This document shows, piece after piece, positions 1-64,000 of a stretch of 64,000 nucleotides of DNA (positions within the stretch are counted from its first letter, which is position 1; every line of letters begins with the position of its first letter). A program made the translations under genes and the position numbers. The notes beneath the pieces were generated by a model. That model did not search any database and was not told the origin of the DNA. It saw only the letters and a list, made by a program, of their open reading frames with translations. Source of the DNA: Bacilli bacterium (GTDB lineage Bacteria; Bacillota_I; Bacilli_A; RF39; UBA660). Location: NCBI GenBank assembly GCA_017541445.1, contig JAFXZC010000009.1:103699-167698 (forward strand), written 5' to 3'.

Positions 1-995
1 TCACAATATACTAATTCTGTATCACTAAAATACTTTCTAACTATCTTAATAAAATCTATAAAATATAAATCACCATTACTAGGATTTTTACCTACATACT
101 TATTCCAAGGACAATTTAAATATAAAACATCATTTTGTCTATCATTAGCTATATCACTAATAACATCTATCTGTCTAAATCTATAACCCTTTTCTTTAGC
201 CCAATTAGCTAAATATTTAATATATTCTTCCCAGAACAATAATACTATTCTTCTACATTCCTCAGGACTCTTATTAGCTAATTCTCTTTCTAAAGAAGAA
301 GGAAATATATTAGCATTCAATAAATTAGATAACTTAATTTGCTTACCATGTTCTATAGCAAAATCAAATACTCTTTCTAAATGTTCTAAAGAAATAGCAT
401 TTTTATTAAATTCACCATCAATAAATAAAGGAGAACTACTTTTAACAACCATATCCATTCTTGAATCTAAATCATCATTTACTAAATCAACATTCCTCAT
501 AAAATTACTACGTAATTTCTTCATATCATCAAAAGATATCTTTTCTAACATAGAACAAATAGTAATATTAATATCTTTATATTTATTAATTAATTCATCT
601 CTACCTCTAATAAAATATAACATTTTACCCTCTAAAGAATAATCTAATGCATCTGCTTCATCATATAATTTAAATAACTCTACCATTAATACATTAATAC
701 TATCTCCAAAGAATTTATCAGGATTTGAAACATTATGTTGTTTATTATAGTTTTCTAACATATTATTAATAAATGTCTTTTCAGCTTCTTGTGGATCTAC
801 ACGAACATCCATTAAACTTGCTAAAGAAGCATCAACTATCTTAATAGCTTCATCATAACTACATTCTAAAGACATATACTTAGTTACTAAATCTTCTACT
901 TTCTCATCACTTATCATACCGGGATAATTTGAATTTAATTCACTAGCTAAATCCCTAATATGACTCTCCAACCTTATTCTTTCAGTCCCAGTCAT
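1..995 (-). CDS. Partial GH10-like TIM-barrel protein (C-terminus off the left edge)
   Basis: An open frame of 331 codons starts at an ATG (993-995) preceded by AAGAGGTG at good spacing, and runs off the left edge, so the C-terminus is missing. The first half (starting MTGTERIRLESHIRD) is helical and unrecognised. The second half follows the layout of family 10 glycoside hydrolases: an FDFAIEHGKQIK stretch where GH10 has its conserved GH-LVWH strand, then EEYIKYLANWAKEKGY, then RQIDVISDIA where GH10 has its WDVVNE acid/base strand, then a W-x4-G segment and TELVYC. The acid/base Glu seems to be replaced and there is no signal peptide, so an intracellular, possibly non-catalytic relative is likely. 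The family call rests on motif layout only. Confidence 0.45.
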   Translation of the reverse strand, partial: MTGTERIRLESHIRDLASELNSNYPGMISDEKVEDLVTKYMSLECSYDEAIKIVDASLASLMDVRVDPQEAEKTFINNMLENYNKQHNVSNPDKFFGDSINVLMVELFKLYDEADALDYSLEGKMLYFIRGRDELINKYKDINITICSMLEKISFDDMKKLRSNFMRNVDLVNDDLDSRMDMVVKSSSPLFIDGEFNKNAISLEHLERVFDFAIEHGKQIKLSNLLNANIFPSSLERELANKSPEECRRIVLLFWEEYIKYLANWAKEKGYRFRQIDVISDIANDRQNDVLYLNCPWNKYVGKNPSNGDLYFIDFIKIVRKYFSDTELVYC

Positions 996-1045
996 ATAAA
1001 ACACCTCTTAAACCAAAATAATTCACTAAATGTATAATAACACAC

Positions 1046-1070
1046 AAAAAAGAGATTATCATCTCTTTTA
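1046..1070 (-). terminator. Rho-independent terminator
   Basis: On the minus strand the stem AAAGAGAT/ATCTCTTT is followed by a T run. It overlaps the stop codon of the gene ending at 1068. Confidence 0.75.
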
Positions 1071-1931
1071 TTTATATACCTCACTACTAACATAATAATA
1101 CTTATTATTTTCATCCAACTTAAAAATATGTTTAAAAGTTAAATTATCACTACTCTTTAATTCATAATAATGACTTTCTGCATCATAAGAATGTAAATAA
1201 TAATTACTATAATTAGTATTTACTTCTATACCAACTCTTTTATCAACTAAATAGCCTTTATCATAAATAACAATAGTATTATCTTCATCAATAGTTACTT
1301 TAACTATTTCAAACTTATTAATTATTTCTCCTCCATCAGTAGCACTAGAAACTACTTTACCACACATATAGCTTCCATCTTCTTGTAATAAACATAGCAA
1401 ATTATCTTTAGGTCTATATTCCTCCACAAGATCAACACTACCATTTTTAAAATCTACTCTTAAACCAGATTCTAAATTAGATTTAGTAATATAAAATACT
1501 TTACAATAATCTTGATTAGTTGAAGTACCATCTTCATTTTCAATAGAATCTACTAAGAAATTATTAGCACAATAAATAGAACCATACCAAGAACGAGGAA
1601 TAGTATCTTCTTTATAATATTTATTATTTAATACATTATCAAAAGCTATTTTAAGTTTAACATCATTATCTAAAGAATCTATATTAGCTCCTTTAGAATT
1701 ATATAAATATACTTTATTTTTTAAAAAATTATCTAATTCAGCAATAGTTTCACTAAATTCACTATTATTAGTTATATCTTTTGTTCCAATTTCAGTTGCA
1801 ATAGGAGTAGAGTCTTCTTCTTCTAATAAATATTTATTAGCTAAGTAATATCCTCCACCTACACCTAATCCTAGAAATATTACAAATAGCAAAAATTTCA
1901 AAAATCCGCCAGATTTATTTCTTTTAGCCAC
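1068..1931 (-). CDS. Hypothetical membrane-anchored extracytoplasmic protein
   Basis: I do not recognise a family. I place the start at a GTG (1929-1931) because GGAGAT lies 6 bases upstream. That gives about 287 residues beginning MAKRNKSGGFLKFLL; longer in-frame starts lack a ribosome binding site. One N-terminal membrane helix (about residues 10-30) follows a positively charged tip, so the rest should face outward. The exterior part has four cysteines arranged as two possible pairs (SIYCA, DYCKV, LLCLL, YMCGK), which could form disulfides, and many Tyr/Asp/Asn residues as in extracellular beta-rich proteins. It sits between two terminators and is probably a single-gene unit. Confidence 0.6.
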   Translation of the reverse strand: MAKRNKSGGFLKFLLFVIFLGLGVGGGYYLANKYLLEEEDSTPIATEIGTKDITNNSEFSETIAELDNFLKNKVYLYNSKGANIDSLDNDVKLKIAFDNVLNNKYYKEDTIPRSWYGSIYCANNFLVDSIENEDGTSTNQDYCKVFYITKSNLESGLRVDFKNGSVDLVEEYRPKDNLLCLLQEDGSYMCGKVVSSATDGGEIINKFEIVKVTIDEDNTIVIYDKGYLVDKRVGIEVNTNYSNYYLHSYDAESHYYELKSSDNLTFKHIFKLDENNKYYYVSSEVYK

Positions 1932-1968
1932 GTGAACATCTCCAATCCATAACATAATTATATCAAAA

Positions 1969-1994
1969 AATATCACAAAAATCTTGTGATATTT
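1969..1994 (-). terminator. Rho-independent terminator of the upstream hydrolase gene
   Basis: The minus-strand stem AATATCACA/TGTGATATT is followed by T6. It lies between the stop at 2025 and the start of the next gene. Confidence 0.7.
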
Positions 1995-2024
1995 ACAAAA
2001 ATAATCAACATAGTGTTAAGTAAA

Positions 2025-3035
2025 TCAATTTATAAAAGTATTTACCATAAATTCATAAAACTTCTCTTCTTCTTCAAAATGAGGAAAATGAGATGATTCT
2101 TCAAATAAAATATATTCTTTATTATCACATTCTATACTATCAAAGTATTCTTTTGCTAACTTAGGATTAGTTGTTCCATCATATTTACCCATTACCATAT
2201 AAACTGGAATATCTACTTTATTAACTATCTTATCTAAAGGTTCTTTAATTACTTCTTCCCATAATATATCCATATATTTAGAACCATAATAATATCTAAT
2301 ACCATCTAATAAATTAGACTCTCTACTAAATAAATAACTTCTAGTTAATTCTTTACCAATATCAACATTTCTTTCTTGATACCCATATTTATGTAAAATA
2401 CTTCTAGGTACAGACCTTGTTCCATTATCTATATCATCTTTAATACTTTCTAAATACTTAATACTACTAATGTTATTATCTTCTTTTAATATTTCCATTA
2501 TTTCATCATAAGTATATTGTTCACTCTTAATAGAATCAACTACTTGACCAATACCAACAAAAGCTAAATAATTATCTGGTTCTTTATTAACAGCTAACAT
2601 ACCGATATAAGATCCCCAAGAATGACCAACTAATATTATTTTATCTACATCTAAATAATCTTTAATATATTTAGTTAACTCCAATAAATCATTAACATGT
2701 GTCTCAATATGCATATCACTATAATCTTCAAAAAAATGATATGAATTACCTGCTCCTCTTTCAGCATAATTAACTACTATAAAATCTTTTTCTAATAAAT
2801 CTTGATACTTTCTCATAAAAGAATAATCAGGTAAAGAAGGACCCCCATGTACATATAAAATAACAGGATTCTTCTTATCATTACCTCTGATCATAACTTC
2901 TAATTTAGTACCATTTATATCTACATTCTTTATTTCACTAATACCATTATCTATTTTCTTAGTCCAAGTAGGATGACATATATAAATAATTAATAATAAT
3001 AAAATACAACCAATAACAATTAATACTTTCTTCAT
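2025..3035 (-). CDS. Membrane-anchored alpha/beta hydrolase, proline iminopeptidase-like
   Basis: This 336-residue protein has an N-terminal hydrophobic helix (VLIVIGCILLLLIIYI) acting as an uncleaved anchor, then an alpha/beta-hydrolase fold. The oxyanion-hole motif HGGPS is near residue 64, the nucleophile elbow GHSWGS near 138 (Ser nucleophile), an acidic residue lies in MGKYDGTTNP, and the catalytic His is in ESSHFPHFE near the C-terminus. HGGPx plus GHSWG is typical of the proline iminopeptidase branch (peptidase S33), but the substrate cannot be told from sequence. The start has AAGAGGT upstream. A second, more distant hydrolase gene lies directly upstream, separated by a terminator. 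Confidence 0.8.
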   Translation of the reverse strand: MKKVLIVIGCILLLLIIYICHPTWTKKIDNGISEIKNVDINGTKLEVMIRGNDKKNPVILYVHGGPSLPDYSFMRKYQDLLEKDFIVVNYAERGAGNSYHFFEDYSDMHIETHVNDLLELTKYIKDYLDVDKIILVGHSWGSYIGMLAVNKEPDNYLAFVGIGQVVDSIKSEQYTYDEIMEILKEDNNISSIKYLESIKDDIDNGTRSVPRSILHKYGYQERNVDIGKELTRSYLFSRESNLLDGIRYYYGSKYMDILWEEVIKEPLDKIVNKVDIPVYMVMGKYDGTTNPKLAKEYFDSIECDNKEYILFEESSHFPHFEEEEKFYEFMVNTFIN

Positions 3036-3062
3036 ATTTATACCTCTTAATTATTTTAACAT

Positions 3063-3086
3063 AAAAAAAGTCCTAAAAAGGACTTA
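3063..3086 (-). terminator. Rho-independent terminator
   Basis: The minus-strand stem AAGTCC/GGACTT is followed by T7. It overlaps the stop of the hydrolase gene that ends at 3084. Confidence 0.8.
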
Positions 3087-3938
3087 AATTACACCAATCT
3101 CTTTAAAGTATTTAATAATATATTCCATAGCTATATCTACTTCTGCATCACTAAAACCATGTCCAGCACCTTCTATAGTATGTAACTCACTATCTTTATA
3201 AATAGAAACAGCTCTTTCAGACACACTTACTGGAACAGTATGATCATCAGTACCATGTAAAATTAATATTTTCTTATCCTCATTCTTTATCATATCAAAC
3301 ATATTCAAATCTCTAATATCAGTAATATAGTTTCTACCAACAGTAATACTACTAGTAATAGGAAATTCATCAGGAACATTATTATCATCAGGAAATCTAT
3401 TATTAATAAAATCAGGTAAAGTTAAAGCTGGGTATAATAAAACAGCACCTCTAATATCTTTATCTTCTACAGAAATATAAGCACTTAATAAACCACCTTG
3501 ACTAGAACCCATTACTATAATTTTATCTTTATCAACAAAATCCCATGTTCTAATTTCTTCTATAGCTAATTTTAAATCATCTAATTCTGTCATAATAGAC
3601 ATTTCAGTAGTTTTACCATCACTTTTACTTCTAGAAGAACCACCTCTATAATCAATACATAAAGTAGCAATATCATTTTCTAATAACTTCTCAGCATAAT
3701 AACTTCCAGCTCTATAAGTAGCACCTAATCCATGAGAATAAATAACAATCGGTACTTTGTCTTTCTTATTAGGTTTATATAATTCAGCATATATCTTTTG
3801 TTTTTCATCATTAGTAAAATAAACATCTTCTACACTATAATCATTCAAATTTTTACCAGTTTTACTACTATATCCTAATACCATAACTACTACTATAATA
3901 CATATAATAAATAAAACTATTATTATTCTTTTCTTCAT
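3084..3938 (-). CDS. Alpha/beta hydrolase, dienelactone hydrolase / feruloyl esterase-like
   Basis: About 284 residues, starting at the second possible ATG (3936-3938), which has GGTGA upstream; the earlier ATG has no ribosome binding site. An N-terminal membrane helix is followed by an esterase fold. Visible motifs are the HG of VIYSHGLGAT, the nucleophile elbow GSSQGG, the acid in LHGTDDHTVP and the histidine in EGAGHGF. These match intracellular-type cinnamoyl/feruloyl esterases and acyl-peptidase-like S9 proteins, here tethered to the membrane. The physiological substrate is unknown. The gene is flanked by two terminators. Confidence 0.78.
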   Translation of the reverse strand: MKKRIIIVLFIICIIVVVMVLGYSSKTGKNLNDYSVEDVYFTNDEKQKIYAELYKPNKKDKVPIVIYSHGLGATYRAGSYYAEKLLENDIATLCIDYRGGSSRSKSDGKTTEMSIMTELDDLKLAIEEIRTWDFVDKDKIIVMGSSQGGLLSAYISVEDKDIRGAVLLYPALTLPDFINNRFPDDNNVPDEFPITSSITVGRNYITDIRDLNMFDMIKNEDKKILILHGTDDHTVPVSVSERAVSIYKDSELHTIEGAGHGFSDAEVDIAMEYIIKYFKEIGVI

Positions 3939-3957
3939 ATTCTTCACCATTTACTAG

Positions 3958-3979
3958 AAAAATTCGGTTATACCGAATT
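3958..3979 (-). terminator. Rho-independent terminator overlapping a stop codon
   Basis: The minus-strand stem AATTCGG/CCGAATT is followed by a short T run. The TAA stop of the gene ending at 3968 lies in the loop. Confidence 0.65.
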
Positions 3980-4810
3980 TACTACTTCATTTTTTCTTTT
4001 TTTAAAAATATTATATAAAACAATTAACACTATACCTAAAACAAATTCACCTAATCCAATATATAATATTCTATTAAAATTCATCTCTCTAAATACTTCT
4101 ACAGAAGAATCACTACCAGATATAAAACCCTGAGAGAATTTAACAATACCATATAACAACATAATTAATATACCATCTATAATAGTAGGTACTGCAGTAG
4201 GTATCATCCATTTAATATAAGACCAATTAATTAACATTAATAAACCAATTAATACTAAAATAATAGCTATAATAACAATTCTAAATGTAGTAGATATAAA
4301 TTTAGTAAACCCTACAACTAAATTAGTAAAAGATTCTCCAGAATCTCCTAATTCTTTATCCATATCTTTAAACCTATCATTAAAAAATTTATTAATATCT
4401 TCTTTTGATAAATTTTCTTCTATATATTCATCTTTAACTTCTTCCCCAGTTAACTCTTCAATTTCTTTCTTATGATCATCTATATAATCAAGAATCATAT
4501 CATATTCCTTATCAGTTATTTCTATTGAACCACTTCCAGATTTATAATTAGAATACTTATCAAATACAAGATTAATAAATTCTTCAACTCTTTTATCTTT
4601 ATACAAACTTTCAACTTTTTCTAATTTATCATCATCTAAACCACTATTAGCAGCTTTATCTAAATTATCATTAATAACTTCTTTAATAGCAGAACCAATT
4701 ATATTATTTTTAATAAAATCTTCAGCTATAAAAGATAATGGTAATATTAATAACAATACAAATAAAACAAAACTAATTAGTATAGAACCTAATACTTTTA
4801 ATACTTTCAT
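3968..4810 (-). CDS. Hypothetical polytopic membrane protein with an extracytoplasmic domain
   Basis: About 280 residues. The start is the ATG at 4808-4810, with AGAGGT upstream; an upstream in-frame extension would run through rpsI and is not credible. Topology from hydrophobicity: one N-terminal helix (about 5-27), a charged helical loop of about 140 residues, a pair of helices (about 170-225) and a last helix before the lysine-rich tail FKKRKNE. No conserved catalytic motif is visible and I do not recognise the family. It follows the rplM-rpsI unit but is separated from it by a strong terminator. Confidence 0.6.
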   Translation of the reverse strand: MKVLKVLGSILISFVLFVLLLILPLSFIAEDFIKNNIIGSAIKEVINDNLDKAANSGLDDDKLEKVESLYKDKRVEEFINLVFDKYSNYKSGSGSIEITDKEYDMILDYIDDHKKEIEELTGEEVKDEYIEENLSKEDINKFFNDRFKDMDKELGDSGESFTNLVVGFTKFISTTFRIVIIAIILVLIGLLMLINWSYIKWMIPTAVPTIIDGILIMLLYGIVKFSQGFISGSDSSVEVFREMNFNRILYIGLGEFVLGIVLIVLYNIFKKRKNEVVNSV

Positions 4811-4843
4811 ATAATACCTCTTTCTAAAATAATTATAACATAA

Positions 4844-4870
4844 AAAAAGTTCGATTATATCGAACTTTTT
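4844..4870 (-). terminator. Rho-independent terminator of rplM-rpsI
   Basis: The near-perfect stem AAAAAGTTCGA/TCGAACTTTTT ends in a T run on the minus strand, 17 bases after the rpsI stop. Confidence 0.85.
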
Positions 4871-4886
4871 GAAACATTGAAATAAA

Positions 4887-5306
4887 TTATCTCTTACTGA
4901 ATTGTGGAGCACGACGTGCTTTTTTAAGACCTGGTTTTTTACGTTCTTTAGCTCTAGAATCTCTAGTAACAAATCCGTTAGTCTTAAGTACTTTACGATA
5001 AGCATCTTCTCTAGATTGATCAGCATCTGCATCGAATGCTAATAATGCTCTAGTAATACCTAATCTAATAGCACCAGTTTGACCTGAGAAACCGCCACCT
5101 CTAACTGTAACATCAACATCGAATTTATCTTCATTTCCAGTAGCAACTAAAGGTTGTTTTAAATCCATTACTAATACTGCAAAAGGCATATATTCATTAA
5201 CATCTTTACCATTAACAGTAATCTTACCTTTTCCTGCAGTTAATCTAACTTGAGCAATAGAACGTTTTCTACGTCCAGTAGCTGTCCATACTTGTTTATT
5301 AGCCAT
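4887..5306 (-). CDS. rpsI: 30S ribosomal protein S9
   Basis: 139 residues, close to the usual bacterial length. The protein shows the S9 hallmarks: [13 protein letters not shown] near the N-terminus, the [12 protein letters not shown] segment in the middle, and the basic C-terminal tail [12 protein letters not shown], whose final Arg contacts P-site tRNA. It follows rplM by 13 bases, the standard bacterial pairing, and both are last in the ecf-truA-rplM-rpsI cluster. Confidence 0.97.
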
Positions 5307-5319
5307 AATTTAATCCTCC

Positions 5320-5751
5320 CTAGTTTACTTTCATTTCAGATGGTTTTTGAGCAGCATGTTTATGATCAGGACCAGCATAAACGAATAATTTCTTACCCAT
5401 TTCTCTTCCTAATCTACCTTTTGGTAACATACCACGTACAGCTCTTTCAACCATTTCTTCAGGATATTGAGCAATCATTGTTTTAGCAGTTCTTTCTCTT
5501 AATCCTCCTGGATATCCACTATGATTGTAATATTTCTTATCAGTTAGTTTCTTTCCAGTTAATTTAACCTTTTCAGCATTTACTACGATTACGTAGTCTC
5601 CACAATCAACGTGAGGTGTATAAGTTGGTTTATGTTTTCCTTCTAATACAGTAGAAACTTTAGTAGCTAATCTACCTAAAGCAACACCCTCAGCATCAAT
5701 TACATACCATTTACGTTCAACAGTTTCTTTTTTTTGCATAAATGTATTCAT
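5320..5751 (-). CDS. rplM: 50S ribosomal protein L13
   Basis: I choose the ATG at 5749-5751 because AAGGGA lies upstream; this gives 143 residues ([19 protein letters not shown]), the normal L13 length, while a longer in-frame start adds 15 uncharacteristic residues. Conserved blocks include [23 protein letters not shown] and the VRGMLP segment. L13 is an early 23S rRNA assembly protein. The leader (about 5752-5830) holds the phrase GCAGAGGAGAATCG just before the ribosome binding site. This may be the autoregulatory L13 leader RNA found in Bacillota, but I could not fold it to confirm. Confidence 0.96.
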
Positions 5752-5850
5752 TATAATTTCCCTTTCACGATTCTCCTCTGCTTCAACTTCCCACATCTAA
5801 CAAATTTGAATCAATAAAATGTACCGATTAAAATTATAAGTAAATAAACA

Positions 5851-5879
5851 AAAAAAGTCAAACAAATTATGACTTTTTC
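5851..5879 (-). terminator. Rho-independent terminator after truA
   Basis: The minus-strand stem AAAAAGTC/GACTTTTT is followed by a T run, 12 bases past the truA stop. It separates the ecf-truA unit from rplM-rpsI. Confidence 0.75.
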
Positions 5880-5890
5880 TTACTTTTTTA

Positions 5891-6610
5891 TCAATATTCG
5901 ACACTTTCTAGATATAATCCACTAGCTGGAGCAGTATAAATACTAATTTCATCCTTACTTTCTAAAGCATTCTTAATATATTCTATACTCTTATTTCCCC
6001 TTGCAACATCTATCATAGCTCCAACCATATTCCTAACCATATATCTATAAAAACTCTTACCACTAAATGTAATATTCATAATATTATCTTTCATATCAAA
6101 ATTTATATCATAAACAACACATTCTGTATTATCTCTTTCTCCAGATACAAAATTATGAAAATCATGAACTCCTATAAATAATTTAGCTACTTCCTTCATC
6201 TTATCTATATCTAATTTATATTCTGGTTGATAATAATAATCATTCTTACAAGGATCATATTCACCAAAATTAATTTTATATACATATTCTTTCTTTAAAA
6301 CATTAAATCTAGCATGAAAATTATCATCTACTTCTTTAACATCACTAACAAATATATATGGTTTAACTAAACTATTTAAAGCCTCTTTTAAACCATATGT
6401 ATCAATATTAATATCTAATTTAAAAGAAACACATTGACCATGAGCATGAACCCCTCTATCAGTTCTCCCTGCCCCTTTAATTAATACTTCTTTCTTATTA
6501 ATCTTACTTAAAGCTTCTTCTAATACTTTCTGTACACTAGTTTCTTCATTAAGTCTCTGAAATCCATAAAACTTACTGCCATCATAAGCTACCTTAATAA
6601 CATAATTCAC
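5891..6610 (-). CDS. truA: tRNA pseudouridine(38-40) synthase TruA
   Basis: 239 residues, normal for TruA. The catalytic motif GAGRTDRGVHAHGQ (catalytic Asp in RTDRGVHA) lies near residue 47, and the C-terminal RYMVRNMVGAMIDVARG block is typical. The start is a GTG (6608-6610) with GGTGAG upstream, one base after the ecfT stop, so it is probably translationally coupled. The order ecfA-ecfA-ecfT-truA is the standard Bacillota arrangement. Confidence 0.95.
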   Translation of the reverse strand: MNYVIKVAYDGSKFYGFQRLNEETSVQKVLEEALSKINKKEVLIKGAGRTDRGVHAHGQCVSFKLDINIDTYGLKEALNSLVKPYIFVSDVKEVDDNFHARFNVLKKEYVYKINFGEYDPCKNDYYYQPEYKLDIDKMKEVAKLFIGVHDFHNFVSGERDNTECVVYDINFDMKDNIMNITFSGKSFYRYMVRNMVGAMIDVARGNKSIEYIKNALESKDEISIYTAPASGLYLESVEY

Positions 6611-6611
6611 A

Positions 6612-7343
6612 CTATCTCACCACCATAATATAATAAACAATTAAAAATACATCATATAAAACTATTACATAATCAATAAATGATAATTTCTTATGATAAT
6701 TATTTCTTTTATTATAACCATTAAACCCCTTTTTTAATATATATCTTTCTCTTTTTCTTAAATCTTTTTTACTATCTCTATAAATATCTTTAATACTACT
6801 TAATACTAAACCCCATCTAACTATAAAAGATCTATATCTAATATCAAACCCATTATATTCTATATTATCTACTCTATTATTAAGATTCTTAATAAATAAC
6901 TCTTTAAAACACAATAACTTATAAAATTTATATTTAATTCTCTCTTTATATATACCAATATTAAATATACTACCTAAACTATTACTTAAATCTTCTTTAG
7001 TAGTACTAAGAATAATTACATATATAAATAAAATAGTAAAAATAACATATAACAATATATAAGTAATAGACATCCAACTATAATTCTTATATAAAAAGAA
7101 AATATATAAGAATATCAATAATAATTTAAAATTCCATATTACTTTTAAATATTTAAATACATATATATTACTAAATAAAACAAAACCTAATACTAAACTT
7201 ATATTACATATAAATAATATATTATTAAATTTAAAACACAAAACAATAATATATACTATAAAAGATATTATCTTAATAATAGGATTCATATTATGAATAA
7301 TAGATTCTTCATAATTATAACAATGATTATACTTATCTAACAT
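6612..7343 (-). CDS. ecfT: ECF transporter transmembrane component EcfT (divergent)
   Basis: 243 residues with an N-terminal segment NMNPIIKIISFIVYIIV, typical of the EcfT/CbiQ family, followed by several hydrophobic helices. The conserved C-terminal coupling region, which in most EcfT proteins carries two Ala-Arg-Gly motifs contacting the ATPases, is only loosely kept here (NGFDIRYRSFIVRWG, KGFNGYN). EcfT links the two ATPases to a substrate-binding S component; no S component is in the window. The assignment depends partly on position between the ATPase genes and truA. Confidence 0.8.
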   Translation of the reverse strand: MLDKYNHCYNYEESIIHNMNPIIKIISFIVYIIVLCFKFNNILFICNISLVLGFVLFSNIYVFKYLKVIWNFKLLLIFLYIFFLYKNYSWMSITYILLYVIFTILFIYVIILSTTKEDLSNSLGSIFNIGIYKERIKYKFYKLLCFKELFIKNLNNRVDNIEYNGFDIRYRSFIVRWGLVLSSIKDIYRDSKKDLRKRERYILKKGFNGYNKRNNYHKKLSFIDYVIVLYDVFLIVYYIMVVR

Positions 7344-8163
7344 TTCTATATATTTCCTTAATTAATTCTTTAAAATCAGTATATTCCAATATATTATGCC
7401 CTAAAGAATTAACATACTTAGTAAATTCTACTATTTTAGGCATTTCCATATACTTATAAAGTCTATCATCATAAAAAATATCTTTATCTCCATCAATAAC
7501 TAATTTCCCTCTTCTAAAAAGAAATACATTATCAACAAGATTAAACATAAATGTTAAATCACTACTAATTAAAATAATTGTTTTCTTAAAACTATTCTTT
7601 AATTTTAAAAATAACTTCTTAAAATATTCTCTCTCTTTATAATTTAATCCCTTTTCAAAATCACATAATATTAATACTTCAGGATTATAAGAAAGTAAAC
7701 AAGCTAATTCAATCTTTTTAGATTCAACAAAAGATAACTTATTAGGATCTCTATCTAAATAAGTATCATCTAATCCTACCATTTTCAAAGAATCCATTAT
7801 ATGTTTAACTACATTACTACATTTATACTTATAATTAGCCATAAAACTCTTTATTTCATCTTTAACATTATTATTTAAAAATAATTTATTATCAGAATAA
7901 GGCATATAGCCTATCTTTCTTCTAATTAATTCAACATTTTCAATATGACTTGTTCTCTTAATAGATTCTTTATCTATTATTAATTCGCCCTTAGTAGGTC
8001 TCTTTATACATAATAATAATTTACCTAATACATCTAAATCATTACTAATAAAAGAAACAATACTACCACTATTTATTTCTAAATTTACATCTTCAAAATA
8101 CTTCTTCTCTAAAGAAGAACCTTTATTATCTACATAAGAAAGATTATTAAAAACTATTTCCAT
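7333..8163 (-). CDS. ecfA2: ECF transporter ATPase with degenerate ATP-binding motifs
   Basis: 276 residues, ABC-ATPase size and layout (ISNDLDVLGKLLLC, IKRPTKGELIID, RRKIGYMPYSDN, LSYNPEVLILCDFEKGLN). The expected Walker A sequence (G-x4-GK-S/T) is replaced by NDLDVLGKLL, with no Ser/Thr after GK. The signature LSGGQ is LSFVE, the Walker B glutamate region reads LILCDFEKG, and the switch histidine is Ser (LISSDLT). This subunit therefore probably does not hydrolyse ATP normally. It overlaps the downstream ecfT by 11 bases and the upstream ATPase gene by 10. It occupies the ecfA2 position by gene order. Confidence 0.78.
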   Translation of the reverse strand: MEIVFNNLSYVDNKGSSLEKKYFEDVNLEINSGSIVSFISNDLDVLGKLLLCIKRPTKGELIIDKESIKRTSHIENVELIRRKIGYMPYSDNKLFLNNNVKDEIKSFMANYKYKCSNVVKHIMDSLKMVGLDDTYLDRDPNKLSFVESKKIELACLLSYNPEVLILCDFEKGLNYKEREYFKKLFLKLKNSFKKTIILISSDLTFMFNLVDNVFLFRRGKLVIDGDKDIFYDDRLYKYMEMPKIVEFTKYVNSLGHNILEYTDFKELIKEIYRNVR

Positions 8164-8942
8164 ATATTTTTCACCAACTCTTCCTTATTAAAATAAACTC
8201 TATTTAAAACACCATATAACTTTAATTGTAATGATAAATCATATATAAAAGGTAAAGAAAAACCTAATCTCTTTAATAATTTCTCATTCTTAATTACTTC
8301 TAAAGTCTTACCATCTATAGCACTCATACCCTTATATAAACATATTAAATAATCACTATATAAAACATCTTCCATATCAGAAGTAACATTAATTAATATA
8401 GTATTATTACTATTTAAATAATTTAATAAAAGAATCTTAGTTCTATAATTCAAATCTATTAATAAATCATCTATAGCTAAATAACTAGGTTTAATAATAG
8501 CATAAGAAAGAATTTTAATTAAAGTTCTATCATTTCTATTTAAACTATCAATACTTCTTCTTAATAATTTACTAATATTAAAATATTCATTTATTTCATC
8601 TAATCTATCATTAATAATATCTATATCTAAATCAAATTGTTTTAAAGAATAAATAAGTTCTTCTTTAACATTATCATTAATAAATTCAGCATCTCTAAAT
8701 ACAATACCAATTTCTTTTCTTAACTTTGCAAAATTATCATCATTAACTAAAATATCATTTATATATACTTCACCTTTATAAGGAATATCTCCATTTAATA
8801 CTCTTAATAAAGTAGTTTTACCACTACCAGAAGTTCCTATAATACATAAAGTTTTATCTTTTCTTAAAGTATAATTAAAATCTTTAAAGACAGTGATTCC
8901 CTCATAAGATACAGATAGATTTTTAATTCTAATGTTTCCCAC
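8154..8942 (-). CDS. ecfA1: ECF transporter ATPase EcfA (first of pair, intact Walker A)
   Basis: About 262 residues from a GTG at 8940-8942, chosen because AGGTGG lies 5 bases upstream; an in-frame GTG three codons earlier (8951) lacks a site. Walker A is canonical (GTSGSGKTT near residue 36). Other motifs are weak: the Q-loop reads VFRDAE, the signature region is SLNRND rather than LSGGQ, Walker B ends LAIDDLL with Asp for the catalytic Glu, and the switch histidine position is Ser (NVTSDMED). It is first gene of the ecf cluster. It probably binds ATP but may hydrolyse it poorly. Confidence 0.8.
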   Translation of the reverse strand: MGNIRIKNLSVSYEGITVFKDFNYTLRKDKTLCIIGTSGSGKTTLLRVLNGDIPYKGEVYINDILVNDDNFAKLRKEIGIVFRDAEFINDNVKEELIYSLKQFDLDIDIINDRLDEINEYFNISKLLRRSIDSLNRNDRTLIKILSYAIIKPSYLAIDDLLIDLNYRTKILLLNYLNSNNTILINVTSDMEDVLYSDYLICLYKGMSAIDGKTLEVIKNEKLLKRLGFSLPFIYDLSLQLKLYGVLNRVYFNKEELVKNIWK

Positions 8943-8980
8943 TTCTACCACCTACTTAAAAATCTATTATACATAAAAAC

Positions 8981-9011
8981 AAAAAAAAGAAAAGCATTAT
9001 TTATACTTTTC
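8981..9011 (-). terminator. Rho-independent terminator of nrdG
   Basis: The minus-strand stem GAAAAG/CTTTTC is followed by T8. It spans the nrdG stop codon. Confidence 0.7.
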
Positions 9012-9521
9012 TACTTTAACAACTTTACCAGCTTCTAAAGATTTAGCTACATCAATAATTCTTTGATTACTAGAACCTCTAAATTCCACATCAAAACTCT
9101 TTAAAGCAATAACAAATCTACCATCTACTAAAATATCTATATATTTTAAAGCTTCCAAATATTTAGGATTCTCTTTAGCTAAATCCATTACTTCTTCCCA
9201 AGTAAATCCCGTATATGTCCATACATTCATACCACATTCTTTAACACATTTAGCTAATTCAATTAATGCATCTATTTGATATAATGGATCTCCACCAGAA
9301 AAAGTAACACCATCTTGATATTCTAATTCTTTAATCTCTTTTTTAACTGAAGCTATAGATTTTTCAATACCAGCTTTAAAATCCCATGTTTCTGGATTAT
9401 GACACTCAGGACATGCATGACCACATCCTTGAAACCAAATAACAGCTCTAATACCTGCCCCATCTACAATACTATCCGTTTGTATACCATCGTACGCTAA
9501 ACGCACAAATCCTTTTTTCAT
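8997..9521 (-). CDS. nrdG: Anaerobic ribonucleoside-triphosphate reductase activating protein
   Basis: 174 residues from the ATG at 9519-9521 (a GTG three codons earlier is possible). It is a radical-SAM enzyme: the cluster motif GCGHACPECHN (CxxxxCxxC spacing variant) sits near residue 33, and the SAM-binding GGDP motif is in TFSGGDPLYQ. NrdG installs the glycyl radical on NrdD for anaerobic dNTP synthesis. nrdD is not in the window. This gene implies an anaerobic lifestyle. A terminator separates it from the ecf cluster. Confidence 0.95.
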   Translation of the reverse strand: MKKGFVRLAYDGIQTDSIVDGAGIRAVIWFQGCGHACPECHNPETWDFKAGIEKSIASVKKEIKELEYQDGVTFSGGDPLYQIDALIELAKCVKECGMNVWTYTGFTWEEVMDLAKENPKYLEALKYIDILVDGRFVIALKSFDVEFRGSSNQRIIDVAKSLEAGKVVKVEKYK

Positions 9522-9551
9522 AAAAATCACTCTACCTGATTTAATTATATC

Positions 9552-9579
9552 AAAAAAAGGATAACTTGTTATCCTTTAT
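9552..9579 (-). terminator. Rho-independent terminator overlapping the prs stop codon
   Basis: The minus-strand stem AAAGGATAAC/GTTATCCTTT is followed by T7. The TAA stop of the PRPP synthetase gene lies inside the stem. Confidence 0.85.
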
Positions 9580-10717
9580 TAACACTTGTAAATTTCTTTT
9601 CTAATAATTTAATAGGTTTAGATTTATCTCTTAATATTTCAGATATAGATAAATCATTATGTATATTATATATTACTTGAGCAACCAATTTAGAACAATC
9701 ACTTATATGTAACCAAGGTTTCTTTTTATATTCTTCAGGAATATATGAAAGATTAGTAGTATATACACCATCTATTAAACCTTGTTCATAGAATTCATCA
9801 AACTTATCTACTCCTCTAGTAAATAACGCATATGTTACAAATATATAACAATGTTTAACACCACGTTTTCTTAGTTCAACAACAGTATCAAACATACTTC
9901 CACCACTACTAATCATATCATCACTAATTAAAGCAGTAAAACCATCTAATGCAGCATTACCACAATAATCATGTGCAATAACTGGATATTTACCATCTAC
10001 TAGATGATTATAATCTCTTTGTTTAACAAAACTACCTGCTTCTCTATGAATATAAGGAGAAGCAAAAGAATTTAAATAAACATTTCTTCTACCAGTAGCA
10101 CCATTATCAGGAGCAACAAATACCAAATTTCTTAATCTTTCTATATCTACATCATGAATGAAGTCAGTTAAAATTTCATTAGTTGGATAAAAATTATCAA
10201 ATTCCATTCTATGTACAGCATGTTCTACACCTTGATCATGTGCATCAAAAGTAATAAAACTTCTAACACATTCAATAGAATCTAATTCATGAAGCATAGC
10301 TCCACAAGATAAACACTCTCTAGTATTTCTTCTATGTTGTCTACCATCATATAATAAAGGCATTACAACATTAATATGACCTGCATGCATATCACATGCA
10401 CCAATACCATCTTTTAATTCAGCCATCAAATCATTTGGACTAGTATGATTTTCAAAACCATGCATATTATAAGTTAGAGAATAATTACCTATATCAGTTA
10501 AAGTAAATACATTTTTACCTCTAACTGTAGACCCAATCTCTACCTTTAAATGACCATCTTCAAAAAAATTTTCTTTTATAGGTAAGATAAAAGTATATTT
10601 CTTTTTATCTAATCCATACATTTTTAATAAATGATCATCTACTTTCTTTCCAAGTTCTAAAGCACTTTTAAAGACCATTAATCGTAATCTTTCTTCTTCA
10701 ATTTGTTTTCTTTCCAT
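9569..10717 (-). CDS. prs: Divergent ribose-phosphate pyrophosphokinase (PRPP synthetase)
   Basis: 382 residues, longer than the usual 310-320. Signature blocks of PRPP synthetases are present in diverged form: DGRQHRRNTREC in place of the ARQDRK flexible loop, TFDAHDQGVEHAV for the catalytic DLHxxQ region, FVAPDNGATGRRN, and the PRPP-binding loop SDDMISSGGSM. The enzyme would make PRPP from ribose 5-phosphate and ATP for nucleotide synthesis. The N-terminal 50 residues and the CGAMLHELDSIEC insertion are unusual. The start has GGGGAGG upstream. ispH ends-to-starts with it at 2 bases, so the two are probably co-transcribed. Confidence 0.88.
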   Translation of the reverse strand: MERKQIEEERLRLMVFKSALELGKKVDDHLLKMYGLDKKKYTFILPIKENFFEDGHLKVEIGSTVRGKNVFTLTDIGNYSLTYNMHGFENHTSPNDLMAELKDGIGACDMHAGHINVVMPLLYDGRQHRRNTRECLSCGAMLHELDSIECVRSFITFDAHDQGVEHAVHRMEFDNFYPTNEILTDFIHDVDIERLRNLVFVAPDNGATGRRNVYLNSFASPYIHREAGSFVKQRDYNHLVDGKYPVIAHDYCGNAALDGFTALISDDMISSGGSMFDTVVELRKRGVKHCYIFVTYALFTRGVDKFDEFYEQGLIDGVYTTNLSYIPEEYKKKPWLHISDCSKLVAQVIYNIHNDLSISEILRDKSKPIKLLEKKFTSVNKG

Positions 10718-10719
10718 AA

Positions 10720-11574
10720 TTACCTCCCCTTTAAGAAATTAACAACTTCATCTATACATTCATTTGGAGTAGATGCACCAGCCATAACTCCAACTTTCTT
10801 ACTATCTTTAATTTTAGAAACATCTAAATCATTTATATCTTCTATAATAATTGAATTACTACAATTCCGTAATGCTACTTCATATAATTTTTTAGTATTA
10901 GAACTATTCTTACCACCAACTATTATCATAGTATCAACTTCTTTAGATAACCTTTCAGTTTCTTCTTGTCTAATACTAGTAGCATTACAAATAGTATTGT
11001 TTATAACTATTTCTTTATCCACAATCTGACTTTTTATCAATTCACATAAATCATTAAATCCTTTTACAGAAAAAGTAGTTTGAGCAATAATAGCAACTTT
11101 ATTACAAGAACTATTATTAATGTTATTAACTAAATCTTCTATTTGAGTATCATTCTCTAACACAAAAGAATTATTACCACAATAACTATAAGTACCAATT
11201 GCTTCTGGATGATCTCTCTTAGCAATTAACACTACATAGTAACCATCATTTACATAATCTTTTGCAATATCATGTATCTTTAACACTTTAGGACAAGTTA
11301 AATCTAATAATTCTACGTTATGTTCTTTAGCTAGTTCATATATTTCTTTAGGAATACCATGAGCTCTAACTATAACCTTAGAATCAAATATATCATCCAA
11401 ATTATCTACAATAATAAGACCTTTATTAGTTAATTTATCAACAACGTGTTTATTATGTACTAACTCACCTAAACAATACAAATTACCATATTCTTCTAAA
11501 TACTCCTCAGTTTTCTTAACAGAATTAAAAACTCCTCCACAAAAACCAGCTGTCTTACCTATTACTACTTCCAT
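10720..11574 (-). CDS. ispH: 4-hydroxy-3-methylbut-2-enyl diphosphate reductase
   Basis: 284 residues, normal length. The three Fe-S cysteines are visible: GFCGGV (residue 12), LTCPKV (about 95) and NTICNAT (about 193); the active-site region around the third Cys (ATSIRQEE) and VRAHG also match. IspH performs the last step of the MEP isoprenoid pathway, so this organism makes isoprenoids that way. It sits 2 bases upstream of prs. Confidence 0.96.
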   Translation of the reverse strand: MEVVIGKTAGFCGGVFNSVKKTEEYLEEYGNLYCLGELVHNKHVVDKLTNKGLIIVDNLDDIFDSKVIVRAHGIPKEIYELAKEHNVELLDLTCPKVLKIHDIAKDYVNDGYYVVLIAKRDHPEAIGTYSYCGNNSFVLENDTQIEDLVNNINNSSCNKVAIIAQTTFSVKGFNDLCELIKSQIVDKEIVINNTICNATSIRQEETERLSKEVDTMIIVGGKNSSNTKKLYEVALRNCSNSIIIEDINDLDVSKIKDSKKVGVMAGASTPNECIDEVVNFLKGR

Positions 11575-11587
11575 GCTATCACCACAT

Positions 11588-11621
11588 AAAAAAGCAGATA
11601 TTAAAAAATACCTACTTTTTA
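11588..11621 (-). terminator. Rho-independent terminator after the divIC-like gene
   Basis: The minus-strand stem AAAAGTAGGTATT pairs with AATATCTGCTTTT (two G-U pairs) and is followed by T run. It overlaps the stop codon at 11619. Confidence 0.7.
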
Positions 11622-11945
11622 TTCTTTCTTGTCCTCATTAATAATTTTTAAAATAACTTCACCATCTCTAGTATACATATACTTCTCCCTAGCATAACGT
11701 GCTATATAGTCAGGATCTCTTAATTTATTAACTTCACTCTTTAAGGATGCTTCTTCTTCTAATAATTCTTCTTTTCTCTTTAACAATTCTTCAGTTTCTT
11801 TTTTATTATTCATAATTTGCATCCAGTCACTAAGTACTGTACTTATCAGAATAGCAAAGAATAAAGAAGAGAAAATAAGCATCACTAAAGCCTTACGTTT
11901 ATGACTATTTTTCTTTACTTCAACTTTTTTCTTCTTATTAGACAT
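11619..11945 (-). CDS. divIC: Septum formation initiator family protein (DivIC/FtsL-like)
   Basis: 108 residues from the ATG at 11943-11945, picked for the strong AAGGAGGG upstream. Layout: basic cytoplasmic tip (SNKKKKVEVKKN), one membrane helix (LVMLIFSSLFFAILISTVL), then a heptad-like coiled coil (KKETEELLKRKEELLEEEASLKSE) and the RDPDYIARYAREKY motif typical of DivIC/FtsB. It should act in the divisome with FtsL and DivIB. DivIC versus FtsL cannot be fully separated, but the YIARYAREK motif favours DivIC. Confidence 0.85.
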   Translation of the reverse strand: MSNKKKKVEVKKNSHKRKALVMLIFSSLFFAILISTVLSDWMQIMNNKKETEELLKRKEELLEEEASLKSEVNKLRDPDYIARYAREKYMYTRDGEVILKIINEDKKE

Positions 11946-12035
11946 AAAGACCCTCCTTATCACTATTAGTATAACACTAAAATAAAGAGTTCTTTACAAT
12001 ATTAATTCGGTGTTTTACAGACAATATACACCATA

Positions 12036-12061
12036 GAAAAACTCAAGACAAAATCTTGAGT
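12036..12061 (-). terminator. Rho-independent terminator of spoVG
   Basis: The minus-strand stem ACTCAAGA/TCTTGAGT is followed by a T run, 6 bases after the spoVG stop. Confidence 0.8.
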
Positions 12062-12066
12062 AATTA

Positions 12067-12357
12067 TTATAATTCAATTTTAACTAGTTCTTCACCAGTT
12101 TTTTTCATTTCTTCATAAGCACCGAAGATAGCATCCTCAAACATCTTACGTGTTTCTTGGTTTACTGGATGAGCTATGTCATCATAAACACCTTCAGATA
12201 CTTTTCTACTTGGCATTGCAATGAACATTTTATCATCACCTTGAATCAATCTGATTCCTGTAACAACAAATGCCTCATCTAGAGTAACTGTTGCAATAGC
12301 TTTCATACGAGAATCTTCTTTTTCCTTATTACGAAGTACTACCTTTGTAATTTTCAT
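12067..12357 (-). CDS. spoVG: Septation/regulatory RNA- or DNA-binding protein SpoVG
   Basis: 96 residues, normal SpoVG length, with its conserved pattern: MKITKVVLR at the start, MKAIATVTLD, FVVTGIRLIQG, FIAMPSRK and the DIAHPVNQETR motif. SpoVG is a global regulator that binds nucleic acid in many Bacillota, not only spore formers; no other sporulation-specific gene is seen here. It is a single-gene unit bounded by a terminator. Confidence 0.96.
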   Translation of the reverse strand: MKITKVVLRNKEKEDSRMKAIATVTLDEAFVVTGIRLIQGDDKMFIAMPSRKVSEGVYDDIAHPVNQETRKMFEDAIFGAYEEMKKTGEELVKIEL

Positions 12358-12454
12358 TAATTAACACTCCTCCCAAGTTTATCAACTTAAGATAAGTGTA
12401 AGACATATTTATCAAAAAATCAATAAAATTTTTGAATTATACCACATAAATCAA

Positions 12455-12483
12455 AAAAAATTAAGCAAAAAACTTAATTTTTT
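12455..12483 (-). terminator. Rho-independent terminator of the PAP2 gene
   Basis: The minus-strand stem AAATTAAG/CTTAATTT with a T-rich tail overlaps the stop at 12461. Confidence 0.7.
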
Positions 12484-13096
12484 TTAACTTGTCGTAAAGA
12501 CAAAATTTATAAGTAACAATATTAGCAACAATAAATACTACTAATCCGCCTAATATATCATAAAAATAATGCTGTTTAGTAAATACAGTACTAATTGCTA
12601 CAAAAAACAAATAAATAATCATTGGCCATCTAAATTTCTTATTTAAATCTTTAGTTAAAAACAACGTAAACATTGCTTGAAAGCTATAAGAACAATGTAT
12701 AGAAGGAAAACAATTAGTAGCTGGATTATCAAAAAAATATGTAATGTCTAATGCTAGCTTTGTTAATTTATCCGTAGAAGGTATAACTCCATGATCAATT
12801 ATAGTTGGATAACATAAAAAAACTATATCACTAATTATTGTACATAAAACACAACCTATCATTGCATTCATAAAGTTCTTTTCACTCTTTTTAAAAATAC
12901 AATAATAACTAATAAATAAAACTGGATAAAAAGAATTATATATCCAAATACTTCTAGGTATTAAAGGTATCTTATCATCTAAAAAAAATTCAATATAATG
13001 ATAATTTGACTGAAATAGTTTTATAAACCAATATAAAGCAGCTTGACCTACTAAAACAACTAAAACAGTAACCCAAAACTTTTTACTCTTTATCAT
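12461..13096 (-). CDS. PAP2-superfamily membrane phosphatase
   Basis: About 211 residues from the ATG at 13094-13096, with AGGTGATAAAA upstream; it overlaps the end of rsmA by 14 bases. It is polytopic, with five or six hydrophobic helices. PAP2 motifs C2 (CFPSIHCSYSF) and C3 (KQHYFYDILGG, catalytic His and Asp) are clear; the first motif is not obvious, as in sphingomyelin-synthase/inositol-phosphorylceramide-synthase-like members. It may dephosphorylate undecaprenyl diphosphate or phosphatidate; the substrate is unresolved. Confidence 0.85.
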   Translation of the reverse strand: MIKSKKFWVTVLVVLVGQAALYWFIKLFQSNYHYIEFFLDDKIPLIPRSIWIYNSFYPVLFISYYCIFKKSEKNFMNAMIGCVLCTIISDIVFLCYPTIIDHGVIPSTDKLTKLALDITYFFDNPATNCFPSIHCSYSFQAMFTLFLTKDLNKKFRWPMIIYLFFVAISTVFTKQHYFYDILGGLVVFIVANIVTYKFCLYDKLKKIKFFA

Positions 13097-13883
13097 TTTT
13101 ATCACCTAATTCATTAACAATATCTACAAAACAATCCAAAGGAACTTGTTCTGCTCTACATTGTAAATCTAACCCATAACATTTTAAAACTTTTTCTATA
13201 ATATTTAAATCATACTTTTTAAGATTATTTCTTAAATTTTTTCTCTTCATAGCAAAACAATCTCTAACAAAAGATTTAAATAACTTCTCATTACAATTAT
13301 ATTTTTTATTTTTAGTACTAAATTTAATAACAGCACTATCAACATTAGGAATAGGATCAAAACACTTTCTACTTACAAAGAATAATTTATTAATATCATA
13401 ATAATAAGAAAGTAACACACTAATAGAACCATAGTCTTTACTACCTGGTTTAGCACTTAATCTATCAGCAACTTCATTTTGAACCATTAAAACCATTTCT
13501 TTAACATTCAATCCATCATTAATAACCTTTTCAATAATTGGAGTCGTTATATAATATGGTAAATTAGCAACAATATATAAATTATTATATTTAACATCTT
13601 TTATATCATCAAAAACATTTGCTTTTAAAAAATCATTAAATATCACTTTAGTTTTATTATCTAAATATTTATCTAAATCCTTCTTAACCCTAACATCTAT
13701 TTCATAACATATTAAATTAGCATTAAATAATTTTAAATATTTAGTTAAAGCACCTTGTCCAGGTCCTACTTCAATAATTAAATCATCTTCTTTAATATCA
13801 ACAGAATCAATTATTTTAGTTAAAACATTCTTATCTTTTAAGAAATTTTGACCCAAACTATGTTTATGTTTAAAATCACTCAT
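13083..13883 (-). CDS. rsmA: 16S rRNA (adenine1518/1519-N6) dimethyltransferase
   Basis: 266 residues, normal for RsmA/KsgA. Visible motifs: the N-terminal HKHSLGQNFLKD, SAM-binding IIEVGPGQGALTK, and the catalytic NLPYY (VANLPYYITTPII). It dimethylates two adjacent adenines of helix 45 in the small ribosomal subunit; loss gives kasugamycin resistance. It lies 12 bases after tatD, a usual Bacillota neighbour. Confidence 0.97.
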   Translation of the reverse strand: MSDFKHKHSLGQNFLKDKNVLTKIIDSVDIKEDDLIIEVGPGQGALTKYLKLFNANLICYEIDVRVKKDLDKYLDNKTKVIFNDFLKANVFDDIKDVKYNNLYIVANLPYYITTPIIEKVINDGLNVKEMVLMVQNEVADRLSAKPGSKDYGSISVLLSYYYDINKLFFVSRKCFDPIPNVDSAVIKFSTKNKKYNCNEKLFKSFVRDCFAMKRKNLRNNLKKYDLNIIEKVLKCYGLDLQCRAEQVPLDCFVDIVNELGDKNDKE

Positions 13884-13895
13884 TACAACACAACC

Positions 13896-14645
13896 TTAAA
13901 TATTATATATTCTTTTAACATTATCTTCTGTTATTTTAGATAACTCCTCTAAACTAATATCTTTTAAATCACAAATATATTTAGCAATATCCATAATATG
14001 AGAAGGATCATTACTTTCTCCCCTAAAAGGAACAGGAGTTAAATAAGGAGAATCTGTCTCCAAAACAAAATTTTCCAAACCTAATTGTAATACAACATCT
14101 TTTAATTTACAATTTTTAAAAGTAATAACACCATTAATTCCCAATAAAAAACCCATTTTAATATAAATCATAGCTGTTTCATAACTACCACTAAAACTAT
14201 GAATTACACCTCTAACATGGTGTTTTTTTAGTGTATTAATAGTATCTTCTGTTGCATCTCTACTATGAATAATAACAGGTTTATCATATTCCTCAGCTAA
14301 TTGTAATTGCTTTTCAAATAACTCAATTTGTTTATCTTTATTATCATTAACCCAATGATAATCTAAACCTATCTCTCCAATTGCAACTATCTTATCATCA
14401 TTAATATGTTCTCTAATAAATTCAATATCTTCTTCTTTATAATCTTCTACACTTTCAGGATGAATACCTAATGCACCATACATACCTTCATATGTAAAAA
14501 CATAGTTCAAAACTTCCTTATTTGACTTCATATCCGTACCATTATTAATAAAACGTGGAATTTTGTTATCCACACATTTTTTAACTAAAGCAGACATATT
14601 TTTATAATACTCTTTATATAAATGACAATGAGTATCAGTAAACAT
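13896..14645 (-). CDS. tatD: TatD-family metal-dependent hydrolase (DNase)
   Basis: 249 residues from the ATG at 14643-14645, with GGGGAG 8 bases upstream (a GTG three codons earlier is less well placed). Metal ligands of the TatD barrel are visible: DTHCH at the start, IGEIGLDYH, VIIHSRDA, GVIHSFSGS and ETDSPYLTP. The family includes 3'-5' exonucleases and repair nucleases. It is first gene of tatD-rsmA-PAP2, just downstream of the Noc-box cluster. Confidence 0.94.
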   Translation of the reverse strand: MFTDTHCHLYKEYYKNMSALVKKCVDNKIPRFINNGTDMKSNKEVLNYVFTYEGMYGALGIHPESVEDYKEEDIEFIREHINDDKIVAIGEIGLDYHWVNDNKDKQIELFEKQLQLAEEYDKPVIIHSRDATEDTINTLKKHHVRGVIHSFSGSYETAMIYIKMGFLLGINGVITFKNCKLKDVVLQLGLENFVLETDSPYLTPVPFRGESNDPSHIMDIAKYICDLKDISLEELSKITEDNVKRIYNI

Positions 14646-14702
14646 ATTAATCACTCCCCATCTAATTATAGCATATTATAGCTAAAAGACCAAAATCCCA
14701 TT

Positions 14703-14825
14703 ATTTCCCGGGTTATAATTATTTCCCGGGCAATAACTACACAAAGTCCCTATTTTAGGCACTTTCTATCTAATCACCCATTTCCCGGGAAATAAAACGG
14801 CCTATTTTCCTATTTCCCAGGAAAT
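14703..14825. promoter_or_regulatory. Cluster of four Noc-binding-site-like palindromes
   Basis: Four copies or near copies of ATTTCCCGGGAAAT, the Noc binding site of Bacillus subtilis, lie in the metG-tatD gap: 14703-14716 (right half degenerate), 14721-14734 (right half partly degenerate), 14780-14793 (perfect) and 14812-14825 (one central change, CCCAGG). Two further perfect copies lie at 38.2 kb. The gap is otherwise noncoding. A Noc-type protein is encoded at 42392. Confidence 0.75.
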
Positions 14826-14828
14826 AAA

Positions 14829-14855
14829 AAGGCTGATTATCATATAATAATCAGT
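14829..14855 (-). terminator. Rho-independent terminator of metG
   Basis: The minus-strand stem CTGATTAT/ATAATCAG with a T-rich tail follows the metG stop directly. Confidence 0.7.
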
Positions 14856-16415
14856 CTATTTAGATTCAACTTCAATACGATCAAATAAATGAACAGGTTC
14901 AGCTAACTCTGTACCTACTTTTAAACCACCAAATTCATCAATTGTATCAAATCCACACAAATCAGTATTTAATTGCTTAAAAATCTTATCAGAAGTATCA
15001 GTTAAGAAAGGATTCAATAAAACTGCACAAATTCTAATACTTTCTAATAAATTATATAATACAGTACCTAATCTTTCTTTCTTAGATTCATCTTTAGCTA
15101 AACTCCAAGGCATAGTATCATCAATATATTTATTACATTTTCTAAGTACATCAAATATCTCTTGAATAGCTTCTCCTACTCTTAATTCATCCATTTTATC
15201 AGTAACATTTTTCTTTAATGCAAGAACACTATCTATTAAATCTTTATCTAAATCTTCAGATACATTATGTTCTTGAACAACACCTTCAAAGTACTTTTTA
15301 TTCATACTAACAGTTCTATTTACTAAATTACCTAAAATATTAACTAAATCACCATTAATTCTCTCAATTAATAAATCTCTAGAATAAACACCATCTGATG
15401 CAAATGGAATTTCATGTAAGAAATAATATCTAACTGCATCTACACCAAATTCTTTAACTAAATCATCAGCATATACTACATTACCAACAGATTTACTCAT
15501 TTTACCATCAGCCATTATTAACCAAGGATGACCAAATACCTTTTTAGGTAATGGAATATCTAAACTCATTAAGAAACATGGCCAATAAATAGTATGGAAT
15601 CTAATAATATCTTTACCAATTAAATGTAAATCAGCAGGCCATAATTTCTTAAATTCATCTGTATCATTACCATCAGTATCATAGCCTATATTAGTAATAT
15701 AGTTAGTTAAAGCATCTAACCAAACATAAACAACATGTTTTGGATCAAAATCAACAGGAATACCCCATTTAAATGAAGTTCTAGATACACATAAATCTTG
15801 TAATCCAGGTTTAATAAAATTATTAATCATCTCATTCTTACGAGCAACAGGTTGAATAAAATCAGGATGACTCTCTATATAATCTTCTAATTGTTTTTGA
15901 TAATTACTTAATTTAAAGAAGTATGATTCCTCACTCTTCTTTTCTACAGGTCTACCACAATCAGGACATACTATTTCACCTTTATCATTCTTAACAACTT
16001 GACTCTCAGTCCAAAATGATTCATCTGGTGTACAATACCAACCTTCATATTTACCTAAATAAATATCCCCTTTATCATACATTTTCTTAAATATATGTTG
16101 AACTCTCTTTTCATGATCAGGATCTGTAGTTCTAACAAATTTATCATAACTAGTATTCATTACGTCCCAAATATCTTTAATAATACCAGCTTTTTCATCT
16201 ACAAATTCTTGTGGTGTAACACCAGCTTCTTTAGCTTTTAATTCTATTTTCTCACCATGTTCATCAGTACCAGTTTGAAAATATACATCATAACCTTCTA
16301 ATCTTTTATATCTTGCAATAGCATCTGCTAAAACAATCTCATATGTATTACCAATATGAGGTTTACCAGATGTATAAGCTATTGCAGTACTAATATAATA
16401 CTTTTTCTTATCCAT
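14856..16415 (-). CDS. metG: Methionyl-tRNA synthetase
   Basis: 519 residues, a short form lacking the C-terminal tRNA-binding (EMAP-like) domain. Class I motifs are clear: HIGN in SGKPHIGNTYE, and KMSKS in ADGKMSKSVGN. The connective-peptide zinc knuckle reads WYCTPDESFW ... VCPDCGRPVE, with Asp where one Cys is usual, so a Cys3Asp site is possible. The anticodon-binding helical domain follows (RTVSMNKKYFEG onward). It lies 15 bases after dut, and both are under a Met-type T-box leader. Confidence 0.96.
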   Translation of the reverse strand: MDKKKYYISTAIAYTSGKPHIGNTYEIVLADAIARYKRLEGYDVYFQTGTDEHGEKIELKAKEAGVTPQEFVDEKAGIIKDIWDVMNTSYDKFVRTTDPDHEKRVQHIFKKMYDKGDIYLGKYEGWYCTPDESFWTESQVVKNDKGEIVCPDCGRPVEKKSEESYFFKLSNYQKQLEDYIESHPDFIQPVARKNEMINNFIKPGLQDLCVSRTSFKWGIPVDFDPKHVVYVWLDALTNYITNIGYDTDGNDTDEFKKLWPADLHLIGKDIIRFHTIYWPCFLMSLDIPLPKKVFGHPWLIMADGKMSKSVGNVVYADDLVKEFGVDAVRYYFLHEIPFASDGVYSRDLLIERINGDLVNILGNLVNRTVSMNKKYFEGVVQEHNVSEDLDKDLIDSVLALKKNVTDKMDELRVGEAIQEIFDVLRKCNKYIDDTMPWSLAKDESKKERLGTVLYNLLESIRICAVLLNPFLTDTSDKIFKQLNTDLCGFDTIDEFGGLKVGTELAEPVHLFDRIEVESK

Positions 16416-16430
16416 AATAAACTCTCCTTT

Positions 16431-16907
16431 TTATTTACCAGTAGAACCTAATCCACCAGTTCTTTCCCCTTCTATTTCTTCTTCATCATCTACAGTTAAA
16501 AATTTAGAAAATACTCCTTGAGCCAATTTATCTCCTTTTTTAACAACAAAATCATCTTTTCCAAAATTAACTAATCTAACACTAAAATGACCTTCATTAG
16601 ATGGATTATTATAAAAATCACTATCTATTAAACCAACACTATTCATTAAACAGACATTGTATTTATAACCTTGACTACTTCTACTCAAAATATATAAACA
16701 TTCATCATCATTCATACATACTTTAAGTCCAGTTTTAAAAGTCATAGCTTCTCCTGGTTTAATAATACCATCTTCTAAACTTTTAATATCATATCCAGCA
16801 CTTTTCTTAGTACTTCTCTTTGGTAATTCAATACTATCATACAGCATCCGATCATCACCAAAATCCTTTTTAAATTGTTCAAATGATATCTTTTCAAACT
16901 TTCTCAT
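16431..16907 (-). CDS. dut: dUTPase-family nucleotidohydrolase
   Basis: 158 residues. Trimeric dUTPase motifs in order: SAGYDI (motif 1), SRSSQGYK (motif 2), GLIDSDF with an insertion NNPSNEGHF (motif 3), KKGDKLAQGVF (motif 4) and the C-terminal P-loop-like RTGGLGSTGK (motif 5). It should hydrolyse dUTP to dUMP, keeping uracil out of DNA. The motif 3 insertion is slightly unusual but common in this sub-branch. It starts with AGGAGGG upstream and heads the T-box-controlled dut-metG unit. Confidence 0.9.
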   Translation of the reverse strand: MRKFEKISFEQFKKDFGDDRMLYDSIELPKRSTKKSAGYDIKSLEDGIIKPGEAMTFKTGLKVCMNDDECLYILSRSSQGYKYNVCLMNSVGLIDSDFYNNPSNEGHFSVRLVNFGKDDFVVKKGDKLAQGVFSKFLTVDDEEEIEGERTGGLGSTGK

Positions 16908-16924
16908 AATAATCCCTCCTAAAT

Positions 16925-17125
16925 AAAAAAATTCATAATCTAAGGACGAATATATATCCGTGGTACCACCTTAGTTTATGAATTATCATACACTTATTAT
17001 CTTAACGCGAATAACGATTTAGCTCCAGATTCATATTCCCTACTTCAACTATGATCACTTTCACCTAACAGATCTCTCTAAAATAGTACTATACATAAGG
17101 CTCTTTCCTTCATCACTAATTAAAA
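16925..17125 (-). ncRNA. T-box riboswitch, methionine specifier, upstream of dut-metG
   Basis: The minus-strand leader has the T-box signature AGGTGGTACCACGG (about 16958-16971). Stem I features include an AGAGAGAT stretch (17072-17079) and AGGTGAAAG. A GGGAATATGAAT loop carries an ATG at 17032-17034 in the expected specifier position. This matches methionine and the downstream metG. The terminator stem pairs AATTCATAAACTAAGG with CCTTAGATTATGAATT and ends in T7 (to about 16925). Uncharged tRNA-Met should favour the antiterminator. The specifier was located by eye without folding software. Confidence 0.9.
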
Positions 17126-17143
17126 CTACACATAATTTAACAT

Positions 17144-17168
17144 AAAAAAAGAGTTTTTACAACTCTTT
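17144..17168 (-). terminator. Rho-independent terminator of mfd
   Basis: The minus-strand stem AAAGAGTT/AACTCTTT is followed by T run. The mfd stop codon (TAA) lies in the loop. Confidence 0.8.
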
Positions 17169-20100
17169 TCCTTTTATTTCACTTATTACTTCTTCCATTA
17201 AAGGAACTATATAATATAAGAAATGTTCCTTTTGATTTAATAAAGTTAACGCAATAATAACTTGATTATGAAAATACTTTAATCTGAACCTAGGATTTAT
17301 ATTATAAGCTTTAATAAAGAATTTATCTCCCTCTATCTTATCAGATATCTCTTTAGGTAATTCTATCTCTATTTCCCTATCACTTTGTCTTACATTAACT
17401 ATATTTAAAGTTCTAGCTTGTTTTTCAAACCATTCTTCATACATATATATTTCAATTTCTTTACTAATCTTACCAAATCTATCTTCTAATTCATTTCTTA
17501 TTTCCACTAATTTATTATAACCATCAATTTCATTAATCTTCTTATGTATCTCAATCTTAATATCTTCATCAGAAACATAATCATCACTAATATGAGTTTC
17601 TACTTCTACTAAAGACTTATTAGAAGTATCTTCTTCATCTTCAGGTACATATTCTCCTTTTAAACGTCTCATCTCTTCATCTATCATTTGCATATACATT
17701 TCTATACCGACTGTATCTACAAATCCAGCTTGTTCTGACCCTAATAAATCACCAGCACCTCTAATAGATAAATCTCTCATAGCAATTCTATAACCACTAC
17801 CTAATTCAGTAAATTCTTTAATAGCTTGTAATCTCTTAACTGCCATATCATTTAATAATTTAGATTTATCATACATCAAATAAGCATAAGCAATTCTATT
17901 ACTACGACCAACTCTACCTCTAATTTGATAAAGTTGTGATAAACCAAATCTATCAGCATCATAAATAATTAAAGTATTAGTATTTGGAATATCAATACCA
18001 GTCTCAATAATAGTAGTACATAATAAAATATCATATTCATAATTAACAAAAGATTCCATAACATCCTCAAGTTCATTTTTATTCATTTGACCATGAGCTA
18101 CAGTTATTCTAGCCTCAGGAACTAATTCATGAATCTTATTTCTCATACTTTCAATAGATTCTACTTTATTATAAAGAATAAAAATTTGACCATTTCTAGC
18201 TAATTCTTTATATATAGCATCCTTAACTATTAAATCATTTTCTTGAATAACATAAGTTTGAACAGGATATCTATTTACTGGAGGAGTATCTATTAAACTT
18301 AGATCTCTTAAACCACTTAAAGCCATCTTTAATGTTCTAGGAATAGGTGTAGCACTTAAAGTTAAAACATTAACATCATTTTTATACTCTTTAATCTTCT
18401 CTTTATGAGTAACACCAAATCTTTGCTCTTCATCTACTATTAATAAACCTAATTTAGCAAATTTAACATCATCACTTAATAATCTATGAGTACCAAATAC
18501 TAAATCAATAGTACCTTTTTCTAAACCTTCTAAAATCCTCTTAGTTTCTTTACTACTAGTAAATCTATTTAATAAAGCTATTTCTATTGGATAATTCTTA
18601 AATCTCTCTACAGCGTTCTCATATTGCTGTTTAGAAAGAATTGTAGTAGGACATAAATAAAATACTTGTTTATTATTTAAAATAGTCTTAAACATTGCTC
18701 TAAAAGCTACTTCTGTCTTACCAAAACCTACATCACCACATAAAAGTCTATCCATAGGTATTTTACTTTGTAAATCTTTATCTATATCATCAATAGCTTT
18801 TAATTGATCATCCGTCTCATCATAAATAAACTCACTCTTAAATACATCTTCTTCTGCATAATTATTATATGCAGGACCTTCTATATTACTTCTTTGAGCA
18901 TATAATTTAATTAACTCTTCACTAATATCTTTAATCTTCTTTCTTAAAGATTGTTTCTTCTTAACCCAACTAGTACTATTTAATCTATCTATCTTAGGAA
19001 CACTACCTTCTTTACCAGCATATTTAAATATAGTACTAATCTTCTCTACTGGAATATATACTTTATCATTACCAAAATAATTAATTTGAATATAATCTTT
19101 CTTCAAACCATTCTTAGTTAAAGTAATAACTCCATTATAAATACCAACACCGTGTTGACTATGTACAACATAGTCGCCAATATGTAACTGACCAAAGTCT
19201 TTTATTTTCTTACCAATATGATAACTATTCTTATAATTAATAGTACCATTCTTTACTCTTTCAATATCATTTTCAGCAATAAATACATATTTATCAAAAA
19301 CAAAACCATTATTAATCTTTTTATAATAAATATTTATTTCATTATCTAAAAATTTATTATTCTTAACTACATGATAACTACTTAAAAAAGGCTCTAAACT
19401 CTTTAATTGATTTTCTCTACTTAAACAAATAACAACTACTTTACCAGCAGCTAATTGTTTATCACAATATTTTCCTAATAATTCAAAATTACTATTAAAA
19501 TTCTCTATTTCTTGAGCTTTAAATCTTAAACCTTTACCATAATCATTATCATTTAAATCATTTAAATATATAACTCTATCAAAAGATAACTCTTCCATAT
19601 TAAACATATGTTTTTTATTAATACCTTCATTAGAATTATATTCTTCTATATCTTCTAATAACTTATTATAACTAATATCTATTTGATCTCTATTAATCAT
19701 AACTAAATAAGGATTATTCATATAATTTAATAAAGAATCATTATCATCACTAACTATTTCTGTATAAGGTTTAACCTTAATACTATCTAATTCTTTAATA
19801 GATAACTGAGTAGATTCATCAAAATATCTAATAGAATCAACATCATCACCAAAAAACTCTATTCTAACAGGATGATCTTCATCTAAAATAAATAAATCAA
19901 TAACAAATCCTCTAACAGCATATTCACCAGTATTAGTAACAATACTCTCTTTAATATAACCATACTTATCTAATAAATCTAAAATATCATTTCTCTTAAT
20001 ACTAGAATTCTTATCAATATTAAACTCTAAATTATACTTATTCTTCTTATTAGGTAAATATCTTAAAAAACCCATTAAATTAGTTATTACAATACATTTT

Positions 20101-20393
20101 TTATTACTTCTAATATTATCTAACGTCTCTAACCTTTTAATCTTTAAATCAGGACTTATTGCAACAGCAACACTAGTTAAAAAATCATCCATAGGAAATA
20201 AATAAACATCATCAATATATGTCTTTAAATGATCATAATAACTATTAGCTTCATATAAACTATTAGCTAATACTAAAACACTTCTATCTTGATTATTAAA
20301 TAAATTTAACACGTAAAAAATGTTTAACTCTTTTGTTAAACCAGATATCGTTAAACCATTTTCAATTTTAAAATAATCAGATAAAAAATCCAT
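17157..20393 (-). CDS. mfd: Transcription-repair coupling factor Mfd
   Basis: 1078 residues, slightly shorter than the usual 1150. Domains in order: UvrB-homology N-terminal region (about 1-330), RNA-polymerase-interacting domain (GDYVVHSQHGVGIYNG at about 405-480), and the RecG-like translocase with Walker A GDVGFGKTEVAFRA, DEEQRFG and motif VI region QIRGRVGRSNR. The C-terminal D7 domain starts near 950. Mfd removes stalled RNA polymerase and recruits UvrA. It lies 8 bases after pth. Confidence 0.97.
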   Translation of the reverse strand: MDFLSDYFKIENGLTISGLTKELNIFYVLNLFNNQDRSVLVLANSLYEANSYYDHLKTYIDDVYLFPMDDFLTSVAVAISPDLKIKRLETLDNIRSNKKCIVITNLMGFLRYLPNKKNKYNLEFNIDKNSSIKRNDILDLLDKYGYIKESIVTNTGEYAVRGFVIDLFILDEDHPVRIEFFGDDVDSIRYFDESTQLSIKELDSIKVKPYTEIVSDDNDSLLNYMNNPYLVMINRDQIDISYNKLLEDIEEYNSNEGINKKHMFNMEELSFDRVIYLNDLNDNDYGKGLRFKAQEIENFNSNFELLGKYCDKQLAAGKVVVICLSRENQLKSLEPFLSSYHVVKNNKFLDNEINIYYKKINNGFVFDKYVFIAENDIERVKNGTINYKNSYHIGKKIKDFGQLHIGDYVVHSQHGVGIYNGVITLTKNGLKKDYIQINYFGNDKVYIPVEKISTIFKYAGKEGSVPKIDRLNSTSWVKKKQSLRKKIKDISEELIKLYAQRSNIEGPAYNNYAEEDVFKSEFIYDETDDQLKAIDDIDKDLQSKIPMDRLLCGDVGFGKTEVAFRAMFKTILNNKQVFYLCPTTILSKQQYENAVERFKNYPIEIALLNRFTSSKETKRILEGLEKGTIDLVFGTHRLLSDDVKFAKLGLLIVDEEQRFGVTHKEKIKEYKNDVNVLTLSATPIPRTLKMALSGLRDLSLIDTPPVNRYPVQTYVIQENDLIVKDAIYKELARNGQIFILYNKVESIESMRNKIHELVPEARITVAHGQMNKNELEDVMESFVNYEYDILLCTTIIETGIDIPNTNTLIIYDADRFGLSQLYQIRGRVGRSNRIAYAYLMYDKSKLLNDMAVKRLQAIKEFTELGSGYRIAMRDLSIRGAGDLLGSEQAGFVDTVGIEMYMQMIDEEMRRLKGEYVPEDEEDTSNKSLVEVETHISDDYVSDEDIKIEIHKKINEIDGYNKLVEIRNELEDRFGKISKEIEIYMYEEWFEKQARTLNIVNVRQSDREIEIELPKEISDKIEGDKFFIKAYNINPRFRLKYFHNQVIIALTLLNQKEHFLYYIVPLMEEVISEIKGKEL

Positions 20394-20401
20394 TCAACCA
20401 C

Positions 20402-20935
20402 CTAATTATATCTACTCATACATTCATTTATATCATACTTAATAAAAGTATCAATTATTTCTTTTGTAGTATCACACAATTTATTAAATTCTTCTATATC
20501 TTTCTTACTAAATTTACCTAAAACATAATCTTTAGTATCTATATCTTTATTATTAGATATACCTATCTTTAATCTAGGAATACAATCAGTACCTAAATTA
20601 CTAATAATAGATTTAATACCATTGTGTCCTCCAGAAGAACTTTTATATTTTAATTTATAACTAAATAAAGGTAAATCAAGATCATCTTGAATCACTAAAA
20701 TATCATTAACATCTACTTTATAAAAGTTTACAAAATCTCTTACACAGTTACCAGATAAATTCATATAAGTAGTAGGTTTAATAAAAATAACATCTTTATC
20801 ATCATAATATAAACCATTAAACTTACTCTTCCATTTAACATTACCTAAATAACTATCTAAAGTAAGAAAACCAACATTATGTCTAGTATTTTTATATTCA
20901 GTTCCAGGATTTCCTAAACCAATAATTAACTTCAT
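20402..20935 (-). CDS. pth: Peptidyl-tRNA hydrolase
   Basis: 177 residues from the ATG at 20933-20935, with GGTGATTAAT upstream; longer starts would overlap the preceding gene. Motifs: IIGLGNPG at the N-terminus, TRHNVGF (catalytic His), TYMNLSG and the DDLDLP ... SSGGHNGIKSI blocks. It recycles peptidyl-tRNA and is essential. It begins one base after the methyltransferase stop and precedes mfd, the Bacillus order. Confidence 0.96.
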   Translation of the reverse strand: MKLIIGLGNPGTEYKNTRHNVGFLTLDSYLGNVKWKSKFNGLYYDDKDVIFIKPTTYMNLSGNCVRDFVNFYKVDVNDILVIQDDLDLPLFSYKLKYKSSSGGHNGIKSIISNLGTDCIPRLKIGISNNKDIDTKDYVLGKFSKKDIEEFNKLCDTTKEIIDTFIKYDINECMSRYN

Positions 20936-20936
20936 A

Positions 20937-21656
20937 TTAATCACCATTTTCAAATATGCCTTTATAAGACTTATGACTTAACACATCTATAGGAGGCATT
21001 ATTTTTAAACTACCACTATTACCATTCTTAGTTGCTTTAATTAAAACCATGATAGCTTCTTTATTATAACCAGCATATACAAACTGTAACTTCTTAACTT
21101 TAAAATTATACTTATTTAAACAATTAAGAATTTCTTCTAATCTATCACACCTATGTACTATATACAAAGGCGCTTTATTCTTTAATATATATTTAGCAGA
21201 AGTACACATATCTTCCAAATTCATAGCTATTTCATGTCTAGCAATCGCTTTTTCCTTATCTTCATTAATCAAAGAAGAATCTTTATCATATTTAAAATAA
21301 GGAGGATTACAAGTAACAGCATCTACACTTTCTGGAAGAATATATTCTAAAGCTTCTGTAATATTCGCATTAACTATATCTATTCTAGATTCCAATCTAT
21401 TTTCCATAACACTCATCTTTGCAAGTTTATATATCTTCTCTTGTAATTCAAAACCATATATTCTTGCATTAGTTTTTGTAGACAAAATTAAAGGTACTGG
21501 AGCATTACCAGTACAAAAATCTACAATAGTTCTAACAGATGACTTTAATTCAACAAATTCGGCTAATAAAATAGAATCTAATGAAAATTTGAACTTATCA
21601 TCATATTGATAAATATATAATCCATAATCAAATAAATCATTTAGAACGCTTGCCAC
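20937..21656 (-). CDS. trmN6: tRNA1(Val) (adenine37-N6)-methyltransferase-like protein
   Basis: 239 residues. It is a class I SAM methyltransferase: SAM motif VDFCTGNAPVPL near residue 42 and the amino-methylating motif NPPYFK near 115 for N6-adenine chemistry. It resembles TrmN6/YabB. The VDFCTGNAPVP form is usual for Bacillota YabB. It overlaps ricT by 20 bases upstream and abuts pth. Which nucleotide it methylates is inferred from the family. Confidence 0.85.
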   Translation of the reverse strand: MASVLNDLFDYGLYIYQYDDKFKFSLDSILLAEFVELKSSVRTIVDFCTGNAPVPLILSTKTNARIYGFELQEKIYKLAKMSVMENRLESRIDIVNANITEALEYILPESVDAVTCNPPYFKYDKDSSLINEDKEKAIARHEIAMNLEDMCTSAKYILKNKAPLYIVHRCDRLEEILNCLNKYNFKVKKLQFVYAGYNKEAIMVLIKATKNGNSGSLKIMPPIDVLSHKSYKGIFENGD

Positions 21657-22434
21657 TATCCAACTCTATCTCCTTTATTATTCCATCAATATCAACTTTA
21701 TATTTTCTTTTCAAAATATCAACACTAATTACTTTACCAGATTCATTGTCTACTTTTACAGTTTGACCAACAGCAGGTAAACCAGCTTGACATCTACAAT
21801 ATTCTTCATCTTCATATGTTAAACAACATAACAATCTACCACATAAACCATTAATTTTAGATGGATTTAAAGCTAAACCTTGATTTTTAGCCATATTCAT
21901 AGTAACTGAATCAATATGATTCAAAAACTTACTACAACATAATTCTCTACCACATAAACCTAAACCACTAATATTCCTAGCTTTATCACGAGCACCTATT
22001 TGACGTAATTCTATTCTAGTTTTATATAAAGCAGCAAGCCTTTTTGCTAATTCTCTAAAATCAACACGTTCATCAGCAATAAAATTAAATAATAATTGTT
22101 TTCTATCTAAAGTATAACTAGCATCTAAAATCTTCATATCTAATCCCAATTCAACAATAAGATCTTTAGCAGATTTTAAACATTTTTCAGCATCTTTTAA
22201 ATTTTCTAGATAAGTGTCATAATCTTCATCAGTAGCTATCCTAACAATATCTTTCATATCATCAATAGAAATATTAATTTTACCATCATCAACAGAATTC
22301 ATAACAACACCTAATTGAAGACCTTTTTCTGTATCAACAACTACTCTAGTATTTTTTTCTATTTCTAATGATTTACCATTAAAATAATATATTTTACCTT
22401 CACTTTTTAAAGTAACTCCATAAATATTACTCAT
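21637..22434 (-). CDS. ricT: PSP1-domain regulator RicT (YaaT)
   Basis: 265 residues with a PSP1 domain. The cysteine pattern GLCGRELCCSKF ... GLCGRLLCCLTYE ... YCRC is diagnostic of YaaT/RicT. In Bacillus subtilis RicA-RicF-RicT form an Fe-S complex that assists RNase Y in mRNA processing and affects competence, biofilm and sporulation. Here sporulation is not otherwise supported, so an RNase Y role is more likely. Between holB and the TrmN6-like gene, as in Bacillus. Confidence 0.93.
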   Translation of the reverse strand: MSNIYGVTLKSEGKIYYFNGKSLEIEKNTRVVVDTEKGLQLGVVMNSVDDGKINISIDDMKDIVRIATDEDYDTYLENLKDAEKCLKSAKDLIVELGLDMKILDASYTLDRKQLLFNFIADERVDFRELAKRLAALYKTRIELRQIGARDKARNISGLGLCGRELCCSKFLNHIDSVTMNMAKNQGLALNPSKINGLCGRLLCCLTYEDEEYCRCQAGLPAVGQTVKVDNESGKVISVDILKRKYKVDIDGIIKEIELDSGKRSK

Positions 22435-23257
22435 AATATTTCCTCATTTCTATAACAAACTTATCTAAAATCAAATCTATATTAACATTACTTAAAATAT
22501 ACTTCAAAATTTCCTCTATCAAAACAATAATATTTATAATATTTTCCTTCTTAATATTCCTAACCATAGGAATTAAATCTTTTCTTTTACCAAAATAACA
22601 TTCATTAAAATAATATAACATCTTTTTAAAGAATAATTCTAAATCTGCTCTTTCAGAATATAAATCAATAACATTCTTAGTACATAAAATATCATCCTTA
22701 TTATTATATATAGAATTTAAAAATATCTTAATATTATCTAACATTTCATCATCTATATTAAAACCAGCAATATCGTATGTACAATTAATAACCTGACATC
22801 TACTTTTAATAGTAGAAATAATTCTTTCGGAATTATTTGTTACAAAAAAACCAATAATATCATCATCAGGTTCTTCTAAAAACTTTAATAAAGCATTACC
22901 AGAAGAAGCGTTTAATTTATCAGCTTCTTTAATAACATAAACATTATATTTAGAAAAAACAGGTTTAGTACTAAACTTTTCTTTTAATTCATTAATTTTA
23001 TCTATTTTAATACTTAAAGTATCAGTATCAATAATAAATAAACTTGGTAAATTATTAGTATCTATTAAATTACATAAATTACAATTATCTAATGAACAAT
23101 TATCTTTATATTCATTAGGACAATTAATTAATTTAATAAATTTAAACAAATCACTATAACACTTATCATAATCATTAGTTTCAAGCAAAAAAGCATGAGG
23201 AAGTTTATTCTCATGAAATCTTTTAACCAAAGAATCGAAATGAGCTGATTGAAACAT
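22427..23257 (-). CDS. holB: DNA polymerase III subunit delta'
   Basis: 276 residues. It resembles the AAA+ clamp-loader delta' subunit: N-terminal SAHFDSLVKRFHENKLPHAF, YVIKEADKLNASSGNALLKF and the SRCQV sensor region. As usual for delta' it lacks a working Walker A. Cysteines (NCPN, NCSLDNCNLCN) form the zinc-finger insertion. It loads the beta clamp with DnaX. RBS GGGGTGAGG upstream; ricT overlaps its end by 8 bases. Confidence 0.92.
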   Translation of the reverse strand: MFQSAHFDSLVKRFHENKLPHAFLLETNDYDKCYSDLFKFIKLINCPNEYKDNCSLDNCNLCNLIDTNNLPSLFIIDTDTLSIKIDKINELKEKFSTKPVFSKYNVYVIKEADKLNASSGNALLKFLEEPDDDIIGFFVTNNSERIISTIKSRCQVINCTYDIAGFNIDDEMLDNIKIFLNSIYNNKDDILCTKNVIDLYSERADLELFFKKMLYYFNECYFGKRKDLIPMVRNIKKENIINIIVLIEEILKYILSNVNIDLILDKFVIEMRKYYE

Positions 23258-23276
23258 ATCCTCACCCCACTAATAA

Positions 23277-23876
23277 TTAAGAAATCTTCTTACGATCATT
23301 TAAAGCTCTATCTAAAGTCATATCATCTAAATAATCAATTTCAGCACCCATAGGAATACCATAAGATAATCTAGATATTTCAACATCCTTACCTTCAAAT
23401 ATCTTTTGTAAATACATAGTTGTAGTTTCACCCTCAATAGTTGATTTAAGAGCAATAATTAATTCAGGATGTTCTAATTTAGAAACTCTATCAACTAAAC
23501 TAGAAATATTAATATCTTCAGGATTAATATCATCAATTGGAGAAATTAAACCATTTAACACATGATATACTCCATTAAAGTTACCTGCTTTTTCAAAAGC
23601 AAAAACACTCTTATAATCCTCAAGAATACAAATAACATTCTTATTACGAGATTCATCAGAACAAACATCACAAATATTCTTATCTGTAATATGTCCACAA
23701 ATCTCACAAGGATGTAAATTATTATGACAATCAATCATAGATGAACTAAAATTCTCAACATCCTGTTGATTAAGTTCCAATATAGATAAAGCCATTCTTT
23801 CAGCACTTTTATCTCCAATACCAGGTAATTTCTTAAAAGAATTAACCAAATCAGCCAAAACACTAGGATAGATCAT
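23277..23876 (-). CDS. recR: Recombination mediator RecR
   Basis: 199 residues, standard. Helix-hairpin-helix LPGIGDKSAERMAL near residue 16, a C4 zinc finger CEICGHITDKNICDVC near 57-72, then the Toprim domain ICILEDYKSVFAFEK. It works with RecO and RecF to load RecA. The ATG overlaps the ebfC stop as TAATG, so translation is coupled. Confidence 0.97.
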   Translation of the reverse strand: MIYPSVLADLVNSFKKLPGIGDKSAERMALSILELNQQDVENFSSSMIDCHNNLHPCEICGHITDKNICDVCSDESRNKNVICILEDYKSVFAFEKAGNFNGVYHVLNGLISPIDDINPEDINISSLVDRVSKLEHPELIIALKSTIEGETTTMYLQKIFEGKDVEISRLSYGIPMGAEIDYLDDMTLDRALNDRKKIS

Positions 23877-24169
23877 TAAAATAAACCGCCTAATTGACTA
23901 CTATAAGCACCTAAAACCTTATCAGTTTCTTTGTCAATCTTTTCCATAGCATCATTTACAGCTATAGTAATCATATCTTCTAAAACATCTTTATCATCTG
24001 GTTCGATATCTACTTTAATTTTTACAGAAGAAAGCTTCTTATCACCTGTAAAAACAACATCAACCATTTCAGATGTACCTGTAAATTCCTTCTTATTTAA
24101 TTCATCTTTTTTCTTTGTAATATCACGTTGCATTTTTTGTGCTTGCTGCATTAAAGCTTGCATATTCAT
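23876..24169 (-). CDS. ebfC: YbaB/EbfC nucleoid-associated protein
   Basis: 97 residues with a typical YbaB profile: MNMQALMQQAQKMQRDI, VDVVFTGDKKLSSVKI and a C-terminal GLF. Two clear ribosome-binding options precede ATG (GGAGAATG). Homodimeric DNA-binding protein located between dnaX and recR in most bacteria, as here. Confidence 0.95.
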   Translation of the reverse strand: MNMQALMQQAQKMQRDITKKKDELNKKEFTGTSEMVDVVFTGDKKLSSVKIKVDIEPDDKDVLEDMITIAVNDAMEKIDKETDKVLGAYSSQLGGLF

Positions 24170-24182
24170 ATAACATTCTCCT

Positions 24183-25862
24183 CTATTCTACTTCCAACAT
24201 AGATCCAAAAACATCATCACCTAAATCTTCAATATCGCTTTTAGAAGCTTTAGATTTAGATTTGGATTCTTTTTTAGATTCTACATTTTCTTCCACATAA
24301 ATATATTTTATTTTATTTTTAACATTTTCTCTATACTTTTTTACTTCTTCTTTCCATAAATCATTACTAACAGCAACAAATCTATAATTTAAAGAAGAAA
24401 AAGTAGTAAATAAATTTTCAATATTCAAAATATTCTCATTAATCAAATCATTAGTAGAATCAATTTTACTACTAATAATAGCATATCTACCACTCGCAGC
24501 TTGAATAACAGTATCAGAAAGTAATCCAAAGATTTTCTTATCAGATAGTTTTAAACCACTTACAAAATCATTCCAAAGAGGAATTAATTCTTCTTTCTTA
24601 GCTTTATCAGCTTCACTAAAACAATTAGAAATACGTAAATTAATATCAAAATTAATCTTGAATGTGTTGATAACTGGCTCTTCTACAAATTCACTAGAAA
24701 CAACTTCAGGCTTGGTTTCACCTTGCTTAGATATACTTTTAGTATTATCTACAATATTAGATTTAACATCATTAACAATGCCATTAGAAATTGGTGAATT
24801 TAAAGCTAAATTATTTCCCAAATTATTTCCCAAAGCAGGTTTAAGATTAACATATTTCAAAATAATAACTTCAATTAAAACAAAAGGATCAATTTTAACA
24901 TTAGAAACATTACTTAAACTCTCGTTCAAATCAAAAATCAAATTAATAACAATATCAAAATCTGAATCATACTTACCAGTCTTAATACCAATAGCATAAT
25001 CTCTTAAAGCATTAACCAATTTCTCAACTAAAACAGAATAATTAACACCAGAAGACTTAATATCATCAAAAATTGAAATTAAAGTATCAGAATCATTACT
25101 AAAAATAGCATTAATTAAAGAATCAATTTTCTTAGAAGAAATACTACCAAAGTAAGAATTAACTAAATCCAAAGTAATTTCAGCATTATCATTAGACAAC
25201 TGATCCAACATACCTAAAGCATCTCTCATACCACCAGCAGATAAATTAGCAATTTCAGTTAAAGCATCATCAGATGCAGAAATAGATTCTAAAGAACAAA
25301 TATATTTCAAACGATCAATAATATCTGAACTAGAAATAGGTTTAAAATCAAATCTCTGACATCTAGAAAGAATAGTAATTGGAACTTTTTGAATATCGGT
25401 AGTAGCCAAAATAAAGATAACATGCTCAGGTGGTTCCTCTAAAGTTAATAATAAAGCATTAAAAGCACTTGTTGATAACATATGAACTTCATCAATAATA
25501 TAAACTTTATAATTCAAACTAGAAGGAACTAAACGAACACTATCAATAAGGTCCCTAACTTGATCTACACCATTATTTGAAGCAGCATCTAATTCAATAA
25601 TATCAGGACTATCTAAAAAGCTAGAACAACTAATACATTCACCACAAGGATTACCATTAACAGGATGCTCACAATTTAAAGCTTTGGCAAAGATTTTAGC
25701 ACAACTTGTTTTACCTGTACCACGAGGACCAGTAAAGATATAAGCATGCGAGTGTTTACCAGAAGTAATAGCATTTCTAAGCATATCAATAGTATATTTC
25801 TGACCTACTACATTATCAAAATCAGAAGGTCTATATTTACGATACAAAACCTTATAACTCAT
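24183..25862 (-). CDS. dnaX: DNA polymerase III subunit gamma/tau
   Basis: 559 residues. AAA+ module: Walker A GPRGTGKTSCAK near residue 45, zinc-binding CEHPVNGNPCGECISC near 70-85, Walker B DEVHML, and sensor SRCQRF. Domain III ends around 350; the remaining tail holds the tau-like region that binds the polymerase and helicase. It starts with AGGAGG. It is followed by ebfC-recR as expected. Confidence 0.97.
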   Translation of the reverse strand: MSYKVLYRKYRPSDFDNVVGQKYTIDMLRNAITSGKHSHAYIFTGPRGTGKTSCAKIFAKALNCEHPVNGNPCGECISCSSFLDSPDIIELDAASNNGVDQVRDLIDSVRLVPSSLNYKVYIIDEVHMLSTSAFNALLLTLEEPPEHVIFILATTDIQKVPITILSRCQRFDFKPISSSDIIDRLKYICSLESISASDDALTEIANLSAGGMRDALGMLDQLSNDNAEITLDLVNSYFGSISSKKIDSLINAIFSNDSDTLISIFDDIKSSGVNYSVLVEKLVNALRDYAIGIKTGKYDSDFDIVINLIFDLNESLSNVSNVKIDPFVLIEVIILKYVNLKPALGNNLGNNLALNSPISNGIVNDVKSNIVDNTKSISKQGETKPEVVSSEFVEEPVINTFKINFDINLRISNCFSEADKAKKEELIPLWNDFVSGLKLSDKKIFGLLSDTVIQAASGRYAIISSKIDSTNDLINENILNIENLFTTFSSLNYRFVAVSNDLWKEEVKKYRENVKNKIKYIYVEENVESKKESKSKSKASKSDIEDLGDDVFGSMLEVE

Positions 25863-25888
25863 AATAAAACCTCCTGTGGATAATTATA

Positions 25889-25912
25889 CCAAAAAAAAAA
25901 GGAATTATCTCC
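25889..25912 (-). terminator. Terminator after tadA
   Basis: A short minus-strand stem AGGA/TCCT is followed by T10, just past the tadA stop. It is weak by stem length but has a long T tract. Confidence 0.55.
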
Positions 25913-26336
25913 TATTTTCAAAAAAAGTTGTTAATAAATTTTGCAAAATTTCCTTTTGAATATCGAAACCAACAATTTGATTTTTAACAATCAAATTATC
26001 ACCATAAGAATATTTCCCAGAACGAGATAACAAATAGAACACTTTATCTAAACGCGATTCCTTAATAATAGCAGAACACATATCGCAAGGTTCTAAAGTA
26101 GAAATAAGATAATAGCCATTTAAACGCCAATCACCAATAGATTTCTCAGCAGCTAATATAGCAGAAATCTCAGCATGATTCAAAACACTAAAATCAAATT
26201 GACGAGTATTAGAAGAAATACTAACAATATTTCCCTCATGATCTAAAACCGCTGCAGAAACTGGAATTTCACCAGAATCAAAAGCAGATTGAGATAAAGA
26301 AACTAACTTGTTAATAAGATTTATATCAAAATTCAT
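25905..26336 (-). CDS. tadA: tRNA(adenosine-34) deaminase TadA
   Basis: 143 residues from the ATG at 26334-26336, with GGGTGA upstream. A longer in-frame extension is translated SRP RNA and is rejected. Zinc deaminase motifs: HAE in LNHAEISAI and PCDMC in EPCDMCSAI. TadA converts A34 of tRNA-Arg to inosine. The SRP RNA gene lies immediately upstream, as in Bacillus. Confidence 0.92.
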   Translation of the reverse strand: MNFDINLINKLVSLSQSAFDSGEIPVSAAVLDHEGNIVSISSNTRQFDFSVLNHAEISAILAAEKSIGDWRLNGYYLISTLEPCDMCSAIIKESRLDKVFYLLSRSGKYSYGDNLIVKNQIVGFDIQKEILQNLLTTFFENRR

Positions 26337-26349
26337 AAAATCACCCAAA

Positions 26350-26432
26350 ATAAAAAGTGCACACGTACAGAGGCTATGTAAGCTGCTACCTTCCGATCCT
26401 GACTTGGTCATAGTATATCCGTTGCACAAACA
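26350..26432 (-). ncRNA. ffs: Signal recognition particle RNA (4.5S-type)
   Basis: The minus-strand transcript contains the universally conserved SRP core: GTCAGG and GGAAGGTAGCAGC around a tetraloop, closed by a helix whose outermost pairs are GTGCA/TGCAC. It ends in TTTTTATTTT near 26350. Length about 80 bases, i.e. the short type without an Alu domain. It binds Ffh. Exact ends are approximate. Confidence 0.9.
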
Positions 26433-26470
26433 TATATTACCAAAAGAAATAAAAATAATCAACTTTAATA

Positions 26471-26826
26471 ATGTTCCACGTGGAACATATACACATTTTT
26501 AAAAAAACAAATTCAATGTTCCACGTGAAACATCTATCATTAAATGCATTTTCTTCGTTTCATATATTATTTATCAACAACTATGTTCCACGTGGAACAT
26601 ATAGAACAATATTTATTAGATATGACTATTTAAAATTTGATAAACAAATATAAATAAACTAACAAACCAATATAAAAGCAATAATAATATATTTATAAAA
26701 ATTAGTTAGTAATATATATAATTTAGATTCTAAAATTTATATCTATGTTCCACGTGGAACATTATCAACAACAAAAAAACTAGTATATATTACAATACTA
26801 GTTTTCATATGTTCCACGTGAAACAT
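26471..26826. promoter_or_regulatory. Cluster of five parS-like centromere sites
   Basis: Five palindromes occupy the spacer between the SRP RNA gene and gyrA: 26471-26488, 26583-26600 and 26745-26762 are ATGTTCCACGTGGAACAT; 26516-26533 and 26809-26826 are ATGTTCCACGTGAAACAT. The canonical ParB site is TGTTTCACGTGAAACA, so the first three differ at one symmetric position and the other two in one arm. The remaining spacer is AT-rich and shows no gene; short open frames here merely translate the palindromes. The cluster is about 9 kb from oriC. Confidence 0.88.
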
Positions 26827-29450
26827 TAAATATCATCAAATTCATTATCAGAAGAATCATCTAAATCATCTTCTGCAGCTTCCAATAACCTATCAAGACT
26901 TGTATCGTTGTTAATAACTTCATTATTTTCAACATCATCGATATCTTCAGAAACAGCTTCATCAGCCTCCGAAGCCTCATTATTAGGGAGTTCTTCAATC
27001 TCATTATTTCCCAAATCAACACTTTGTTGATTATCTTCTTTTTCTTTCTCTTTATCAACGATACTTACAGTAGCAACTGTATTCTCATCTCTTAAATTTA
27101 TTAATCTAACACCTTGAGTAACACGACCAAGAACATTAATTTGATCTAAAGGCATTCTCATAACCATACCAGCATCGGTAATAATAACAACATCAGTATC
27201 TGGACGACAAATCTTAAATGAAGCAATATCACCATTCTTATCAGTAACACTTAAAGCTTTAACACCTTTGCTACCACGCTTAGTAGTACGATAATCAGAA
27301 ACCTTAGATTGTTTACCATAACCCTTCTTAGTAACAATTAAAATGTTATCCTCTTCTGAAGCGATTTCAGCCCCAATACAGAACGAATCATCTAATTCAA
27401 TACCTTTTACTCCAGAAGCAGTTCTACCCATCACACGGACCTCATTTTCATTAAATTTAACCATGCGACCTTTACTAGAACCAAGAAGAACCATATCATT
27501 ACCAGAAGTCTTACGAACTGTTAATAACTCATCATCTTCTTTAAGAGTAATACAAATCTTACCACTTGTTCTAATATTATCAAATTCACCAACAACAGTT
27601 CTCTTAACTAAACCTAACTTAGTAACAAATAATAAATTAGTAACTTCTTCTTCAGGTTTAATCTTAATAATAGAATTAACCATTTCACCCTTTTCAATTG
27701 GTAAAAGATTTAAAACAGGTAATCCTTTAGACTGTCTACTAAATTCAGGAATCTCATAACCTTTAATTCTATAAACCTTACCTTTATTAGTAAAGAATAA
27801 TACATAATCATGAGTATCAATATTAATCATATGTTCAACAAAATCTTCTTCATTTGTTGCCATACCTTTAATACCAACACCACCTCTATTTTGACTCTTA
27901 AATGTATCTGAAGTAGTCCTTTTAATATAACCATTATGAGTCAAAGTAATCATAACATCTTCATTTGGAATTAAAGATTCATCTTCAATATAATCAATAG
28001 CAGTCATATCTATCTTAGTACGACGTTCATCACTATATTTTTCTTTAATTTCTAACATTTCAGTCTTAATAATATTAAGAACTTTCTCTTCACTAGCTAA
28101 AATAGATCTTAATTCATCAATTTCTTTTAATAAAGCTTCTAATTCAGCATCTATCTTATCTCTTTCTAATCCAGTTAATCTTCTCAATCTCATTTCAAGA
28201 ATAGCTTGAGCTTGTACTTCAGTAAGACCAAATCTATTCATTAAACCTTCTTGAGCTTCTAAATCAGTCTTAGCAGCTCTAATTAATTTAACAACTTCAT
28301 CAATATTATCTAAAGCAATCTTTAAACCTTCTAAAATATGAGCTCTCTTCTCAGCTTTATCTAAATTATATCTAGTTCTTCTAATAATAACTTCTTTTTG
28401 AAAATCAACATACTTAACAATTATATCTTTTAAACCAAGAGTTTTAGGAACACCTTGATCTAACATTAAGAAAATAATACCAAAATTAGTTTGAAAATCA
28501 GTATGTTTATATAATTGATTTAAAATTACTTGAGCATTAGCATCTTTCTTTAAAGTAATAGTAATCTTAATACCATCTTTTAAATCAGCATGATAATCAG
28601 TAATACCATCAATAACTTTATTATGAACTAACTCAGCAACTTTATTTTTTAAATCTAAAGTATTAATACCATATGGAACTTCATCAATAACTATATAATT
28701 TCTACCATTTTTCTCTTCTATAGTAGCTTTACTTCTAATAGTAATAGTACCTCTACCAGTTTCATATGCTTTCTTGATACCAGAATTACCTAAAATAATA
28801 GCACCTGTTGGAAAATCTGGACCTTTAATTATTTGCATTAATCCATCAACATCAATATCAGGATTATCTATATATGCTACACAACCATCTATTACTTCTC
28901 CTAAATTATGAGGAGGAATATTAGTAGCCATACCAACAGCAATACCCATAGTACCATTTACTAAAATATTAGGGAACCTAGAAGGTAAAACTCTTGGTTC
29001 TTTTTCAGTACCATCGAAGTTATCATCCATATCAACAACTTCTTTACCAATATCTCTTAATAATTCAAGAGAAATTTTAGAAAGTCTTGATTCTGTATAA
29101 CGCATAGCAGCTGCACCATAACCTTCGATATTACCAAAGTTACCATGACCATCTACTAACATACAACGATAACTAAAATCTTGTGCCATTCTAACCATAG
29201 CTTCATAAATTGAAGAATCACCATGTGGGTGATATTTACCCATAACATCTCCAACTATCTTGGCACTCTTAACATGAGGTTTATCAGGAGTAAAACCAGA
29301 TTCATACATAGAATATAAAATTCTTCTATGAACAGGTTTTAAACCATCTCTTAAATCAGGTAATGCACGCGATGTAATAACACTCATTGAATAATCTAAG
29401 AATGAATCTTTTATTTCTTTAACAATATTATTATTTTCTACTCTATCCAT
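26826..29450 (-). CDS. gyrA: DNA gyrase subunit A
   Basis: 874 residues. N-terminal winged helix and tower: [20 protein letters not shown], and the catalytic-tyrosine block [11 protein letters not shown]. Six-bladed C-terminal beta-pinwheel with the gyrase-specific GyrA-box-like [10 protein letters not shown] near residue 530. The tail past 830 is acidic. It introduces negative supercoils with GyrB. The start has an AGGGGGTG upstream and gyrB ends 12 bases before. Confidence 0.98.
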
Positions 29451-29462
29451 ACATTACACCCC

Positions 29463-32467
<3,005 letters not shown>

Positions 32468-32540
32468 TTTAAGCCTCTTTTTTGACGTGTATTTGAAAAA
32501 AAGTATTAAATAGTACTCCCATACCACAAATACATTATAA

Positions 32541-32569
32541 CACAAAAAGCTACCTTTTAGTAGCTTTTT
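32541..32569 (-). terminator. Terminator of comK
   Basis: The minus-strand stem AAAGCTAC/GTAGCTTTTT overlaps the comK stop codon, and is followed by T run. Confidence 0.8.
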
Positions 32570-33020
32570 TCTCTATATTCTGAATTTTTCTTACTTTTAA
32601 TATATCTTCAATTCTAGAACATCTATACATTTGATTATCAATAATAGCACATGATACATCTAAAAGTATCTTTTTCCCATTTTTAAGCTCAATAATAGAC
32701 TTATCTTTAAACTTATCAGGTCTTATTATATGTCTATATGATAACCAAGAACATTTTTTATTTCTAGGTGATAAAGTAGGAAAAAAGATAAGATCAAAAC
32801 TTTCTTCAACTATAACAGGTACTTTATGAGTATAACCTGCAATATTTAATACACCTTGTTGTCTACCTTCTAAAGAACTTCCAAAATATTCACAACTTTC
32901 TTCCATTATTTCTAAAGGTTTCTTGTCGACAACAAATGACTTATCCACTTCATATACTATTGTTTTATCTTCTTTAGGAATTAAAGCAACAGTATCACTA
33001 TTAATTTCATAATTTTCCAT
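32550..33020 (-). CDS. comK: ComK-family competence transcription factor
   Basis: 156 residues from the ATG at 33018-33020, with AGAGGAGG upstream. The sequence aligns with Bacillus ComK: YEINSDTVALIPKE near the N-terminus, the FGSSLEGRQQG block at 46-56 (FGSSYAGRKAG in Bacillus), then LIFFPTLSPRNKKCSW and SYRHI. ComK activates late competence genes (DNA uptake) in Bacillus and Staphylococcus by binding AT-rich boxes. It sits between dnaN and recF where Bacillus has the S4-domain gene yaaA. Bacillus ComK is 192 residues, so the C-terminal tail is shorter here. Recognised from memory of Bacillus ComK. Confidence 0.85.
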   Translation of the reverse strand: MENYEINSDTVALIPKEDKTIVYEVDKSFVVDKKPLEIMEESCEYFGSSLEGRQQGVLNIAGYTHKVPVIVEESFDLIFFPTLSPRNKKCSWLSYRHIIRPDKFKDKSIIELKNGKKILLDVSCAIIDNQMYRCSRIEDILKVRKIQNIEKKATKR

Positions 33021-33123
33021 ATCTAAACCTCCTCTCTTTTTTTGATAAAAACCTTTTACCATCAAAAAAGACGAAAAAACGACGAATTTCGACGAAATTA
33101 ATAAAAAAATAAAAATAATTCAT

Positions 33124-33150
33124 AAAAAAACCACATTTTTGAATGTGGTA
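33124..33150 (-). terminator. Rho-independent terminator after dnaN
   Basis: The minus-strand stem CCACATT/AATGTGG is followed by T7, 9 bases past the dnaN stop. It separates dnaN from comK. Confidence 0.8.
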
Positions 33151-33158
33151 TTTAATTA

Positions 33159-34277
33159 TTAATATGTTTTAATAGGTAAAATTAATTGAATTAATGATTC
33201 ATCAGTTGCTGACTTAATAACTATAGGTTTAACTTCACCATTTAATAATATTAATATATCTTCATCTTTATATGTTTTTAACGCATCTAACATATATTTA
33301 GCACTAAATGAAATATCAATATTAGTTTCAGTATTAGTTTCAACATCTAATTTAATTTCTACTTTACCAATTTCAGATGCATAAGAATTAATTATCATTT
33401 GATTATTCTTAATTTTCATCTTAACAATATTTTTTTCCTTACTTTGAGTAAGTAATGCAGCTCTACTAATAGCAGAAGTATATTCACCTAACTTCGTATT
33501 AATCATATATGAAAATTCAGAAGGAATTAAATTATTAGTATTAGGATATGTTCCAGATAATAAATTACTTTGAAAAATAATATTCTTATATTTAAATAAT
33601 ACCTTATTACTAAATATATGCATCTCTACATTTTCATCATCTGTAATAATATGATCTAACTCTATAATATTCTTACCTGGTAAAACAATATTTACTTCTT
33701 CTTCAGTAGGATTATCTAATTTAATAGTCTTTTTAGCTAATCTATATGAATCAGTAGCAATACACTCAAATACATCCCCTACTATTTTAAAATTTAAACC
33801 AGTTAATAAAGGTCTTAATTCTTGATTAGAAATAGCAAAAGAAGTTTGACTTATAATATCTTTAAATAAGAAACCTTTAACTATAATAGGATCTTTAACT
33901 TCTTCTAATTTTAAACTAGGATATTCTTTAGGATCTAAACAATTTAAATCATATTGACTATTATCACTATATATCTTTATCTTTAAACCATCTAACAATT
34001 CAAAATTAATAGTATCAGAAGGCATAAATCTAATTATATCTAATATATATTTACTTTGTACTATAATAGAACCTTCTTTTTCTACATTCTTTATACTACT
34101 CTTTTCTATAAAAGATCTTATAGTTAAATCACTATCACTAGCAGTTAAATATAATCCTTCTTCATTTAAATCAAATTTTACTCCATTTAATATAGGTATT
34201 ATATTCTTAGATGATACAGCTTTTACTACATTAGCTAAGTTTTCTAATAATAAATTTTTTTCAATCGTAAATTTCAT
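33159..34277 (-). CDS. dnaN: DNA polymerase III beta sliding clamp
   Basis: 372 residues, typical three-domain clamp (MKFTIEKNLLLENLANVVKAV start; ELRPLLTGLNFKI; C-terminal IQLILPIKTY matching the LxLPxR tail region). Start preceded by GAAGGAA. Second gene after dnaA, as in most bacteria. Confidence 0.97.
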   Translation of the reverse strand: MKFTIEKNLLLENLANVVKAVSSKNIIPILNGVKFDLNEEGLYLTASDSDLTIRSFIEKSSIKNVEKEGSIIVQSKYILDIIRFMPSDTINFELLDGLKIKIYSDNSQYDLNCLDPKEYPSLKLEEVKDPIIVKGFLFKDIISQTSFAISNQELRPLLTGLNFKIVGDVFECIATDSYRLAKKTIKLDNPTEEEVNIVLPGKNIIELDHIITDDENVEMHIFSNKVLFKYKNIIFQSNLLSGTYPNTNNLIPSEFSYMINTKLGEYTSAISRAALLTQSKEKNIVKMKIKNNQMIINSYASEIGKVEIKLDVETNTETNIDISFSAKYMLDALKTYKDEDILILLNGEVKPIVIKSATDESLIQLILPIKTY

Positions 34278-34299
34278 TCAAATTCCTTCTTTCTTTTAT

Positions 34300-34400
34300 T
34301 TTAATATAAGTTATTATTATTATACAGTTGATATTGTTAATAAGTCTTTTTTTATCCACAATTACGTAGAATTTTATGTGTTTATTTATTGTTGATAATT
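34300..34400. other. oriC part 2: DnaA boxes and a TAA trio tract between dnaA and dnaN
   Basis: Contains a perfect DnaA box TTATCCACA at 34352-34360 and the variant TGTTGATAA at 34390-34398 (minus-orientation TTATCAACA). On the minus strand, about 30 bases beyond the perfect box, lies a run of TAA triplets near 34309-34325, resembling the DnaA-trio element of Bacillus unwinding regions. Together with the boxes upstream of dnaA this gives a bipartite origin. Only the box matches are directly visible; the trio role is inference. Confidence 0.7.
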
Positions 34401-34428
34401 ATCTTTTTATTAACAATTTTTTTATAAA

Positions 34429-35799
34429 TTACAATTTTGATTTAATTTCATTAATTATTTCTTTTAATTGATTATTATCTTTTAAATCTTCTTCTATTTT
34501 ATCACAAGCATGTATTACTGTAGAATGATCTCTTCCACCAAATTCTAAACCAATTCTTGGAAATGATTCTTCTGTAAGCATTCTACATAAATACATAGCA
34601 ACCATTCTAGGATAAACTATATTAGCACTTCTCTTTTTACCTTTAAGTACTTCAACAGTAATTTTATAATAATCAGCAACAGCTTTTTGAATAGATACAA
34701 TATCATTCATATTATATATATTCTTAGTTACATAGTCTTTTAAAGCTTCAGCAACAAAAGCTAAATTAATTTCATCTTTGTCAGGTGGATACATTGCTGT
34801 ATAAGCAACTATTCTATTAATAGCACCCTCCAAACTTCTAACGTCAGTATCAAAATTATTAGCAATAAATTCAATAGCATCATCACTTACTTTATTAGAT
34901 ATATTTAAATATTTCATTTTATCTCTAATAATTCTACATCTTAATTCAAAATCAGGAGGATAAATATCAACAGGTAATCCCCAAGCAAATCTACTTCTTA
35001 ATCTTTCTTGTAATAATTGCAAATCATCAGGACTTCTATCTGAACTAATAATTATTTGTTTATTTCTCCTATGTAAATCATTAAAAGTATGGAAAAATTC
35101 TTCTTGTGTTTTATCAGCACCTACTAAGAATTGAATATCATCTATAATTAATACATCAATATTTCTATATTTTTCCTTAAATTCTTTAGCATCATTAATA
35201 GAATTTCCTTTATCACTTATACTTCCAGTAAAATCTTTTTTAAAATCATCACTACCAGTATATAAAACTTTATATTCAGGATGATTTTCAGTAATAAAGT
35301 TACCAATTGCATGCATTAAATGAGTTTTTCCTAAACCACTCTTTCCATATATAAATAATGGATTCCATTGAGTACCAGGATTTTCAGCAACAGCTAAAGC
35401 TGATGTCTTAGCAAATTTATTTGTATCCCCTACTACGAAATTATCAAAAGTATAATTAGGTATTAAATTACTTTCGAAGTTATTATTTTTAGGAGGTTCA
35501 ATATTATTATCAATTACCTTCATAATAGTATCTTCAAGTTGATTATTATTTAATTCATTTTTTAAATAACATTCTAATTTTTTTTCTTCCCCTATTACCT
35601 GAGTGAAAGAATCAACTATCAAATCGTTATAATTAGTTGTTAATATTTTTTTATGTATAGGCATAGGTACCTGTAAGATAATGGTATCACTTGTTAAATC
35701 AACTAATTTAGTATCAACAAACCATGTTCCAAAAGAAACATTAGCAACTTGATTTTTAATAAGATCTAGGACTTTATTCCAAATTTCGTCAAGATTCAA
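34429..35799 (-). CDS. dnaA: Chromosomal replication initiator DnaA
   Basis: I favour a TTG start at 35797-35799 (protein begins NLDEIWNKVLDLI, aligning with the Bacillus N-terminus), with GGGGTGA 5-6 bases upstream; ATG/GTG codons 6-9 bases earlier are also possible and would overlap the ribosome binding site. About 456 residues: domain I, a linker, AAA+ domain with GKSGLGKTHLM, IDDIQFL, and the domain IV box-binding signature GGRDHSTVIHACDK. It initiates replication at the adjoining boxes. Confidence 0.97.
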   Translation of the reverse strand: MNLDEIWNKVLDLIKNQVANVSFGTWFVDTKLVDLTSDTIILQVPMPIHKKILTTNYNDLIVDSFTQVIGEEKKLECYLKNELNNNQLEDTIMKVIDNNIEPPKNNNFESNLIPNYTFDNFVVGDTNKFAKTSALAVAENPGTQWNPLFIYGKSGLGKTHLMHAIGNFITENHPEYKVLYTGSDDFKKDFTGSISDKGNSINDAKEFKEKYRNIDVLIIDDIQFLVGADKTQEEFFHTFNDLHRRNKQIIISSDRSPDDLQLLQERLRSRFAWGLPVDIYPPDFELRCRIIRDKMKYLNISNKVSDDAIEFIANNFDTDVRSLEGAINRIVAYTAMYPPDKDEINLAFVAEALKDYVTKNIYNMNDIVSIQKAVADYYKITVEVLKGKKRSANIVYPRMVAMYLCRMLTEESFPRIGLEFGGRDHSTVIHACDKIEEDLKDNNQLKEIINEIKSKL

Positions 35800-35808
35800 T
35801 ACCATCAC

Positions 35809-36058
35809 CCCACTCTGTACAAACTAGTACAATTATTTTAACTCATGCTGTTGAAAAATAAAAGTTAAAAACAAAATAAAAAATCATATCAACAACATAT
35901 TAACAAAATTACCCACAAGTTATCCCTTTAAATAACTATTAAATCAAAAGTTATTAACTTTATCAACAAATTTCTAATTAACATGTGAAAAAAGTTATCA
36001 ACATATCCACAGGTAATTGTGGATAAAAATTATAATACTTTAAAATAGCCATAATTTC
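35809..36058. other. oriC part 1: DnaA-box cluster upstream of dnaA
   Basis: This noncoding stretch holds several DnaA boxes: TTACCCACA (35909-35917), TTATCAACA (35960-35968 and 35995-36003), ATATCCACA (36003-36011) and a perfect minus-orientation box TGTGGATAA (36018-36026). It is AT-rich and lies at the exact switch from minus-strand to plus-strand genes. The dnaA promoter must also lie here but I could not pick one with confidence. Confidence 0.85.
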
Positions 36059-36088
36059 TTGACATTTTTTTATTTATAATATTATAAT
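36059..36088 (+). promoter_or_regulatory. Sigma-A-type promoter of rpmH
   Basis: TTGACA at 36059-36064 and TATAAT at 36083-36088 with an 18-base spacer, 32 bases before the rpmH start. Confidence 0.8.
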
Positions 36089-36119
36089 AAGAGAGCTATT
36101 CAGATGTGGAGGTGTTATC

Positions 36120-36245
36120 ATGAAAAGAACTTATCAACCAAATAACAGAAAAAGAGCAAAGAAACATGGTTTTTTTGCAAGAAAAGAATCTAACGTTTTA
36201 AACTCAAGAAGAAATAAAGGACGTAAAAGAATAGTTGTAAAATAA
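36120..36245 (+). CDS. rpmH: 50S ribosomal protein L34
   Basis: A short gene of 41 residues with all L34 hallmarks: [18 protein letters not shown], then a basic tail ending RKRIVVK. A GGAGG ribosome binding site lies upstream. First gene of the rightward arm, followed by rnpA in the universal rpmH-rnpA order. Confidence 0.95.
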
Positions 36246-36271
36246 ACCACTTAATAACAGTGGTTTTTTAT
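36246..36271 (+). terminator. Hairpin with T run between rpmH and rnpA
   Basis: Stem CCAC/GTGG followed by T7, right after the rpmH stop. It is short-stemmed and probably partial, letting some transcription pass into rnpA. Confidence 0.6.
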
Positions 36272-36291
36272 CTATAAAAGGGAGTTACTTT

Positions 36292-36612
36292 ATGAAAAGA
36301 ATAGAAACTATAAAAAAACAAACAGAATTTAATAATATAATAAAGAAAGGAAAGTTTAATAAAAATGAATTCTTTATTATATATATAATGAAAAGCGAAA
36401 ATGAAAATTCAAAATATGGAATAGCAATTAGTAACAAGATAGGTAAAGCACATCTTAGAAATAAATTAAAAAGACAAACAAGAACTCTTATAGATAAATA
36501 TAAAAAATTATTCAAAAACTATTCTAATTATATTATAATGATTAGGAAGAGCTGTGCAGAAGCTGATTATGAAACAAAAGAAAAAGCTTTTAAAGCACTT
36601 ATAGAAAAATAG
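36292..36612 (+). CDS. rnpA: Ribonuclease P protein component
   Basis: 106 residues, typical size. Conserved RNR motif in HLRNKLKRQTR near residue 60 and the N-terminal MKRIETIKKQTEFN. It binds RNase P RNA to mature tRNA 5' ends; the RNA gene rnpB is not in this window. GGGAG ribosome binding site upstream; 8-base gap to yidC. Confidence 0.93.
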   Translation: MKRIETIKKQTEFNNIIKKGKFNKNEFFIIYIMKSENENSKYGIAISNKIGKAHLRNKLKRQTRTLIDKYKKLFKNYSNYIIMIRKSCAEADYETKEKAFKALIEK

Positions 36613-36620
36613 GTGGGGCA

Positions 36621-37565
36621 ATGAAAAAGAAAACAAAACTGTTGATAATTATAATATTATTCACAGTAATTACTGGTTGTACTAAAACATTAAAAGATGA
36701 TAAAAAAGTAGTTACAAATCCAGAAACTGGACAGTCACTAACATCAAATATATTATGTCAACCAACAGATCAAAAATTATATGACTTATATCAGGAATAT
36801 GATAAAGACCTACAAGTTCAATTAGAAGATTTACCTAAATGTAGAGAATTTACTCCTAGTAAATTGAAATATCAAAGCTTATGGGAAACTTTATTTGTTA
36901 AACCATTAGGCTATATAATTCTTAAATTAGGTTATTTATTTAGAGATATGGGTTTATCAGTAATGTTAATTGGATTATTAATAAGATTAATACTATTTCC
37001 ATTACAAATAAAAACAATTAAACAATCAGAACAAATGAAAAAATTACAACCAGAAATGGCAAGAATTGAAAGAAAATACAAAGATAAAACTGATCAAGAA
37101 TCTATGATGATGAAAAGTCAAGAAACAATGGCTTTATACAAAAAATATAAAGTTAATCCAGTTGGAGGATGCTTATCAGCATTTATTCAATTACCAATAT
37201 TCTTTGCATTCTTAGAAGCAATTAATAGATTACCAGCAATATTCGAAGGAACATTCTTAAATACAACATGGAATTTAGGAATGACACCAGGAACTGGAAT
37301 TGGAAAAGGACATTATACATACATAATATTAATTGTATTAATAGTTGGAACAACATGGTTATCATTTAGAAATACAATGGCAAGTCAAAATCAAAATACA
37401 GAGATGGCTCAACAAATGAAAATGATGACAACATTCATGATCGTTATGATAGCAGTAATGTCATTCAGTTTACCAACAGCAATTGCACTATACTGGGTAG
37501 TAACAAATGGATTTGCTGTAGTACAAAATATAATTGTTAAAAAAACAATAGGAAAGAAGGATTAA
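36621..37565 (+). CDS. yidC: Membrane protein insertase YidC (Oxa1 family)
   Basis: 314 residues. A lipoprotein signal peptide with lipobox VITGC (Cys about residue 20) marks the Bacillota YidC type. Five hydrophobic helices follow, including LGYLFRDMGLSVMLIG and the helix ending ALYWVVTNGF. The conserved hydrophilic-groove Arg lies in LLIRLILFPLQ. It inserts proteins into the membrane, alone or with SecYEG. Confidence 0.95.
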   Translation: MKKKTKLLIIIILFTVITGCTKTLKDDKKVVTNPETGQSLTSNILCQPTDQKLYDLYQEYDKDLQVQLEDLPKCREFTPSKLKYQSLWETLFVKPLGYIILKLGYLFRDMGLSVMLIGLLIRLILFPLQIKTIKQSEQMKKLQPEMARIERKYKDKTDQESMMMKSQETMALYKKYKVNPVGGCLSAFIQLPIFFAFLEAINRLPAIFEGTFLNTTWNLGMTPGTGIGKGHYTYIILIVLIVGTTWLSFRNTMASQNQNTEMAQQMKMMTTFMIVMIAVMSFSLPTAIALYWVVTNGFAVVQNIIVKKTIGKKD

Positions 37566-37566
37566 T

Positions 37567-38193
37567 ATGAAGTTTGAAGAATTCGAAGGAAAGAGTTTAG
37601 AAGAAGCAAAAGAAAAAGCTTTGGAAGAATTAGGAGTAGAAGAAACAGAACTTATAACAAAAACTGAAGAAAAAAAGGGAAAGTTATTTAAAGGAACAAC
37701 ATATGTTTATAAAGCTATTAAAATCTCAACAGTTGCCGACTTTCTAAAAAATAAACTAATAGACTTATTAAAAAACATGGGTATTGAAGCACAACTAGAA
37801 ACAAGTATTAGAGATGAACAAATTAAAATTAAGATGTACTCTGATAAGAATAATATCTTAATAGGAAAGAATGGCCAAACATTAACAGCTATTCAAACAA
37901 TATTAAGACAAATGGTATTTAATGAATTAGATACATACCCATATATATTATTAGATGTAGAAAACTATAAAGAAAAGAAAATGGGATATCTTGAAAGAGA
38001 TGCAAAAAGAATTGCTAAAGAAGTATTAAAAACAAAAGTAGCAGTTAAACTAGACGATATGAATTCTTATGAAAGAAGAATTGTTCACAATGCATTAACT
38101 AAATTTAAAAATATTTCAACAGTTAGTGAAGGTGAAGAACCACACAGACATATCGTAATTAGTTATAAAGAAAATGAAGATGAAGAAGAATAA
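37567..38193 (+). CDS. khpB: RNA-binding protein KhpB (Jag)
   Basis: 208 residues: Jag-N domain (KFEEFEGKSLEEAKEKAL), a KH domain (NNILIGKNGQTLTAIQ) and an R3H domain (SYERRIVHNAL ... GEEPHRHIVI). With KhpA it forms an RNA chaperone affecting cell length and division. It starts inside the yidC stop region (TAATATG), so translation is coupled. Confidence 0.94.
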   Translation: MKFEEFEGKSLEEAKEKALEELGVEETELITKTEEKKGKLFKGTTYVYKAIKISTVADFLKNKLIDLLKNMGIEAQLETSIRDEQIKIKMYSDKNNILIGKNGQTLTAIQTILRQMVFNELDTYPYILLDVENYKEKKMGYLERDAKRIAKEVLKTKVAVKLDDMNSYERRIVHNALTKFKNISTVSEGEEPHRHIVISYKENEDEEE

Positions 38194-38209
38194 AATCTTC
38201 TTTTTTTTA
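38184..38209 (+). terminator. Rho-independent terminator of the rpmH-khpB unit
   Basis: Stem AAGAAGA/TCTTCTT followed by T8, overlapping the khpB stop. Confidence 0.75.
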
Positions 38210-38220
38210 TACACAAAATT

Positions 38221-38299
38221 ATTTCCCGGGAAATAATTTTATAAACATTCAAGTGACAAATTATATCTAAAATAATATAATTTTTATTTCCCGGGAAAT
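38221..38299. promoter_or_regulatory. Two perfect Noc-binding-site palindromes
   Basis: ATTTCCCGGGAAAT occurs perfectly at 38221-38234 and 38286-38299, 65 bases apart, in the khpB-mnmE gap. This is the Bacillus Noc consensus. Both copies have AT-rich flanks that extend the palindrome. Confidence 0.85.
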
Positions 38300-38385
38300 A
38301 AAATTAAGTTATTATATTAATATAATATATTAATTTACAAATATATAAAAAGTGATATAATACAAAACCAAAAGGGAGTGGAATT

Positions 38386-39750
38386 ATGAATGATACTATA
38401 TGTGCAATATCAACTGCTCAAGGAGTAGGAGCAATTGCAATAATAAGAGTAAGTGGAGAAGAAGCCATAACAAATGTTAATAAAATCTTCAAAGGCAAAG
38501 ATTTAACAACAGTTCCTACACATACAATACATTATGGACACATAATAGATGAAAATAACAAAGAAGTAGAAGAAGTATTAGTATCAGTAATGAGAGCTCC
38601 AAAAACTTTTACAACAGAAGATGTAGTAGAAATAAATACCCATGGAGGAATAGCATCAACAAATAAAGTATTAGAATTATTATTATCAAATGGTTGTAGA
38701 TTAGCTGAACCAGGAGAATTTACAAAAAGAGCATTTTTAAATGGAAGAATAGATTTACTTGAATCAGAAGCAATAATGGATATGATTAATGCAAAAACAA
38801 ATACACAAGTAGAACTAGCTATGAATCAAATAAGTGGAAAAGTTTCAAATCTTATAAATAAACTAAGAGATGATATGATTCAAATAATATCAAATATAAA
38901 TGTAAATATAGATTATCCAGAATATGATGATGTAGAAATAATAACTAATGATGTATTAATACCAAAAATTACTTCATTAAAAGAACAAATAGAGAAAATA
39001 TTAAAAGAAAGTAAAAATGGAAGAATAATTAAAGAAGGAATTAAAACATCTATTATAGGTAAACCTAATGTAGGTAAAAGTAGTTTATTAAATGCATTAT
39101 TAGACGAAGAAAAAGCAATAGTAACAGATATAGCTGGTACTACAAGAGATATAGTAGAAGGACAAATAAGTATTAATGGAATAATTCTAAATATGATTGA
39201 TACAGCAGGAATAAGAGACACTAATGATGTCATAGAATCTATTGGTGTAGAAAAAAGTATAAAAATAATGAATGAATCTGATTTAATATTATTTGTAATT
39301 AATAATAACGAACCATTAGATGAAGATCTAAATAAATTATTAAAAGAACTAGAAAATAAAACATATATAATTATAATTAATAAAATAGATCTAGAATCAA
39401 AAATAGATATAAATAAACTTCATGTTGATAAATCAAGAATTATCAACATGAGTATAAAAAATAATATAGGTATAGAAGAATTGAAAAACAAAATAATAGA
39501 ATTATTTAATTTATCACAAATAGAAAATGAAGATCCTACATATTTAAGTAATGCAAGAAGTATAGGAATATTAACCAATTGCTTAAATTCAATAAAAGAA
39601 GTAGAAAAAGGCTTAAAAGAAAATCAACCTATAGATATGATAGAATTAGATATTAAAAATATTTGGGAAGAATTAGGTCGAATAAATGGAACAACATATG
39701 AAGAAGAATTATTAGATGAAATGTTTTCAAGATTTTGCCTAGGGAAATAA
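38386..39750 (+). CDS. mnmE: tRNA modification GTPase MnmE
   Basis: 454 residues. N-terminal formyl-THF-like domain (MNDTICAISTAQGVGAIAIIRVSG), helical domain, GTPase G1 GKPNVGKSSLLN, G3 DTAGIR, G4 NKID, and the invariant C-terminal FCLGK. With MnmG it forms cmnm5U34 in tRNAs. RBS GGGAG. Confidence 0.97.
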   Translation: MNDTICAISTAQGVGAIAIIRVSGEEAITNVNKIFKGKDLTTVPTHTIHYGHIIDENNKEVEEVLVSVMRAPKTFTTEDVVEINTHGGIASTNKVLELLLSNGCRLAEPGEFTKRAFLNGRIDLLESEAIMDMINAKTNTQVELAMNQISGKVSNLINKLRDDMIQIISNINVNIDYPEYDDVEIITNDVLIPKITSLKEQIEKILKESKNGRIIKEGIKTSIIGKPNVGKSSLLNALLDEEKAIVTDIAGTTRDIVEGQISINGIILNMIDTAGIRDTNDVIESIGVEKSIKIMNESDLILFVINNNEPLDEDLNKLLKELENKTYIIIINKIDLESKIDINKLHVDKSRIINMSIKNNIGIEELKNKIIELFNLSQIENEDPTYLSNARSIGILTNCLNSIKEVEKGLKENQPIDMIELDIKNIWEELGRINGTTYEEELLDEMFSRFCLGK

Positions 39751-39764
39751 AAGAGGTGAAAACA

Positions 39765-41633
39765 ATGTACGACATAATAGTAGTAGGTGGTGGCCATGCA
39801 GGATGCGAAGCAGCACATGCATCAGCTACTAAAGGACATAAAACATTACTTATAACTAGTAATATAAAAAATATAGCAGATATGCCATGTAATCCTCATA
39901 TAGGTGGAAGCGCTAAAGGAATAGTAGTACGTGAAATTGATGCTCTAGGTGGAATAATGGGAAAAGTTGCTGATAAAACACATTTACAAATTAAAATGTT
40001 AAATGTTGCCAAAGGACCAGCAGTACAAAGTTTAAGAGCACAAGGGGATAAAATTGCCTATCCAAAAGAAATGATGAATGTCTTAACTAGTTTGCCTAAT
40101 TTAGAAATAAAAGAGGGTATGGTAGAAGATTTAATTGTTGATAACTCAACAGTTAAAGGCATAATATTAGAAGATGGAACTAAAATAGAAGCAAAAAAAG
40201 TTATTTTAACAACAGGAACATACTTAAAAGCAGATATTTTAGTAGGAAATACAAGAACTAGAAAAGGACCACATGGCGAAAAGCCATCAAATTTCTTAAG
40301 TGAAAAATTAGAAAATTATGGTTTTAAAATAATTAGATTAAAAACAGGAACACCTCAAAGAATAGAAAGATCTACAATTGATTTTTCTAAAACAAAAATT
40401 GAACCTGGAGATGATAAATTATTAACTTTTAGTTATGATTTAAAACCATGTTATAAAATAGAAGACCAAGAACCATGTTATTTAACTTATACAACAGAAG
40501 AAACTCATAGAATAATAAGAGAAAATTTAAATAAATCTTCAATGTATGGTGCATTAGATGATATTAAAGGAATAGGACCACGTTATTGTCCTTCTATAGA
40601 AGATAAAGTAACAAGATTTGCAGATAAAGAAAGACATCAATTGTTTATAGAACCAGAAAGTAGATACTATGATGATATATATCTACAAGGTTTCTCAACA
40701 TCAATGCCTGCAGATGTACAAGAATTAATGGTACATAGTTTACCTGGTTTTGAACATGCAAAAATATTGAAATATGGATATGCAATTGAATATGATGCAA
40801 TATATCCAACTCAATTAAATGCTAGTTTAGAAACTAAAGTATTAAAAAATTTATATACAGCAGGTCAAATAAATGGAACTAGCGGTTATGAAGAAGCGGC
40901 TTGTCAAGGATTAATGGCAGGTATTAATGCATCATTATCATTAGAAGGAAAAGAACCATTAGTATTAAAAAGAAATGAAGCATATATAGGAGTATTAATA
41001 GATGATTTAATTACTAAAGGAATAAGAGATCCATATAGATTATTAACATCAAGAGCAGAATTTAGATTACTATTAAGACATGATAATGCCGATTTAAGAT
41101 TAAGACATAAAGGATATGAAGTAGGTTTAATTAATGAAGAACAACATCAAAGATTATTAACTAAAGAAGAGAATATTCAAAAATTAATTGACTATATGAA
41201 AGAAACAAAATTAAAAATAACACCAGAGATAAAAGATAAATTTATAAATAATAATTATGATGTACCAAATGCATCATTATCATTAGAACAATTAATAAAA
41301 AGACCAGAAATAACTATGGAATTTTTATCATCTGTAATTGATATACCATTTGATGAAGAAATAAAAGAACAAGTAAGTATAAATTTAAAATATGAAGGAT
41401 ATATTGCTAAAACATATAAAGAAGCAGAAAAGATGTTAAAATTAGAACAAAAACAAATTCCAGAAGATATTGATTATGATAAAGTAAAAAATATTGCTTC
41501 AGAAGCAAGACAAAAATTAAAAGAAGTAAGACCAAAAACAATAGCGCAAGCAATAAGAATTAGTGGTGTAAATCCATCAGATATATCAATATTATCAGTA
41601 TATTTAAAGAGGGAATATAATAATCATGAATAA
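39765..41633 (+). CDS. mnmG: tRNA uridine-5-carboxymethylaminomethyl modification enzyme MnmG
   Basis: 622 residues from the ATG at 39765 (GAGGTGAAAAC upstream). FAD-binding GGGHAGCEAA at the N-terminus, MPCNPHIGGSAKG, and the cysteine region CPSIEDKV ... GYEEAACQGLMAG. It is FAD/NADH dependent and partners MnmE. It overlaps rsmG by 8 bases. Confidence 0.97.
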   Translation: MYDIIVVGGGHAGCEAAHASATKGHKTLLITSNIKNIADMPCNPHIGGSAKGIVVREIDALGGIMGKVADKTHLQIKMLNVAKGPAVQSLRAQGDKIAYPKEMMNVLTSLPNLEIKEGMVEDLIVDNSTVKGIILEDGTKIEAKKVILTTGTYLKADILVGNTRTRKGPHGEKPSNFLSEKLENYGFKIIRLKTGTPQRIERSTIDFSKTKIEPGDDKLLTFSYDLKPCYKIEDQEPCYLTYTTEETHRIIRENLNKSSMYGALDDIKGIGPRYCPSIEDKVTRFADKERHQLFIEPESRYYDDIYLQGFSTSMPADVQELMVHSLPGFEHAKILKYGYAIEYDAIYPTQLNASLETKVLKNLYTAGQINGTSGYEEAACQGLMAGINASLSLEGKEPLVLKRNEAYIGVLIDDLITKGIRDPYRLLTSRAEFRLLLRHDNADLRLRHKGYEVGLINEEQHQRLLTKEENIQKLIDYMKETKLKITPEIKDKFINNNYDVPNASLSLEQLIKRPEITMEFLSSVIDIPFDEEIKEQVSINLKYEGYIAKTYKEAEKMLKLEQKQIPEDIDYDKVKNIASEARQKLKEVRPKTIAQAIRISGVNPSDISILSVYLKREYNNHE

Positions 41634-42345
41634 AGAATTATTTATAAAAGAAGTTGAAAAATTAGGAATAAATTTAACAGAAAAACAATTAAATCAACTA
41701 GAAATATATTGTAATTTTCTAATAGAATATAATACTCATACCAATTTAACTTCCATAACAGATCCTGAACAAATATATTTAAAACATTTTTATGATTCAA
41801 TAACTTTTTGTAAAGCAATAGATTTATCAAAATATAATAATTTAATAGATATAGGAACAGGTGCAGGATTTCCAGGAATGGTATTAAAAATAATATACCC
41901 AAACCTAGAAGTAACCTTACTAGATTCTAATAATAAAAAAATAACATTTTTACAAGAATTATCTAAAAAAATAGAAATAGATAACATTAATTATTACCAT
42001 GGAAGAGCAGAAGATTTCGTAAAAAATCATAGAGAAACATTTGATGTAGTAACAGCAAGAGCAGTATCAAATTTATGTGTATTATCTGAATTATGTCTTC
42101 CATTAACAAAAATAAATGGTTATTTTATACCAATGAAAGGTTCCAATGAAGAAGAAATATCTGAAGCAAAATATGCAATTGAAACATTAGGAGCAAAAAT
42201 AGAACAAATAATTAAATTTGAATTACCAGTTGAAGAAAGCGTTAGGAATATTATAAAAATAAAAAAAGAAAAAAATACACCAAAAGAATTTCCAAGAAGA
42301 TATGACAAAATAACAAAGACACCATTGAAAAAAAATGCTAAATAA
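41626..42345 (+). CDS. rsmG: 16S rRNA (guanine527-N7)-methyltransferase
   Basis: 239 residues. SAM-binding LIDIGTGAGFPGM near residue 68 and VTARAVSNL downstream. Typical RsmG layout; streptomycin-related methyl mark in helix 18. Overlaps mnmG and precedes noc, the conserved Bacillota order. Confidence 0.96.
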   Translation: MNKELFIKEVEKLGINLTEKQLNQLEIYCNFLIEYNTHTNLTSITDPEQIYLKHFYDSITFCKAIDLSKYNNLIDIGTGAGFPGMVLKIIYPNLEVTLLDSNNKKITFLQELSKKIEIDNINYYHGRAEDFVKNHRETFDVVTARAVSNLCVLSELCLPLTKINGYFIPMKGSNEEEISEAKYAIETLGAKIEQIIKFELPVEESVRNIIKIKKEKNTPKEFPRRYDKITKTPLKKNAK

Positions 42346-42391
42346 TGTATTATAAATAATAGGAGAAAGTATAAAAAAGGGGCTGATAGCA

Positions 42392-43945
42392 ATGAATTTA
42401 GAGCAAACAGTATTACAAGTACCAGTAGAGGATATAATACCTAATAGATTTCAACCAAGATTAAATTTTGATGAACAAGGATTAAAAGAATTAGCAGATT
42501 CAATTAAAGAACATGGTATAATTCAACCGCTAGTATTACGTAAATTAGGAGATAAATACGAAATAATAGCAGGTGAAAGAAGATATAAAGCAGCAGGTAT
42601 GGCAGGTTTAACAACTGTTCCAGCTGTAATTGCTAATATAGATGACAACAAATCAGCTGAAGTAGCCCTTGTAGAAAATGTTCAAAGAAGAGATCTAACA
42701 GCTATAGAAGAAGCAAGATCTTATAAGAACCTTCTTGATAAAGGCTATCTAACTCAAGATCAATTAGCAAAAAGAATGGGATTGTCACAACCATCTATTG
42801 CTAATAAATTAAGATTATTGAATTTAGATGAAGAAGTACAACAAGCTTTACTAGAAGAAAAAATCTCAGAAAGACATGCTAGAACATTATTAACTATAGA
42901 AGATAAAGCTGTTCAAAGAGAATGGTTACATAGAATAATAAATGAAAGATTGACTGTTAGACAATTAGATTTAGAAATTAAAAAATTAAAAGAACAAGAA
43001 AATGCATACAATCCAACAGGTGAAATACCTGGTTCAATACCAACAGATGTACCAATAGTAGGTAATAGTCCATCTGTTGAAGATATAAAAGCAAATGCTC
43101 GTGATTTGTTTGATAATGCAAAGAGAATGAGTACTGAAGATATAATGGCACCACAAAAATTTGTAGATGAAGTTGTTGAACCATTAGATGATAATGATTC
43201 TAGTGAAACATCAGGTGGATTTACAACAATACCTGAAGAACCAACGCCAGAATATCAAGAACCAAACCCAGAACCAATGCAATATCAACAACCAATGATG
43301 CAACAACCAATGCCAGAAGCAAAAGTTCCTGAATATCAAATTGCAACACCTGCTTCAACAAATAATTTTGTACCATCTGCAGGTATTAAAGAACCAAGTG
43401 GTAATAAATTCTTTGATTTTAGTAACTTAGAAGAAGCAGAAAGTGATCCACTATTAAATATTTCAAATGATAATCAACAACCAATGAATAACGAAAGAAA
43501 ATTAGAATTATTTGATTCACCAGGTGAATCAACAGAAAGTGATTTTGTAAGTTTGACTCCACAAAAAGATGAACCAATTCCAACAATATATGAACCTCCA
43601 ACAAAAGAAGAAGTTAAACCAAAACCAATGGATTTCACAAAAGAAGATTATGGTCCAAAAGAATTAAGTAATAATAATAAATTCTTTACACCAGTTCAAG
43701 AACAAAGAGAAATTGAAATGGTTGAAGCAAAAAATAACCAAGAAGTAGATCCTATGGCTGCAGTTTCTAACCTTACTGCAGAAGAAACAGAAAAAGAAGA
43801 ATTAGAAAAAGATTTAAAATACGCAATAGGAAAAGTTAGAGATTGTATTCAATCACTTGGAGATGAAGGATTCTTTATTAGTGTTGAAGAAATTGATTTT
43901 GATCAAGATTATCAAATAACAATACAAATAGATAAAGGCAACTAA
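42392..43945 (+). CDS. noc: Noc-type nucleoid occlusion protein (ParB family) with an extended tail
   Basis: 517 residues, nearly twice Bacillus Noc. The ParB/Noc CTPase part is clear (GERRYKAAG at 61, ENVQRRDL at 95), followed by an HTH with LSQPSIANKLRLL at 131. At the four published specificity positions it has Q133, K139, N144 and R161. Noc proteins have Q/K/K/R; ParB proteins have R/T/A/G. So the binding site should be Noc-type ATTTCCCGGGAAAT, which occurs at 14.7 and 38.2 kb. About 230 low-complexity Pro/Gln/Asp/Glu-rich residues follow, then a conserved-looking end (DLKYAIGKVRDC onward) that may be the dimerisation domain. It lacks the N-terminal membrane helix of Bacillus Noc. No parA lies beside it. 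Confidence 0.85.
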   Translation: MNLEQTVLQVPVEDIIPNRFQPRLNFDEQGLKELADSIKEHGIIQPLVLRKLGDKYEIIAGERRYKAAGMAGLTTVPAVIANIDDNKSAEVALVENVQRRDLTAIEEARSYKNLLDKGYLTQDQLAKRMGLSQPSIANKLRLLNLDEEVQQALLEEKISERHARTLLTIEDKAVQREWLHRIINERLTVRQLDLEIKKLKEQENAYNPTGEIPGSIPTDVPIVGNSPSVEDIKANARDLFDNAKRMSTEDIMAPQKFVDEVVEPLDDNDSSETSGGFTTIPEEPTPEYQEPNPEPMQYQQPMMQQPMPEAKVPEYQIATPASTNNFVPSAGIKEPSGNKFFDFSNLEEAESDPLLNISNDNQQPMNNERKLELFDSPGESTESDFVSLTPQKDEPIPTIYEPPTKEEVKPKPMDFTKEDYGPKELSNNNKFFTPVQEQREIEMVEAKNNQEVDPMAAVSNLTAEETEKEELEKDLKYAIGKVRDCIQSLGDEGFFISVEEIDFDQDYQITIQIDKGN

Positions 43946-43962
43946 TAAGTTGTCTTTTTTAA
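43935..43962 (+). terminator. Rho-independent terminator of noc
   Basis: Stem GGCAACT/AGTTGTC followed by T6, overlapping the noc stop codon. Confidence 0.8.
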
Positions 43963-44003
43963 CAAATATGATATTATAAACAAATAAAAAAAGAGGAATT
44001 ACT

Positions 44004-44339
44004 ATGAAAAAAAATATAAATATAAAATTATATAAAGATGATATATTAACAAATGAATATAAACATATAAATAGTTACTATAATGATAACGTTTCTTACA
44101 TAACAGATAATATTCATAGTAAAATTACAAATACAAGTTTTATAAGAGAAAACGAAGAATATAAATTTAATATAAATTTAATTAAGAAAACAGCATACTT
44201 CTTATTAAAAGAAAAGAATGTTAAATTAATAATCAAAGTATTTGAAAGTTCCATAAAAAGAACAAATAATAAAATTGAAATAAGATATAAGATAGAGACA
44301 GAGGAATCAACTACAAAAATAATAATAGAAAGTGAATGA
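44004..44339 (+). CDS. ywiB: DUF1934 (YwiB-like) protein
   Basis: 111 residues. Layout and position match the DUF1934 calycin-like beta-barrel family, which precedes argS in Bacillus. It is lysine-, tyrosine- and asparagine-rich; no catalytic motif is visible. The function of the family is unknown. Its TGA stop overlaps the argS start as ATGA, so the two are translationally coupled. Confidence 0.65.
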   Translation: MKKNINIKLYKDDILTNEYKHINSYYNDNVSYITDNIHSKITNTSFIRENEEYKFNINLIKKTAYFLLKEKNVKLIIKVFESSIKRTNNKIEIRYKIETEESTTKIIIESE

Positions 44340-46096
44340 TTAAAATGGCTAGTTTTATTGAACAAGAAGAACAATATATAAATAAAAAAATTAATGAATT
44401 AGGATATAAAGTAGAAGAAGTAACATTAAATCCATCATCAAGACCAGAATTTGGCGATTACCAATATAATGGAATTATGACATTAGCTAAATCTAATAAT
44501 GAAAATCCAAGAGAATTAGCAACAAAATTAGTTGAATTAATTCAAAAAGACAATCATTACAAAGAAATTAATGTAGCTGGTCCAGGTTTTATCAATATAA
44601 CATTTAGTGATGAATCATTAATTAAGCACGTAAATGAATTAAATAATAATATAAATTTAAATTATGAAAATGATAATCCTAAGAAAATAGTAATGGATTA
44701 TGGTGGAGCAAATGTAGCAAAAGCATTACATGTTGGACATTTAAGAAGTGCAAACATAGGAGAAGCATTAAAAAGATTAGCATCTTCTCTAGGAAATGAA
44801 ACTATAGCTGATGCTCATTTAGGAGATTGGGGAAGACCAATTGGGTTGGTAATGTTAGAAATTAAGAAAAGATTTCCTGATTTACCTTATTTTGATGAAA
44901 ATTATAAAGGAGAATATCCAAAAGAATCTCCAGTTACGAATGACGATCTTATGGAAATATATCCAATAGCATCTACTAAAGCTAAAGAAGACGAAACATA
45001 TATGGAAGAAGCTAGAATTATTACTTCTAAATTTCAATTAGGAGATAGAGGATTAATGGCTTTATGGAACCATATAATGAATGTATCAAAAACAGATATA
45101 AAAAGAGTATATGATAGATTAAATGTAACATTTGAAGTTTGGGAAGGTGAATCAGATTCATACCAATATATACCTAAAACTATAGATTATTTAGAAAAGA
45201 AAAACTTAGTAGAAGATAGTGAAGGAGCTAAAGTTATACATCTACAAGAACCAGATGATGATCATGAAGTACCACCAATATTATTAATAAAATCAAATGG
45301 CGCAGCATCTTATGAATCAACAGATGTAGCTTGTTTACTAGAAAGAATGGAAAAATTTAATCCAGACGAAGTATGGTATTTAACTGATATAAGACAAGCA
45401 TTACACTTTGAACAAGTATTTAGGGCTGTTTATAAGTCAGGTATTGTACCAAAAACTACTAATTTGGAATTCATACCATTTGGAACTATGAATGGTAGTG
45501 ATGGAAAACCATTTAAAACTAGAGATGGTGGAGTAATGACTCTAGAAAACCTTATTGAGATAGCTAAAGTAGAATGTGAAAAAAGAATTCTTCCAAATAT
45601 AACTGGAGAAGAAAGAGATAAAATAGCAGAACAAGTTGCAATAGCAGCAGTTAAATATGCAGATTTAATTCCATACAGGTTAACAGATTATAACTTTGAT
45701 CCAGTTAAATTTGCTGATATACAAGGAAAAACAGGACCTTATTTACTATACTCAACAATTAGAATGAAATCATTATTAAAAAATGCAGATAATAGTAATA
45801 TAAATTATAAAGAATATAAAACAATAAATAGTAAAGAAGCTAGAGATATTATTATTCAACTATTAAGTATTAGAAACGTATTACTAAAATCTTTTACAAC
45901 AAGATCATTAAATGATATAACAGAATACTTATATAAGATAACAAACCTATATAATAATTTATATGCTAATTATAGAATCCTAACAGAAGAGAATAAAGAT
46001 TTACAAGAATCATGGTTATTATTGACAAAAGTTGTTTTAGATAACAATAAGAAATTGCTAGATATTTTGGGCATTGAAGTACCGGATAGAATGTAA
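44336..46096 (+). CDS. argS: Arginyl-tRNA synthetase
   Basis: 586 residues (an ATG three codons in, 44345, is an alternative start). Class I HIGH motif is HVGH in GGANVAKALHVGHLRS. The usual KMSKS is replaced by a PFKTRDG loop, normal for ArgRS. N-terminal Arg-S domain (GDYQYNGIMTLAK) and the DALR anticodon domain near the end. Coupled to ywiB by overlapping stop/start. Confidence 0.96.
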   Translation: MIKMASFIEQEEQYINKKINELGYKVEEVTLNPSSRPEFGDYQYNGIMTLAKSNNENPRELATKLVELIQKDNHYKEINVAGPGFINITFSDESLIKHVNELNNNINLNYENDNPKKIVMDYGGANVAKALHVGHLRSANIGEALKRLASSLGNETIADAHLGDWGRPIGLVMLEIKKRFPDLPYFDENYKGEYPKESPVTNDDLMEIYPIASTKAKEDETYMEEARIITSKFQLGDRGLMALWNHIMNVSKTDIKRVYDRLNVTFEVWEGESDSYQYIPKTIDYLEKKNLVEDSEGAKVIHLQEPDDDHEVPPILLIKSNGAASYESTDVACLLERMEKFNPDEVWYLTDIRQALHFEQVFRAVYKSGIVPKTTNLEFIPFGTMNGSDGKPFKTRDGGVMTLENLIEIAKVECEKRILPNITGEERDKIAEQVAIAAVKYADLIPYRLTDYNFDPVKFADIQGKTGPYLLYSTIRMKSLLKNADNSNINYKEYKTINSKEARDIIIQLLSIRNVLLKSFTTRSLNDITEYLYKITNLYNNLYANYRILTEENKDLQESWLLLTKVVLDNNKKLLDILGIEVPDRM

Positions 46097-46122
46097 AAGT
46101 ATTATAAATATATAATTTACTA

Positions 46123-46150
46123 TTGCACTATCACAAAAAAAATGTATAAT
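46123..46150 (+). promoter_or_regulatory. Promoter of rpoE
   Basis: TTGCAC at 46123-46128 and TATAAT at 46145-46150 with a 16-base spacer, ahead of the rpoE start. Confidence 0.6.
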
Positions 46151-46181
46151 TATTCCTAGTGAATTATTAGGAGGACTTTTT

Positions 46182-46616
46182 ATGAAATTAAAAGACTACA
46201 CAAAAGAAGAGTTAGAAGCTATGTCATATGACGATATAGCACTAAAAGTACTACAAGAATCAAAAAAGAAAATGAAAATTAATGAATTATTCAAAAAAGT
46301 ATGCGATTTACTAGGATTAAGTGATGCAGAATATTTAGATAAATTACCAGCATTCTTTGACGTTTTATCAACAGATGGAAGATTCATTATGGTAGATAAA
46401 GGTCTATGGGACTTAAAATCTAGACATGTAACTAAAGTAGTTATAGATAATGAAGATGAAGAAGACGAAATTGAAGAAGTAGAAGACGAAGAAGATGAAA
46501 TCGAAGAAGAAAAAGATATCTATTCTGAAGAAGATGAAACAGATGATATCGATGACGACGACGATTTAAAAGATCTAGTTATAATAGATGAAGATGAAGA
46601 AACAAATGGAATTTAA
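46182..46616 (+). CDS. rpoE: RNA polymerase delta subunit
   Basis: 144 residues. N-terminal HARE-HTH domain (YTKEELEAMSYDDIALKVL ... RFIMVDKGLWDLKSR, about 1-88) and a highly acidic Asp/Glu tail (from about residue 90). Typical of Bacillota delta, which modulates promoter selection and RNA polymerase recycling. GGAGGA ribosome binding site. Confidence 0.95.
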   Translation: MKLKDYTKEELEAMSYDDIALKVLQESKKKMKINELFKKVCDLLGLSDAEYLDKLPAFFDVLSTDGRFIMVDKGLWDLKSRHVTKVVIDNEDEEDEIEEVEDEEDEIEEEKDIYSEEDETDDIDDDDDLKDLVIIDEDEETNGI

Positions 46617-46632
46617 TCCATTTGTTTTTTAA
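46602..46632 (+). terminator. Rho-independent terminator of rpoE
   Basis: Stem AACAAATGGA/TCCATTTGTT followed by T run; the stop codon lies in the loop. Confidence 0.85.
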
Positions 46633-46678
46633 AACTAATAAATAATATGATATAATACGAGCGGAAGGCGTGAATACT

Positions 46679-47734
46679 ATGTTTGAAAAACTAGATGCTA
46701 TATCAGAAAAATATCAAGAATTAACAAAACAATTAACTAATCCAGAAGTTTTATCTGATTATGAACAATTAAAAAAATTATCTAAAGAACAGAAAAATTT
46801 AGAAGAAACATATAATAAATATAATGAATATAAAAAGACAGTTTCTAATTTAGAAGAAGCTAAACAACTTGTAAATGATCCAGAAATGGGAGAAATGGCA
46901 GCATTAGAAATAGAAGAATTAACAACAAAAGAAGAATCATTATTAAAAGAATTAGAAGTATTATTAATACCTAAAGATGAAAATGATGATAAAGATATAA
47001 TTATGGAAATAAGAGGAGCAGCAGGTGGCGATGAAGCAAACATCTTTGCTGGTGACTTATTTAGAATGTATTCAAGATATGCAGATAAAAATGGTTGGAA
47101 GTTAGATATAATAAATGAAGAACCAGGTACTTCTGGTGGTTATTCTCAAGTAGAAGCCAAAATAAAAGGAGAAAATGTATATTCAAAATTAAAATATGAA
47201 TCAGGATCTCATAGAGTACAAAGAATACCAATTACAGAATCTAATGGTAGAATACAAACATCTACTGCAACAGTATTAATAATGCCAGAAGTAGAAGATG
47301 TAAATATTGAAATAAATCCAAATGATTTAAGAATAGATGTTTATTGTGCAACAGGACATGGTGGACAAGGAGTTAATACAACACCAAGTGCTGTAAGAAT
47401 TACTCATTTACCTACTAATACAGTAGTAACTTGTCAAAATGAAAGAAGTCAATTACAAAACAAAGCACAAGCTATGGAAGTATTAAAAGCACGTTTATAT
47501 CAAATGGCACAAGAAGAACAAGATGCAGCTGTAGGTAGTGAAAGAAGAAGTAAAATCGGTACTGGAGATAGAGCAGAAAAAATAAGAACATATAACTATC
47601 CTCAAAATAGAGTAACAGATCATAGAATAGGTTATACAACTAATAACTTAGACAAAGTTATGGATGGAGCATTAGATGAAATTATAGAAGCTCTACAAAC
47701 AGAAGATTTACAAAGAAAGTTAAAAGGAGAATAA
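46679..47734 (+). CDS. prfA: Peptide chain release factor 1
   Basis: 351 residues from ATG 46679 (GGAAGG upstream; a GTG three codons earlier has no spacing). GGQ motif in ATGHGGQGVNTTPSAV, and the anticodon-mimic region carries the RF1-type PxT (RIPITESNGRIQTST). Followed by prmC, which methylates its GGQ glutamine. Confidence 0.96.
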   Translation: MFEKLDAISEKYQELTKQLTNPEVLSDYEQLKKLSKEQKNLEETYNKYNEYKKTVSNLEEAKQLVNDPEMGEMAALEIEELTTKEESLLKELEVLLIPKDENDDKDIIMEIRGAAGGDEANIFAGDLFRMYSRYADKNGWKLDIINEEPGTSGGYSQVEAKIKGENVYSKLKYESGSHRVQRIPITESNGRIQTSTATVLIMPEVEDVNIEINPNDLRIDVYCATGHGGQGVNTTPSAVRITHLPTNTVVTCQNERSQLQNKAQAMEVLKARLYQMAQEEQDAAVGSERRSKIGTGDRAEKIRTYNYPQNRVTDHRIGYTTNNLDKVMDGALDEIIEALQTEDLQRKLKGE

Positions 47735-47746
47735 TCTCCTTTTTGT
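47725..47746 (+). terminator. Hairpin at the prfA-prmC junction
   Basis: Stem AAAGGAGA/TCTCCTTT (T5 after), with the prfA stop TAA in the loop. It also contains the only GGAG near the prmC start. Confidence 0.65.
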
Positions 47747-47753
47747 GATTTAT

Positions 47754-48473
47754 ATGAATGAAATAGAATATTTAAAAAAATATTTACATAAAGAAGATAA
47801 TCTAGAAAATGCTATAGAAAGATTAAAGAATGGAGAACCAGTTCAGTATATAGTTGGAGATGTAGATTTCTATGGTAATACATTAAAAGTAAATAAAAAT
47901 GTCTTAATACCAAGACCAGAAACAGAATTTCTAGTAGAAAAAACATATAACTATATTAAACAATATCTAAAAGAAGATATTTCTATACTAGATATAGGAA
48001 CAGGTAGTGGATGTATAGCAATATCTTTAAAAAAGTTATTACCAGATACAAAAGTAACAGCATGTGATATATCTCCATTAGCTTTAGAAGTAGCAGTTGA
48101 TAACTCAAAACTTGTCAACAGCGATATAGAATTTATTCAAAGTGATATCTTCTCTAATATCAGTGATAAATATGACTGTATAATTAGCAATCCTCCTTAT
48201 ATAAGAGAAGATGAACAAATAATGGATATAGTTAAAAATAATGAACCACATCTAGCTCTATATGCTAAAGATAATGGATTATATTTTTATAAAGAAATAA
48301 TTAAACAATCAAAAGAACATGTAAATGATAAATTCATTATAGCTTTTGAAATCGGAGAAGAACAAGGACAAGATGTTATAAATATTGCAAAAGAATATTA
48401 TCCAAACGATTTAGTAATCTTAGAAAAAGACTTACAGCAATTAGATAGATATTTATTCATAGTAAGAAAATAA
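47754..48473 (+). CDS. prmC: Release factor glutamine methyltransferase PrmC
   Basis: 239 residues from the ATG at 47754 (GTG at 47745 is an alternative). SAM-binding LDIGTGSGCIAIS near residue 80 and the diagnostic NPPY in ISNPPYIRED. It methylates RF1/RF2. Upstream hairpin holds its only Shine-Dalgarno-like sequence, so translation may depend on prfA. Confidence 0.95.
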   Translation: MNEIEYLKKYLHKEDNLENAIERLKNGEPVQYIVGDVDFYGNTLKVNKNVLIPRPETEFLVEKTYNYIKQYLKEDISILDIGTGSGCIAISLKKLLPDTKVTACDISPLALEVAVDNSKLVNSDIEFIQSDIFSNISDKYDCIISNPPYIREDEQIMDIVKNNEPHLALYAKDNGLYFYKEIIKQSKEHVNDKFIIAFEIGEEQGQDVINIAKEYYPNDLVILEKDLQQLDRYLFIVRK

Positions 48474-48497
48474 ACATAGTGTTTATTTTCTTTTTTT
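48467..48497 (+). terminator. Rho-independent terminator of prmC
   Basis: Stem AAAATAAACA/TGTTTATTTT with a 3-base loop, then T7; overlaps the stop codon. Confidence 0.85.
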
Positions 48498-48590
48498 GTT
48501 AACGTAAACCAAGTATTAATGAATTGACAAAGAACTATATAGATTATATAGTAAATTTGAGAAGTTATACTTCTTAAAAGAGTGGTAAAA

Positions 48591-49850
48591 ATGAAGAAAA
48601 TGATAATAGAAGGACAACATGAATTAACAGGAGAAATTAAAATTAGTGGAGCTAAAAATAGTGTAGTAGCATTAATTCCAGCTGCAATTCTATCTGATGA
48701 TGAAGTAACTTTATATAATGTACCAAATATTTCGGATACTAAATCATTAATAGATATTGTAGAATTACTAAATGGTAAAGTAGAATACAAAGATGAAGTA
48801 ATGAAAATAAACACTACTAATATAGAAAATAAAGTAGTACCAGAAGAAATGGCTAAAAAGCTTAGAGCATCTTATTACTTTATGGGAGCTTTATTAGCTA
48901 AATATAATTATGCAGAAATATATTTCCCAGGTGGATGTAATATTGGAGCAAGACCTATAGATTTCCATATTAATGGATTTAAAAAATTAGGTGCAGAAGT
49001 TACAATCGAAGGAAATAAATATGTATTTAAAGCAGAAAAATTAAAAGGAGCTAGAATATATTTAGACTTTGCATCTGTTGGAGCAACTATTAATATAATG
49101 TTAGCAGCAACTAAAGCAGAAGGAACAACATATATTTCAAATGCAGCAAAAGAACCTGAAATAGTAAATGTTGCTTCTTTCTTAAATAGTATGGGTGCTA
49201 AAATAACAGGTGCTGGAACTAGTGAAATCAAAATAGTAGGTGTTAAAAAATTACATAAAGGTGTAATTGATGTAATACCAGATAGAATAGAAGCAGGAAC
49301 ATATGTAATAATAGGATCTCTACTAGGAAAAGATTTAACTATAAGTGGAATAATAGAAGAACATATAGAAGCTTTATTATCTAAATTAAAAGAAATGGGC
49401 GTTAAAATAAAAGTTAATAAAAATAAATTAATAATTAATAAACCAGATAAATATAAAGCTATAAATGTTAAAACATTAGTATTCCCAGGATTTGCAACAG
49501 ATTTAGGTCAACCAATGAGTGTTCTATTAACTCAAGCGACAGGTATGTCTATATTCGAAGAAACTATCTATGAAAATAGAATGGGTCATATAAAATATTT
49601 ACAAAAAATGGGAGCTAACATAAGACCAAGTGAAAAAACAGCAATAATAACTGGACCTACACCTCTTAAAGGAGAAGAAGTAGTAGCAACAGATTTAAGA
49701 GCTGGTGCTGCTATGGTAATAGCTGGTCTTATAGCTAAAGGAAAAACTACTGTTAATGATATAGAACATATTCTAAGAGGATATGAAAATATAGTAGAAA
49801 AATTAACTGCAGTAGGAGCAAAAATAAAAATTAAAGAAGAAGAAAACTAA
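48591..49850 (+). CDS. murA: UDP-N-acetylglucosamine 1-carboxyvinyltransferase
   Basis: 419 residues from the ATG at 48591. EPSP-synthase fold. The catalytic Cys is present in FPGGCNIGARPID near residue 108, with the SGAKNSVVALIPAA start and ATDLRAGAAMVIAGL. It commits UDP-GlcNAc to peptidoglycan synthesis and is the fosfomycin target; it shows that the organism has a wall. It stands alone between two terminators. Confidence 0.95.
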   Translation: MKKMIIEGQHELTGEIKISGAKNSVVALIPAAILSDDEVTLYNVPNISDTKSLIDIVELLNGKVEYKDEVMKINTTNIENKVVPEEMAKKLRASYYFMGALLAKYNYAEIYFPGGCNIGARPIDFHINGFKKLGAEVTIEGNKYVFKAEKLKGARIYLDFASVGATINIMLAATKAEGTTYISNAAKEPEIVNVASFLNSMGAKITGAGTSEIKIVGVKKLHKGVIDVIPDRIEAGTYVIIGSLLGKDLTISGIIEEHIEALLSKLKEMGVKIKVNKNKLIINKPDKYKAINVKTLVFPGFATDLGQPMSVLLTQATGMSIFEETIYENRMGHIKYLQKMGANIRPSEKTAIITGPTPLKGEEVVATDLRAGAAMVIAGLIAKGKTTVNDIEHILRGYENIVEKLTAVGAKIKIKEEEN

Positions 49851-49870
49851 CATTTTATTAGTTTTTTTTT
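49842..49870 (+). terminator. Rho-independent terminator of murA
   Basis: Stem AACTAA/TTAGTT followed by T8, overlapping the murA stop. Confidence 0.75.
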
Positions 49871-49882
49871 GATAAGATAAAT

Positions 49883-49911
49883 TTGACATCAACTCTAATA
49901 TTTGATAAAAT
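49883..49911 (+). promoter_or_regulatory. Strong sigma-A promoter of the large noncoding RNA
   Basis: TTGACA at 49883-49888 and TAAAAT at 49906-49911, spacer exactly 17 bases. No open reading frame follows, so it drives the RNA starting near 49918. Confidence 0.82.
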
Positions 49912-49917
49912 GTGTAG

Positions 49918-50398
49918 CATGTGATGGTGCATTATCCTAGTCACATATACTATTTGAAGGTAGGGCTAAAAATCTACCAAATTGTACTGATAGACACTTT
50001 GCATATCTGCTTGATTCGCCCAGATTCGGGTGGTTATGTAATTTAAGATTTAAGGATTGTCATAATGGCATATGATTAACTTCCTTTTATCCCGTCAAGC
50101 ATCCAATGACCAGTGCATGTCGTGAGTGGTTATGTGGGATTTCAATGATTAATATTGAATGAAAATGTGATTGCAAAAGCGAATAAGAATAGTCACTATG
50201 TGTTAGAGAAATTCTCTAGGATGTCATGATTATAAAGTTTGAGGTGCGGACTAAGTGGTAATCGAGTATTCGAACAGGTAACATTCGGATAACACTTTCA
50301 AAGAGAAATCGCCAAAGAGTAATCGATGGTAGGTGTTAGAGAAATTCAACTCGACCAAAGCCGTAAAATTAATTTATAGTATACCATTCATTTTTTTT
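49918..50398 (+). ncRNA. ole: Large structured noncoding RNA, probable OLE RNA (divergent)
   Basis: About 480 bases without a credible gene, bounded by a strong promoter and an 8-base T run at 50391-50398. Many local stems are visible: ATGTGA/TCACAT near 49919-49955, GGTAG/CTACC near 49960-49979, and others. It has a higher G+C content than the surroundings. The gene directly downstream encodes a protein I recognise as OapA-like, the OLE-associated protein. OLE RNAs of Bacillota lie directly upstream of oapA, so I call this OLE. The RNA is shorter than the usual about 600 bases. It lacks RNase P RNA, tmRNA and group II intron core motifs. The call rests on context, not on a covariance-model hit. 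Confidence 0.7.
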
Positions 50399-50424
50399 AC
50401 TAATACTTTATAAGGAGAGTTAAT

Positions 50425-50949
50425 ATGAAGAGTAATGTTAACTGGATATATAAAGTTTTTTTATTGACTTTTATATTATCCATAGTTTTTAGTGGTATAT
50501 CCGCTGCTATTACAAATTCTTTTAATGAGATAGTATTATTTATCATATTATTATTAACAATTTTATTAGGAATTGTCTTTGATATGATAGGTGTTGCTTT
50601 CTTAACAAGCAAAGAAGCTTCATTACATGCAAGAGCTGCTCAAAAAATAGCTGGAGCTAAAGAAGCAATTGCTTTATTAAAAAATGGAACTAAAGTATCA
50701 TCAGTATGCCAAGATGTTATTGGAGACATATGTGGTATCATCAGTGGTAGTTTAGGAGCAGTATTAACAATGAGTCTTGTAGATCTATTTGATTTACCAA
50801 ACTTATTAACAACAATAATAATAACAGCTGTAATATCATCATTAACAGTAGGATGCAAAGCAATATCAAAAGAAATAGCATCTAAGAATAGTGATAAAAT
50901 AGTATTTACCGTAGGTAAAATTATACACTTTATCTCATTTAAAAAATAA
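50425..50949 (+). CDS. oapA: OapA-like OLE-RNA-binding membrane protein
   Basis: 174 residues with four hydrophobic segments (about 9-29, 36-58, 100-122, 127-146). Conserved-looking blocks: FDMIGVAFLTSKEASLHARA, then KIAGAKEAIALLKNG and VSSVCQDVIGDICGIISG (residues 91-108). From memory, these match OapA, an inner-membrane protein that binds OLE RNA and is needed for stress and Mg or cold tolerance in Bacillus halodurans. GGAGAG ribosome binding site, 26 bases after the RNA's T run. I cannot align it here. If it is not OapA, it is an uncharacterised membrane protein. Confidence 0.72.
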   Translation: MKSNVNWIYKVFLLTFILSIVFSGISAAITNSFNEIVLFIILLLTILLGIVFDMIGVAFLTSKEASLHARAAQKIAGAKEAIALLKNGTKVSSVCQDVIGDICGIISGSLGAVLTMSLVDLFDLPNLLTTIIITAVISSLTVGCKAISKEIASKNSDKIVFTVGKIIHFISFKK

Positions 50950-50955
50950 AAAATA

Positions 50956-50983
50956 CTTGCTTATAAAAATTCTTATGATATAA
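50956..50983 (+). promoter_or_regulatory. Promoter of rpmE
   Basis: TTGCTT and TATAAT about 17 bases apart, roughly 60 bases before rpmE. Confidence 0.6.
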
Positions 50984-51044
50984 TACATAAGACGAAGAAA
51001 TTACTATATCTATAAATATAGATATGGCGGAAGGAGAAAATAAA

Positions 51045-51260
51045 ATGAAAAAGGGAATACATCCAGAAGTAAAAGATTGCAAAGTTACTTGTGCTTGTGG
51101 AGCAACATTTATGACAAAATCAACTAAAGATGAAATACATGTTGAAGTATGTAGTGAATGTCATCCATTCTATACTGGAAAACAAGGAAAAGCTAAGAAA
51201 ACAGGATCAGTTGAAAAATTCAATCGTAGATATGGTTTTAATGAAGAAGCCTCTAAATAG
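51045..51260 (+). CDS. rpmE: 50S ribosomal protein L31
   Basis: 71 residues from the ATG at 51045 (GGAAGGAG upstream). [16 protein letters not shown], then CACG and [12 protein letters not shown]: a four-cysteine zinc ribbon, i.e. the zinc-containing (C+) L31 type. Single-gene unit with own promoter and terminator. Confidence 0.96.
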
Positions 51261-51272
51261 AGACTTTTTTTA
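51247..51272 (+). terminator. Rho-independent terminator of rpmE
   Basis: Stem CTCT/AGAG extended by AAG/CTT pairs, followed by T7, overlapping the rpmE stop. Confidence 0.7.
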
Positions 51273-51308
51273 TTGCCAAAAAATGATATACTTAAAATAG
51301 GTGATAAT

Positions 51309-52112
51309 ATGAAGAAAACAATCATAGGAGGTATTCTAATATTAATTGGTTTATTTTGTTTATACGGATATGTATCTATAAAAATATCTGAATCGAAAGC
51401 AAATAGAAAATTAGAAGATATAGTATTCTTATCTAAAAACGAATATCTAGAAGAAAATGAAAATAAACTAGTAATATTAAGTGGTCAATTTATACCAAAA
51501 GAATTAGCAACAGATGATCAATTTAATACTAATATTATTTCACCCGTAATAACAAGATTTGTAGAATATTATAAAAAAATAGATGACAATTATCGTTGGG
51601 AAGTACAATACGAAGAAAGTGAAAAATATAAATATAAAAAAGAAATATTTACTGGATCTGTATCATTAGGTGAATTTACTATTACTGGAGATACATTAAT
51701 AAAAATGTCTAATAATAAACCATATCAAGGATTCAATAAATATGATGCAGAACAATATAACTTAAAATTAGAAGAACATAAAAATACAAGTACTTATTTA
51801 ACCGAAGCACCTAATGTAAAAAATGAAGATAATAATTCAAAATACGAAGATAAAATGCGTATATATTATACATATTATGATATGTCTCAAGTAGAATCTA
51901 AAACAATAGTAGGAACACAAAGAGATCATAATATAGTATCTACAGATGATTTTGAAGTACAAGTATATGATGGAACCAAATCACAAACAGAAGTAATTAA
52001 TAGTTTAAGAAAAACAAATACAAGTGGAGAATTGTTCTCTTTAGGAGCATTCCTTCTATTTGAAATATTTGGTGTATATTTAATAATAACAAGAAATAAA
52101 GATAGCATTTAA
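51309..52112 (+). CDS. TMEM43-like two-helix membrane protein
   Basis: 267 residues from ATG 51309 (AGGTGATA upstream). One membrane helix at each end (IIGGILILIGLFCLYGYV; LFSLGAFLLFEIFGVYLII) enclose about 210 residues outside. ENENKLVILSGQFIP followed by SPVITRFVEYYKKID ... YRWEVQYEE recalls TMEM43 (DUF1625) proteins, where a NEGKLV-hxG block precedes repeated charged segments. The function of bacterial members is unknown. Alternative: unrelated hypothetical. Confidence 0.5.
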   Translation: MKKTIIGGILILIGLFCLYGYVSIKISESKANRKLEDIVFLSKNEYLEENENKLVILSGQFIPKELATDDQFNTNIISPVITRFVEYYKKIDDNYRWEVQYEESEKYKYKKEIFTGSVSLGEFTITGDTLIKMSNNKPYQGFNKYDAEQYNLKLEEHKNTSTYLTEAPNVKNEDNNSKYEDKMRIYYTYYDMSQVESKTIVGTQRDHNIVSTDDFEVQVYDGTKSQTEVINSLRKTNTSGELFSLGAFLLFEIFGVYLIITRNKDSI

Positions 52113-52125
52113 ATGCTATTTTTAA
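52098..52125 (+). terminator. Rho-independent terminator
   Basis: Stem ATAGCATTT/AAATGCTAT with T run, overlapping the stop of the TMEM43-like gene. Confidence 0.75.
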
Positions 52126-52164
52126 TTTGTAATAAAAAATGCTATAATAAAACTGGTGATAACT

Positions 52165-53169
52165 ATGGGAAAAGTAGGCTACTTAATAAAAAGAATAACA
52201 TCAATGAATTATAAACAATTTTTTGATTGCATTGATTATGTTCATGATAAAACCAAAAAAAATAAAATATATATCTTTTTTGATATAGTATCATGTGGAT
52301 TAAAGTACCAAGCTGGATATAGTGATTATAAATTATTTGAAATGTATGATTTAAATAAACAACAAAGAAAAACTATAGTTACAAGAGGTATAAATAATGC
52401 AATAGTAAAAAAATATAATAATCCAGAATATATTAAATATTTCCATAATAAATTAGAATTTAATAAAAGATTTAATAAATATTTATTAAGAGATTGGATG
52501 GAATTAAAATCAGATAATCTTGATGAATTTAAAGAGTTTACTAAAAAGCATTCTACTATCATTGTAAAACCAATTGATGATCAATGTGGACACGGTGTTG
52601 AAAAAATAAAAGTAAATAGTAAAAATGTTGAAGAAATATATAATAATCTATTAGAAACAAAAAGATTTTTAGTAGAAGAAGTAGCAACACAATGTGAAGA
52701 AATATCTAGATTACATTCAACATCTATTAATACAATGCGTATAGTAACACTTAATAAACAAATAGTAGCAGCTTACTTACGTATAGGAAATAATAATAAT
52801 GTAGTAGATAATTTCAATCACGAAGGTTTAGCAGCTCCTATTAATATAGAAACAGGTATTATAGATTATTTAGCTATAGATAAACATGATCATGTATATG
52901 AAAGACATCCTGTAACTAATGAACAAATATTATGGTTACAAATACCTAAATGGGAAAGAATTAAAAGATTTGTTGTACAAGCCAGTAAAGAAATACCAGA
53001 AATGGGTTATATAGGATGGGATGTATGTCTAGGAGATAAAGGACCTTATCTAATAGAAGCGAATGAATTCCCTGGTAATGATATATATCAATTACCACCA
53101 CATAGATCTAATGGTATAGGAATGCTACCAAGATTCCAAGAAGCAATGAATAAAAAAGAGGAGGAATAA
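52165..53169 (+). CDS. ATP-grasp enzyme, sugar-transfer-associated family
   Basis: 334 residues from ATG 52165. ATP-grasp features: IIVKPIDDQCGHGVEKI (ATP-binding strand-loop), LVEEVATQ, and the metal/ATP-binding end PYLIEANEFPGND. The layout matches PF14397 (sugar-transfer associated ATP-grasp), which are often next to polysaccharide or teichoic-acid genes. Here the neighbours (TMEM43-like, rpiB) give no clear pathway. The substrate is unknown. Confidence 0.7.
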   Translation: MGKVGYLIKRITSMNYKQFFDCIDYVHDKTKKNKIYIFFDIVSCGLKYQAGYSDYKLFEMYDLNKQQRKTIVTRGINNAIVKKYNNPEYIKYFHNKLEFNKRFNKYLLRDWMELKSDNLDEFKEFTKKHSTIIVKPIDDQCGHGVEKIKVNSKNVEEIYNNLLETKRFLVEEVATQCEEISRLHSTSINTMRIVTLNKQIVAAYLRIGNNNNVVDNFNHEGLAAPINIETGIIDYLAIDKHDHVYERHPVTNEQILWLQIPKWERIKRFVVQASKEIPEMGYIGWDVCLGDKGPYLIEANEFPGNDIYQLPPHRSNGIGMLPRFQEAMNKKEEE

Positions 53170-53170
53170 T

Positions 53171-53620
53171 ATGAAAATAGCAATAGCAACTGATCATAAT
53201 GGAGTAGAAGAAAAACAAAAAATAATAGAAAGTTTAATAGAATATACTTTTATAGATGAAAGTACTGATAATAATCCAACAGATGATTATCCTGATTTTG
53301 CCTTTAGAGTAGCTAAAACAGTTATGAGACATGAAGCAGATTTAGGAGTATTAATGTGTGGAACAGGTATTGGTATGAGTATTGCAGCTAATAAAGTAAA
53401 AGGTATAAGAGCAGCTCATTGTTCTAATATAGAACAAGCTAGATTAGCAAAAGAACATAATAATGCCAATATAATTTGTATAAGTTATAAACAACCTATT
53501 GAAGAAATAAAAAATATGATTAAAACATTTGTAGAAACATTACCTTCTACAGAAGAAAGACATATAAGAAGAGTAAATAAAATAGTTGATTACGAAAGAG
53601 GAAATTATAATGAACTATAA
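53171..53620 (+). CDS. rpiB: Ribose-5-phosphate isomerase B (RpiB/LacAB family)
   Basis: 149 residues. MKIAIATDHNG start, DYPDFAFRVAKT, catalytic-Cys GVLMCGTGIGMSI, and AHCSNIEQARLAKEHN. Interconverts ribulose 5-phosphate and ribose 5-phosphate; could feed prs. One base after the ATP-grasp gene. Confidence 0.93.
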   Translation: MKIAIATDHNGVEEKQKIIESLIEYTFIDESTDNNPTDDYPDFAFRVAKTVMRHEADLGVLMCGTGIGMSIAANKVKGIRAAHCSNIEQARLAKEHNNANIICISYKQPIEEIKNMIKTFVETLPSTEERHIRRVNKIVDYERGNYNEL

Positions 53621-53813
53621 AACTTATATATATGCCATAACAGCATTATTAAGTGTATTTGCCTTAAGTGGAGTAAATTTTGAACCAATAATAAGAAAGA
53701 ATAAAAAGATAGAAGCAACAATCTTAGTAGTGTTATTAGCTTTAGCATTAAGTTATTTAACAACAAACTTTATAACTGACTTCATAAACTTAAGCGCTAT
53801 AATCAAAAAATAG
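53610..53813 (+). CDS. Small two-helix membrane protein, DUF1146-like
   Basis: 67 residues from the ATG at 53610 (GAGGAAATTATA upstream), overlapping the end of rpiB by 11 bases. Two hydrophobic helices (YAITALLSVFALSGV; TILVVLLALALSYLTTNFI). Size, topology and the ALSYL segment resemble DUF1146 (YwzB). Function unknown. Confidence 0.6.
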   Translation: MNYKTYIYAITALLSVFALSGVNFEPIIRKNKKIEATILVVLLALALSYLTTNFITDFINLSAIIKK

Positions 53814-53875
53814 TGTAAAGAATCTAGAAAAAGTCTAATATAAATGATATAATTTAATTACGAAGGATGATGGAA

Positions 53876-54415
53876 ATGAAATTGAACATTCGTGGCGATA
53901 AAGTCACAGTAACTTCTGCAATGAAAGAATGCTTAGAAGAAAATCTTGAAAAATTAAACAAATATTTCGAGAACCCTGAAGATATTGAAGCTAATGTGTT
54001 GGTAAAAGTAAGAGGCCTAGAACAAATAATTGAAGTAACTGCCTTAACAAAAAGATTCACACTAAGAGCTGAAGAATCTAATGAAAACTTTTATGCTGCT
54101 GTTGATTTAGTTGTAGCTAAATTAGAAAGACAAATAAGAAAAAACAAAGATAGATTAAATAAAAAATATAAAAATGTAGAAAAATTAGAATTTAATTTTG
54201 ATTATGATACTAAAGATGAAAAAGAAGAAGAAAATGAAAGTTCTATTGTAAAAAGAAAAGATATATCTATGAAACCAATGGATGAAGAAGAAGCAATGTT
54301 ACAAATAGAACTATTAAACCATGATTTCTTTGTATTTAAGAACATTGATGAAGAATGTGTATCTGTTCTATATAAAAGAAAAGATGGCAATTACGGTATT
54401 ATAAATATGAAATAA
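53876..54415 (+). CDS. hpf: Ribosome hibernation promoting factor, long form
   Basis: 179 residues from the ATG at 53876. N-terminal YfiA/HPF domain (MKLNIRGDKVTVTSAMKECL) followed by a linker and a C-terminal dimerisation domain (IVKRKDISMKPMDEEEA onward). Long HPF forms 100S ribosome dimers in stationary phase. Standard neighbour upstream of secA in Bacillota. Confidence 0.95.
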   Translation: MKLNIRGDKVTVTSAMKECLEENLEKLNKYFENPEDIEANVLVKVRGLEQIIEVTALTKRFTLRAEESNENFYAAVDLVVAKLERQIRKNKDRLNKKYKNVEKLEFNFDYDTKDEKEEENESSIVKRKDISMKPMDEEEAMLQIELLNHDFFVFKNIDEECVSVLYKRKDGNYGIINMK

Positions 54416-54438
54416 GGAGTAAAAACTCCTTTTTTTCT
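54416..54438 (+). terminator. Rho-independent terminator of hpf
   Basis: Stem GGAGT/ACTCC followed by T7 directly after the hpf stop. Confidence 0.8.
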
Positions 54439-54508
54439 ACTAAAATAAAGTATTCAATTGATATTTGAATATTAATTTGTTAAAATAGATTGCGTGGAGG
54501 AATGCAAC

Positions 54509-57007
54509 ATGGGAATATTTAGAAAATTAATTGACTCAGAATATAAAGAATTAAAAAGATTTGAAGCTATAGCTACACAGATAGATGACTTAAGTGATGA
54601 AATGGAAGCATTATCTGATGAAGAGTTAAAAGCTAAAACACAAGAATTTAAAGAAGAATTAGAAAATGGGAAAACACTAGATGATATAATTGTACCTGCT
54701 TTCGCAGTAGTTAGAGAAGCAGCATATCGTGTAATAGGTGAAAAACCTTATTTCGTACAATTATTAGGTGGACTAGCAATTCACTATGGAAACATAGCTG
54801 AAATGAAAACTGGTGAAGGAAAGACATTAGTTGCAACAATGCCTGCTTATTTGAATGCCTTAACAGGAAAAGGAGTACATATCATTACAGTTAATGAATA
54901 CTTAGCAGATCGTGATAGTAAATGGATGGGAAGTATTCATGAATTCTTAGGATTAACTGTAGGTGTTAATAAAAGAGAAATGTCTCCAGAAGAAAAGAGA
55001 GCAGCATATAATTGCGATATCTTATACTCAACAAATAACGAATTAGGTTTCGATTACTTAAGAGATAATATGGTTGTTAGAGCTCAAGATAGAGTACAAA
55101 GACCATTAAACTTTGTTATTGTCGATGAAGTTGACTCAATCTTAATAGATGAAGCAAGAACACCATTAATCATTTCTGGTGGAAAATTTGAAGGAAAAGA
55201 CTTATATCAACAAGCAGATAGAGCTGTTAAGAAATTAAAAGAAGAAGATTATGTTGTAGATGAAAAAACTAAGAGTGTATCATTATCTGATTCAGGAGTA
55301 GAAAAAATAGAAAAAGCATTCCATTTAGAAAACTTATATGATTTAGAAAATGCAGTATTAGTTCATCATTTAAATCAAGCATTAAAAGCAAATTATGGTT
55401 TTAAAAGAGATGTTGACTATGTAGTAGAAGATGGTGCAGTAATAATTGTAGACCAATTTACTGGACGTTTAATGCATGGTAGACAATATAGTGATGGATT
55501 ACATCAAGCAATAGAAGCTAAAGAAGAAGTTAAAATAAATGAAGAAACAAAAACTATGGCTACTATTACATTCCAAAACTTATTTAGAATGTATAATAAA
55601 TTATCTGGTATGACAGGAACTGCTAAAACAGAAGAAGAAGAATTTAGAGATATCTATAATATGTATGTTATCCAAATTCCAACAAATAAACCTGTTATAA
55701 GAGAAGATTTACCTGACCTAGTATATGCAACAGAAAAAGGTAAATTTGCTGCTATAGTAAGAAAAATTAAAGAAATACATGAAACAGGACAACCTATACT
55801 AGTTGGTACTATTTCAGTTGAAAATAACGAAAAATTAAGTGCAATGCTTAAGAAAGAAAATCTACCTCATGAAGTATTAAATGCTAAGAATCATGAAAGA
55901 GAAGCAGAAATCATAGCACAAGCTGGTCAAAAAGGAGCTATCACAATAGCAACTAACATGGCTGGACGTGGAACCGATATTAAATTAGGTGAAGGTGTTA
56001 AAGAACTTGGTGGTTTATGTGTAATAGGTACAGAAAGACATGAATCAAGACGTATTGATAACCAATTACGTGGACGTTCAGGACGTCAAGGAGATCCAGG
56101 TATGTCTCAATTCTTCGTATCATTTGATGATGACTTAATGAGAAGATTTGGTACAGATGGAATTAAAAACTTATTAATTAAAGTAGGTTTCTCTGATGAA
56201 CAAGCAATAAGATCTAAAAGATTTACTAAGAGTATAGAAACAGCTCAAAAGAAAGTAGAAGGAAACAACTATGATACTCGTAAATCATTACTAGATTATG
56301 ATAATGTAATGAATGAACAAAGAGAAATAATCTATGCAAGAAGAAATGAAATACTAGATCAAGAAAATATTTCAGAAAGAGTTGAAGCAACATTCGATAC
56401 AAATATAGCTAATTTAGTAGATGAACACATCGATCCAGATGGTGTATTTACTGAAGAAGGTAAAAAAGAAATGATAGAATACCTTAATACTAACTTAATT
56501 AAAGGTAAACCTATTGAATATGAAGAAATAGAATTCTTAAATAACGAACAAGAAATTAAAGAATTATTAACAGAAAAAGTTAAGAATGATTATCAACTTA
56601 AGATGAAAGAAGTTCCAAAAGAAGTTAAAGCAGAATTTGAAAAAGCTATTTCATTAAGAGTTATAGATGAAGCATGGACAGATCATATTAGTGCAATGGA
56701 TCATTTAAGAGAAGGTATTGGATTACGTGGATATGGACAAATAAATCCATTACAAGCTTATACAATGGAAGGATATGAATTATTCGACCAATTAATGGCT
56801 GGTATTGAATCTAAAATATCTATCTATTTATTAAAAGCAGTAGTAACACAAAATACTGAAAGAAAAGAACAAGCAACTAATAGAATAGTTCATGATACAC
56901 ACATTAAGCAAAAAGGAACTCCTATTAAAAAAGATAAAAAAGTAGGAAGAAACGATCCATGCCCATGTGGGTCTGGTAAGAAATACAAACAATGTTGTGG
57001 CAAGTAG
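54509..57007 (+). CDS. secA: Preprotein translocase ATPase SecA
   Basis: 832 residues from the ATG at 54509 (GGAGGA upstream). Motifs: Walker A MKTGEGKTLVATMPA, DEVDSILIDEARTP, NMAGRGTDIKLG, and GRSGRQGDPG. The zinc-binding C-terminus CPCGSGKKYKQCCG is present, which binds SecB or ribosomes. Last gene of the housekeeping arm; the mobile element follows its stop codon within 10-200 bases. Confidence 0.98.
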   Translation: MGIFRKLIDSEYKELKRFEAIATQIDDLSDEMEALSDEELKAKTQEFKEELENGKTLDDIIVPAFAVVREAAYRVIGEKPYFVQLLGGLAIHYGNIAEMKTGEGKTLVATMPAYLNALTGKGVHIITVNEYLADRDSKWMGSIHEFLGLTVGVNKREMSPEEKRAAYNCDILYSTNNELGFDYLRDNMVVRAQDRVQRPLNFVIVDEVDSILIDEARTPLIISGGKFEGKDLYQQADRAVKKLKEEDYVVDEKTKSVSLSDSGVEKIEKAFHLENLYDLENAVLVHHLNQALKANYGFKRDVDYVVEDGAVIIVDQFTGRLMHGRQYSDGLHQAIEAKEEVKINEETKTMATITFQNLFRMYNKLSGMTGTAKTEEEEFRDIYNMYVIQIPTNKPVIREDLPDLVYATEKGKFAAIVRKIKEIHETGQPILVGTISVENNEKLSAMLKKENLPHEVLNAKNHEREAEIIAQAGQKGAITIATNMAGRGTDIKLGEGVKELGGLCVIGTERHESRRIDNQLRGRSGRQGDPGMSQFFVSFDDDLMRRFGTDGIKNLLIKVGFSDEQAIRSKRFTKSIETAQKKVEGNNYDTRKSLLDYDNVMNEQREIIYARRNEILDQENISERVEATFDTNIANLVDEHIDPDGVFTEEGKKEMIEYLNTNLIKGKPIEYEEIEFLNNEQEIKELLTEKVKNDYQLKMKEVPKEVKAEFEKAISLRVIDEAWTDHISAMDHLREGIGLRGYGQINPLQAYTMEGYELFDQLMAGIESKISIYLLKAVVTQNTERKEQATNRIVHDTHIKQKGTPIKKDKKVGRNDPCPCGSGKKYKQCCGK

Positions 57008-57171
57008 CCGATAAATAAAGGGTTTGCGATAATTCTGTTCGCATAGAATTTGTTCGCAAAAGGCCAAATGTTCGCAAAATGTTCGCATAAAATTCAAAGT
57101 TTTGTATAAAGGTAGTTATTTTACCGATAAAATAAAGGATTTCTCAATGCGAACAATGTTAACAAAAATAC
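57008..57171 (+). repeat. Repeat-rich left end of the mobile element
   Basis: Noncoding. TGTTCGCA occurs four times directly (57036, 57051, 57069, 57080) and once inverted (TGCGAACA, 57148). A 14-18-base repeat CCGATAAA(A)TAAAGG occurs at 57008 and 57124, starting immediately after the secA stop. These look like integrase arm-type sites with duplicated cores (attL-like), but regulatory sites cannot be excluded. Confidence 0.6.
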
Positions 57172-57199
57172 AAAACTAGCACACTGATGCTAGTTTTTT
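57172..57199 (+). terminator. Terminator before the first integrase
   Basis: Stem ACTAGCA/TGCTAGT followed by T6. Confidence 0.75.
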
Positions 57200-57228
57200 G
57201 TATTTTAGAAAGAAAGGTGTGGGAACAT

Positions 57229-58542
57229 ATGGCTGATATTAGAATATACAAAAGAGGAAAAGTATATCAATATCAATTTGAAATTGCCTCTCAAGGAGGA
57301 AAAAGAAAGTATATTAATAAGAGTGGCTTTAAAACTAGAGCAGAAGCTCATAAGGAAGGAGTAATAGCATATAACAATTACTACAATGTAGGTAAGAAGA
57401 TTCAAACACAAGATATGTCATATTCTGACTTTTTAGATTATTGGTTAGATACATATTCTAATTTAAATTGCAAATATGCAACAATAATGACATATAACAA
57501 TATTATTAAGAATCATTTAAAACCAAATATAGGACATTATAGAATATCCCATATTGATTCTAAAACGATTCAAGAGTTCATAAATGATTTATATGTTAAA
57601 CATGGATTCTCAAAATGGTATTTAAAAAACATATTAAAAGTAATAAAAGGATCATTTAAATATGCATATTATAATTTAGGATATATTTCTGATAATCCTG
57701 CTGAAAGAGTTCATATACCTAAATATGATGTCGTTACTGGAGATCCTGCTCATATTTTTACTCAAGAAGAAGTAGAAAGAATATTAGAAAGATTTAAAGA
57801 TACACATTCTATTTATTATTCATTTCTTACAGCGTACTATACGGGAATGAGAGTATCAGAATGTTATGCATTAACATGGGATTGTATTGATTTTGAAAAG
57901 AAAACTATAACAATAAATAAAAACATTATTAAGAAAAATCAATTTGGCTTACCTAAAAGGAAGAATATTACAAAAGGTCATTCAGTTGGAGTTTGGTATT
58001 ATGGCACATGTAAGAATGAACAAAGTAGAAGAACAATATCAATAGGAGATAGATTAGTAAAAGCATTAAAAGAATACAAAAAGGAACAAGAAGAAAATAG
58101 AAAGTTTTATGGAGATGCTTATCTAAAACACTATGAAAAAAGAGTAATAAATGAAATAACGAATAAAGAGGAGATAAAGATAGTTGATGCCAAAGCAGAA
58201 CTAGAACTTGCATTACCTGAAGCTCAATTAGTGTTTATCAAAGAGAATGGACAATTTTTAGGAACAGATTCATGCAAGTATGCTTTCAAAGTAATTCATT
58301 ATGAATTAGGAATACCTTGCAGATTTCATGACTTTAGAGATACACATGCTACAAGATTGATAGAACAGGGCGCTGATATTAAAGCTGTGTCCAAAAGATT
58401 AGGACACTCGACCATTATGACTACTTATAATATTTATGTTAGAGTGACAGATAAAATGGAAACAGATACAGTTGATAAATTTGAAGATTATACCAATACA
58501 TTAGATATCCCCAATACGGTGGATAAACCATATTTAGACTAA
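57229..58542 (+). CDS. int: Tyrosine recombinase (integrase), first copy
   Basis: 437 residues from the ATG at 57229 (AAAGGTG upstream). N-terminal arm-DNA-binding domain (RIYKRGKVYQYQFEIA), SAM-like core-binding domain, catalytic domain with Arg in TGMRVSE, HxxR in HDFRDTHATRL, LGHS and the final Tyr in YNIYVR. All catalytic residues appear present. About half identical by eye to the second integrase at 60185. It faces inward from the left end, as expected next to attL. Confidence 0.93.
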   Translation: MADIRIYKRGKVYQYQFEIASQGGKRKYINKSGFKTRAEAHKEGVIAYNNYYNVGKKIQTQDMSYSDFLDYWLDTYSNLNCKYATIMTYNNIIKNHLKPNIGHYRISHIDSKTIQEFINDLYVKHGFSKWYLKNILKVIKGSFKYAYYNLGYISDNPAERVHIPKYDVVTGDPAHIFTQEEVERILERFKDTHSIYYSFLTAYYTGMRVSECYALTWDCIDFEKKTITINKNIIKKNQFGLPKRKNITKGHSVGVWYYGTCKNEQSRRTISIGDRLVKALKEYKKEQEENRKFYGDAYLKHYEKRVINEITNKEEIKIVDAKAELELALPEAQLVFIKENGQFLGTDSCKYAFKVIHYELGIPCRFHDFRDTHATRLIEQGADIKAVSKRLGHSTIMTTYNIYVRVTDKMETDTVDKFEDYTNTLDIPNTVDKPYLD

Positions 58543-58546
58543 ACAC

Positions 58547-58574
58547 TTGCAATTTTATAAAAAAGTGTTATTAT
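58547..58574 (+). promoter_or_regulatory. Promoter for the leader-peptide unit
   Basis: TTGCAA at 58547-58552 and TATTAT at 58569-58574 with a 16-base spacer. Confidence 0.5.
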
Positions 58575-58607
58575 AAAAAGCAATTAATTAATTGGAGCTG
58601 ATGTCTA

Positions 58608-58685
58608 ATGAGAAATAAAGCACTTTTAATTTATACACGAAAACAATTTATAGGATTAATTAATAAATTCACAGAGAGAATTTGA
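58608..58685 (+). CDS. Possible 25-residue leader peptide
   Basis: A short frame (MRNKALLIYTRKQFIGL...) between a promoter and a hairpin. The ribosome binding site is weak. It ends at the hairpin's left stem, so it may act as an attenuation leader for the gene at 58725. It may not be translated. Confidence 0.35.
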   Translation: MRNKALLIYTRKQFIGLINKFTERI

Positions 58686-58712
58686 CTTTAATGTCACTTT
58701 CTCTCTTTTTTG
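58673..58712 (+). terminator. Terminator/attenuator hairpin
   Basis: Stem AGAGAGAA/TTCTCTCT with an inner GAC/GTC pair, then T6. It lies 13 bases before the next start. Confidence 0.65.
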
Positions 58713-58724
58713 TTGGAGGGTTTT

Positions 58725-59327
58725 ATGGTTAAGTACGATAAAAATGGAAATTTAGAAACTGCTTTGCTAAATGATGATGGTACATTAAGTGAGAGAATAA
58801 TAGAAAGTTATGATTATATAAAACTAAAGAATGATTTTAATCGTATTTTAGAAATAATGGAGATTAATTTGATTCATCATCAAATATACAAAGAACAATT
58901 GAAATATGAAATAGATGATAATTTAGAATTTAAATTGTTTTTTGATAATAATGAAGAGTATTGTAAAGAATTATCAAGAAATGGAATGAATGGAGTTATT
59001 ACTTATTCAATGCAATATTATGATTCAAGTACTTCAGCATGCCAAAAACTATTGGCACAAGTAAAAAATGCATGGGGTTATTTAAATGAAGTAGAAAGAT
59101 TCATTATTAAAAGTCTAGAATTCGATAAACCACCTCTCACAAATGAAGATTTAGAAGATCTATTATCTACTTACAAAAATAAGCTTTTCATATATAAAAA
59201 ATCTGGATATATAAAATTAGGAACTAGTCTAAAATTAGGAAGTAATAATCTAGAGCCTGAAAAAGCAAAAAAAGACTTATATGATTATCTTAAATGGTAT
59301 CATGAAGTAAATAATTTAAATAAATAG
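58725..59327 (+). CDS. Hypothetical element-encoded protein
   Basis: 200 residues from ATG 58725 with a strong GGAGGG. Mostly helical. The C-terminal third (VERFIIKSLEF ... KKSGYIKLGTSLKLGS) loosely recalls sigma-region-4/ArpU-like phage regulators, but the match is weak and I do not assign a function. It lies in the mobile element, after a possible attenuator. Confidence 0.5.
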   Translation: MVKYDKNGNLETALLNDDGTLSERIIESYDYIKLKNDFNRILEIMEINLIHHQIYKEQLKYEIDDNLEFKLFFDNNEEYCKELSRNGMNGVITYSMQYYDSSTSACQKLLAQVKNAWGYLNEVERFIIKSLEFDKPPLTNEDLEDLLSTYKNKLFIYKKSGYIKLGTSLKLGSNNLEPEKAKKDLYDYLKWYHEVNNLNK

Positions 59328-59351
59328 GAAAAATTTAGGAAAAACGGCAAG

Positions 59352-59382
59352 AAATCTTTAGGATAAACCTAGAGATTTTTTT
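59352..59382 (+). terminator. Rho-independent terminator
   Basis: Stem AAATCTTTAGG/CCTAGAGATTT with loop ATAAA, followed by T7. Confidence 0.8.
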
Positions 59383-59464
59383 GACATGGAGTAAATGAAC
59401 GTTCTCCTAGATAATGATATTGAACAGAGGCCGAAGTTCAGTAATTTAGAAAAGGAGAAATAAA

Positions 59465-59953
59465 ATGAAAGACGATTACATAGTGATATATGCGATAGTA
59501 CCAAAATATATCTATGAAACCAAATTATTAACACCAGAAGAAAAGCTTATTGCTGAACGTATAATTTATTTATGCAAAAAGGAAGGATATTGTTGGATAA
59601 CAAATAGAGCATTAGCAGAAATGTATCATATAACAGTTGATACAGCTTCTAAACACATTAGAAAATTAGAGAGAATTGGATTAATAAAGTGTGCTTATGA
59701 TCACAACGATAAAAATACCAAACGTATCATTCGATTGGTAGAGGACATATGGAATAAATGGTCTATAAGAAATAGTTCAAATAGACTAGATAATATAGAT
59801 TATTCAGACAAACATAATAATAAATATAATAAAAAGATAGAATATGAAGATAATACACCAGAATGGATTAAACATCCAGAAATGTGTAAGTCAGAGCCAC
59901 CAACACCAGAAGAGCTCGCTGAATTTGAAGCAATATTAGCGGAGTTTAAGTAA
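59465..59953 (+). CDS. Winged-helix HTH protein of the element
   Basis: 162 residues with an N-terminal winged helix (LTPEEKLIAERIIYL ... WITNRALAEMYHI ... TASKHIRKLERIGLI), as in HTH_36 / replication-initiator N-terminal domains. The C-terminal half is variable and acidic. It could regulate the element or act in its replication. The stop overlaps the next start. Confidence 0.7.
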   Translation: MKDDYIVIYAIVPKYIYETKLLTPEEKLIAERIIYLCKKEGYCWITNRALAEMYHITVDTASKHIRKLERIGLIKCAYDHNDKNTKRIIRLVEDIWNKWSIRNSSNRLDNIDYSDKHNNKYNKKIEYEDNTPEWIKHPEMCKSEPPTPEELAEFEAILAEFK

Positions 59954-60192
59954 TGGAAGATAGATTAATATATACAGTACAAGAAGTTGCTAGTATTCTT
60001 CATTCGAGTCCAAATTATATTTATGAACTTATTAGAAAAGGATATTTACCAGCAATAAAACTTGGAAGTTTAAAAGTATTAAAGCAAACTCTTGAAAGAT
60101 TCTTAATTCAAAATGAAGGAAAAGACTTATCAGATATTAATAACATAAGGAAATTAGTTACTAATATTGAAATAGAGGTACAGAATGGCTGA
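59953..60192 (+). CDS. xis: Excisionase-like DNA-binding protein
   Basis: 79 residues with an HTH_17 (MerR-like) fold: YTVQEVASILHSSPNYIYEL and RKGYLPAIKLGSLKVL. Such small proteins upstream of integrases are usually excisionases. It overlaps the second integrase by 8 bases. Confidence 0.8.
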   Translation: MEDRLIYTVQEVASILHSSPNYIYELIRKGYLPAIKLGSLKVLKQTLERFLIQNEGKDLSDINNIRKLVTNIEIEVQNG

Positions 60193-61471
60193 AGTAAGAA
60201 TAACGAAGAGAGGAGAAGTATATCAATATCAATTTGAAATAGCTCCAGTTAAAGGTAAAAGAAAATATATAAATAAAAGTGGTTTTAAAACTAAAGCAGA
60301 AGCTATTGAAGCAGGAAATATTGCTTATACAGAATATATCAATGCTGGGAAGCCTTTTAAAGAATCAAAACTATCATATAGTGATTATTTAGACTATTGG
60401 TTAGATAATTATTGTAAGAATAATCTAAAATACAACACAATAGAATCTTATAGAACAATTATTAATAAATATATAAAACCAAAAATAGGAAAATATAGAA
60501 TATCCTCACTTACAAGCGTAGCATTAAATAAATTCATAACTGAAATAGTAAATGAATATGATTTCTCTAGAGAGTACTTTAAGAATCTTTTAAAGGTTCT
60601 TAAAGGCTCATTTAGAGAAGCATGTAATTCTTATGGAATTATTAAATATAATCCATCATTGACCCTTAGATTGCCTAAAATTGATAAATATGATAATGAT
60701 GTTAAACATTTATATACAAAAGAGGAAATAGATATCATTTTAGAAAAGTTTAAAGACAATGAACCATTCATCTGTGCTTTTCTTACATCTTGTTTTACAG
60801 GAATGAGAACTGGTGAGGTGTTTGCATTAACATGGGAAGATATAGATTTAGAAGCTGGAACAATAAATGTTCAGCATAGTATTTATGATAAACCAAAAGA
60901 TAAATTTGGAAGATGGTATCTTGGATCAACAAAGACCATATCTGGCCAAAGAAAGATTTATATTGGAGATACACTAAAAATAGCATTAACAAACTACAAG
61001 CAAATGCAGAAAAAACTACAAAGACTTTATGGGAATGAATATAAGTATTATCACATTGAAGAAGTGAAAAACGAATATGGCAAAGTTGTTGAAAAAAGAA
61101 TAGTTGCTAACAACAATAATGATAATTATAAAAACATAAATTTAGTGTTTACTAGAAGAGATGGAACTTATACAGGAACGGATTTAATAAGATATCCATA
61201 CAAAGTAATTCATGAGAAACTTGGAATTGAGAAGTGTAGATTCTATGACTTAAGAGGGACATACGCAACAAAAGTCTTAAATAGTGGAACAGAAATAAAA
61301 GAAGTAGCTAGTCTATTGGGACACAGAAATGTAGAAACAACAGAAAACTATTACATTAGAAGTATAGAAGATAATAGAAGAAATGCAGTTAATGAATTTG
61401 ATAGTAAAAATACGACAGATGTTATAAAAAGTGTAATAGGATTTCAAATAAAAGAAGGTGAATCAGTATGA
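60185..61471 (+). CDS. int: Tyrosine recombinase (integrase), second copy
   Basis: 428 residues. Same architecture as the integrase at 57229, including the near-identical N-terminal start (KRGEVYQYQFEIA vs KRGKVYQYQFEIA). Catalytic Arg in TGMRTGE, LGHR and Tyr in ENYYIR are present, but the HxxR motif reads YDLR, so the His is Tyr. xis and mob genes flank it with overlaps. Confidence 0.9.
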   Translation: MAEVRITKRGEVYQYQFEIAPVKGKRKYINKSGFKTKAEAIEAGNIAYTEYINAGKPFKESKLSYSDYLDYWLDNYCKNNLKYNTIESYRTIINKYIKPKIGKYRISSLTSVALNKFITEIVNEYDFSREYFKNLLKVLKGSFREACNSYGIIKYNPSLTLRLPKIDKYDNDVKHLYTKEEIDIILEKFKDNEPFICAFLTSCFTGMRTGEVFALTWEDIDLEAGTINVQHSIYDKPKDKFGRWYLGSTKTISGQRKIYIGDTLKIALTNYKQMQKKLQRLYGNEYKYYHIEEVKNEYGKVVEKRIVANNNNDNYKNINLVFTRRDGTYTGTDLIRYPYKVIHEKLGIEKCRFYDLRGTYATKVLNSGTEIKEVASLLGHRNVETTENYYIRSIEDNRRNAVNEFDSKNTTDVIKSVIGFQIKEGESV

Positions 61472-62679
61472 ATTATGCAATATTCAGAAGTGAACCTATA
61501 TATACATTAAATGATCTTGCTCAAATCGGATCTCACAATAAAAGAGAAAAAAAAGCATATAAATCAAATCCAGATATTAAACTCGAAAAGACTAAAGATA
61601 ATATAGAATTAGTTTCATTAGATATGAAATATGTAAAAGGATTTTATGAGAAGACAAAAGAGTATAGAAAAGAACATGAGGAAAGAATGAAAACCGAAAG
61701 AGAAGATAGACAAAAGACCTTTAGACAGATGTTAGATAAATCCAAGAGTGTAGTAGCTGATGAAATGATATTTACTACTACACCTGGATTCTTTGATGGC
61801 AAAAGCAAAGAGGAAATTAAAAAATGGGCAGATACATGTATGGAATTTGTTTATAATGATTTAGGATATACAAAAGAACAAGTATTACATGCAACAGTTC
61901 ATATGGATGAAAAAACACCTCATATACATTGTGTAGTAATTCCATTAATAAAAAAGCTAGATAAAAGGACAAATACAGAACGATATACCATCTCTAAAAA
62001 ACAATATATCCACGACAAGAATCATCTAAGTGATTTACAAGATAAATATTGTGAAAGATTAAATAGAGATGGATTTGAATTAGAAAGAGGTATTAAAAAC
62101 AGTGATACAGAACATATATCGATAAAAGACTTTAAAAAGATAACTAGAAGTCTAGATAATCAATTAGAAGTGAGAAATGAAAAATTGGATGTAGCCATTT
62201 CAGAACTTGAAAACAATATGAAAAGTAATAAGACAGTCATGTTTGATAAGGATTCAGTAAAAATAAAAAAAGAGACATTTGAGTCTATGAATAAAGTGAT
62301 AAATGAATCTAAAAAGCTAAATGGACTGAAACCTAAAATGAAAAAGGTTATCGATAATATGGAATACTATACCAGCAATTATAAAAAGACTTTTAATGAT
62401 AATAAGAAATTAAATAAAGAAATAAACGGATTAAATATAAAAGTTGAGCAATTAGAAACCAAACGAACAGCTTTAGAGCAAACATTACATACTTTAAAAG
62501 TGCTATTACGAGAAGTGATGGATTTTATAGTTTCAATAATAGAAAAAGGATTTTTACCAGATAAAGAACGTGAATATTGCGAAAAACAATTTGGAGAACA
62601 TATGAAATGCAAGCCAAGGCAATTATATGTTGAGTACAAATCAAAGCATAAAGATAAAGGAGATGATTTATCCTTATAA
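61468..62679 (+). CDS. mob: MobV-family relaxase (plasmid mobilization protein, Pre/Mob)
   Basis: 403 residues. N-terminal GSHNKRE places the MobV nucleophile-like His, and HMDEKTPHIHCVVIP is the HUH-type metal motif of MobV. The middle carries long coiled-coil segments (EISKKKLDVAIS..., IKVEQLETK). It nicks DNA at oriT during mobilization by a helper conjugative element. It overlaps the second integrase by 4 bases (ATGA). Confidence 0.92.
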   Translation: MNYAIFRSEPIYTLNDLAQIGSHNKREKKAYKSNPDIKLEKTKDNIELVSLDMKYVKGFYEKTKEYRKEHEERMKTEREDRQKTFRQMLDKSKSVVADEMIFTTTPGFFDGKSKEEIKKWADTCMEFVYNDLGYTKEQVLHATVHMDEKTPHIHCVVIPLIKKLDKRTNTERYTISKKQYIHDKNHLSDLQDKYCERLNRDGFELERGIKNSDTEHISIKDFKKITRSLDNQLEVRNEKLDVAISELENNMKSNKTVMFDKDSVKIKKETFESMNKVINESKKLNGLKPKMKKVIDNMEYYTSNYKKTFNDNKKLNKEINGLNIKVEQLETKRTALEQTLHTLKVLLREVMDFIVSIIEKGFLPDKEREYCEKQFGEHMKCKPRQLYVEYKSKHKDKGDDLSL

Positions 62680-62689
62680 GACTATCTTT

Positions 62690-62735
62690 AAGACAAGATA
62701 GTAACACACTATGATATTGGCAGAGCCAATAACAA
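62690..62735 (-). other. pMV158-like origin of transfer
   Basis: On the minus strand 62713-62697 reads CATAGTGTGTTACTATC, including TAGTGTG-TTA, the pMV158/pT181 MobV nick core, flanked by inverted repeats. Hairpins ACTATCTT/AAGATAGT (62690-62700 region) and ATTGGC/GCCAAT follow. It lies 18 bases after the mob stop. Core recognised from memory. Confidence 0.65.
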
Positions 62736-62770
62736 TGTGTGCCAAGGATAAACCCTTTGGAATCCCATTA

Positions 62771-62818
62771 AGCACCAATACTACAAACTATCGTAAGTAG
62801 TAAAGGTGCCTTTTTTAT
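62771..62818 (+). terminator. Terminator at the right side of the element
   Basis: Stem GCACC/GGTGC with an inner ACTAC/GTAGT pair, followed by T6. The rest of the 62820-63040 gap shows no gene; the element's right end probably lies here. Confidence 0.75.
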
Positions 62819-63042
62819 TTCATCATCGAGATTCATAAAAAAGAAAAATACTATCGCCACTTTCATTGCTAAAGCAACAAAACGTGCCACGTATTTTTAA
62901 TTTCAAATTACTTAAAATGAAACGTAATTTGCTCGTAATATAAATAATATTCCGATGGTTCACTAAATTCAACAAATGTATAATAAATAGAGATGAAAAT
63001 TATAATATCTATGTTATAATATTTTCAAAGGAGGAACTTTAG

Positions 63043-63588
63043 ATGAAAAAGAAATTTTTAGTAGGTTTATTAGCAGTTGTTATGTGTTTTGCATTAGTTG
63101 GATGTGGTAAAACTGAAAACAAAGATTCAGGAAATGGTGGTTCAACTAATAATGGTGGTTCATCTGAAAACAGTGGTTCAACAGCAATTTCAGATATCAG
63201 CACAAGTAATTATGTTAATGTAACTAAAACTAATTTTGGAATTGATCCAAGTGTATCAGGTTTAAAAATTAGTAAAGCTAAAGCACAAGGTAGTTCACAA
63301 ATTACTTTAGTTTATTCTATCGAAAGCGGTTCAGAAGAAGAACTAGTAAAAGCATTCTTTGAAAAATGCTTAAATGCTTCTGATGATAAAGCTGTTTATA
63401 GACAAGAATGGCCAAATGATGGTGGATATAATGTAACAGTTGGAGAAAAAGTTACTAGCTGGAGTTCGTGGCTACAAGACGAAGCTTATGATCAAAACTG
63501 GTTCTACAAAGTTGGTGGAAAGACTATTGCATTTGGTGGTAGTGAACAATCTGGAAAGACTTTTGAAGTAACAATCAATTTTAAATAG
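63043..63588 (+). CDS. Hypothetical lipoprotein
   Basis: 181 residues. Signal peptide with lipobox LVGCGK (Cys 20), then a Ser/Gly/Asn-rich linker (NGGSTNNGGSSENSGS), then a small domain with conserved Trp residues (SWSSWLQDEAYDQNW). Surface-anchored; function unknown. RBS GGAGGA. It could be native or lie just outside the element. Confidence 0.7.
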   Translation: MKKKFLVGLLAVVMCFALVGCGKTENKDSGNGGSTNNGGSSENSGSTAISDISTSNYVNVTKTNFGIDPSVSGLKISKAKAQGSSQITLVYSIESGSEEELVKAFFEKCLNASDDKAVYRQEWPNDGGYNVTVGEKVTSWSSWLQDEAYDQNWFYKVGGKTIAFGGSEQSGKTFEVTINFK

Positions 63589-63616
63589 TATAAGAGCTCC
63601 ATTTGGAGCTTTTAAA
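63589..63616 (+). terminator. Rho-independent terminator
   Basis: Stem GAGCTCC/GGAGCTT followed by a short T run after the lipoprotein gene. Confidence 0.65.
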
Positions 63617-63692
63617 ATGATCAGAAGATTAAGACATTCCGAATAATAAAATTATAAATACATGATATAATTAATATGTAGGTGGTAATAAT

Positions 63693-63980
63693 ATGAATAA
63701 AAATATTAGTATATGTGGTTTGGATTGTAGTAAATGTTATTGTTTTGAAAATAAAATGTGTATTGGTTGTAATGCTTGCAAAGGAATAGTTTTTCATACA
63801 GGTGGTAAGGAATGTGCAATATATAATTGTTGTGTAACAAAACATGGCTTTAATAATTGTTTAGAATGTAAAGAAATTCCTTGTGATATATGGAAAAATA
63901 CTCGTGATCCAAAATATACAAATGAAGAATTTGAAAATATTATAAATGAAAGAATTGAAACATTAAAAAATATCAAATAA
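63693..63980 (+). CDS. DUF3795 cysteine-rich protein
   Basis: 95 residues with many cysteines in zinc-finger-like spacing: SICGLDCSKCYCF, MCIGCNACKG, ECAIYNCC, CLECKEIPCD. The pattern matches DUF3795 small proteins. The function is unknown. RBS GGTGG. Cysteine content favours metal binding. Confidence 0.8.
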   Translation: MNKNISICGLDCSKCYCFENKMCIGCNACKGIVFHTGGKECAIYNCCVTKHGFNNCLECKEIPCDIWKNTRDPKYTNEEFENIINERIETLKNIK

Positions 63981-64000
63981 AAGAAGTCGGAAACTTTTGA

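Follow-up and report, generated by a model that had tools for sequence, protein, structure and literature searches.

In the 64,000-nt stretch of bacterial DNA analysed here (hereafter the window), a murA-like gene and an oapA-like gene are separated by an interval in which no plus-strand open reading frame of at least 60 amino acids is listed, raising the question of whether this interval encodes an OLE RNA and, if so, which form of it. The original prediction had read the interval as a gene-free and stem-rich OLE RNA, about 120 bases shorter than usual, directly before an OapA-like gene and between murA and rpmE, and had proposed a covariance-model search and an examination of homologues for covarying helices as checks. 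The Rfam OLE model RF01071 matched positions 49908–50403 of the plus strand with 235 bits (gathering score 50, E = 4.6e-65) and was spanned in full, from model position 1 to 616; the bounds given for the RNA are those of this match. The flanking genes were as predicted. Upstream lies the murA-like gene of the EPSP synthase family (48582–49850, plus strand; PF00275, 306 bits), with prfA-like and prmC-like genes also upstream of the RNA. Downstream, oapA (50425–50949, plus strand) begins 21 nt past the Rfam end, and is followed by an L31-Firmicutes ribosomal leader (51004–51036, plus strand; RF03156, 35.2 bits) lying 5' of rpmE, which encodes bL31 (51048–51260, plus strand; PF01197, 102.6 bits). 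The protein of 267 aa encoded 3' of rpmE (51309–52112, plus strand) had no Pfam match at 0.001 and no match listed in the neighbour search of the fetched loci. Elsewhere in the window, a bacterial small SRP RNA is encoded on the minus strand (26344–26438; RF00169, 46.1 bits).

At 496 nt against 616 model positions, the window RNA is shorter by about 120 nt owing to the absence of P7 and P8, with model positions ~190–277 either deleted or set against 19 unaligned bases. Such RNAs have been described. Fernando and Breaker (2024; PMC11332333) reported OLE RNAs from gut bacteria of RF39 and TANB77, whose genomes are reduced, and, in the text of that article, distinguished full-length OLE, a variant 1 of TANB77 with short P7–P9, and a variant 2 lacking P7 and P8 that is common in, and not exclusive to, RF39. 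The suggestion that an OLE RNA at this locus would extend the range known for these RNAs was therefore anticipated by that work, which already places variant 2 in RF39 gut bacteria.

To describe the fold, RNAs of 470–545 nt were grouped as variant-2-length (44 RNAs); L088 (543 nt, 398 bits) was placed with the longer class, except in the count of distances to oapA, where it is kept with the 470–545-nt RNAs. Forty of the 44 were aligned, including the window RNA and leaving out L004 (close to L003) and L106–L108, which fall outside the variant-2 clade in the OapA tree. RNAalifold gave a consensus of 119 base pairs, 76 of which show compensatory changes on both sides, and a consensus energy of -91.46 kcal/mol with a covariation share of -23.08. 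The many local stems that had been predicted and the covarying helices named as a check are thus borne out, and no helix corresponding to P7 or P8 is present in this consensus. Helix names are our own assignment, made by matching the hairpin order of Rfam to published text. All on the plus strand, the consensus pairs place the 5' strands of the P2/P3/P3.1 region at 49933–49954, paired with 50188–50223; the P4 hairpin at 49959–49978, with a loop CUAAAAAU that is invariant in 40 of 40 RNAs; and the 5' strand of P4a at 49983–49986, paired with 50114–50117 (alignment columns 82–85 and 235–238). P5 (49999–50041) carries a loop GCCCA and P6 (50047–50091) a loop with GGCA, and the GCCCA and GGCAT (GGCAU) columns are likewise invariant in all 40. 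P9 occupies 50120–50182, its apical hairpin P9.3 being parsed as a short stem with the loop GAUUAAU, and the 3' domain (domain 2) extends over 50224–50380, where the hairpins at 50269–50338 are probably P12 and P13.

In the cryo-EM dimer (PMC12286853), L4 forms bridge B1, L5, L6 and L7 form B2, and L9.3 forms B3. Judging by the invariant loops matched to this assignment, the window RNA retains L4 (B1) and, of B2, the share contributed by L5 and L6. L9.3 is reduced in most RNAs of this lineage. A palindrome of at least 4 in L9.3, the covariation of which was already reported in PMC12286853, was found in 39 of 41 parsed longer RNAs (L088 lacks one and that of L138 is doubtful; a further longer RNA was unparsed), and the P9 tip region measures 72–81 nt in 40 of those 41. 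Among the variant-2-length RNAs, 43 of which were parsed, the region is shorter than 60 nt in 36 (L126, counted in these 36, was misparsed), and in the window it is 44 nt with a weak palindrome, AUUAAU. The window RNA therefore shares with full-length OLE (RF01071; H. halodurans, C. acetobutylicum) the end-to-end model match, the L4, L5 and L6 loops, domain 2 and a downstream oapA, but differs from it in length (usually ~600 nt), in the absence of P7, P8 and the kink-turn motif, and in its weak L9.3 kissing loop.

A strong promoter, TTGACA-17-TAAAAT, had been predicted to start the RNA, and a site with 11 of 12 consensus positions was indeed found at 49883–49911 of the plus strand (TTGACA at 49883–49888, TAAAAT at 49906–49911). 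Within the 1.4 kb scanned (49700–51100) seven further promoter-like sites were present, each with 9/12; the total of eight is not above chance (9.1 in shuffles), and the predicted site is the sole one reaching 11/12. Its place is conserved: when each locus is represented by the best site within a 60-nt stretch about the start of the OLE, at least 10/12 is reached in 41 of 43 variant-2-length loci, 37 of 41 longer loci and all three loci with a mini OLE of ~380 nt (described below), compared with 4.4% of shuffled stretches; loci lacking enough upstream sequence were excluded. On the basis of this promoter, the true 5' end probably lies ~10 nt inside the start of the Rfam match. At the other end, the predicted T-run exists as eight T at 50391–50398, but its reading as the end of the RNA gained no support, as no terminator-like site was found in 49700–51100.

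The absence of a terminator-like site between the RNA and oapA would suit an element that is a mere cis-acting leader of oapA, a structured 5' UTR controlling OapA synthesis with no task of its own, as would the short gap to oapA (4–6 nt in the three minis, median 22 nt in the 45 loci with RNAs of 470–545 nt). A simple leader sits awkwardly with the 8 of 85 variant-2-length and longer loci in which the nearest OapA frame lies 0.2–4.1 kb downstream, and with the OLE RNA of H. halodurans, reported to be ~630 nt long, highly abundant, part of its own protein complex and associated with deletion phenotypes (PMC9723947). We consider a leader without a task of its own improbable. Very probably, the window encodes a functional variant-2 OLE RNA, with its own promoter probable and read-through into oapA, forming a membrane RNP with the OapA encoded beside it.

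The sole Pfam match in the window OapA, a protein of 174 aa, is the CNNM domain PF01595, with a score (28.5 bits) just above the cut-off of 28.4. The protein contains DVIGD, an instance of the DxxxD motif described for OapA in PMC11332333, and all three OapA proteins of the mini loci contain DVVGD. The partner proteins were sought in 54 genomes of relatives, comprising 25 with variant-2-length, 3 with mini, 18 with longer and 8 without OLE matches. OapA was present in all 46 with an OLE and in none of the 8 without; since an OapA query had supplied 16 of the 46, the independent count is 30/30. The text of PMC11332333 describes OapA as indispensable and OapB and OapC as largely missing in the variant lineages. 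The L7Ae-family, OapC-type domain (PF01248) was found in none of the 54 genomes, the 25 that carry a variant-2-length RNA included (controls 7/14), and bS21 was present in 51 of 54. OapA is mostly 166–176 aa long beside short RNAs and mostly 176–215 aa beside long RNAs. From these sequences, the OLE RNA and its partner seem to shrink together.

The weak CNNM-domain match is a likeness of the window OapA to the MpfA/CorC/CNNM transporters, from which it differs in its 174-aa length without a further domain. CorC_HlyC, the mark of MpfA, was found in 0 of the 54 genomes (controls 11/14). Nothing suggests that MpfA has replaced OLE in the eight OLE-free genomes (G022, G033–G035, G037 and G040–G042, all of the same order), given that they too show neither CorC_HlyC nor OapA.

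A genome scan with the OapA query returned 70 loci, the six nearest being 66–71% identical and labelled uncultured Bacilli or Bacillales, and OLE was found in all 20 whole genomes chosen from these loci and searched. In a sample of 146 genomes from the order of genome G001, with sizes of 0.6–2.4 Mb, OLE matches were present in 95: 60 of 543–617 nt (333–437 bits), 4 in-between forms of 534–562 nt (248–291 bits), 29 window-like forms of 480–519 nt (206–248 bits) and 2 of ~380 nt. In the genus of G001, 13 of 15 genomes have an OLE, all of 479–491 nt. A sample from the family of G046, overlapping the order sample, yielded OLE in 129 of 193 genomes, including the third mini in G248. Beyond these, OLE of 597–678 nt precede oapA in Bacillus niameyensis (L045), Fervidibacillus (L056), Agathobaculum (L030) and Butyricicoccus (L018).

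The remaining 51 of the 146 order genomes had no match under strict filters; either the RNA is dispensable in some relatives or it was missed in incomplete assemblies. Taken with the loss of P7 and P8, the mostly reduced P9.3, an inner TAA in the OapA frame of G087 and one locus with an OapA frame of only 126 aa, these absences could indicate a decaying remnant, a shortened RNA heading for loss in reduced genomes. Decay is nonetheless the least probable of the readings considered here, and very improbable, given 155 columns invariant across the 40 variant-2 RNAs, the compensatory changes of their consensus pairs, the retained promoter and OapA matches free of inner stops in 45 of 46 genomes. 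A functional variant-2 RNA remains the preferred reading.

The relationships among the loci were examined in an OapA tree of 87 loci, obtained from 89 with an OapA frame by removing the fragment L104 and the locus with the 126-aa frame. Forty variant-2-length and three mini loci form one clade (support 99/96), in which the window pairs with L002 (98/84) and the three minis group together (100/100). The murA-ole-oapA-rpmE order is also found in other loci and is not peculiar to the window: the 1.5 kb upstream of the RNA include murA at 13 of 38 assessable variant-2-length loci, 2 of 3 mini loci and 0 of 9 longer ones, and for rpmE in the 1.8 kb downstream the counts are 15 of 43, 0 of 3 and 0 of 12, respectively. 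In L003–L005 an ATP-grasp gene directly follows rpmE. The window RNA is a real OLE of variant 2, ordinary for its clade, and confirms with independent loci a short OLE class already published. Judging by the variant type, the genome sizes in the order sample and the labels of the nearest loci (MAGs of uncultured Bacilli, Bacillales or Tenericutes), the host is probably an uncultured gut member of the Bacilli from the GTDB order RF39. It agrees with the variant 2 of PMC11332333 in lacking P7 and P8, keeping the conserved core and the adjacent oapA, and in the absence of OapC-type proteins from the relatives tested. Added here are the loss of the kink-turn motif, a candidate 3-bp helix, the mostly reduced P9.3 and the conserved own promoter, part of which the figures or supplements of that article may show.

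OapC is an L7Ae-type kink-turn binder (PMC9723947). By a rough pattern of our own, G[TC]GGAGA, the J6/7 part of the kink-turn was present in 30 of 42 longer, 0 of 44 variant-2-length and 0 of 3 mini RNAs, and the J4a/5 part in 37 of 42, 5 of 44 and 0 of 3. The J6/7 motif persists in most longer RNAs (for example L052 and L071–L100), and an L7Ae-type protein was found in 0 of 18 of their tested genomes. At the place of the kink-turn in longer OLEs, positions 49993–49995 of the window (plus strand, J4a/5 side) could form a candidate 3-bp helix with 50094–50096 in J6/7. Across variant 2, 83% of cells pair, against 17–32% in slid controls, and 20 of 120 cells do not. Changes on both sides occur in 10 cells, with one pair appearing as C-G, G-C, U-A and A-U. 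The percentage paired was reached by none and the covariation score by two of 500 shuffles, while neither the count of pairs changed on both sides (340/500) nor that of pair types (133/500) was better than in shuffles; the helix was noticed on the same alignment on which these figures were obtained. In variant 2 the kink-turn motif is gone and, as a lead, a short J4a/5:J6/7 helix may have replaced it, a change of which no description was found in the text, figures and supplements aside, of the OLE literature searched.

The shortest forms are the three mini OLE RNAs of 378–381 nt, each before an intact oapA: L101 in G046 (5001–5378), L102 in G054 (5001–5381) and L141 in G248 (6001–6378, minus strand). 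The Rfam model spans L101 and L102 end to end, with model positions 74–277 set against 12 and 14 bases. In sequence, P4 is followed by the stem TTGTTAA...TTAACAT, whose loop is a few bases long and which is read here as a capped P4a helix, and then by P9. On this reading, all beyond P4a has been excised, that is P5–P8 with the bS21 and OapC sites and the L5/L6/L7 dimer sites. The three minis are 90–95% identical to one another, and each has the promoter and, 4–6 nt downstream, the intact oapA. Of the 85 consensus pairs tested, the three RNAs retain 83, 84 and 84, and they hold 110, 111 and 110 of the 122 variant-2-invariant columns outside P4a–P8 (90–91%). No variant-2 RNA scores so low when compared with the rest (median 100%, minimum 96%), and the loss in the minis falls mostly in P9. 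By region, domain 2 retains 56 of 57 invariant columns, the 3' strand of P3 all 14, the 5' arm 29 of 31, the 3' strand of P4a with P9 11–12 of 20, and P5–P6 none of 32. For two of the minis RNAfold gives another hairpin at the tip of P9, so that kissing through L9.3 is at most a possibility in these RNAs.

Exact-match pattern searches recovered only these three, in 3 of 385 order genomes and 3 of 386 family genomes (overlapping samples), and forms still shorter were absent from the 58 genomes covered by a pattern search. Several further candidates were rejected. A 280-nt OLE in G013 proved, with more flank, to be a longer OLE cut by the contig end, as did the other OLE fragment of that genome; a second OLE match of G174 and the match of G203 lie at contig ends and were not counted, and L104, mini by length, is a fragment. 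In G248, a frame between murA and the mini OLE (L141, ~6400–7150, minus strand) resembles by eye a secreted SGNH-type hydrolase. An assembly artefact is an unlikely origin of the minis, as they occur in three separate species-level assemblies; because the three are one lineage, the form represents one evolutionary event. An OLE without P5 and P6 is not described in the text, figures and supplements aside, of PMC11332333, PMC12265935, PMC12054373, PMC9723947 or PMC12286853. We regard it as likely that these RNAs are a natural minimal OLE, present in three species that form one clade inside the variant-2 radiation: P5–P8 are cut out and a short loop closes P4a, while purifying selection keeps the promoter, P4 with its A-rich loop, the P4a region of the OapA site, P3, P9, domain 2 and, beside the RNA, an intact oapA.

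For the window RNA, a mechanism can be proposed by analogy with published work. Transcription would probably start at its own strong promoter and read through into oapA. OapA, reported to bind near P4a (PMC12265935), would bind near P2 and P4a and hold the RNA at the membrane, as H. halodurans work and cryo-EM suggest, and two RNAs would pair at L4, giving bridge B1, and at L5/L6, which contribute to B2. As in H. halodurans, the RNP may aid in coping with stress, Mg2+ stress included. With L7 gone and L9.3 reduced in most RNAs of the lineage, a smaller dimer is predicted, held mainly by B1 and L5/L6 and working without OapC. On our reading, the lineage has trimmed the RNP on the side of domain 1: P7/P8 and the kink-turn were shed together with a large share of P9.3, one branch dropped the whole of P5–P8, and selection keeps domain 2, P3, P4/P4a and OapA.

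The mini form and the possible replacement of the kink-turn are the parts that merit specialist attention, the mini deletion being the most useful lead. If the mini is functional, the binding of bS21 and of OapC, like the dimer bridge of L5/L6/L7, would be accessory, the core of the device would be domain 2 together with the connection of P3/P4a to OapA, and dimers would form only through L4 and perhaps L9.3. The text of PMC12265935 proposes that the functions of the domains that OapA lacks relative to MpfA might be localized to domain 1; in the mini species this would have to rest on P4, P4a and P9, or would fail there. A single order holds a graded natural deletion series of ~600, ~490 and ~380 nt, through which the parts of OLE needed for OapA binding, membrane placement and dimers become testable.
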